Positions 1 through 32,708 of a stretch of 32,708 nt of DNA are shown here, one piece after another. Under the pieces are notes generated by a model. The model was not told the DNA's origin. It did no database searches and saw only the letters and a program-made list of their open reading frames with translations. The stretch lies in contig JABMOM010000022.1 in the NCBI GenBank assembly GCA_013204105.1, positions 1-32,708 of the forward strand, read 5' to 3'. Made by a program: the position numbers and the translations under genes. Each line of letters starts with the position of its first letter. The stretch's first letter is position 1. Source of the stretch: Flavobacteriales bacterium (GTDB taxonomy: Bacteria; Bacteroidota; Bacteroidia; Flavobacteriales_G; Salibacteraceae).

Positions 1-106
1 AACACGCATGGACGCGCAAGCGGACATAACCGGGTTCGATCCATTTCTCGGACAGACAGGATCACGGAGTAATCCTGGTTTCATCAGCTCATTAGCACAT
101 TAGCTC
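1..106. repeat. Intergenic repeat, copy A1
   Basis: First of four related units in the 590-base non-coding region at the start of the window. It begins AACACGCATGGACGCGCAAG, continues through a shared core (AGCGGACAT, CCGGGTTCGATCC, CTCGGACA, GGATCACG, GTAATCCT) and ends in a CATTAG-rich tail. Nearly the same sequence recurs 263 bases later. It may extend left beyond the window. Function unknown. Confidence 0.75.
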
Positions 107-150
107 TTTTAAGCAGTGAATAGCTGGACTACTTCATCTAAACACCTCCC

Positions 151-226
151 GAAATAAAGGATGAAGCGCCAGCGGACATCCGGATTTGATCCACTGCTCG
201 GATAAACAGAATCACGTAGTAATCCT
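151..226. repeat. Intergenic repeat, copy B1
   Basis: Second unit. It starts GAAATAAAGGATGAAGCGCC and then follows the same core as copy A1 (AGCGGACATCCGG, TTTGATCCACTGCTCGG, ATCACGTAGTAATCCT). It differs from A copies in its first 20 bases and lacks the CATTAG tail. Confidence 0.7.
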
Positions 227-263
227 CCCCTTCACGAGAAAATCGACAAGACCAAACAAGAAA

Positions 264-384
264 AACACGCATGGACGCGCAAGCGGACATAACCGGGCTT
301 GATCCACTGCTCGGACAAGAAAGGATCATGTAGTAATCCTGGTTTCATTAACTCATTAGGTCATCAGCTCATTAGCACATTAGT
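264..384. repeat. Intergenic repeat, copy A2
   Basis: Near-duplicate of copy A1, sharing its first 34 bases exactly. It includes the same CATTAG-type tail with a short insertion (ACTCATTAGG). A1-B1 followed by A2-B2 looks like a tandem duplication of a composite A+B unit. Confidence 0.75.
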
Positions 385-431
385 TCATCTGTCGCATGTA
401 ATAGTAGAACCACTTCGAGCCATAGTCTCAA

Positions 432-480
432 GAAATAAAGGATGAAGCGCCAGCAGACATCCGGGTTTGATCCACTCTTT
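432..480. repeat. Intergenic repeat, copy B2 (truncated)
   Basis: Matches copy B1 from GAAATAAAGGATGAAGCGCC through GGGTTTGATCCACT and then diverges, so the CTCGGACA and GTAATCCT half is missing. The rest of the stretch to 591 is unique, A-rich and then C-rich sequence with no gene that I can support. Confidence 0.65.
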
Positions 481-672
481 AGAAAGCAATTGTCAATTAG
501 AAGATCAGACAATTAGATAATGAGAGGGAGATTTCTCAAGTACTAGCAGAACGACCATCCCCACCCAGCTATCCACCCATCCCACCACCCCATGCTCAAA
601 ACTCTTGCACCCCGGTTTCGAACCTTGCTAAATTCTTCGTTCATTCGTTTCAGTAACATTGAAATTACCATC

Positions 673-1014
673 ATGCGAACGACCAAGTACCTTTTATTCA
701 CCGCCCTCACCGCTGCCGTACTTCTGAGTGTTGGCTGTGCCCGTCAATTCAATTCCGTTTGGGTCTTGTATGAAGAGTCCTATTGCGCCGACCCATGGGG
801 AGTCGACTTTGAGGACGACGATGCCAAATTCAAAGCGGTGAAGGACTACCTAGAAGCGAGCGACATTCGCGCCTTCAAAGTAGAAGCGGGAACCGGCATT
901 GAAAAGTCCGTTTGCAACTCATGCGAGTGTGGCAACGGAGAAGTCCTACGCGCCAAGGTGCACGAAGACGACCGCCAAGCCGTCGTCGCCGCTGGCTGGT
1001 ACGTGGAGAAGTAA
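673..1014 (+). CDS. Small hypothetical lipoprotein
   Basis: A 113-residue predicted lipoprotein of unknown function. I chose the ATG at 673 because it places a clean type II signal at the N terminus: MRTT, Lys5, a hydrophobic stretch to about residue 20, then a lipobox ending in SVGC with Cys22 as the lipidation site. An upstream in-frame ATG at 592 would bury this signal behind 27 unrelated residues. The mature part is acidic (a FEDDDAKF stretch) with a later VCNSCECGNGE cluster of three cysteines, plus one Cys in ESYCADPWG; these could form disulfides in the periplasm. It stands alone between the repeat region and prmA, with about 105 bp of low-complexity spacer downstream. I recognise no family. 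Confidence 0.7.
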   Translation: MRTTKYLLFTALTAAVLLSVGCARQFNSVWVLYEESYCADPWGVDFEDDDAKFKAVKDYLEASDIRAFKVEAGTGIEKSVCNSCECGNGEVLRAKVHEDDRQAVVAAGWYVEK

Positions 1015-1084
1015 AAGCGCCTCGGGCACTTTGCTGCTGACTACTGGCTTTTGGCTGCTTGCATTGTGAAGTCCAGCAAACCCA

Positions 1085-1115
1085 CCTACTCCCTATTCCC
1101 TATTCCCTATTCCCT
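1085..1115. repeat. CCCTATT simple repeat before prmA
   Basis: Three tandem copies of a 7-base word (CCCTATT) lie directly before the prmA start, preceded by CTACT and followed by CCCTAAAA. They sit where the ribosome-binding region would be. Just upstream (1030-1061) is another degenerate simple repeat of CTGCT / GGCT words. Confidence 0.7.
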
Positions 1116-1119
1116 AAAA

Positions 1120-1947
1120 ATGGACTACACCGAACTTTCCATTGCGCTCGTTGATTCATCCACTGCCGACATTTTCGAGGCGGAGTTGGCCGAGTTAGGG
1201 TTTGAGAGTTTTGCTACCGAAGGATCCGTACTGAAGGCATACATCCCTGAAGGGCAATACGACCCGGGAAACGCGGCGGAAATACTCGAAGCCTATTCAG
1301 AATTGGTCGAGAGTCATGAGGTAAAGCGGATTGAACACACCAACTGGAACGCCGTATGGGAATCTTCATACGAACCGGTTTGGGTCGACGATGCCGTCTT
1401 CATACACGCTCCTTTTCATACGCCTAAAGCGGAGGCGGAACTCAACATCCTAGTGGACCCCAACATGTCGTTCGGTACTGGACACCATCCCACTACCCAT
1501 ATGATGCTGCGCGCGATGCGCAACATTGAACTTTCTGAAAAACACATCACAGATTTCGGCTGCGGAAGCGGCATCCTGGCCATTTACGCAGCCCACAAAG
1601 GCGCACACGGCGTTGCCATTGAGATCGACCCGAATGCCGCAAAAGCCGCTCGGGAAAATCTAAGACTCAACGATGTGAACAGCTTTGAGGTAATAACCGG
1701 AGACCTAAGCGCTTTGGTGGGCGACGCGTTTGACCTTATCTTAGCCAACATCAACCGAAACGTGATCGAAGAGTCTTTGCCCACCTTCCGCCAGAAACTC
1801 GCCTCCAATGGATGGCTTCTCTGCGCGGGATTTTTGGATGAGGACGCAAAAGACCTCAAGCACCAACTGGAGCACGCGGGTCTGGTGATCAGGCAAGAAA
1901 TGTCGCGTGACGGTTGGACCATGCTCGCCACTCAATCGTCACTATGA
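1120..1947 (+). CDS. prmA: Ribosomal protein L11 methyltransferase
   Basis: PrmA trimethylates ribosomal protein L11 in the cytoplasm using S-adenosylmethionine. The 275-residue product has an N-terminal substrate-binding part and a Rossmann-type methyltransferase domain. Recognisable motifs are FGTGHHPTTHMML just before the domain, the SAM-binding loop DFGCGSGILAIYA, the acidic end of strand 2 in AIEIDPNA, and DLILANINRNVI, the PrmA form of motif IV. The ATG at 1120 is preferred over an in-frame upstream ATG at 1051, whose extra 23 residues would be translated from CCCTATT simple repeats. The stop overlaps the start of the next gene as ATGA. In many Bacteroidota prmA lies beside tpiA and clpS; here both are 11-15 kb downstream. 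Confidence 0.95.
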   Translation: MDYTELSIALVDSSTADIFEAELAELGFESFATEGSVLKAYIPEGQYDPGNAAEILEAYSELVESHEVKRIEHTNWNAVWESSYEPVWVDDAVFIHAPFHTPKAEAELNILVDPNMSFGTGHHPTTHMMLRAMRNIELSEKHITDFGCGSGILAIYAAHKGAHGVAIEIDPNAAKAARENLRLNDVNSFEVITGDLSALVGDAFDLILANINRNVIEESLPTFRQKLASNGWLLCAGFLDEDAKDLKHQLEHAGLVIRQEMSRDGWTMLATQSSL

Positions 1948-4900
1948 AATACCTAAGCGCGTTCCTCCTTTCCTTTCTTCTCTTCTCTATGCACGCTTTT
2001 ACGCAGTCGTTCAAGGAGTTCAGTGGTCAAGGAGAATACTTGACAGAATTGGAAGAACAATTGGTGGCCCTCGCCATTGGCGATGCCAAGAAGGATCAAA
2101 AAGAATTGATGGACAAGTTCACGGAGATGTGGACGGAGCTCAACGCCTTCACTCCCGACCAGAAGCGGACCATTTTTACCACCTCCAACAAGATCCTGGA
2201 GGAACGGCTCAAGGTCATTCCGGACATTCGTGATTACATCATTACCGTTATCGCGGTGGTAGAGAACGATTCGGGAGCTCCACCCTTCAACGAATGGCAC
2301 ACTACAGTAGATGCTGTTTTGGGCTCTCGGAGCGCGCGAAAAGAATTCGCCGACTACATGGAATTCAGCGAGAACTTGTACACCAACAACGTCATCTACC
2401 ACTCAGCTTCTACCGATTGGATCAGTGACAATGCCCACTTCCGCTTCGAAATTGAGGATGGAGAACCCAAATTGATCATTCCCTCCCTCGCGCTCAAATG
2501 CGAATCCAAGAATTCGGACATCGAGATCAAAAAGACTTCTGGCGAATACTACCCACTTGATGGAAAGTGGATCGGCAAAAACGGTCTGGTCACTTGGGAA
2601 CGCGCGGGATTAGACCCAAACAAGGTTTATGCGATCATCAACGACTACGAGATCCTGATGAAGTTCTCCAAGTTTGATGCGGATTCTGTCACTTTTTACA
2701 ACACCGACTACTTTCCAGATCCGCTTTTAGGTCGATTAGAAGATGCCGTTCGCGCAAACGTTACCGAAGACAATGCTTCTTTTCCCTACTTCCAATCGTA
2801 CAGTAGTCGATTGAAGATTAAGAACATTGAACAAAATGTAGACTACGAAGGTGGGTTCTCCCAAAGGGGAGCACGCTTCATCGCAAGCGGCTCAAATGAG
2901 GATCCTGCTTTCCTGATTTTCTACCTGAACGAAAAGCCTTTCCTCGAAGTGAAAAGCATCAGTTTCAGCATCAAGGAAGACCGCATTACATCCACCGACG
3001 CTGCCGTAAAATTCATGCTGCACGAAGATTCGATCAACCACCCGGGACTCGACTTTAAGTTCTTTCGTACGGAGCGCATGGTCAACCTTTTCCGTGCGGA
3101 TGAGGGTTTACAGAAGGCTCCTTATTTTGACACCTATCACCGCATGGACCTGTACGCGGAACTTGTGCAATGGAAAATCGACCAACCTAGGATCGACTTT
3201 AGCACCATTCCCAATAGCTCCGATAACCGGGCCTTCTTTGAATCCGACTATTACTTCCGTTCCAACCGTTTTGACCAGTTGATGGGCTTGCGGATGGTGC
3301 ATCCAATGGTGCAGCTCAAAGGATGCTTCATGAAAATGGGTGCAGAAACCATATTTATGGAAGAAGTGGCCCAATGCCTAAAGCTCAGTCCCACTGACGC
3401 TCAAGTGCTCCTACTGGAATACACCAACCTCGGTTTCATAGACTACAACCCGGAAACAGGAAAAGTCCGCTCCAAACCGCGCCTCTATCACTACGTGGCA
3501 GCGAAGTCTGAGCTGGACGATTACGACGTATTGCAGGTTCGATCAGACATAGGAACCATGGCCAATGCCAGCATGGACTTAATCGATGAGGTCTTCACCT
3601 TGAAGATCAACGGCATCGAAAACATCACGCTTTCGGACTCACACCAAGTAGTGCTTTTTCCTCGGAATGGCACCATTACCATGAGCAAGAACCGCGACTT
3701 CGACTTCTCTGGCGTGATCAAGGCGGGCCGCCTTGAATTCTTTGGAAGCAACTTCAAATTCTCTTACGATTCCTTTAAGCTTGAAATGCCCAACGTAGAT
3801 TCTACCCGCCTCATCGTTGCAACAGGCGAAAAAACAGCCACGGGTCGCGAACAACTCACGCGAGTAACTACCGTAATCGAAAACGTAAACGGAACCCTGG
3901 AAATCGATGACCCTGGAAATAAATCGGGTATCCAGCAATTTGAAGAGTACCCCATCTTTACGAGTCACGACCGCGCTTACACCTATTATGATCGTTCCGG
4001 CATTCAAGGGAAATCTTACAATCGAGAGAATTTCTATTTTGAACTCGACCCCTTCATTTTCGACAGCCTAGACAATTTCCGGAGTGAGCGTGTCGCCTTC
4101 CCCGGACGCTTCTCTAGCGCAGACATCTTCCCTGAGTTCGAAGAGACGCTGACGGTGCAAGAAGATTACTCTCTGGGTTTCATTCGGAATACTCCTCCAG
4201 GAGGCTACGAATTGTATCGTGGGAAAGGCCAATTCAACGACACCATCAAGCTGAGTCATGACGGACTCAAAGGTTCGGGTAAGTTGAAGTACTTAGCGAG
4301 TACCACGCGTTCGAAAGACTTCCTCTTCCTGCCTGAAGAAATGCAAACCTTAGCGACCTCATTCGTCATAGAAGAACAAATGTCACCTGTAGAGTATCCA
4401 CCCACCACAGGTAAGGACATCAAGCAGCGTTGGCAACCTTACGATAACCTTCTGCATTGCGAGTCCACCAAAACTCCGTTCATTATGTATGACGGTAGTG
4501 AATTGACCGGCGGACTCGACTTGACTCCTGAAGACCTGACTGGAAATGGCCTCTTCGAGTTTGACAAAGCAGAATTGGAATCGAAGAACTTTGATTTCAA
4601 CTTCAGTGGCTTCCATAGCGATACGGCCGATTTCCGCCTAAAATCAGACGTATCTGCTTTTGAAGGTTTCTCATTCAAAACGAACGACGTTACGGCAGAT
4701 GTCGATTTTGCATTGAGAAAAGGCGACTTCGTATCCAATGGTGGAACTTCTAAAATGGAATTCCCTGCAAACCAGTACATCGCTTATATGGACCGATTTA
4801 CTTGGTACATGGACCAAGAAGCCATCGAGCTGTCTGGAGGAAAGACCTCTAAGGCTACCAGTGCTGGAGCAATGCAATTTGAAGGCTCCCGGTTTATTTC

Positions 4901-6401
4901 TACCCATCCTGACCAAGATTCACTAGAGTTCTACTCTCCCGCAGCCCGCTACGACATCAAGAATTCGATCATCGACGCCAAGGAGATTGAATTCATTCAG
5001 GTGGCGGATGCCTTGATCTATCCTGACAGCGGACTGATCACCATCTTGAAAAAGGCAAAAATGAAGACCTTGACGAATTGCAAGATTATTGCGAACGCGA
5101 TCACCAAGTACCACCGTGTTGACAGTGCTACCGTTGACATCTATGCGAGAAGAGATTACTTCGGAACCGGTGTTTATAACTACAAGGACCTGAACGGAGA
5201 CCGCCAACAGATCCGTTTCAATTCGGTGGGCGTAGACAGCAGTTTCCAGACCTATGCAAAGGGTGACATCGACAGTACGCGAGGGTTTAGCCTGAGTCCC
5301 TATTTCGAGTACCGAGGCACGGTTCGACTCGCGGCGGCAAACAAGTCACTCACATTTAACGGCTACTCCCGCCTGCGGCATCAGTGCGGTTCGGCAATTC
5401 CACTGAGTTGGTTCAAGTTCAAGTCCGTAGTCGATCCAGATGACCTGTACATACCGGTTGACAAGACCATTAGCAATGAAAACGGCGACATCCTTACCTC
5501 GTCCATTGTATTGGACCAAGATACAGGCGCGATTTATTCTTCCTTCTTATCGAAGAAGCTCAAGGAAGACCACCCTGAATTACTGCCCGCATCAGGATAC
5601 ATTCACTACAACGAGTCTGCGAAAGAATACCGCATTTCAAACATCAACAAACTCACCCAAGCCAGCCTACCTGGACAGTACATGAGCCTTCAATCAGAAG
5701 GCTGCAAGGTCTATTCAGAAGGGAAAATGGGCTTCGGACTCAATCCTGGACAACTCGACCTGCTGACGGTCGGAAACATTTCTCACGATCTGCAAGAAGA
5801 CAAAGTCGACCTAGATGTGATGATCTTGCTCGATTTCTTTTTTGAGAATAAGCTGATCGACGATATGGGGAAGATCATGGCAGAAAACGCACTGGGCGAA
5901 CCTTCAGATTTTGAACGTGACACCTACCAAAAAGGCCTACGTGAATTGATCGGAACGGACGATGCAGATAAGCTGATCTCAACCATTACGCTTACGGGTG
6001 AATTCCGAAGGTTTCCATCGGAACTCGAGAAGAACTTCTTCTTGACCGAAGTGCACCTGAAATGGAACGCAGAAACGGACTCCTATCAATCAACCGGCAA
6101 GATTGGAATTGGAAACATCGGAAAGCGACAAGTCAACGTCCAGGTGACCGGCAAGGTGGAAGTGGTAGTCGGGCGAATCCCCGAAATCAACATCTACATG
6201 GAGGCAGACAAGGATACCTGGTGGTTTTTCAAGTATTCTCGCAACATCATGCAGGCCTATTCAAGCTTGGATGAATTCAATACTTCAATCACAGACCTGA
6301 AGGCTGACAAACGAAAGTTGAAAGTTGAGAAAGGACAATCGCCCTACAGCTTCATGCTCGGCAGTAAACGACGCAAAGACGACTTCCTAAGCAAATTCTA
6401 A
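1944..6401 (+). CDS. Giant secreted beta-rich protein of unknown function
   Basis: A 1485-residue protein that I cannot assign to a characterised family. The ATG at 1944 gives a good signal peptide (MKYLSAFLLSFLLFSMHAFTQ), and it overlaps the prmA stop as ATGA, so translation is probably coupled. Residues about 20-130 look helical and charged. Most of the remainder alternates short polar and hydrophobic segments typical of repetitive beta structure. Two blocks resemble each other: around residue 770 (LSHDGLKGSGKLKYLAS) and around 856 (LTPEDLTGNGLFEFDKAELES), both followed by an S-K-x-F-x-F segment. The C terminus has an aromatic patch (DTWWFFKYSRNIMQ) and ends basic. No T9SS sorting domain, lipobox or membrane anchor is seen. 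It is likely periplasmic or outer-membrane associated. A LptA/AsmA-like scaffold is possible but unproven. Confidence 0.85.
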   Translation: MKYLSAFLLSFLLFSMHAFTQSFKEFSGQGEYLTELEEQLVALAIGDAKKDQKELMDKFTEMWTELNAFTPDQKRTIFTTSNKILEERLKVIPDIRDYIITVIAVVENDSGAPPFNEWHTTVDAVLGSRSARKEFADYMEFSENLYTNNVIYHSASTDWISDNAHFRFEIEDGEPKLIIPSLALKCESKNSDIEIKKTSGEYYPLDGKWIGKNGLVTWERAGLDPNKVYAIINDYEILMKFSKFDADSVTFYNTDYFPDPLLGRLEDAVRANVTEDNASFPYFQSYSSRLKIKNIEQNVDYEGGFSQRGARFIASGSNEDPAFLIFYLNEKPFLEVKSISFSIKEDRITSTDAAVKFMLHEDSINHPGLDFKFFRTERMVNLFRADEGLQKAPYFDTYHRMDLYAELVQWKIDQPRIDFSTIPNSSDNRAFFESDYYFRSNRFDQLMGLRMVHPMVQLKGCFMKMGAETIFMEEVAQCLKLSPTDAQVLLLEYTNLGFIDYNPETGKVRSKPRLYHYVAAKSELDDYDVLQVRSDIGTMANASMDLIDEVFTLKINGIENITLSDSHQVVLFPRNGTITMSKNRDFDFSGVIKAGRLEFFGSNFKFSYDSFKLEMPNVDSTRLIVATGEKTATGREQLTRVTTVIENVNGTLEIDDPGNKSGIQQFEEYPIFTSHDRAYTYYDRSGIQGKSYNRENFYFELDPFIFDSLDNFRSERVAFPGRFSSADIFPEFEETLTVQEDYSLGFIRNTPPGGYELYRGKGQFNDTIKLSHDGLKGSGKLKYLASTTRSKDFLFLPEEMQTLATSFVIEEQMSPVEYPPTTGKDIKQRWQPYDNLLHCESTKTPFIMYDGSELTGGLDLTPEDLTGNGLFEFDKAELESKNFDFNFSGFHSDTADFRLKSDVSAFEGFSFKTNDVTADVDFALRKGDFVSNGGTSKMEFPANQYIAYMDRFTWYMDQEAIELSGGKTSKATSAGAMQFEGSRFISTHPDQDSLEFYSPAARYDIKNSIIDAKEIEFIQVADALIYPDSGLITILKKAKMKTLTNCKIIANAITKYHRVDSATVDIYARRDYFGTGVYNYKDLNGDRQQIRFNSVGVDSSFQTYAKGDIDSTRGFSLSPYFEYRGTVRLAAANKSLTFNGYSRLRHQCGSAIPLSWFKFKSVVDPDDLYIPVDKTISNENGDILTSSIVLDQDTGAIYSSFLSKKLKEDHPELLPASGYIHYNESAKEYRISNINKLTQASLPGQYMSLQSEGCKVYSEGKMGFGLNPGQLDLLTVGNISHDLQEDKVDLDVMILLDFFFENKLIDDMGKIMAENALGEPSDFERDTYQKGLRELIGTDDADKLISTITLTGEFRRFPSELEKNFFLTEVHLKWNAETDSYQSTGKIGIGNIGKRQVNVQVTGKVEVVVGRIPEINIYMEADKDTWWFFKYSRNIMQAYSSLDEFNTSITDLKADKRKLKVEKGQSPYSFMLGSKRRKDDFLSKF

Positions 6402-6421
6402 TGGCCAAATTCAGTTAGTAT

Positions 6422-6429
6422 TAACTTCG
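6422..6429 (+). promoter_or_regulatory. Possible -7 element for plsY
   Basis: TAACTTCG, one mismatch from the Bacteroidota -7 consensus TAnnTTTG, lies 10 bases before the plsY start. No TTG is seen at the right distance upstream, so this is weak. Confidence 0.3.
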
Positions 6430-6439
6430 CGCACCTGAA

Positions 6440-7099
6440 ATGGTAACGATACCTACAATCATTTCCTTGCTCTTGGCCTACCTCCTCGGCTCCATTCCAA
6501 CGGCCGTATGGGTGGGGAAGATGTTCTACGACACAGATGTCAGAGAATACGGAAGCGGAAACGCCGGAGCAACCAACACTTTCCGTGTCTTGGGCAAAAA
6601 GGCCGGCATTCCTGTGCTCATCATCGATGCGCTGAAAGGATTTGCTGCCGTGAAACTGGTAGTCTTCTTCGCCCAAGAACCCATCACGGATGCTGCCTTT
6701 GTCAATTATCAATTGGCATTGGGTATCGCGGCGGTTATTGGGCATATTTTCCCCGTTTTTGCGGGATTTCGTGGAGGAAAAGGAATTGCGACGCTTTTAG
6801 GACTCATGCTGGCGGTCCATCATCAAGGTGCGCTGATCGCTTTGGGCATATTTATCGTCGTTTTCGCCATTACGCGCTTCGTTTCACTGGGAAGCATGAC
6901 CGCTGCTTTGAGCTTTCCCTTCATCATCGTATTGATCTATCAGACCACGGTTCCCAGTCTGATCGTGTTTTCTATGTTCGTCGCAATCCTAGTGCTGATA
7001 ACGCATCAGAAGAATATCGAGCGTCTTTTCAGACGTGAAGAGAACCGTGCAAACATCTCCCTGAAGAACCTGATCAAGCAAGCCGCTGAAGACGATTAA
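6440..7099 (+). CDS. plsY: Glycerol-3-phosphate acyltransferase PlsY
   Basis: PlsY transfers an acyl group from acyl-phosphate to glycerol-3-phosphate, the first step of phospholipid synthesis, in the inner membrane. The 219-residue protein has the usual length and multiple membrane segments. The three conserved motifs are visible: [13 protein letters not shown] near the N terminus, [19 protein letters not shown], and [17 protein letters not shown] with its Gly-rich loop. The gene lies 38 bp after the giant secreted protein on the same strand and may be cotranscribed with it. A hairpin that could be a terminator follows at 7139. Confidence 0.95.
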
Positions 7100-7138
7100 C
7101 CCTGTCACAGCGTTATTCACATTGTAATGAGCAAAATC

Positions 7139-7181
7139 AGTCCTTTGGAGGGTAATACCAACCCCCTTCTTTAGGACTTTT
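7139..7181 (+). terminator. Hairpin with T-run after plsY
   Basis: AGTCCT and AGGACT form a perfect 6-bp outer stem. Inside it GAGGG can pair with CCCTT. The 3' arm is followed directly by TTT. This fits an intrinsic terminator for the plsY transcript, or a leader hairpin for the next gene. Confidence 0.4.
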
Positions 7182-7188
7182 ACCTTGG
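7181..7188 (+). promoter_or_regulatory. Possible -7 element of the SPOR-protein gene
   Basis: TACCTTGG, one mismatch from TAnnTTTG, lies 25 bases before the TTG start at 7214 and right after the hairpin. No matching -33 TTG is present. Confidence 0.25.
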
Positions 7189-7213
7189 ATTATTACATAC
7201 TCGACTAACTGTT

Positions 7214-10200
7214 TTGAATATCCGTACATACACCGCAGTGTTGCTGCTAACCCTATTTGCTCAGGTTTCCTTGCATGCGCAAGAGTCTGAGGAAGAACTG
7301 AACGAGCAAGCACTTGAACTTTTTCAGCAGGAAGACTATGAGGAGGCGTCGAAGATGTACTCTACCCTACTCAGTATCAATCTTCAAAGTGCAGAATACA
7401 ACTATCGCTTTGGTGTATGTCAGCTCTTTACCATTCAAGACAAGGAAGAGCCCATCAAATACCTAAAGTTCGCTACTGAACAGCAGGATGCACCCCCCCT
7501 CGCTTATTTCTACTACGGCTTGGGTCTTCACCTGAACTATCGATTCGACAAGGCGATCGAGCAATATCAGAAGTACAAACCCCTTTCCTCGAAGAAAGAA
7601 CCAGAATCCGCCCTAATCGACCACCACATCGAACAGTGCAAGCAAGGAAAGAATCTGGTTTCCAGCTTCACCGATATTTCAGTCGTACAACGAAGCGTCC
7701 TTCCTCGAAGTGACTTCTATCGCAATTATGATCTGACGGATTTCGGCGGCAAGATCATCGTCAAGCCAGAAGACTTCATGTCTGAAGAGGACAAGAAAAG
7801 AGACGCTAAGTTGCTCATGTACTTCCAGCAGGACGCTGATCTGATCTATTTCGCTTCCTTTTCAGAGAAGAACGCAACGGGCAAAGACCTCTATTTCATC
7901 CAAAAGCTTGGAACGGGATGGACAACTCCTGAAAAACTGGACGCCACCATCAACACGGTCCTCGATGAAGACTACCCTTTCATTCATCCAGAAGGAAACA
8001 CCCTCTATTTCGCATCCAAGGGGCACAACAGCATGGGAGGCTATGATATCTTCAAAAGCACGCGCCGCGGTGACGGTACGTGGTCGCCTCCTGTCAACAT
8101 GGAGTTTGCAATCAATACACCCTGGGATGACTTCATGTTCATTTCAGACTTGGAAGAGACCACCGCGTGGTTTGCCAGTAACCGTGAAACCACCAACAAG
8201 CAAGTAACGGTCTACCGCATTGGAATGGAGCGCATTCCACTAGACCTAACATTGATCAAAGGCGTGTTCGAATACGAAGGATCTAAAAAAGCCAAGATCA
8301 CGGTAGAAGACATGGTGCAGAACAAGACCATTGGCGTTTATGAAGCGGATAGACAGTTTGGAAATTACCTCTTGGATCTCAAGGGAAGCGGTAAGTATAA
8401 ATTTCTCGTTGAAGCAGAGGAAAGTGACGCAATACATAGTGGAATAGTAGAATTACCTCGCGAAAAGGGCTTGAAACAGTTCAGACAAGAGATGAAATTG
8501 GTCATGGTGGATGGGCAAGAACAGTTGCAAATCATCAACCACTTCGACGATCCAATCGAAGACGAACAATTACTGACTGCTGAAATCCTGAAACGCCAAG
8601 CCAGTCTGTCTGTAAATGCTACGGAAGAAGACATCGAAAGCACCCTTGAGATTATAGATGATGGGTCCATTAGTACTGGCGCAGGTGACAAGATGGACGA
8701 CGCCCCACGTGAAGAGAGACTCGCCCTGGCTGAACGAGCCATCCGAACTTTAGAAGAAGAAACCCAGATGCTAAATGCAAAGGCTTCCACCCTGTACGAT
8801 GTAGCCCAGCAAAAGAAAAGCGGATCAGAGTCCATGGAAGTAGCCGAAGCCGCCATCGCCGCTGAACTCACTTCGAATTACCGCAAGGAAGCAGAACGTA
8901 GAGAAGTAGCCATTGCACAGATGGAAGGGACTTTGGGTGTTCTGAAGAGTGGAGGAATCGATGACGGCGCTTTCAACGCACAATACACGCAACTGGCTGC
9001 TACCAAAAACAACTTTATATCTCTTGAGAAATTCGAGGATAATTTAGAAGAAAACTTTGAAAAGCGATTGAATCCCACCATTTCAGCTTACGAAACCAAG
9101 TTGGCTGAAGTGGAAGAATTGGAAAGCTCCATCGATGCCATTGACGAAGAAGTAGCCTATTACCGTCAAGAGATCGAGAATACCAAAGACGACCTGATCA
9201 AAGAAGAGCTCGAAACCCAAATCGCAGAGGCTGAATCGGCCAAGCCAGAAAAAGAGGCCTCTCTCGACAGGGCAAGCAAAGAACTTGTCGCTCTGGTACA
9301 GCAAAAAGACAATGCGTTAACCTACTATAATGCCACAAAAGACCTGCTTCAATTGGCCGAGACATACGCAGATCCCAATTTGGTAAAAGTAGATGTCGGT
9401 TCGCTGAATAGACTGCAGGGAGAATTAAACGAAAAGGCGAAATCAGATCCAGCGTTGCTCGCATTCGTATCTCCCAAGGAAGCCGATCTCGCCATGGAAG
9501 AAAGCCTGAGTGAGAGTCGCAAGACTGACACACCGGGGAATGACACAGAGACGGCTTCTTTGGAAAACACACCAGGGGAAACGGCAACAAGCAATAGTGG
9601 ACAAGCCGGGTCTTCCACAGATCCGAGCAATGATGCATCCACAACTTCAATGGCTGGGTCGGAAGCATCGAATAACCTCAATGACCAAATCAAAGCCATT
9701 GAAGCAGAAGAGTCACAGCCAGAGATTGTATCGGGAGACCTCGATCAGTACTTCACGAGAGAGATAGAAAATGCTGGCAATGCAGAAGACCCCATCATCG
9801 CAGAGAGCCGAAAGGCGGAACTTTATGACAGTTGGGCGGAAAACATCGGCGTGCGTATAGACTCACTTCAAGGGGCAAAACGACTGGAGACCAAAGGCCG
9901 AAAACTCGTGGAGATCGATGACCAAATCAAGGCACTTGAAGTGGAGAAAGCAGCGAAGGAAGATCTCGCCATGCAGAGCTACCAAAGCATCGCGAACTTG
10001 AGTGATCAGGCGGCATCAAATGCCGTCACTGCGAGAACAGAGGGCGCTACATCTGGAGAAACTGAAAGTGATGGAACAGAATTAGCTGACAATACCTCTA
10101 CGACCTCCAACAATCAGGAGACTACTTCAAACACATCCATCGAAGGAACACAGAACCAAAACACGATAAGTCCGGTGGATGTAAGCGCTCCTCTCAATGC

Positions 10201-13030
10201 CTCGGCGTCAGAAGGCCTTCCTCCCAGTGTTGTTTCGGTAAACAAAAACTTCCAGGCCAACTTGGACACCTTACCTCCATTGACAATAAGCTCCAGCCCT
10301 GAAGAACGATTGAAGCATGCTCAAGTATATCAAGATTGGTCTGACGCACTCGCCTCCGAACTGGCCTTTTATGGTGAACTGATTCAATCTGCAGAGTCTA
10401 TAGAAGAACGCAATGATCTAGAAAGCCTCGCCGAAGAAATAGCCGATTTCCGAACGCAGATTGAAGATAAGGTAGATCAAATCAATGCCTCGGTCAACAG
10501 CGAGGAAATGGCCCAAGCAATCAATGCGTCGCAAGGATCAGTTCAACAACAGATCTATGAATTTGTAGACAACTATAATGCAAGTGCCTTCCAACAAATC
10601 GAAGCACAAATCCAAAAGAATCCTAATCCAGTCTTAAGAAAAGCTGAGCTGGAAACCCTCAATAAAAACTGGATGATTGCGCTTCAAAACGAAAAAGTAA
10701 AGACCGAAGCGAGGATCACCAACACCCAAGACCCTACACAAAAAGAAGCATTGACTGCCAAACTGATCGATTTGAACGTTCAAAAAGAGCGCGTACAAGT
10801 ATCGTTGGATTCACTGAATCCAAACCTCGCGGTGAACGGTCCTTCTGCTCCATCAAATGTGATGGTGAAGGGAAGTGAGCGCTTTGAAGGCTACATCCCG
10901 GTGGAAAACGAATCCGTTGAAACTTATGCGGCAGAAGCCAGCACAAAAGCAGAGGCAACGACACAAGCAAAGAGCCAAGTGGATGCCCTAGAGACTGAGC
11001 TGGCCGAAACGAAAAAGAAGAAAAAGCGACGAGAAATCCAAGAGGATCTAGACGCAAGAGAAAAGCAGTTGAAAATCGTTCAAATGGAATCGGCATTCTA
11101 CCAGGAAGCCGAACAAAAACTATCTGCTGTCGAGACCCAAGTACTCACTATGGATGCCAGCCAGAAACTTCCCTCAGAGAAACAAGCGACCATCGCGACA
11201 GACTTGAAAGCTGAGGCAGATAACATGTCGCTGAATGCGCGTACTGCGATGCAAGAGGCGGAGGCAATTCGCAAGAAGAAAGAACGCTTGCCCGCTATCG
11301 CTGAAGCTCAAAAAATGCAGGACGATGCCATGATCGTGCAGCAAAAGGCAAACCTAGCTTCAAACTTAGCAGTTGAAATGAAGGCAGTGGAGACGGCAAC
11401 GATTGAGCAGAACTTCATTATCCTGCCTGGACAAGAGGTCGTATTGCCTGCTACAGAACGCACCTTGAATCCGAATGAAAAAGAGGACGTTCGCTTCACC
11501 GTTGAATACTTGGATTACAACGACCAAAAAATCATCGCCGACTCGATCCGCAGAGAGGTGTCTAAATTGCGTCAATTGAAAGCCCAGTTCAGTGAGCGTG
11601 GTAGTGGGTTATTAGAACAATCCGCCACGGCTCCGCTCGAAGCTGCCAATGGAAACACTCGGGTGGCACTCGCGAACCAAGCCTACGAAGATTTTGAGCG
11701 TTCGGATAGTCTTTCGACCATGATTGCCCAGCTGACACGCGAGGCAACCTACATTGAAAACGAAGCGAATCGGCAGCTGCTTTCGCGCCCTGAAGAAGCG
11801 TACATGAACGTCCTCGCCTTCTATAGTGACGAGCCGAAAAATGACGTAGCCGTTGAAGACGTTACGCTTCCTCCGGTTCCAGATCAAATGGACCTCTCTC
11901 AGAATGATCAAACGCAAACAAACACGCGGGAAGTCGATCCTCTAAACCAAGGGGAAGCCTTTAAACTCAACGCTCCTGTAGCTGAAGATAACAGTCGCCT
12001 GCAAGTCCAGGAGGATGTGCTTACACAAACGATATTCGAAATTGAAGAAACGAGTTCGGGAAGCACCTACAGCGAATCCAACCCAATCCCGGTTGACCCG
12101 CCTCTTCCGAGTGGGTTGATGTACAAAGTACAGATTGGTGCATTTAGAAACGCAATTCGACAGGATGCATTCAAAGGCATCTCACCGATTGTGGGCGAGT
12201 CAACCACACAAGGATTTATCCGCTATTCTGCTGGAGAGTTCAGCAATTTCTACCAGGCTGATGCCGCTAAGTCACGCATTCAAACCATCGGTTACCAAGA
12301 CGCTTTCGTGGTTGCCTATTTAAACGGAAAGCGCGTTTCAATGACGCAAGCCCGTGCAGTAGAAGGAGGTGCACCAATCGCTTCTGTTGTCCCTCAGGGC
12401 GGAGGAGGTGGTGGCGGAAACGTTGGCGGAACCAGACCAAGCGCACCGATCCAGACTCAATTTATCCAGCAAGGACCATTAGAAATTCAAGCCGTAGAGA
12501 ACATCCCCGGTAGTTTCTATACCGTGCAAGTAGGAGTGTACTCCAAACCAGTGGGTTCGGCAGACATTTACAACATGACCCCTCTTCTGCAGGAAAACCT
12601 GGCCGGTGGACTTTATCGCTATACCACCGGTAAATTCGATAACGAAAACGATGCGACCCGAGCACGAGATGAGGCACGGGCACTCGGTGTAACGGATGCA
12701 TTTGTCACAGCCTATCGAGACGGAGTGCGCGTGGGTGTTGAACAGATCAGAGGGACCACAAGTGGAACGCCAACACCTGTCCAACGTGCGCCTCAAGCTG
12801 TCGCCGGAGGAAGCTTCCGCATCATCCTCGGCACCTACAGCGGTGATGTTCCCGTGCAACAAGCTTCACAAATCTTGATGCTCAGTAACGAAGGGGTTGA
12901 TAAAGTTTCTAATCCGGATGGAAGTAGTTCTTATTACTACGGGGCTTTCAGTTCGCAAGCGGAAGCTGATCAACGAGCTCAAGATCTTCGGGGCAAAGGA
13001 TTAACACAAGCACAGGCCGAGAAGTTGTGA
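7214..13030 (+). CDS. TPR / PD40 / coiled-coil / triple-SPOR envelope protein
   Basis: A 1938-residue exported protein starting at a TTG codon, with signal peptide NIRTYTAVLLLTLFAQVSLHAQ. Residues about 25-140 carry TPR-like helices (NEQALELFQQEDYEEASKMY). Residues about 205-345 carry PD40 beta-propeller motifs (YPFIHPEGNTLYFASKG, GGYDIFKSTR). Residues about 460-1500 are Glu/Lys/Gln-rich coiled coil, interrupted by Ser/Thr-rich linkers near 760-825 and 940-985. The C terminus has three SPOR domains, starting near 1635 (MYKVQIGAFR), 1766 (FYTVQVGVYS) and 1866 (FRIILGTYSG). A poly-Gly linker near 1730 separates the first two. SPOR domains bind peptidoglycan stripped of stem peptides, often at division sites, so this is probably a periplasmic wall-binding scaffold. 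TPR-PD40 architecture also occurs in the T9SS protein PorE, but the OmpA-like domain is absent. Exact role unknown. Confidence 0.9.
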   Translation: MNIRTYTAVLLLTLFAQVSLHAQESEEELNEQALELFQQEDYEEASKMYSTLLSINLQSAEYNYRFGVCQLFTIQDKEEPIKYLKFATEQQDAPPLAYFYYGLGLHLNYRFDKAIEQYQKYKPLSSKKEPESALIDHHIEQCKQGKNLVSSFTDISVVQRSVLPRSDFYRNYDLTDFGGKIIVKPEDFMSEEDKKRDAKLLMYFQQDADLIYFASFSEKNATGKDLYFIQKLGTGWTTPEKLDATINTVLDEDYPFIHPEGNTLYFASKGHNSMGGYDIFKSTRRGDGTWSPPVNMEFAINTPWDDFMFISDLEETTAWFASNRETTNKQVTVYRIGMERIPLDLTLIKGVFEYEGSKKAKITVEDMVQNKTIGVYEADRQFGNYLLDLKGSGKYKFLVEAEESDAIHSGIVELPREKGLKQFRQEMKLVMVDGQEQLQIINHFDDPIEDEQLLTAEILKRQASLSVNATEEDIESTLEIIDDGSISTGAGDKMDDAPREERLALAERAIRTLEEETQMLNAKASTLYDVAQQKKSGSESMEVAEAAIAAELTSNYRKEAERREVAIAQMEGTLGVLKSGGIDDGAFNAQYTQLAATKNNFISLEKFEDNLEENFEKRLNPTISAYETKLAEVEELESSIDAIDEEVAYYRQEIENTKDDLIKEELETQIAEAESAKPEKEASLDRASKELVALVQQKDNALTYYNATKDLLQLAETYADPNLVKVDVGSLNRLQGELNEKAKSDPALLAFVSPKEADLAMEESLSESRKTDTPGNDTETASLENTPGETATSNSGQAGSSTDPSNDASTTSMAGSEASNNLNDQIKAIEAEESQPEIVSGDLDQYFTREIENAGNAEDPIIAESRKAELYDSWAENIGVRIDSLQGAKRLETKGRKLVEIDDQIKALEVEKAAKEDLAMQSYQSIANLSDQAASNAVTARTEGATSGETESDGTELADNTSTTSNNQETTSNTSIEGTQNQNTISPVDVSAPLNASASEGLPPSVVSVNKNFQANLDTLPPLTISSSPEERLKHAQVYQDWSDALASELAFYGELIQSAESIEERNDLESLAEEIADFRTQIEDKVDQINASVNSEEMAQAINASQGSVQQQIYEFVDNYNASAFQQIEAQIQKNPNPVLRKAELETLNKNWMIALQNEKVKTEARITNTQDPTQKEALTAKLIDLNVQKERVQVSLDSLNPNLAVNGPSAPSNVMVKGSERFEGYIPVENESVETYAAEASTKAEATTQAKSQVDALETELAETKKKKKRREIQEDLDAREKQLKIVQMESAFYQEAEQKLSAVETQVLTMDASQKLPSEKQATIATDLKAEADNMSLNARTAMQEAEAIRKKKERLPAIAEAQKMQDDAMIVQQKANLASNLAVEMKAVETATIEQNFIILPGQEVVLPATERTLNPNEKEDVRFTVEYLDYNDQKIIADSIRREVSKLRQLKAQFSERGSGLLEQSATAPLEAANGNTRVALANQAYEDFERSDSLSTMIAQLTREATYIENEANRQLLSRPEEAYMNVLAFYSDEPKNDVAVEDVTLPPVPDQMDLSQNDQTQTNTREVDPLNQGEAFKLNAPVAEDNSRLQVQEDVLTQTIFEIEETSSGSTYSESNPIPVDPPLPSGLMYKVQIGAFRNAIRQDAFKGISPIVGESTTQGFIRYSAGEFSNFYQADAAKSRIQTIGYQDAFVVAYLNGKRVSMTQARAVEGGAPIASVVPQGGGGGGGNVGGTRPSAPIQTQFIQQGPLEIQAVENIPGSFYTVQVGVYSKPVGSADIYNMTPLLQENLAGGLYRYTTGKFDNENDATRARDEARALGVTDAFVTAYRDGVRVGVEQIRGTTSGTPTPVQRAPQAVAGGSFRIILGTYSGDVPVQQASQILMLSNEGVDKVSNPDGSSSYYYGAFSSQAEADQRAQDLRGKGLTQAQAEKL

Positions 13031-13055
13031 CGGTGGCGCGCAGCGCTTATTTTTG
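13025..13055 (+). promoter_or_regulatory. Promoter for clpS (TTG-N20-TATTTTTG)
   Basis: TTG at 13025-13027, a 20-base spacer, and a perfect TAnnTTTG element at 13048-13055. It overlaps the end of the SPOR-protein gene. The predicted transcription start near 13062 lies inside the first codons of the longest clpS reading frame, which bears on where clpS begins. Confidence 0.5.
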
Positions 13056-13355
13056 ATGTCCTCAAAAACCAGTGCGATGCGCTTTGCTACAGAAACACAA
13101 GAGATCACGGATGAACAAGTAGAAACGGCTGAACCCGTAGCCTTGATGCTCTACAACGACGACGAGAACACCTTCGACCATGTGATCGATTCACTCATAG
13201 ACATTTGCCGACATTCCTCTGAGCAAGCTGAACAAGTTGCTTGGATCGTACATACCAAGGGTAAGTGCGATGTGAAACACGGCGAATTGGAGAAACTTCA
13301 CCCCCTTTGCAAACAACTTCAACAACGCGGACTAGCTGCCGTGATCGAACCATGA
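13056..13355 (+). CDS. clpS: ATP-dependent Clp protease adaptor ClpS
   Basis: ClpS delivers N-end-rule substrates to the ClpA/ClpC-ClpP protease in the cytoplasm. The 99-residue product has the family core LMLYNDDENTFDHVIDSL, where the NDD region recognises the destabilising N-terminal residue, followed by AWIVHTKGKCDVKHG with the conserved His. The N-terminal 30 residues form the usual flexible extension. The ATG at 13056 is the first candidate, but a perfect -7 element ends at 13055. A message from that promoter could only use the next ATG at 13077 (92 residues, starting MRFATET), so the true start may be 13077. The stop overlaps the start of the M48 gene as ATGA. Confidence 0.92.
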   Translation: MSSKTSAMRFATETQEITDEQVETAEPVALMLYNDDENTFDHVIDSLIDICRHSSEQAEQVAWIVHTKGKCDVKHGELEKLHPLCKQLQQRGLAAVIEP

Positions 13356-14143
13356 AAAGATTTCTTCCCATACTAGCTTTGACCCTCTTTTTGATCTCCT
13401 GCTCAAAGGTTCCGATCACTGGAAGAAGGCAAATGAATATGCTTCCCGAAAGCCAGCTCATGTCCATGAGCCTCACAGCTTATCAGTCCTTTCTTTCCGA
13501 AAATCAGGCCTTGGCCAACGGCGATCAGGACACCAGAAACGTTAGAGAAGTAGGTAGTAAAATATCCAAGTCAGTGGAGAAATTCCTTAGTGATAAGGGA
13601 CAATCAAAGCGCGTTAAAGGCTTCGAGTGGGAATTCAATGTCGTAGATGACCCAACAGTAAACGCTTGGTGCATGCCAGGTGGGAAAGTGGTCTTCTACA
13701 CGGGCATCCTACCCATTACCAAAACGGCAAGCGGCATCGCCGTTGTCATGGGACACGAAATAGCCCATGCAGTTGCACGCCATGGAAACGAGCGCATGAG
13801 CCAAGGGCTCATCGTTCAAGCAGGCGGCATTGGACTTTCCGTGGCCTTGCAACAACAACCAGAACTCGCCCAAGGACTCTTACTTCAATCCTTTGGAATC
13901 GGTAGTCAATTAGGCATGTTGAAATTCTCGCGCACCCATGAATCGGAGGCTGACAAAATGGGATTGATCTTCATGGCGATGGCCGGATACAATCCTCAGG
14001 AGGCCGTGGAATTTTGGAAACGCATGGCTGCCCTCGGTGGACAGAAACCACCAGAATTTTTAAGCACGCACCCTAGCAATGAAACGCGAATCGCCGACCT
14101 CGAAGCTTTCATGCCAGAAGCGATGAAGTACTACAAGAAATAA
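13352..14143 (+). CDS. M48-family metalloprotease, lipoprotein
   Basis: A 263-residue zinc endopeptidase predicted to be anchored in the envelope. The start at 13352 gives a lipoprotein signal (MKRFLPILALTLFLISC, Cys17 lipidated) and an ATGA overlap with clpS; longer in-frame starts lie inside clpS. The active site HEIAHAVARHGNERM supplies zinc ligands His135 and His139 and catalytic Glu136, and HESEADKMG supplies the third ligand Glu197. Length and layout match the M48C group (LoiP/YcaL-type), which degrades misfolded envelope proteins. Conserved Asn in DDPTVNAWCMPGGKV is typical of the family. It is followed after 8 bp by nfeD, so it probably belongs to a clpS-M48-nfeD-floA operon. Confidence 0.93.
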   Translation: MKRFLPILALTLFLISCSKVPITGRRQMNMLPESQLMSMSLTAYQSFLSENQALANGDQDTRNVREVGSKISKSVEKFLSDKGQSKRVKGFEWEFNVVDDPTVNAWCMPGGKVVFYTGILPITKTASGIAVVMGHEIAHAVARHGNERMSQGLIVQAGGIGLSVALQQQPELAQGLLLQSFGIGSQLGMLKFSRTHESEADKMGLIFMAMAGYNPQEAVEFWKRMAALGGQKPPEFLSTHPSNETRIADLEAFMPEAMKYYKK

Positions 14144-14151
14144 CCAGCCCA

Positions 14152-14610
14152 ATGAGCCCAACCATCATCATCCTTCTATTGGTCATTGCGATTGGTCTGG
14201 TACTCGTCGAAATCTTTCTTGTTCCAGGGGTAGGAATACCTGGTATTGCAGGAGCGTTATTGATGCTGGCATGCCTCGTCTTGGCCTATAACGTCAGTCC
14301 TACTTTCGGGAATTATACCCTAGCCGCTACGGGACTCATCTCCATTGGGCTCGTCCTACTCGCCTTTCGAGCAAAGACCTGGCAAAAACTCAGTTTGAAA
14401 TCGGGCATCGACTCCAAAGTGGATCGACCCATCGAAGGCTTAGCGGTAGGCGACGTTGGCGAGGCGATCAGTCGAATGAATCCAATGGGAAAAGCCATGT
14501 TCCACGACCACTTCTACGAGGTGAGCTCGAAGGGCGACTATATCGACGCACATTCCTCGGTTGAAATCACTAACATTGAAGGAACCAAGATTACGGTAAT
14601 AAAGAAATAA
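14152..14610 (+). CDS. NfeD-like membrane protein
   Basis: A 152-residue member of the short NfeD family. The N-terminal half has two or three membrane segments, with the characteristic VEIFLVPGVGIPGIAG turn between the first two. The C-terminal part (GDVGEAISRMNPMGKAMF to the end) is the small OB-fold NfeD domain, probably cytoplasmic. NfeD proteins are almost always encoded beside a flotillin or stomatin homologue and are thought to act with it. Here floA begins 3 bp after the stop, which strongly supports that pairing. The serine-protease domain of long NfeD proteins is absent. Confidence 0.9.
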   Translation: MSPTIIILLLVIAIGLVLVEIFLVPGVGIPGIAGALLMLACLVLAYNVSPTFGNYTLAATGLISIGLVLLAFRAKTWQKLSLKSGIDSKVDRPIEGLAVGDVGEAISRMNPMGKAMFHDHFYEVSSKGDYIDAHSSVEITNIEGTKITVIKK

Positions 14611-14613
14611 CAC

Positions 14614-15633
14614 ATGTTAGAAGGAATAGGCCTATTGATTCTCGTTGTAATCCTCTCCATAGTCGGACTTTGGGTACTCCTCTACTTTGTACCGGTCGGA
14701 CTCTGGTTTCAAGCAGTTTTAACCACTACCGACGTTTCGTTGATCGACCTGATCTTCATGCGTTGGAGAAAGGTGCCACCTAGCATCATCGTAAACGCGA
14801 TGATCAATGCGAAAAAAGCGGGAATAGAGATCAGTTCGGACAAGATGGAAGCCCACTTCTTGGCGGGTGGACATGTGCAAAACGTGGTCAACGCGCTTAT
14901 TTCTGCAGACAAGGCAAACATCCCGCTCGATTTCAACATGGCAACAGCGATCGACCTAGCAGGTCGTGATGTGTTTGAGGCGGTGACGATGAGTGTGAAT
15001 CCTAAAGTGATCGATACTCCTCCGGTAACGGCGGTTGCGAAAGACGGTATTCAGCTCATTGCGAAAGCAAGGGTTACTGTGCGTGCCAACATCAATCAAT
15101 TGGTGGGTGGAGCCGGCGAAGACACCATCCTAGCCCGTGTGGGTGAAGGCATCGTTACTTCTATTGGTTCGGCAGAGAGCCACAAGAAAGTCCTTGAGAA
15201 CCCAGACAGCATTTCAAAGGTTGTGCTCGCACGTGGATTGGATTCAGGAACGGCATTTGAAATCCTTTCGATTGACATCGCAGACGTTGACATCGGAAAG
15301 AACATCGGAGCCGAACTTCAGATCGACCAAGCCGAAGCAGATAAGAACATTGCCCAAGCACGCGCTGAAGAACGCCGTGCAATGGCGGTAGCCCTTGAGC
15401 AGGAAATGAAGGCCAAGGCCCAAGAGGCGAAAGCACGCGTAATCGAAGCGGAAGCTGAGATACCTAAGGCAATCGCCGAAGCATTCCGAAGCGGAAACCT
15501 TGGCATCATGGATTACCAGCGTTACCGCAATATCATGGCGGATACAGAGATGCGCGAGAACATCGCCAACCCTAAGGACAAAGGTCCACTAGGCGGAAGC
15601 AACCCGAGCAATAAAGGAAAAGGAGATAGCTAA
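14614..15633 (+). CDS. floA: Flotillin-like protein FloA
   Basis: A 339-residue bacterial flotillin that forms oligomers in the inner membrane and organises functional membrane domains. The sequence starts with a hydrophobic hairpin ([20 protein letters not shown], then [10 protein letters not shown]). A SPFH-type core follows, with segments such as [21 protein letters not shown] and [20 protein letters not shown]. The C-terminal region from about 250 is an Ala/Glu-rich coiled coil ([19 protein letters not shown]), and the family motif [13 protein letters not shown] lies near the end. Length matches FloA. It forms a tight pair with nfeD and ends 2 bp from the convergent tpiA gene. Confidence 0.96.
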
Positions 15634-15635
15634 GA

Positions 15636-16397
15636 TCAGGCGCGAATGATCGCGCTGAAATCAGCAGCTTTCAACGAAGCTCCACCGATGAGACCTCCGT
15701 CTACATCTGGCTGAGAGAGCAATGCGTTTGCGTTGTCTGGCTTCATGCTTCCCCCATAGAGGATGCGCACTGCAGCGGCAACCTCTTGATCGAAGGCCTC
15801 AGCGATGAGTTGACGGATCAAGGCATGCATCTCTTGCGCTTGTTCAGGACTAGCGGTTTCACCGGTTCCAATGGCCCAAACTGGTTCATAAGCAATCACG
15901 GTTTTCAGCATGTCTCCACGAGACAAGGTCAACACAGTGGTTGAAAGCTGTTGCGTCACGACGCGCTTATGCTGTTCTGATTTTCTATCCTGCAGCTGTT
16001 CTCCACAACAGAAATAAGGTGTGAGCTGTGCGCCTAAAGCAAGTTTTGTCTTCGCGAGTAGGGTTTCGTTGGACTCCTGAAAGTACTCACGACGCTCGGA
16101 GTGACCGATGAGTACGGCATTTACCCCAACCTCGCGGAGCATGCTCGCTGAGAGTTCACCTGTATACGCCCCATTCTCTGTAGATGCGCAATTTTGGACG
16201 CCAACCGCAATGCCGCTTTTGGCATGCTGGATGAATTCAAACACGTGCCGTGTATATAGGGATGGAGGAAAGATGGCGACGTCCGCATCCTTCCAATTGC
16301 CTTCTCCTTCTGCATGCGCCAACTCAGCCACGAGTGTCAAAGCCTCGTTCCAGTGCGTATTCATCTTCCAATTGCCTGCTATCAGTCGTCTTCGCAT
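15636..16397 (-). CDS. tpiA: Triose-phosphate isomerase
   Basis: TpiA interconverts dihydroxyacetone phosphate and glyceraldehyde-3-phosphate in glycolysis and gluconeogenesis. The 253-residue product has the usual length and all key motifs: GNWKMN with catalytic Lys11, IGHSERREYF with the electrophilic His, AYEPVWAIGTG with the catalytic Glu and loop 6, and the phosphate-binding segments ILYGGSMKPDNA and DGGLIGGASLKA. It follows the DoxX-family gene on the same strand with a 50-bp gap, a pairing I remember from many Bacteroidota genomes. It converges on floA. Confidence 0.97.
   Translation of the reverse strand: MRRRLIAGNWKMNTHWNEALTLVAELAHAEGEGNWKDADVAIFPPSLYTRHVFEFIQHAKSGIAVGVQNCASTENGAYTGELSASMLREVGVNAVLIGHSERREYFQESNETLLAKTKLALGAQLTPYFCCGEQLQDRKSEQHKRVVTQQLSTTVLTLSRGDMLKTVIAYEPVWAIGTGETASPEQAQEMHALIRQLIAEAFDQEVAAAVRILYGGSMKPDNANALLSQPDVDGGLIGGASLKAADFSAIIRA
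15640..15655. terminator. Hairpin at the floA/tpiA convergence
   Basis: GCGCGA-ATGA-TCGCGC forms a perfect 6-bp stem with a 4-base loop, starting 7 bases after the floA stop and inside the last codons of tpiA. It could act for both strands, but there is no T-run, so termination is only a suggestion. Confidence 0.3.
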
Positions 16398-16401
16398 AGT
16401 G

Positions 16402-16422
16402 CAATATTAAAACGCACGTGCG
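16402..16422 (-). promoter_or_regulatory. tpiA leader with palindrome and -7-like element
   Basis: On the minus strand TAATATTG (16402-16409) is one mismatch from TAnnTTTG and lies just before the tpiA start. Directly upstream is a perfect 10-base palindrome, CGCACGTGCG (16413-16422), which could be an operator. A TTTTG lies farther upstream at 16434-16438, 3-4 bases off the usual spacing. Confidence 0.3.
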
Positions 16423-16447
16423 AGTTGGCAGGCAAAAGATGGGAATA

Positions 16448-17794
16448 CTATTTCAGCAGGGTCGACTTGATCTCGTCGTAGGTCGGAACGTCATTGTAAT
16501 GCCACTTGCCAATCACGGTCCCTTCCTTCAGCAGCAGGAGACCAGGATTCGAGCGGATGATGGTCTTGAGCATTGTGGCGTCACCTGTCAAAACATCGTA
16601 GGCCACTTGATTGTCGTGGCGATACGGTTCCACTTCTGTGTAGGAGTTGGCAGACAGTCCGTACATATACGGGCCACCGTCTGGATCGTTCATCGCGCCT
16701 TCATTCACAGTATTAAACGCCGCTTGTGCCGCGGCATTCGCTTTCATAATGTCATAGCTGATGACCAAGAAAATGTACGGCTCAGCAAGAATATCTTCCG
16801 TCAAGCCGTTGCCTTCGCTGTCTTCCAAGACAAAATCATGGATCGGTGGTTCACAGCCTTTAAAGATCAACTCAGTCTCTCGGTCTACGAATTCAGCCCC
16901 TGCGATATTCCAAGGTTCTTCTTCCGTTGTATAGGTATTGACCTCACCATTCACTTTGTAGTACCAGGTGTCCTCGTAAACATCCTGCGGCGCGTCCGGT
17001 GGACATTCTTTGAGTTCCGCTATGTTGTTGCCAATTCGATAGGGTCTAAAATCCTTTATTGGAAGATGCTCAATGCAGTAATAGGCAAAGCCAAAACTCA
17101 TGAGCGTGGCTCCCGCAGCCATGATCCAATCTCGGTTGGCGTGGGTCATGAATTGTTTGATACCCAGCAACAACCCGAAGCTGACCAAGGAGAACCAAAT
17201 AGGAAAGGACCACCCCAATATGCCCAATGCGAAACCCGCGATCAGTACAGTAGAAATGCCCAAGTTGACAAGATCCGTCGGCAAGTCTGAAGGTTTCGTG
17301 ATGTTCCGGTTTTTAAAAATCACGCCCGTGAACACCAAAAGCACCAAATCCTTCACAAAGGACTCCCAAGGATCCAGTTTGATGGCATCCCCGAAGCAGC
17401 CACAATCTTTCATGTAGCTATAATCCTCGCGAATAATGAACCCAAACAGTCCTTCCAAAGATCCTGTGATGCCGGATTCAGGGTTGTCGAATAACCAATT
17501 GGCAATGGCCGTATATCCAGTGAGAAAGGTGAAGAATATCATTAGGATGAGCAAAGACCACCCTGCGAGTCTCATCCGCGCTCCAAACAGCACGGCTACA
17601 CCAAGCACGATCTCTGCCACGCAAACCAATACGCTCAATTCAAGTGCCCATCCATCTGCCCATGGCATGTTCAGCACACCAGGAGCGAAGTAATCGTTCA
17701 ACTTATAAGAGAATCCAATAGGGTCGTTGGCCTTGATCAATCCCGATACAATGAAGAGGGAACCTACGAGAAGTCTTGAGATGCGGTTTAGCAT
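16448..17794 (-). CDS. DoxX / BT_3928-family membrane protein
   Basis: A 448-residue inner-membrane protein. The N-terminal part (about 1-150) is DoxX-like with four predicted membrane segments (MLNRISRLLVGSLFIVSGLI; EIVLGVAVLFGARMRLAGW). A CGCFGDAIKL motif follows, with paired cysteines as in methylamine-utilisation or thiol-redox relatives of DoxX. More membrane segments run to about 245. The C-terminal 200 residues are soluble and resemble a degenerate thioredoxin fold (PYIFLVISYDIMKAN; SNPGLLLLKEGTVIGKWHYND), but with no CxxC. The family is common in Bacteroidota directly before tpiA, as here. Its biochemical role is unknown; a redox function is an inference from the cysteines and fold. 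Confidence 0.9.
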   Translation of the reverse strand: MLNRISRLLVGSLFIVSGLIKANDPIGFSYKLNDYFAPGVLNMPWADGWALELSVLVCVAEIVLGVAVLFGARMRLAGWSLLILMIFFTFLTGYTAIANWLFDNPESGITGSLEGLFGFIIREDYSYMKDCGCFGDAIKLDPWESFVKDLVLLVFTGVIFKNRNITKPSDLPTDLVNLGISTVLIAGFALGILGWSFPIWFSLVSFGLLLGIKQFMTHANRDWIMAAGATLMSFGFAYYCIEHLPIKDFRPYRIGNNIAELKECPPDAPQDVYEDTWYYKVNGEVNTYTTEEEPWNIAGAEFVDRETELIFKGCEPPIHDFVLEDSEGNGLTEDILAEPYIFLVISYDIMKANAAAQAAFNTVNEGAMNDPDGGPYMYGLSANSYTEVEPYRHDNQVAYDVLTGDATMLKTIIRSNPGLLLLKEGTVIGKWHYNDVPTYDEIKSTLLK

Positions 17795-17815
17795 GGTCGT
17801 GTCTTAGTTGGATAA

Positions 17816-17823
17816 CAAAAATA
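17816..17823 (-). promoter_or_regulatory. -7 element of the DoxX-tpiA operon
   Basis: On the minus strand TATTTTTG matches TAnnTTTG exactly and lies 21 bases before the DoxX-family start codon. No clear TTG is found at the -33 position. Confidence 0.4.
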
Positions 17824-17944
17824 AAACCTCTGCGTCGCCATGATGTTCGATTAACAGGTGGTTAACGTCCTGACCATTTGATGAGACTTTACATCAATTC
17901 TAACGTGTCGTCAATAGATCGTTATCGTCGGTGGTCCAAATTAC

Positions 17945-17952
17945 TATTCTTG
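17945..17952 (+). promoter_or_regulatory. Possible -7 element of the hydrolase gene
   Basis: TATTCTTG, one mismatch from TAnnTTTG, lies 19 bases before the start at 17972, with TTA instead of TTG about 20 bases upstream. This is weak support. The remainder of the 177-bp divergent gap shows no other clear site. Confidence 0.25.
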
Positions 17953-17971
17953 CTTATCAAACGGTTTCGCC

Positions 17972-19342
17972 ATGAAATTACACAGCTGTCTTTTTCTTGT
18001 GCTGCTCATCATTCTTCCAAACTTTGGGGAAGCACAAACCTTAAAACGCAGCGCCTTCCTAGGCATCCAGATGCAGCCGGTTCCTGATTCTCTTCGTTTG
18101 TCAGAACTCGGTTATCGAAATGGCGTGTTAGCGGTACGCGTATTCCCAAACTCCACGGCCAGTGAATTGGGAATGGAAAGCGGAGACATCCTCTTGTCCA
18201 TCGACGAAATGCAAGCCGTCGAACCAAGGTTTGTCGCAGAAACAATCTCAGCATACGGAGCCGGAGATGAGGTGGAATTAAAATGGCTGCGGGCCGGGGA
18301 AAGGATGCAACAAAGCGGAAAAATGCTCGGCCGTCCTTTGGAGACGAGCGAGTATGGCAGCGTGAGCTACGGACAAGTGGATTACGATGGAACCTCCCTT
18401 CGCTCCATCATGATGCTCCCTGAAGGAAAGACCAAGCCACCTGTTGTCTTCTTCATGCAAGGCTACACCTGTGCCACTACGGAGTTTCCATTCAATCAAA
18501 ACATTACACTTCGTCGTATCATGGATGATTTTGTGAAGGCCGGCTATGCTGTTTTCCGTGTGGACAAACCAGGAGTTGGAGACAGCAAATCAGACACCCC
18601 TTGCCAAACCACTGGCTTTGATGTTGAGTTGAAAGCATTTGGAGAAGGATACAAAGCACTCGCCCTGCGCGATGACATAGATGCATCCAACATCTTCTTG
18701 TTCGGGCACTCCATGGGCGGCATTGTGGCGCCGATACTTGCAGCTGAGATGCAACCCAAAGGAGTCATGACGTACGGCACAGCCATCAAGTCATGGTATG
18801 AATACATGATCGAGATGACGCGCGTCCAGGCAGAACTATTCGGCAACTCCTTTGAAAGGGTTGAAGAGGTATCCCGATTGGCCATTCCGTTTCACTATGA
18901 CTTTCTCATCAATAAACTGTCCTCTGAAACCCTGATCGAACGACACGCGGAATTCTTGGCATATGAAGAAACCGCGGACGCGATCAAAGAAGATCAATAC
19001 ATCGGGAGACACATGGTGTTTTGGCAAACGCTCAACGAGCAAAACATTACCGAAGCATGGTTGAAATACGAAGGCAACGTGCTGGCCATCTATGGAGAGT
19101 TCGACATCCAAGCGTTGAACGCTGATCACGTCAAGGCAATTGCCCGCACCGTAAATTCCGCACATCCCAACCACGCTGAGTATGCTATTATTCCCAATGC
19201 CGATCACGGTTTTGTCCGATTTGAAACCATGGACGAACAAATGGAAGCCTTGAATACGGGACAATACGGAAAATACCTTCGCGAAGCCTACCACGAAGGT
19301 GTTGCCGCTGAGGCCATCACTTGGATGAATGACTTGAAATAA
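17972..19342 (+). CDS. Secreted PDZ - alpha/beta hydrolase
   Basis: A 456-residue exported protein with signal peptide MKLHSCLFLVLLIILPNFGEAQ. Residues about 25-110 form a PDZ-like domain (FPNSTASELGMESGDILLSID). Residues about 130-456 form an alpha/beta hydrolase. The likely catalytic triad is Ser247 in FGHSMGG, Asp378 in IYGEFD and His412 in NADHGF. An oxyanion-type region is seen in VVFFMQGYTC. The hydrolase part resembles the dienelactone hydrolase or acyl-aminoacyl peptidase type; the substrate, ester or peptide, cannot be told from sequence. The PDZ domain suggests binding of protein C termini, so a periplasmic peptidase role is possible. It is divergent from the DoxX-tpiA operon and appears to be a single-gene unit. 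Confidence 0.88.
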   Translation: MKLHSCLFLVLLIILPNFGEAQTLKRSAFLGIQMQPVPDSLRLSELGYRNGVLAVRVFPNSTASELGMESGDILLSIDEMQAVEPRFVAETISAYGAGDEVELKWLRAGERMQQSGKMLGRPLETSEYGSVSYGQVDYDGTSLRSIMMLPEGKTKPPVVFFMQGYTCATTEFPFNQNITLRRIMDDFVKAGYAVFRVDKPGVGDSKSDTPCQTTGFDVELKAFGEGYKALALRDDIDASNIFLFGHSMGGIVAPILAAEMQPKGVMTYGTAIKSWYEYMIEMTRVQAELFGNSFERVEEVSRLAIPFHYDFLINKLSSETLIERHAEFLAYEETADAIKEDQYIGRHMVFWQTLNEQNITEAWLKYEGNVLAIYGEFDIQALNADHVKAIARTVNSAHPNHAEYAIIPNADHGFVRFETMDEQMEALNTGQYGKYLREAYHEGVAAEAITWMNDLK

Positions 19343-19373
19343 GTCAAGCTTTTAGGGAAGAGTCCGTGACGTA

Positions 19374-19405
19374 TTGGCAGAAGTGAAGCGATGGCTAACT
19401 TTTTG
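19374..19405 (+). promoter_or_regulatory. Promoter for the ABC transporter
   Basis: TTG at 19374-19376, a 19-base spacer, then TAACTTTTTG at 19396-19405, close to TAnnTTTG. The predicted start lies just before the ATG at 19420, giving a very short leader. Confidence 0.5.
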
Positions 19406-19419
19406 CCCTGCACAAGGCA

Positions 19420-21249
19420 ATGGCAAAACGACGTACCCTCGAACCTCAGAAGATTAATTTTCGCGAAAGCTTCGCTTCTTTGAAGTTCATTCCCCGTTTC
19501 TTCCGAGAAATCAGTTCGGTCAACCCCGCTCTTTTTTATACCAACCTCGTTGGCCGCGTCATCAGCGCCTTTCTTCCTTTGGCGATGTTGTACGTCGGTA
19601 AATTAATCGTCGACGAAGTAGTGCTTCAAATCGCCTTAGAAACCAAGGACCTGGATAGCATGTGGGTGCTCATTGCGACTGAGTTTGCCTTGGCGATCGG
19701 ATCAGACCTTTTACGTCGGGGTATTTCCTACACCGATGCCCTACTTGGAGACCAGTATTCGATCAAGTCATCCGTTACCATTATCCGGAAAACGGCGGAG
19801 ATCAAACTTTCTCAATTGGAAGATTCCGAATTCTATGACAAGCTCGAGCGTGCCCGTCAGCAAACCACAGGTCGCGTAGGCTTGATGTCCAACGTTCTGA
19901 CACAAGGTGAAGACATCATCGTCATCGTATCCCTAATTGGCGGTGTGATCGTCTTTGAACCATGGTTGATCCTACTCTTGATCGTATCCGTAGTACCGAC
20001 CATTATGAACGAAATCAAGTTCAGTGGAACAAGCTACTCCCTAGCGCGCAGCTGGACGCAGGAACGCCGCGAATTGGATTACCTACGCTATGCAGGGGCG
20101 AGCGATATCACGGCAAAGGAGGTGAAGCTTTTCGCACTCTCTGGCTACATCGCAGATCGTTTCAAGGAATTATCAAACATCTATTACATAGCCAGTAAGA
20201 AACTTGCAGGACAACGCGCACGATGGGGATCCTTCTTCAACATCGTCGGCACCGGCACCTATTATGGCGCCTATGTCATGATCGTCTACCGCACGGTGAT
20301 TGGCATTTTTAGCCTTGGAGACCTCACCTTTCTATCCGGATCGTTCAATCGCTTACGGAGCAAATTGCAGGGATTTTTCACGCGCTTCACTTCGATTACA
20401 GAACGGGCCCTCTACCTCCAAGACTATTTCGAATTCCTCGACCTGCGTTTCATCGATGAGAGCGACGTGCCGAAACTTCCCATGCCTGAAAAGATCTCTG
20501 AAGGTTTTGCATTTAAGGATGTTGGTTTTAAATATCCAAACACCGAGAAATGGGTCGTACGCAACGTGAGTTTCACACTAAAAGCAGGTGAGAAACTCGC
20601 CTTTGTAGGAGAAAATGGCGCAGGGAAAACGACCTTGATCAAACTATTGCTTGGCTTCTATGTACCCACCGAAGGGGAAATTCTCCTGGATAGCATTCCG
20701 ATCCAGCAATACAATGCTGATCAATACCAAGCCTATTTCGGGGTGATCTTCCAAGACTTCGTGAAATTTGAGTTGACGCTTCGCGAAAACATCGCGGTAG
20801 GTGCCATTGAAGAAATTGAAAACGAACTACGCATCACCGACGCGGCACAACGCAGTCTGGCTGATCAAGTGATCTCAGAGCTGCCCGAGGGCATTGACCA
20901 ACAACTAGGAAAACGCTTTAAGCGGGGCAAAGACCTCTCGGGAGGGCAATGGCAGAAGATCGCAATTGCAAGGGCCTACATGAAGGATGCGCAAGTCATG
21001 ATCTTGGACGAACCCACCTCCGCACTCGATGCACGCGCAGAGACCGAAGCTTTCGATCGATTCATTAAACTGACCATTGGTAAAACTGCGGTCATCATCT
21101 CGCACCGATTTAGCACCGTACGGATTGCCGATCGGATCATGGTGCTTCAAGACGGGAAGGTGCTTGAAATTGGCAAGCACGAGGAGTTGATTAAGAACGA
21201 CCTCCTCTACGCTGAGCTCTTTAACCTGCAGGCGGCCGGATACCAATGA
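19420..21249 (+). CDS. ABC transporter, fused permease and ATPase
   Basis: A 609-residue type I ABC half-transporter, probably an exporter acting as a homodimer in the inner membrane. The N-terminal 330 residues hold the transmembrane domain (LVGRVISAFLPLAMLYVGKL; IIVIVSLIGGVIVFEPWLIL). The ATPase domain starts near 355. Its motifs are complete: Walker A GENGAGKTT with Lys403, Q-loop FQDFVKFELT, signature LSGGQ at 506-510, Walker B VMILDEPTSALD with catalytic Glu531, and His562 in ISHRF. The substrate is not evident. The membrane domain is not close to MsbA by eye; a lipid or peptide exporter is possible. It has its own promoter, and rluF follows after 39 bp. Confidence 0.93.
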   Translation: MAKRRTLEPQKINFRESFASLKFIPRFFREISSVNPALFYTNLVGRVISAFLPLAMLYVGKLIVDEVVLQIALETKDLDSMWVLIATEFALAIGSDLLRRGISYTDALLGDQYSIKSSVTIIRKTAEIKLSQLEDSEFYDKLERARQQTTGRVGLMSNVLTQGEDIIVIVSLIGGVIVFEPWLILLLIVSVVPTIMNEIKFSGTSYSLARSWTQERRELDYLRYAGASDITAKEVKLFALSGYIADRFKELSNIYYIASKKLAGQRARWGSFFNIVGTGTYYGAYVMIVYRTVIGIFSLGDLTFLSGSFNRLRSKLQGFFTRFTSITERALYLQDYFEFLDLRFIDESDVPKLPMPEKISEGFAFKDVGFKYPNTEKWVVRNVSFTLKAGEKLAFVGENGAGKTTLIKLLLGFYVPTEGEILLDSIPIQQYNADQYQAYFGVIFQDFVKFELTLRENIAVGAIEEIENELRITDAAQRSLADQVISELPEGIDQQLGKRFKRGKDLSGGQWQKIAIARAYMKDAQVMILDEPTSALDARAETEAFDRFIKLTIGKTAVIISHRFSTVRIADRIMVLQDGKVLEIGKHEELIKNDLLYAELFNLQAAGYQ

Positions 21250-21288
21250 TGTGCGTACCAATTAGTGCTACTTTCATGGCCGCAATTC

Positions 21289-22164
21289 ATGAGCGGAAAC
21301 GAAGGCATACGGATCAATAAATTCTTAAGTGAAGCAGGCATCTGTTCGCGCAGGGAAGCCGACCGTTTGGTAGAGCTTGGCCGGGTGAGCATCAATGGTA
21401 AAAATCCGTCTACCGGACAACGCGTGAAGCGCAACGACAAAGTGCGCGTAGATGGGCGTGAGGTCGAAAACAACCACGAGGATAGGGTTTACCTCGTCTT
21501 CAACAAGCCTCCTGGGATCGTTACCACCACAGACACCAAAGGCGAGCGCGATAACATCGTGGACTATGTCAATTATCCGACACGCGTTTTCCCTATCGGC
21601 CGTTTGGATAAAGACAGCGAGGGCTTGATCTTCATGACAAGCGACGGAGACATCGTCAACAAGATCCTGCGCGCAGGAAACGACCATGAAAAGGAATATG
21701 AGGTGACCGTCGACCAACGCGTGACCGATGACTTCGTCCACAAGATGAGTACAGGCGTGCCTATCCTCGGAAAGGTCACCCGGAAATGTAAGGTGGAGCA
21801 AATTGCCGCTTTTACCTTTCGCATTACCCTGACGCAAGGGATGAATCGTCAGATCCGAAGGATGTGCGAATACTTTGGCTTCGAGGTGATGAAACTCAAG
21901 CGTACGCGCATCATGCACATGACCTTGGATGTAGGAAGTGGTCAGTGGCGTCCGTTCACCGAGGCGGAAGTCTTGAAGATGGAAGAAGTTTTGAAAGATT
22001 CAAGCAATACAGCCGATTCAAAGCCCAAGAAAAAATCGCCTTCTTCCAAGCCCAAAAAGCCGGCACCTCCTCGTCGAGAGGATCGGTCTAAAAAGAAATT
22101 CGCGTCTGCTAAAGGAAGAACGGCTCGACCCAAGGGTAGAAACAACAAAGGCAGGAGTAGATGA
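21289..22164 (+). CDS. rluF: 23S rRNA pseudouridine synthase RluF
   Basis: A 291-residue pseudouridine synthase. The N terminus is an S4 RNA-binding domain ([22 protein letters not shown]). The catalytic domain contains [14 protein letters not shown] with the catalytic Asp, and the segments [16 protein letters not shown] and [14 protein letters not shown] closely match E. coli RluF as I remember it. RluF modifies U2604 of 23S rRNA and in E. coli also a tRNA-Tyr position. A basic, low-complexity tail (about 50 residues rich in Lys, Ser, Pro and Arg) extends beyond the enzyme and may bind RNA. I prefer the ATG at 21289; a GTG at 21265 would add 8 residues. The stop overlaps the next start as ATGA. 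Confidence 0.9.
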
Positions 22165-22616
22165 ATCCGCCTGACCGATCGCTCGTCATCGCTGGTATAC
22201 GGCAATATCTGTTATCTCGCTTAGAAACCATGCGTGAAAACTTGCTGGAACTGCAGTCATCGAACGCCTCTAATGCTAAGAGCACAGCCGGCGACAAACA
22301 CGATACAGAGCGCGCAATGACCCACATGGAAATGGCCACCCTTTCCCAGCAAGTAGATGCTGAAAAACGTCTCCTCCACGAACTTGAAGCACTCGAGCGT
22401 CAGGCCACGCACGAAACAGTTGGACCAGGATGCATTGTGCAAACGCAACGTCACAATCTATTCATCGGACTCGCCTTTGGCAATATGGTCGTTGAAGGCT
22501 GGCCGATCACAGGAATCTCCGTGCATAGTCCTCTGGGAAAAGAACTGCTCGGCCTTGCAAAAGGAGAGACTTGTTCAGTCAACGGCATGGTACATAGCGT
22601 CGAACAGATCTACTAG
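22161..22616 (+). CDS. GreA/GreB-like protein
   Basis: A 151-residue protein built like a small Gre transcript-cleavage factor. The N-terminal half is a helical pair suited to a coiled coil ([28 protein letters not shown]), with the segment [17 protein letters not shown] at the tip, where Gre factors carry acidic residues. The C-terminal half ([20 protein letters not shown], then [18 protein letters not shown]) matches the FKBP-like Gre C domain, including the S-P-L-G-K motif. It may bind in the RNA polymerase secondary channel or act as an antagonist; the tip residues Asp and Glu in GDKHDTE could be functional. It is translationally coupled to rluF by an ATGA overlap. Family assignment is moderate; true cleavage activity is not shown by sequence. 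Confidence 0.75.
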
Positions 22617-22747
22617 GAAAACAAAATCTTCCGTGACGTGATTCTGTTGCGCAACCACCAGAAACTGCTTCCTACTTATAGCTCACTTAACCGCTAAGCC
22701 AAACACGCTCTGATCGCTCGCGAATACGGCAGGCTCCTTGCCCAGGG

Positions 22748-23044
22748 ATGGAAAACACATGGGGGCATTGTGAGCATGCATTTCTGCTATGCCAACGAGT
22801 AGATGATTCTTTCGAAGAAGTGGAGGCCGATGCCAATGCCCACCAGCGCAAAAGATCTCAAGGCATTTTCGCTTTTCGTCCAGACGTTTATCAGCAGATT
22901 TCTATTGCACTATTCAACGGGTCCGAAGCCTTTCATTGCCTAAAAATCGATCGGGGCAGTAAACCCTCCAGCGCCGTGATTATTTTAGCGTCACATAAGA
23001 AAAGTGAACCTAGCTCCGTTAAACACCCAGCTCTACGCCTATGA
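22748..23044 (+). CDS. Doubtful small hypothetical protein
   Basis: A 98-residue open frame in an otherwise empty 424-bp stretch between the Gre-like gene and the Cys-rich lipoprotein gene. No signal, membrane segment or known motif is visible. In its favour, its stop overlaps the next start as ATGA, as at several recognised gene pairs here. Against it, the composition is not clearly coding and there is no recognisable family. The neighbouring frame at 22698-22799 reads as a short protein-like segment (ALIAREYGRLLAQGWKTHGG), so the region may be a decayed gene. The remaining 130 bp upstream show nothing I can name. Confidence 0.25.
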   Translation: MENTWGHCEHAFLLCQRVDDSFEEVEADANAHQRKRSQGIFAFRPDVYQQISIALFNGSEAFHCLKIDRGSKPSSAVIILASHKKSEPSSVKHPALRL

Positions 23045-23625
23045 AACGCACCCTCCTCCTACTCCTCTTTAGCGGGGTCCTTTTTCTTCCTAACTGCATT
23101 CGATGCCATTGCCCTGCAGTGGAAGACCCCTACTTTGATGTGTCCAATATACAAGTCGGGCATATTTCAACGATGAGCGGGTTTATCAACCTTGATGAAC
23201 CCATTTCCAAGAATGAATACGCAGGAATCGCCCTCTCCTTGGACGTAGAATACCTTGCAGCTACACGCATGATCAATCCATTCATCCAGAGCGCAATGGC
23301 TTGCTCATGCCCAGATCCAGGCGATTTAGGGGCAAAGCATGAACGGTTTGAAAGCATCATCGTCACCACGGTAAACGACTTCAATCAGAACATCCAAGCG
23401 GGAGATACGATCACGAGTATGTTCAGCATTCGAGCCGATCTCGACACCACGTCTATCGATGCATTCATCGATGGCCAAGAGGAGAACCTTAGATCGCAGT
23501 GGTATGAACTCTACTTGAATGGGATACCGGAAAATGATTCCTTAGGTTTTGAAGTCGAAGTGCAGGTTACGCTCTCCAACGGGGAGTCATATAACAATCG
23601 CACGGGAGCGGTCTTTTTTCAGTAA
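23041..23625 (+). CDS. Cys-rich hypothetical lipoprotein
   Basis: A 194-residue predicted lipoprotein. The signal is MKRT followed by a hydrophobic core (LLLLLFSGVLFL) and a lipobox ending PNC, with Cys19 the likely lipidation site. Immediately after come further cysteines (CIRCHCP), and a second pair lies in MACSCPDPG near residue 85. The mature part alternates short hydrophobic and polar segments consistent with a beta-sandwich (VQVTLSNGESYNNRTGAVFF at the end). It may sit on the inner face of the outer membrane. I cannot name a family or function. It lies on the same strand as the carbonic anhydrase 212 bp downstream, but nothing in the sequence links the two functionally. Confidence 0.75.
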   Translation: MKRTLLLLLFSGVLFLPNCIRCHCPAVEDPYFDVSNIQVGHISTMSGFINLDEPISKNEYAGIALSLDVEYLAATRMINPFIQSAMACSCPDPGDLGAKHERFESIIVTTVNDFNQNIQAGDTITSMFSIRADLDTTSIDAFIDGQEENLRSQWYELYLNGIPENDSLGFEVEVQVTLSNGESYNNRTGAVFFQ

Positions 23626-23746
23626 GTCGGCCCGCTTGTAACCTTCCTTGTGCGTCAGTCGTACATTACATCGACTAAAGGCTAACCCTAATTAACCTAT
23701 TCGTCCGACCCGTTTTTGGAGCCCCTCTCGATTGATTTCTAGCGGT

Positions 23747-23778
23747 GTCCCTTTGCTGTTTTATCAGTCCCTTTGCTG
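23747..23778. repeat. Two 12-base direct repeats
   Basis: GTCCCTTTGCTG occurs at 23747-23758 and again at 23767-23778, 20 bases apart, in the leader region before the carbonic anhydrase gene. The spacing of two helical turns could suit a dimeric regulator. The rest of the 212-bp gap shows no other feature. Confidence 0.4.
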
Positions 23779-23837
23779 ATTTCGAACAACATTCCTTACG
23801 AAGTGCTTTTGTTCATTTGGTATCTAAATTGGGTGAT

Positions 23838-24647
23838 ATGATTCGAAGATCCAGATTGATACTGGGCATTGGCGTTTTGCTCATTGCCATTTTCGTGATG
23901 CTTTCCATCAGCTTACTCTCCGATGATGAAGAGTCCACAGATGGCCCAACACACGCTTGGAGCTATGACGGAGAAACAGGGCCAGAATATTGGGATGAGA
24001 TTGAACACCTAGGTTCTGCATGTGGAGGAGCGCGTCAATCACCCATCAACATCATTGAATGTTTCACGGAGAATGTCGAAGAGGCAGTACTCAATTTTGA
24101 AATCAATTATGCGCCGTATACCAAGATCCATGATGTGCTTAACAATGGACATACCATCCAATATAGCTTTGAACGGGGCGACTTTGTCGTTTACAATAAC
24201 GAGCGATTTGATTTGCTCCAGATGCACTTTCATGAGCCTGCAGAGCACACTGTGAACGGAATCCGATACCCTCTCGAACTCCATATGGTACACCGAGGTA
24301 AACACGATAACTTCCTCGTATTGAGTATCATGGTCCAGGAAGGATTGAGCAGTGAGCCTTTCCAGTTCCTTGAGGATTATCTTCCACTTCAGGAGCACGA
24401 GAAAAAAGTGGTGCATGCGGGATATGACCTCAACCAAAATTTACCAGAGATCTTAGATCACTTCATTTACGCCGGATCATTGACGACACCGCCGTGCACT
24501 GAAGCCGTAGAGTGGATCGTATTTAAATACCCCATCACCGTATCCCATGATCAGGTCTCTGCATTGAAGGTGTTGATGCCAACCAATAACTATAGACTAG
24601 AGCAAGACCTCAACGACAGGACTGTAACCTTGCATATTGTTGAGTAG
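23838..24647 (+). CDS. Alpha-type carbonic anhydrase, membrane-anchored
   Basis: A 269-residue enzyme that interconverts carbon dioxide and bicarbonate, probably in the periplasm. The ATG at 23838 gives a short basic N terminus (MIRRSR) and a hydrophobic stretch (LILGIGVLLIAIFVMLSISLL) that is either an uncleaved anchor or a signal peptide. Zinc ligands are His130 and His132 in LLQMHFHEPAEH and His149 in LELHMVH; the 17-residue spacing is that of bacterial alpha enzymes. The proton-shuttle His is present (His105 in NNGHTIQ), as is GSLTTPPCTE. Cys62 and Cys220 match the pair that forms a disulfide in bacterial homologues, which supports export. An upstream GTG at 23745 is less likely. It converges on the glycosyltransferase gene with a 14-bp gap. 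Confidence 0.93.
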   Translation: MIRRSRLILGIGVLLIAIFVMLSISLLSDDEESTDGPTHAWSYDGETGPEYWDEIEHLGSACGGARQSPINIIECFTENVEEAVLNFEINYAPYTKIHDVLNNGHTIQYSFERGDFVVYNNERFDLLQMHFHEPAEHTVNGIRYPLELHMVHRGKHDNFLVLSIMVQEGLSSEPFQFLEDYLPLQEHEKKVVHAGYDLNQNLPEILDHFIYAGSLTTPPCTEAVEWIVFKYPITVSHDQVSALKVLMPTNNYRLEQDLNDRTVTLHIVE

Positions 24648-24661
24648 CTTCCGCGTAGGCG

Positions 24662-25894
24662 TTATCCTTTATTCTTCGCCTCGATCCACTTCGACATGTA
24701 CTCCGTGCTCCGCATGGAATGGTGCCAAAGCATCCCACCCGTAAAATTCTCCTTTCGATGTTGCTCGAGTTCAGCCATCAAATGATCCAAGCGATTCCAA
24801 AACAAGAGTGTATGCCCCTTGCCGTTGAATGCTCCATTGATTAAGTCTGCGCAGTGCATTTGCGCCTCGTTCCATCGCGCTTCTTCTGAGTACAAGTCGA
24901 CGGCCGCAATGGCAAAAGCATCGGATTCATCCTCTACCCTTCCGGGCCATTCCTTTCCGAGCAGCATCCCTTCTGCACCGATAGGCGAAGTAACGTTCGG
25001 TGTGCCACAGCGCATCGCGTCGATCAGCTTTCCTTTGAGTCCAGCTCCAAAGCGCAGCGGCGCCAGCATCACGCGCGCCTGACCGATCACTGCTTCGGCA
25101 TCCTCTGCCCGCCCCTTTACCAGGAATCCATGGTTCGGATCGTTCCACTCCAGTACTTGCTGCGTTGGATATGCACCGTAAACATGCAATTCAGCCGTCG
25201 GCAATCGAGCGCGGATCTTGGGCCAAATGACTTCCTTCAATTGCTTCACCGCATCCTTGTTCGGGGCATGCATGAAATTCCCAATCGAAATGAAGTGGGA
25301 CCGATGCTCAAACCCAAGCCAGCTTTGTTGCACCTCCTTGCTCAGAGGATCCTCTAAAAAAGGCAGGTAATGCAACAAGGAAGCATCTACTCTAAATACT
25401 CGCTGTAACAAGGCCATCTCATATGAAGAGATCATCAAACTGATATCGCAGCGGAGGATGCTTGCAATTTCTCGGAACGCAATTTCTCGGAATAAGTCTT
25501 CCTCGATAAAGGATCGCTTTTCTTTGACAGCCGCTTCTCGGGCATAACGCAAGCAATGCAAGTCTTCCGTATCCAAAATTCGAATGGCAGATTCGCATTG
25601 GGTCTTCACGCGCCAGCCAAATTGCTCTTCCACCATGAAGCGATCAAACAGCACGAGGGTCGGATCGAGTTGCCTCACCCAAGCATCGAAGCTTGAATCG
25701 TTCACCTCCACCCGCGCACGGGCTACTCCTTCAATTGAAAGATCATGGGCATGCTCGCTTTCCGCCGCTGTGGTTGCAAAGGTGATTTGATAATCCTTAG
25801 CTACAAATGCGCGTATGAGCTGCAGCATGCGCCTTCCAGCCGCCGAAGACTTCGGTTCTACATGGACGTTGCTAAGGATCAGCAGTCTAGCCAT
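24662..25894 (-). CDS. Glycosyltransferase, GT-B fold
   Basis: A 410-residue cytoplasmic glycosyltransferase, most like the GT4 family. The N-terminal domain starts LLILSNVHVEPKSSAAGRRM. The linker to the C-terminal domain is near residue 205 (FISIGNFMHAPNKDAVKQL). The donor-binding region contains VMLAPLRFGAGLKGKLIDAMRCGTPNVTS, with the usual Gly-rich loop and a Pro before the Thr. Sugar donor and acceptor cannot be told. There is a five-residue in-frame tandem duplication (FREIA FREIA) near residue 138. It lies 7 bp after DUF1599 on the same strand and is probably cotranscribed with it; no other cell-surface polysaccharide genes are in the window. Confidence 0.88.
   Translation of the reverse strand: MARLLILSNVHVEPKSSAAGRRMLQLIRAFVAKDYQITFATTAAESEHAHDLSIEGVARARVEVNDSSFDAWVRQLDPTLVLFDRFMVEEQFGWRVKTQCESAIRILDTEDLHCLRYAREAAVKEKRSFIEEDLFREIAFREIASILRCDISLMISSYEMALLQRVFRVDASLLHYLPFLEDPLSKEVQQSWLGFEHRSHFISIGNFMHAPNKDAVKQLKEVIWPKIRARLPTAELHVYGAYPTQQVLEWNDPNHGFLVKGRAEDAEAVIGQARVMLAPLRFGAGLKGKLIDAMRCGTPNVTSPIGAEGMLLGKEWPGRVEDESDAFAIAAVDLYSEEARWNEAQMHCADLINGAFNGKGHTLLFWNRLDHLMAELEQHRKENFTGGMLWHHSMRSTEYMSKWIEAKNKG
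25464..25493. repeat. 15-bp in-frame tandem duplication
   Basis: GCAATTTCTCGGAAC is followed directly by GCAATTTCTCGGAAT, so 14 of 15 bases match. It inserts five residues into the glycosyltransferase and keeps the frame, which suggests a recent replication slip in a helical region. Confidence 0.7.
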
Positions 25895-25901
25895 CTTCGG
25901 A

Positions 25902-26438
25902 TCATTCAGCCAAGCGGATGAGCGCGAACAGGGCGTAATTCATCATGTCGAGGTAATTGGCGTCGATGCCTTCAGAGATCAGGGTCTTGCCTTTGTTGTC
26001 TTCGATCTGGCGGATGCGCAAAATCTTCATCAGGATCAGATCGGTTAATGAGCTTACCCGCATGTCTCGCCAAGCCTCACCGTAGTCGGTATTCTTCTTG
26101 ATCATAAGGTCACGCGCCAAGGTGGCTTTCTGATCGTACAAGTCAGTGGCGCGCTCGGCGCCCAATTCCATGCCTTCTGATGCGGGGAGCTCCAATTGAA
26201 CCAGGGCCATGATGCAATAATTCACGATGCCGACAAACTCATCGCCCACGTCTTCACCCACCTTGTTCTCTCCTGTCTCTTCAATAGTTCGGATACGCTG
26301 GGCCTTGATGAATATCTGATCCGTCAACGACTTAGGGCGCAGTATGCGCCATGCAGTGCCGTAGTCCGTGGTCTTCTTGAAAAAGATCTCACGGCATTTC
26401 AAAAAAGCAGCGTCGTATTGTTTGAGCGTTTGTTCCAT
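25902..26438 (-). CDS. DUF1599 protein, two tandem repeats
   Basis: A 178-residue protein made of two copies of the DUF1599 unit. The first runs from about 20 to 88 (KKTTDYGTAWRILRPKSLTD, KAQRIRTIEE, GIVNYCIMALVQLE). The second runs from about 100 to 168 (KKNTDYGEAWRDMRVSSLTD, KILRIRQIED, DMMNYALFALIRLA). The shared TDYG-AWR and later N-Y motifs resemble all-alpha nucleotide-binding folds of the MazG/dUTPase type, but no activity is known. The gene is divergent from folP with 17 bp between the start codons, an arrangement I remember as common in Bacteroidota. That would hint at a role near folate or nucleotide metabolism, but it is inference. Confidence 0.9.
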   Translation of the reverse strand: MEQTLKQYDAAFLKCREIFFKKTTDYGTAWRILRPKSLTDQIFIKAQRIRTIEETGENKVGEDVGDEFVGIVNYCIMALVQLELPASEGMELGAERATDLYDQKATLARDLMIKKNTDYGEAWRDMRVSSLTDLILMKILRIRQIEDNKGKTLISEGIDANYLDMMNYALFALIRLAE

Positions 26439-26447
26439 CTATTTTCG
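26418..26447 (+). promoter_or_regulatory. folP promoter inside the DUF1599 gene start
   Basis: TTG at 26418-26420, a 19-base spacer and TATTTTCG at 26440-26447 (one mismatch from TAnnTTTG). It overlaps the first codons of the divergent DUF1599 gene. The predicted start near 26454 would make the folP message almost leaderless (ATG at 26456). Confidence 0.45.
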
Positions 26448-26455
26448 TCACATCT

Positions 26456-27328
26456 ATGAGTGAGCAAAGTACAGCAATTCCGAAAAAACGAACGGTCAAC
26501 TGCCGCGGCATTTTGATCGATCTTTCCACACCCGCTGTGATGGGTATTCTCAACGTTACGCCAGACTCTTTCTTTGACGGCGGTCAGTACAACGAAGCTT
26601 CCCAGCTCATAGAGAAGGCCAAGCTTCATTTGCAGCAGGGCGCATCTATCTTAGACATCGGCGCAGTATCTACCAGACCCAATGCGTCTGAAGTGACGGA
26701 GGCAGAAGAAATGGAGCGGCTCATTCCTGCCGTGACGCTTCTGAGAGAGAAATTTCCTACTGCCATTCTTTCGGTTGATACCTATCGTTCTTCCGTGGCG
26801 CGAGCAGCCATCCATGCAGGTGCAGACATGATCAACGACATCAGCGGAGGTCAACTGGACGAAAACATGTTCACCACCATCGCAGCGTTGCAAGTACCTT
26901 ATGTTTTGATGCACATGCAAGGCACTCCCCAGACCATGCAAGACGCACCTCATTACGATGACGTGACCGAAGAAGTACTCTCCTTTTTCGTCGAACGCGT
27001 GGACGCATTGCACCGACTCGGTGTGCATGACGTGATTGTCGACCCGGGCTTCGGCTTTGGGAAAACTGTGGAGCACAACTATCAATTGCTCAGAGACCTC
27101 GAGCGATTCCAAATTCTTGGTGTTCCGATGCTTTGTGGATTCTCTAGAAAGAGTATGATCAACAAGGTTATTGGCACCTCTCCTGACCGAGCGCTGAATG
27201 GAACCACCGTACTCAACACCATGGCCCTAGAAAGAGGAGTCGACCTACTGCGCGTGCACGACGTAAAAGAAGCGGTAGAAGCTGTGAAAATTTGCGGTGC
27301 ATTAAGCGGTCAAAGCACCCAATCATAA
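26456..27328 (+). CDS. folP: Dihydropteroate synthase
   Basis: FolP joins dihydropterin pyrophosphate and para-aminobenzoate to make dihydropteroate in folate synthesis; it is the sulfonamide target. The 290-residue TIM-barrel product shows the family motifs in order: VMGILNVTPDSFFDGG, DIGAVSTRPNA (the usual GxxSTRP loop with Ala-Val in place of Gly-Glu), VSVDTYRSSVA, DMINDISGG, LMHMQGTP, DPGFGFGKT, and GFSRKS with the Lys and Ser that contact substrate. The ATG at 26456 is the only sensible start. In many Bacteroidota the next gene is the diadenylate cyclase dacA, but here two intergenic repeats and a T9SS cargo gene follow instead. Confidence 0.97.
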   Translation: MSEQSTAIPKKRTVNCRGILIDLSTPAVMGILNVTPDSFFDGGQYNEASQLIEKAKLHLQQGASILDIGAVSTRPNASEVTEAEEMERLIPAVTLLREKFPTAILSVDTYRSSVARAAIHAGADMINDISGGQLDENMFTTIAALQVPYVLMHMQGTPQTMQDAPHYDDVTEEVLSFFVERVDALHRLGVHDVIVDPGFGFGKTVEHNYQLLRDLERFQILGVPMLCGFSRKSMINKVIGTSPDRALNGTTVLNTMALERGVDLLRVHDVKEAVEAVKICGALSGQSTQS

Positions 27329-27333
27329 ACCCA

Positions 27334-27377
27334 CTGTCAGTTCGAGTGTCACGCCGGAGGCGTGATATATCGAGAAC
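27334..27377. repeat. Dispersed intergenic repeat with hairpin (CTGTCAGTTCGAGTG family)
   Basis: The unit begins CTGTCAGTTCGAGTG and ends ATATCGAGAAC, with a perfect 7-bp hairpin between (TCACGCC-GGA-GGCGTGA, 27349-27365). From memory, sequences of this form are scattered between genes in many Bacteroidota. It lies 5 bp after the folP stop and could also end its transcript. Confidence 0.6.
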
Positions 27378-27408
27378 AATCCAATATTCGTTTCGCTCCC
27401 ATTAATCT

Positions 27409-27499
27409 GGGCGTGCCTGCCTGCGGCAGACCGGGCTATCTGCTGTATCTCCGCACCGCCTAGAGGCAGCGCAGAGGATGCCGCTCCTATCCCTCACGC
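27409..27499. repeat. Dispersed intergenic repeat (GGGCGT...CCCTCACGC family)
   Basis: A 91-bp unit that begins GGGCGTGCCTGCC, contains CCGGGCTATCTGCTGTATCT and GCCGCTCCTATCCCTCACGC, and has two short internal hairpins (TGCC-TGC-GGCA and GCC-TAGA-GGC). It resembles a repeat I remember from many Bacteroidota with ends GGGCGT and ATCCCTAACGC. Its mode of spread is unknown to me. Confidence 0.6.
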
Positions 27500-27520
27500 A
27501 AGTTTTATGAAGAACCTCCT

Positions 27521-28432
27521 TTATCGTTTAACAAGCTTGTGCACCTCATCATCTACTCTTAGGAGGTAGACTCCTGGAGGAATGCCCGAAACGTCAATGC
27601 TGGCGCCTGTAATCTGAAAAACGCCAACGCTCCTCCCAGAAATATCGTACAAATCCACGCTGCTTGCATTTGTTGCTTCAATGCTCAGGTTTCCGGAGCT
27701 TGGGTTTGGGAAAAGACGGATTGCATTGGATATCATTTCAGGCTGACCAAGAGGTATGCAAATTGAATCCAGGTAGCCCTCAATTTCCACCGGCACTCCT
27801 TCGTACAAATAGCAATTGACATTCACTGAATACTCAACAAAACCAGCATTTGTATAAAACGGTTCTATGAGTTTCCCCACACCTTCAATCCATTTGATGG
27901 ATTCACAAGCATGAAGACGGGCGTAATTAGGATACTCCAATGTATCCATGAAATTAAACCGATCCATCTGGATGATTCTGTGCGATCCGATCGTATCGAT
28001 GTGCGTAACGACCAACAATGAGGAATCAGAATGTGGCCCGAGATACGCACACTCAGTGAAGTAGGAATACTGTTCAAGTCCCCGATAGATTACGCTATCA
28101 CCTAATTGAACTGAGAAGTCATAGAGCAGTATGGTATCAGCACCATTGGTATCCGTAGTATACACTTTTCCAGTTGCTAGCTCTTCGATGTATATGAGCA
28201 CCCTCGATTCAAATGGAGATGAGGCTTTTGCAACCCTGAACGAAGCGCTCTCCTGGTAGGAATTTTTGTCGAACGCAATGTCTGCGTATTGGTAAGTAGG
28301 AGGGTTTAAGCCATCGTAGTAGAACTCTGATAACATCCACGTACTATTCGTATCAATAAAAGGGTGGTTTACTTGTGCGTTCAGCCCAAGAAATAACAGG
28401 CACATCAGGGCAACGATGAATCCTCTTTTCAT
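27521..28432 (-). CDS. Secreted protein with T9SS sorting domain
   Basis: A 303-residue exported protein. The start at 28432 gives a clean signal peptide (MKRGFIVALMCLLFLGLNAQ). The C-terminal 70 residues are a type A T9SS sorting domain: IRLFPNPSSGNLSIEA, then VDLYDISGRSVGVFQ, then GIPPGVYLLRV and a basic end HKLVKR. The type IX system moves such proteins across the outer membrane, where the domain is usually removed. The middle part (about 25-230) has no recognised domain; segments such as TDTNGADTILLYDFSVQLGD look beta-rich and are typical of uncharacterised Bacteroidota secreted proteins. It is isolated between the dispersed repeats and the divergent accA gene. Confidence 0.9.
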   Translation of the reverse strand: MKRGFIVALMCLLFLGLNAQVNHPFIDTNSTWMLSEFYYDGLNPPTYQYADIAFDKNSYQESASFRVAKASSPFESRVLIYIEELATGKVYTTDTNGADTILLYDFSVQLGDSVIYRGLEQYSYFTECAYLGPHSDSSLLVVTHIDTIGSHRIIQMDRFNFMDTLEYPNYARLHACESIKWIEGVGKLIEPFYTNAGFVEYSVNVNCYLYEGVPVEIEGYLDSICIPLGQPEMISNAIRLFPNPSSGNLSIEATNASSVDLYDISGRSVGVFQITGASIDVSGIPPGVYLLRVDDEVHKLVKR

Positions 28433-28449
28433 AGCGTATGGTATTGGTA

Positions 28450-28457
28450 CCAAGGTA
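28450..28457 (-). promoter_or_regulatory. Possible -7 element of the T9SS cargo gene
   Basis: On the minus strand TACCTTGG, one mismatch from TAnnTTTG, lies 17 bases before the start codon at 28432, with CTTTAGG near the -33 position. Confidence 0.3.
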
Positions 28458-28505
28458 GACGATTCTAAACTACCTAAAGTTAGGCCAGATAGTCCATCAA
28501 TCTGT

Positions 28506-28513
28506 TACATTTG
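28506..28513 (+). promoter_or_regulatory. -7 element of accA
   Basis: TACATTTG matches TAnnTTTG exactly and lies 19 bases before the accA ATG. The -33 position has TTAG rather than TTTG, with slightly long spacing. Confidence 0.45.
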
Positions 28514-28532
28514 ACCCCTCAAACGAATCCCT

Positions 28533-29492
28533 ATGGCAGTGTACCTTGATTTCGAAAAGCCCATCCAAGAGCTGGAAGAACAACTCGAAAATCTCCGTCA
28601 AGTAAAGGAGAAGAGCAAGCTCAAGAGTGTAGCATCCATCAAGGAGCTAGAGACGAAGCTCGACAGCACGCGTAAAGAGATTTATAAGAATCTGACGCCT
28701 TGGCAAAAAGTCCAAGTCAGCCGACACCCGGAGCGCCCATACACCCTAGCTTACATCCAAGCAGTAACCGGCGGCGACTTCATCGAACTTCACGGAGACC
28801 GAGGCGTACGCGACGACAAGGCCATGGTAGGTGGCTTCGGAAGCATCGACGGAAAGACCTTCATGTTCGTGGGTCAGCAAAAAGGCATCAACACCAAAAT
28901 GCGCCAGTATCGAAACTTCGGAATGGCAAACCCAGAAGGGTACCGCAAGGCATTGCGTCTCTTCAGACTAGCAGAGAAATTCAACAAGCCCATCGTTTGC
29001 TTCATCGACACTCCGGGAGCTTTCCCAGGATTAGAAGCAGAAGAGCGAGGCCAAGGAGAAGCCATCGCCCGCAACATCTACGAGATGTTTAACCTGCGTG
29101 TGCCGGTCATCGCCATCATCATTGGTGAAGGTGCCTCAGGAGGTGCATTGGGCATCGGCGTTGCAGACAAGGTAATGATGATGGAGTACACTTGGTATTC
29201 GGTCATCTCCCCAGAATCCTGCTCATCCATTCTATGGAGAAGTTGGGACTACAAAGAAATTGCAGCGGACGCCCTCAAGTTAACTGCAGACAACATGTTG
29301 GACAACGGCCTCATCGACGGCATCATCAAAGAACCGTTAGGAGGAGCCCACAGCAACCCAACCGAAGCGTTCGAAAACGTAAAGCACGAGATCTTGAAGC
29401 AGTACGATGCCTTGAAGCGTCTCAAGCCAGAAAGCCGAACCAATACGCGTATTGAAAAATACAGCGGCATGGGAGTGTATGTCGAAGGATAA
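28533..29492 (+). CDS. accA: Acetyl-CoA carboxylase carboxyltransferase subunit alpha
   Basis: AccA with AccD transfers the carboxyl group from biotin to acetyl-CoA, giving malonyl-CoA for fatty acid synthesis. The 319-residue product has the usual length. It starts with an N-terminal helix pair ([19 protein letters not shown]). The crotonase-type core follows, with family motifs [56 protein letters not shown] in part, and [18 protein letters not shown], whose Gly-Gly pair forms the oxyanion hole. It appears to be transcribed alone from its own promoter; accD and accB/C are not in the window. Confidence 0.97.
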
Positions 29493-29569
29493 GAAAACGT
29501 CCAATCGGTCTTTTCGAAACAGGTGATCCGACTCCAATGGTCGAGCAAGAGGTGCGGTCGCTTTCTCAC

Positions 29570-29627
29570 GTTCCCCCATTCTCTAATCCCATAATCCCCT
29601 AATCCTCTTATTTCCCAATTCCCCTAC
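29570..29627. repeat. C-rich simple-sequence tract before menC
   Basis: A pyrimidine-rich run of CCCATAATCCCCTAATCC-type words ending in CAATTCCCC, directly before menC. It resembles the CCCTATT tract before prmA. The rest of the 145-bp gap (29493-29569) shows no feature I can name. Confidence 0.55.
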
Positions 29628-29637
29628 CTTGCGCTTC

Positions 29638-30681
29638 ATGGCCCAAGTCCGTTGGAAGAAATATACCCTCCAATTCAAACGTCCAAGCGGCACGTCGCGC
29701 GGCGTATTGACCACCAAGGTCTCCTATTTCTTGATTTGGGAATATGATTCCTTTGCCTATCCAGCCTTGGGTGAATGCAGCCTGATCGAAGGGCTGAGTC
29801 CAGACCCAAAGGAGGGCTACGAACACACCTTGGACCTTGTTTGCCAAAACTTGCGAGAAGGCGGTAATTCTTTTCCAGACCTCAGTGCCTATCCTTCCAT
29901 TCAATTCGGACTTGAAACCTTGCTTTTAGATATTCAGGCCAAAGGCTCAAAACAACTCTTCAACAACGCTTTCTCCAAAGGGTCAAAGGGGATGCAGATC
30001 AACGGACTGATCTGGATGGGCGAACGCGCCTTCATGCGAGAACAGATCGTAGAAAAGATCCATCAAGGATTTGCCTGTGTAAAATTGAAGATCGGAGCGA
30101 CCGACTTCGAAACAGAGCTGAGCTTGCTCCGCTTCATCCGCGAAGAATTCGGTTCTGATATTGAACTCCGGGTGGATGCAAATGGCGCGTTTGCACCCGA
30201 TGAAGCCTCGGGGAAATTGCGAAAGTTAGCTGCGTATGATCTACACTCTATAGAGCAGCCTATTGCCCAGGGGCAGTGGGAAGACATGGCGCAGCTTTGC
30301 GAACAAACACCCTTGCCGATAGCACTGGATGAAGAGCTGATCGGTATATCTGAATTCGATGAAAAGAAACGTTTGATGGAGACCATAAAACCCCAGTACA
30401 TCATTCTTAAACCCTCATTACACGGAGGCATGAAAGGTTCAGATGAGTGGATCCGTCTAGCAGAGGAGCAAGGCGCCAAATGGTGGATTACCTCTGCCTT
30501 GGAAAGCAATGTAGGTCTCAACGCCATCGCGCAGTACACCTTCGAGAAGGACGTTCAGCTCCCACAAGGACTTGGCACGGGAGGATTGTACACCAACAAT
30601 TTCGATTCTCCTCTGTATCTTCAAGGCCAGATCATTCGTTTTGATCCCAACAAAAACTGGGACCTAACAGCAATCATATGA
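29638..30681 (+). CDS. menC: o-Succinylbenzoate synthase
   Basis: MenC dehydrates SHCHC to o-succinylbenzoate in menaquinone synthesis. The 347-residue product belongs to the enolase superfamily. The catalytic lysines are Lys149 and Lys151 in VKLKIGA. The magnesium ligands are Asp180 (RVDANGAF), Glu206 (SIEQPI) and Asp231 (ALDEEL). The second-face lysine is Lys258 (ILKPSLHGG). The C terminus has GLGTGGLYTNNF. A Dipeptide-epimerase relative is excluded mainly by context: menE follows with an ATGA overlap. The ATG at 29638 is preferred over a TTG three codons upstream. Confidence 0.93.
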   Translation: MAQVRWKKYTLQFKRPSGTSRGVLTTKVSYFLIWEYDSFAYPALGECSLIEGLSPDPKEGYEHTLDLVCQNLREGGNSFPDLSAYPSIQFGLETLLLDIQAKGSKQLFNNAFSKGSKGMQINGLIWMGERAFMREQIVEKIHQGFACVKLKIGATDFETELSLLRFIREEFGSDIELRVDANGAFAPDEASGKLRKLAAYDLHSIEQPIAQGQWEDMAQLCEQTPLPIALDEELIGISEFDEKKRLMETIKPQYIILKPSLHGGMKGSDEWIRLAEEQGAKWWITSALESNVGLNAIAQYTFEKDVQLPQGLGTGGLYTNNFDSPLYLQGQIIRFDPNKNWDLTAII

Positions 30682-31787
30682 TAAGCGAAACACCCGAGTG
30701 GAAAAAGTTTAAGAGTCTTTCAATTGACGGACGTAAGAGATCTCTGCATGAATGGAGAGCCTACGCGCAGCAACAGTTGCAAGAGGGCTATGGCATTGGT
30801 GAATTAGAAGATATATTGGAGTTCGTTGTCGACTGGAGTAACACGAAAGATTGGATCCAAGCGAGGACATCTGGAAGTACCGGAAGACCCAAAAACATCA
30901 AGATCAAGAAGGAACATATCCTAGCAAGCGCTAAGCGTACATTGGACTTTCTTGCCTTAAAACCTGGCGACAGCGCCCTGCTTTGCATGCCGAATCGATT
31001 CATCGGAGGCAAGATGATGATCGCCCGTTCCATCATCGGAGACCTAGACCTCCACATCGCAGACACAACAGCAATGCCCGAACTCCCTAGTGGAAAAAGC
31101 ATAGATTTCGCAGCAGTCGTGCCCATGCAGCTCTACAACATCACCGAAGATCCAGCGGCGACCGAACAGTGGAAAAAAGTAAAGAAGATCATTGTAGGAG
31201 GAGGTCAGGTAGACCCTCGTTTAGATGAAAGGGTCAGCAACTGGCCGAATGAGATTTACGAATCCTTTGGTATGACAGAGACCATTTCGCACGTAGCTCT
31301 TCGGCGCATCAATGGTAAGGAGCGGAATACGCCGTTCATGGTATTGGACGGCATCGAGATTGACACCGACGAACGGGATTGTTTGATCATAAAATCAGAC
31401 CTATTGCCTGAGAATCCATTGGTTACAAATGACATCATTCGACTGGAAAATGATCGCTCTTTCCACTGGGTAGGAAGGGCGGATAACATGATCAACAGCG
31501 GCGGCGTAAAGGTCATTCCCGAAGTCATAGAGAAGCTCGTGAAGCCGTACTTGAACACCAAGTTCTTTTTCGCAGGTCTGCGAGACGAAAAATTGGGTGA
31601 GCGTGTCGTCCTGATCATTGAAAGTCAACCCCTCAGCGAAACCGATCAAACGGAACTCATTGCTGACCTCAAGAGGGATCTGCACAAGCACGAACTCCCC
31701 AAAGAAATCCTCTACCTCGACGCCTTTGAGGAAACCGAAAACGGCAAACTAAACCGAGCCAAAACCATAAAACTACTCCCCAAATAA
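30678..31787 (+). CDS. menE: o-Succinylbenzoate-CoA ligase
   Basis: MenE adenylates o-succinylbenzoate and attaches CoenzymeA, the step after MenC in menaquinone synthesis. The 369-residue product is shorter than the usual 450-500, mainly at the N terminus, which fits the compact form I associate with Bacteroidota. AMP-binding motifs are complete: P-loop ARTSGSTGRPK near residue 62, YESFGMTETISH for A5, the A7-like VTNDIIRLE, and WVGRADNMINSGGVKV for A8. The C-terminal Lys lies in ETENGKLNRAKT (A10). It overlaps menC by ATGA. The stop is 3 bp before the left hairpin array, which may shape the 3' end of the message. Confidence 0.93.
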   Translation: MISETPEWKKFKSLSIDGRKRSLHEWRAYAQQQLQEGYGIGELEDILEFVVDWSNTKDWIQARTSGSTGRPKNIKIKKEHILASAKRTLDFLALKPGDSALLCMPNRFIGGKMMIARSIIGDLDLHIADTTAMPELPSGKSIDFAAVVPMQLYNITEDPAATEQWKKVKKIIVGGGQVDPRLDERVSNWPNEIYESFGMTETISHVALRRINGKERNTPFMVLDGIEIDTDERDCLIIKSDLLPENPLVTNDIIRLENDRSFHWVGRADNMINSGGVKVIPEVIEKLVKPYLNTKFFFAGLRDEKLGERVVLIIESQPLSETDQTELIADLKRDLHKHELPKEILYLDAFEETENGKLNRAKTIKLLPK

Positions 31788-31790
31788 AAA

Positions 31791-31980
31791 GCCCCAGAGG
31801 GGCGACACATCACCAGCCCCAGAAGGGCGACACATCACCAGCCCCAGAGGGGCGACACATCACCAGCCCCAGAGGGGCGACACATCATCAGCCCCAGAGG
31901 GGCGACACATCATCAGCCCCAGAGGGGCGACACATCATCAGCCCCAGAGGGGCGACACATCATCAGCCCCAGAGGGGCGG
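31791..31980. repeat. Left REP-like array, eight 25-bp units
   Basis: Eight units start at 31791 and every 25 bases to 31966. The unit is GCCCCAGAGGGGCGACACAT followed by CACCA (first three spacers) or CATCA (last four). Each unit forms a short hairpin (GCCCC-AGA-GGGGC). Unit 2 has one change that breaks it (AGAAGGGC). The last unit, next to the transposase gene, replaces GACACAT with GGTATAT. There are no unique spacers. Confidence 0.9.
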
Positions 31981-31984
31981 TATA

Positions 31985-32455
31985 TCAATCCGGAAGTATA
32001 TGCCAATCGAAGAGATATTTCTCCTCGTAGTTCACATCATACGTTTCCAGCAGGTCGATGTATTCCATTTTGAACGCCTTTTTCCGGTGATGCTCCTCCT
32101 GATTTTCAATGTAGGCAGCCACATTGCTCATCGCCTCCAAAGAATAAGAAAATGCTCCATATCCATTTTGCCACCCAAATTTCTTGCGACAGAATTTTTG
32201 CTCATTCATGTACTTCGATGAATTCGATTTGATCAATCGCACCAGTTCAGAAATCGATTGGTTTGGGTTGAGCCCAACCAGGATGTGACAATGGTCCGGC
32301 ATACATGATATGGCTAGCAATTTATGCCCGTAGGCTTGGATGATTCCCGTGATGTACATTTCCAACAAATCCTTAAACCTCGGTTGAACCAACGCCTCTC
32401 GATGTTTGACAGAAAAGACGAGTTGGATGGTTATTTGAGAGTAGGTATTTGCCAC
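31985..32455 (-). CDS. IS200-like Y1 transposase (RAYT type)
   Basis: A 156-residue HUH single-strand DNA nuclease of the Y1 transposase family (IS200/REP-associated). The GTG at 32455 gives the usual start, VANTYSQITIQLVFSVKHRE; a longer frame from 32542 would add 29 unrelated residues. The HUH motif is in ISCMPDHCHILVGL (His-x-His), and the catalytic Tyr is in VAAYIENQEEHHRK. The segment KKFGWQNGYGAFSYS is typical of this family in Bacteroidota. Such enzymes cut at hairpin DNA ends. No conventional IS ends or second gene (tnpB) are visible. Instead, inverted arrays of short hairpins flank the gene on both sides, which is why I prefer a REP-associated type over a complete IS. Confidence 0.9.
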   Translation of the reverse strand: MANTYSQITIQLVFSVKHREALVQPRFKDLLEMYITGIIQAYGHKLLAISCMPDHCHILVGLNPNQSISELVRLIKSNSSKYMNEQKFCRKKFGWQNGYGAFSYSLEAMSNVAAYIENQEEHHRKKAFKMEYIDLLETYDVNYEEKYLFDWHILPD

Positions 32456-32551
32456 GTATTTGACTTGATATCCATGGAAAATTACAGCCTCCGATCTTGA
32501 CCCAACTTGCGAAAATGCCTTGGTAAAATCTACATTTTGCACTTTTTTCCT

Positions 32552-32708
32552 TGTCGCCCCTTACGGGGCTTTGGGTGTGTCGCCCCTTACGGGGCTTTGG
32601 GTGTGTCGCCCCTACGGGGCTTTGGGTGTGTCGCCCCTACGGGGCTTTGGGTGTGTCGCCCCTACGGGGCTTTGGGTGTGTCGCCCCTACGGGGCTTTGG
32701 GTGTGTCG
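32552..32708. repeat. Right REP-like array, at least six units
   Basis: Units start at 32552, 32578, 32604, 32629, 32654 and 32679, and a seventh begins at 32704 and is cut by the window end. Each has TGTCGCCCC, a loop, GGGGCTTTGGGTG. The first two units have loop TTAC (26-bp period); the later four have TAC (25 bp). The array reads in the opposite direction to the left array. It lies upstream of the transposase gene and probably continues beyond the window. Confidence 0.9.

Follow-up and report, generated by a model that had tools for sequence, protein, structure and literature searches.

In IS608, ISDra2 and the RAYTs, the Y1 enzyme binds a hairpin formed on one DNA strand, and bases 5' to the foot of the hairpin help to choose the cut site (PMC8266576, in the part of the text available). 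Table 1 of Quentin et al. 2018 (PMC6006769) has a 'no' in the REP column for subclass 1.2 of the TnpA-Y1 enzymes, and the available sections describe the subclass as generally devoid of terminal IS200 structures. The automatic REP search outlined in these sections required, besides a GTAG/GTGG tag, that the basal stem be 7 to 20 long; manual inspection is mentioned for some subclasses. Because of these tag and stem criteria, short hairpins could have been missed there. REPs with a CGTC tag apparently have no dedicated transposase, according to the available excerpt of Di Nocera 2013 (PMC3733652). Among the matches listed by a full-text literature search, hairpins beside subclass 1.2 genes were not reported, as judged by titles and the beginnings of abstracts. 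Going by this search and by the available part of Quentin et al., the association described below appears to be unreported.

The window, i.e. the whole stretch of 32,708 nucleotides analysed here, contains near its end a Y1 (HUH) transposase gene enclosed by two inverted arrays of short hairpins.

Architecture of the locus

The left array (31790..31979, minus strand) is located downstream of the gene and comprises eight units at a pitch of 25 bp, as identified by tandem-repeat detection (TRF score 352), pattern search and folding. Read on the minus strand, the unit is TGTGTCGCCCC-TCT-GGGGCT followed by a spacer GATGA or GGTGA. Six of the eight units match this form exactly; the unit at 31815 has a mismatch in the stem, and the innermost one (31965) carries ATACC in place of TGTC. 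Folded as single-stranded DNA, the left array reaches a z-score of -6.97, with none of 200 shuffles as good.

The right array (32552..32708, plus strand), found by tandem-repeat detection and pattern search, is located upstream of the gene. It consists of six whole units and a cut seventh at a pitch of 25 or 26 bp, the unit being TGTGTCGCCCC-(T)TAC-GGGGCT with the spacer TTGGG. The loop is TTAC in two units and TAC in four. Five of the six units start with TGTGTC and the innermost with CCTTGTC, while only the start of the seventh is present, since it is interrupted by the end of the contig. Loop and spacer thus differ between the two arrays.

On the left the insert is bordered by a gene for an AMP-binding enzyme (30678..31787, plus strand), which we take to be menE and whose stop codon lies just outside the insert. 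No Rfam family reached the gathering score in the window or in six related loci. A CRISPR array was ruled out: the repeats are near-identical 25-mers (98-99% matches) without variable spacers. Two further short tandem repeats, with 8-bp and 7-bp units, were observed at positions 345-388 and 1085-1116 of the window.

The transposase

The core of the enzyme (31985..32455, minus strand, 156 residues) contains the motifs DHCH, WQ and YIENQEEHH, the tyrosine of the last being presumably the catalytic residue by analogy with known Y1 enzymes. The open reading frame starts at 32542, but the start position typical of the family fits a GTG codon at 32455, the probable start. The 29 additional in-frame codons at the N-terminus (32456..32542, minus strand) have an omega of 0.46, compared with 0.07 for the core, and may be untranslated. 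Judging from its coding sequence, the transposase gene is under purifying selection (omega of the core against the sister copy 0.074).

The protein matches the Pfam family Y1_Tnp with an E-value of 8.2e-27, and this is the only Y1_Tnp match in the genome of the window; the low copy number reported for subclass 1.2 is therefore seen here as well. It scores 72.5 bits with the NCBIfam IS200 model (transpos_IS200, cut-off 55) and 42.7 bits with REP_Tyr_transpos (cut-off 80). All 14 members of alignment A1 (the window and 13 relatives) match the IS200 model, and the Y, Q, H and H of Y---Q--HH are invariant in all 14 rows. The window enzyme has YIENQ, not YxxxNP. Among 128 related loci, Y---Q--HH occurs in 124, WQ in all 128 and YxxxNP in none. 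The HUH motif of the window enzyme has a cysteine in its middle position, whereas subclass 1.2 is listed with DH[IV]H; isoleucine or valine is found in 97 of the 128 relatives. Apart from this cysteine the enzyme appears, by its motifs, to carry the signature of TnpA-Y1 subclass 1.2. An AlphaFold model (mean pLDDT 85) matches the transposases of IS608 and ISDra2 with Z-scores of about 12-13 and the RAYT structure 4er8 with a Z-score of 10.5 (3.5 Å over 126 residues).

Hairpins across the family

To the 80 named loci, from Bacteroidota and a few neighbouring phyla, further loci were added from genomes of the taxonomic class of the window. After removal of L043 (no match), two duplicates and three weak rows, 129 of the 135 loci gathered remained, and 128 once the sister locus (L021) had been left out; four of these have a stop in the matched stretch. 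A first hairpin rule (stem of at least 6 bp) missed the 5-bp stems of the window and most others. It was then relaxed to a stem of at least 5 bp with a CC apex within 300 bp of the gene, with mirror-image hairpins as a control.

Such hairpins are present at 109 of the 128 loci (set A 69/79, set B 40/49), including 105 of the 124 with Y---Q--HH, and absent within 300 bp from the other 19. A plasmid relative (L216) has no hairpin within 1.5 kb, and two cyanobacterial plasmid matches (L217, L218) lack the full subclass 1.2 signature. In total 267 (A) and 187 (B) hairpins were counted against 2.5 and 1.85 expected on average from dinucleotide shuffles, an excess of about 100-fold, and against 0 (A) and 1 (B) mirror-image hairpins with a GG apex. 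Beside the gene there are about 6 CC-apex hairpins per kb, and at 900-1450 bp their number is down to 0.19 and 0.14 per kb. Around class-2 RAYTs of the same bacterial class only four such hairpins, of other kinds, were seen, at 4 of 30 loci. With class-2 RAYTs as the comparison set, the association is specific to subclass 1.2. Since most of the sampled relatives adjoin the same kind of hairpin, our data suggest that subclass 1.2, described in the available part of Quentin et al. as having no partner repeats, has repeats of its own.

Anatomy and orientation of the unit

A consensus was derived from the 208 orientable units among 528 and reads approximately CTATAAA-Y-AT(G/T)(T/C)C, followed by a stem that is mostly R-Y-Y-C-C, a loop for which TAC and TTC are the usual sequences, and, behind the stem, a T. 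The three-base orientation rule left 301 of the 528 units uncalled. Orienting the units relied on the final three bases of the block, so these positions are circular; the remaining positions are not. The units of the window lack most of the upstream block of the family and keep TGTC, a tag at the hairpin foot that differs from the GT[AG]G of class 2.

To assign orientation relative to the gene, a model was trained on the non-circular positions of other loci. For the nearest upstream unit this gave 69 minus, 16 plus and 3 uncalled, so that the block faces the gene in 69 of 88 cases; the nearest downstream unit was plus in 73, minus in 11 and uncalled in 9, the block facing the gene in 73 of 93. 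The trend is weaker for all units taken together (upstream 170 minus and 53 plus, 170/235 facing the gene; downstream 158 plus and 73 minus, 158/258).

There is a median of four hairpins per locus within 600 bp. Successive spacings peak at 48-55 bp (209 of 397), and a pitch like the 25 bp of the window is seldom seen (24-26 bp in 6 of 397). At one locus (L045, genome G003) hairpins lie about 600, 380 and 165 bp before a subclass 1.2 gene; this pitch of about 215 bp is much longer than usual.

The commonest stem is the same on both sides of the gene at 43 of 72 loci, compared with 10.2 after shuffling. On a protein tree of 121 rows without stops, which includes the window enzyme and has a stem label for 106 rows, stem type changes 39 times, compared with 68.2 times for shuffled labels (0 of 200 shuffles as low). 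Stem type follows the protein tree, an agreement to which the shared ancestry of near relatives contributes.

The insertion site

The window ends where its contig (C19) ends. The end of another contig of the same genome, C36, contains two more whole units and part of another, adjoining a gene for proline dehydrogenase, named after a Pfam match of its copy in a sister species (G009). In that species the order is proline dehydrogenase, two hairpins, transposase, two hairpins, AMP-binding enzyme; its transposase is 92% identical to that of the window. Because the sister species shows this same gene order, C19 very probably adjoins C36, with the assembly broken inside the array and the right array most likely continuing on C36.

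In a survey of 13 genomes of the genus, the AMP-binding gene was present in 12. The insert was found in two of the 13, in both cases between the two convergent genes. Six congeners (G001, G003, G005, G006, G007 and G011) have an empty junction with the aligned ends of the flanking genes about 31-63 bp apart. A looser hairpin pattern returned nothing at these six junctions, and no GCCCC-loop-GGGGC hairpin was present there. In G004, G008 and G012 proline dehydrogenase was not found within 1.5 kb; the match was partial in G002 and absent in G010. Since the unit is found in two species and is missing at the same junction in six, it probably entered in the ancestor of the two carriers, i.e. by gain rather than loss.

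The spacers of the sister species, with its 2+2 units, are nearly the same as those of the window, and the two arrays of the window keep different loops and spacers. For these reasons local tandem duplication within each array is the most likely origin of the long arrays. Such growth fits slippage or unequal exchange and would not need the enzyme.

Between window and sister species the transposase (31985..32455) has a pS of 0.24 and a dS of 0.29, far below the dS of the neighbouring genes (AMP-binding gene 1.32, proline dehydrogenase 1.10, enolase-like gene 0.84). The gene may be younger than the split of the two species, may have been exchanged by recombination, or may be constrained at silent sites.

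Dispersed hairpins

A count of the tagged pattern YCGCYCCNNNGGRGCT covered 295 genomes of the taxonomic class of the window, probably Bacteroidia to judge from the closest named relatives; 165 of the genomes contain a match to the enzyme at an E-value of 0.001 or better, some of these matches being weak. Matches beside the gene included, the pattern occurs 503 times in the 164 genomes with the gene (the genome of the window left out) and 74 times in the 130 without; the reversed pattern, used as a control, occurs 44 and 20 times, respectively. At least eight matches were found in 22 of the 164 genomes with the gene compared with one of the 130 without (Fisher test, 3e-5, an optimistic value since the genomes are related). 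At least one match is present in 37 of the 130 genomes without the gene, and five of these have four or more.

In the genome of the window, a draft of 96% completeness, all 14 matches of the tagged unit lie at the ends of C19 and C36. Beyond this locus the enzyme has left no visible trace in its own genome.

The situation is different in genome G096, a single contig, where guide plus stem occurs 17 times: four copies lie around the gene and 13 are distributed over ten further sites, while the reversed control gives 0. At several of these sites about four hairpins form a composite element with the inner guides facing outwards, and in a BLAST search parts of one site recurred at 11 places away from the gene. 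Ten of the 16 guide blocks in the retrieved stretches lie outside any open frame of 80 codons, seven of these ten away from the gene. As a whole, the four-hairpin element folds no better than shuffled sequences (z -0.81). Two congeners searched for a clean empty counterpart of a dispersed element yielded none; the sites vary between species, with no clean excision. One site measures 1.25 kb in G096 and 27 bp in G132; at another, the four-hairpin element stands against one hairpin in G053 and other sequence in G132; at a third, the gap in G132 is longer than that in G096.

The composite elements at about ten sites of G096 (L196-L206, L261) resemble elements of the REPIN/BIME type and have the guide block in common with the flanks of the gene. 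Genome G286 shows scattered single GCCCC hairpins (L207-L214), most of which have a block whose last two bases are a pyrimidine and C. Its subclass 1.2 gene is flanked mainly by ACCCC units, unlike the dispersed GCCCC hairpins.

Proposed mechanism and alternative explanations

We propose, with a probability of roughly three in four, that the locus is an inserted unit in which a Y1 endonuclease gene of subclass 1.2 is combined with the hairpins cognate to it, that the enzyme cuts and rejoins these hairpins, and that the arrays grew locally. By analogy with known Y1 systems, the enzyme would recognize, on single-stranded DNA, both the 5-bp C/G hairpin and, 5' to its foot, the block that ends in TGTC here. 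It would then cleave the DNA at the hairpins and transfer and rejoin the strand, as IS200 and RAYT enzymes do at theirs. The unit, possibly moved by its own enzyme, would have entered between two convergent genes in the ancestor of two species, and in the species of the window the arrays would have expanded from about two units per side via slippage or unequal exchange. Because the block ending in TGTC holds the place of the guide bases in the known Y1 mechanism, the enzyme is most likely a hairpin-directed cutter and joiner of single strands whose substrates flank its gene.

The insertion relative to the congeners would also suit an ordinary IS200-type insertion sequence whose end hairpins multiplied later, and so would the score above the cut-off of the IS200 model, which all A1 members match, and the nearest solved folds, which include IS608 and ISDra2. 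A synonymous divergence below that of the neighbours fits a younger, mobile piece. Yet there is one copy in the genome, and six intragenomic pairs compared in other genomes are only 40-64% identical, which is not what an IS would show. As a rule a locus has several hairpins at a pitch of about 50 bp (median four within 600 bp), and hairpins also occur away from the gene. We regard this explanation as unlikely.

We give still less weight to a canonical RAYT and REP generator that is active or recently active in the genome of the window, as the earlier note had read the locus. Much of its description stands: two inverted arrays with a pitch of the 25-bp class (eight units, and six whole and one cut) surround a Y1 transposase, and across the sampled family hairpins are tied to the enzyme, in most cases in inverted orientation with the 5' tag towards the gene. 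The tag is likewise borne out, as TGTC in the window and as a block ending in (G/T)(T/C)C in the family. These features, an intact and constrained gene and the guided hairpins dispersed in another genome (G096) are what a RAYT would show. The name does not apply in its strict sense: the motif is YxxxQ, not YxxxNP of class 2, and REP_Tyr_transpos stays at 42.7 bits, below 80, whereas the IS200 model reaches 72.5, above 55. Nor did REP-generating activity find support, since the tagged unit is found nowhere else in the 96%-complete draft. The earlier note had itself taken an absence of the repeats elsewhere in the genome as an argument against their spread by the enzyme, and 14 of 14 matches lie at the ends of C19 and C36. 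For the perfect tandem expansion it pointed out, local tandem duplication is the better explanation.

It is very improbable that the hairpins have nothing to do with the enzyme and serve the convergent flanking genes as transcription terminators or RNA-stability elements: both arrays do lie at the 3' ends of these genes, but six congeners have no GCCCC-loop-GGGGC hairpin at the same junction, the density of about 6 per kb beside the gene drops to 0.14-0.19 per kb at 900-1450 bp, the 5' block is oriented and no Rfam family matches.

Beyond the proposed reading of this locus, we lean slightly towards a broader one, in which subclass 1.2 would be a second REP system derived from the IS200-like class 1, independently of class-2 RAYTs. 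It would have a hairpin code of its own (a block of about 12 nucleotides ending in (G/T)(T/C)C, a 5-bp stem, a 3-nucleotide loop and a pitch of about 50 bp) and mobilize composite elements resembling REPINs, among them the repeats with several hairpins, roughly 130-190 bp long, that are scattered in G096.

Subclass 1.2 has so far been a transposase-like group with neither a substrate nor IS properties. Now that it has a specific, oriented hairpin partner, its activity can be put to a direct test, and together with its hairpins the subclass may stand as an intermediate between insertion sequences and the domesticated RAYTs. Matches in 165 of 295 genomes, some of them weak, provide a large set for study in which stem and protein vary together.

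Comparison with known systems

The CGTC-tagged REPs are likewise palindromes tagged by a motif ending in GTC; in the available excerpt (PMC3733652) they are described mainly from Alphaproteobacteria, and the likeness lies in that description. With IS200/IS605 elements of subclass 1.1 (IS608, ISDra2) the locus has in common the HUH/Y1 fold, the IS200 HMM, hairpins near both ends and bases 5' to the foot that could serve as a guide. These elements have small subterminal hairpins and near-identical copies (PMC6006769, available part), in contrast to the arrays and the single copy here and the diverged copies in the relatives compared.

RAYT/TnpA-REP enzymes with their REPs (the REPtron, class 2) also have 5'-tagged hairpins flanking the gene, several per side, and dispersed hairpins are likewise present in the one genome tested here. 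They differ in having YxxxNP and GT[AG]G tags, compared with YxxxQ, a tag end (G/T)(T/C)C, 5-bp stems and a pitch of about 50 bp. The window enzyme would work like a REPtron, yet by motif, tag and model score it falls outside the RAYT class.

With TnpA-Y1 subclass 1.2 itself, as described in the available part of Quentin et al. (PMC6006769), the locus has in common Y---Q--HH, WQ, a short core with a conserved C-terminal part and a low copy number. The entry there is 'REP: no', whereas here and in 109 of 128 sampled relatives the gene is flanked by short hairpins.
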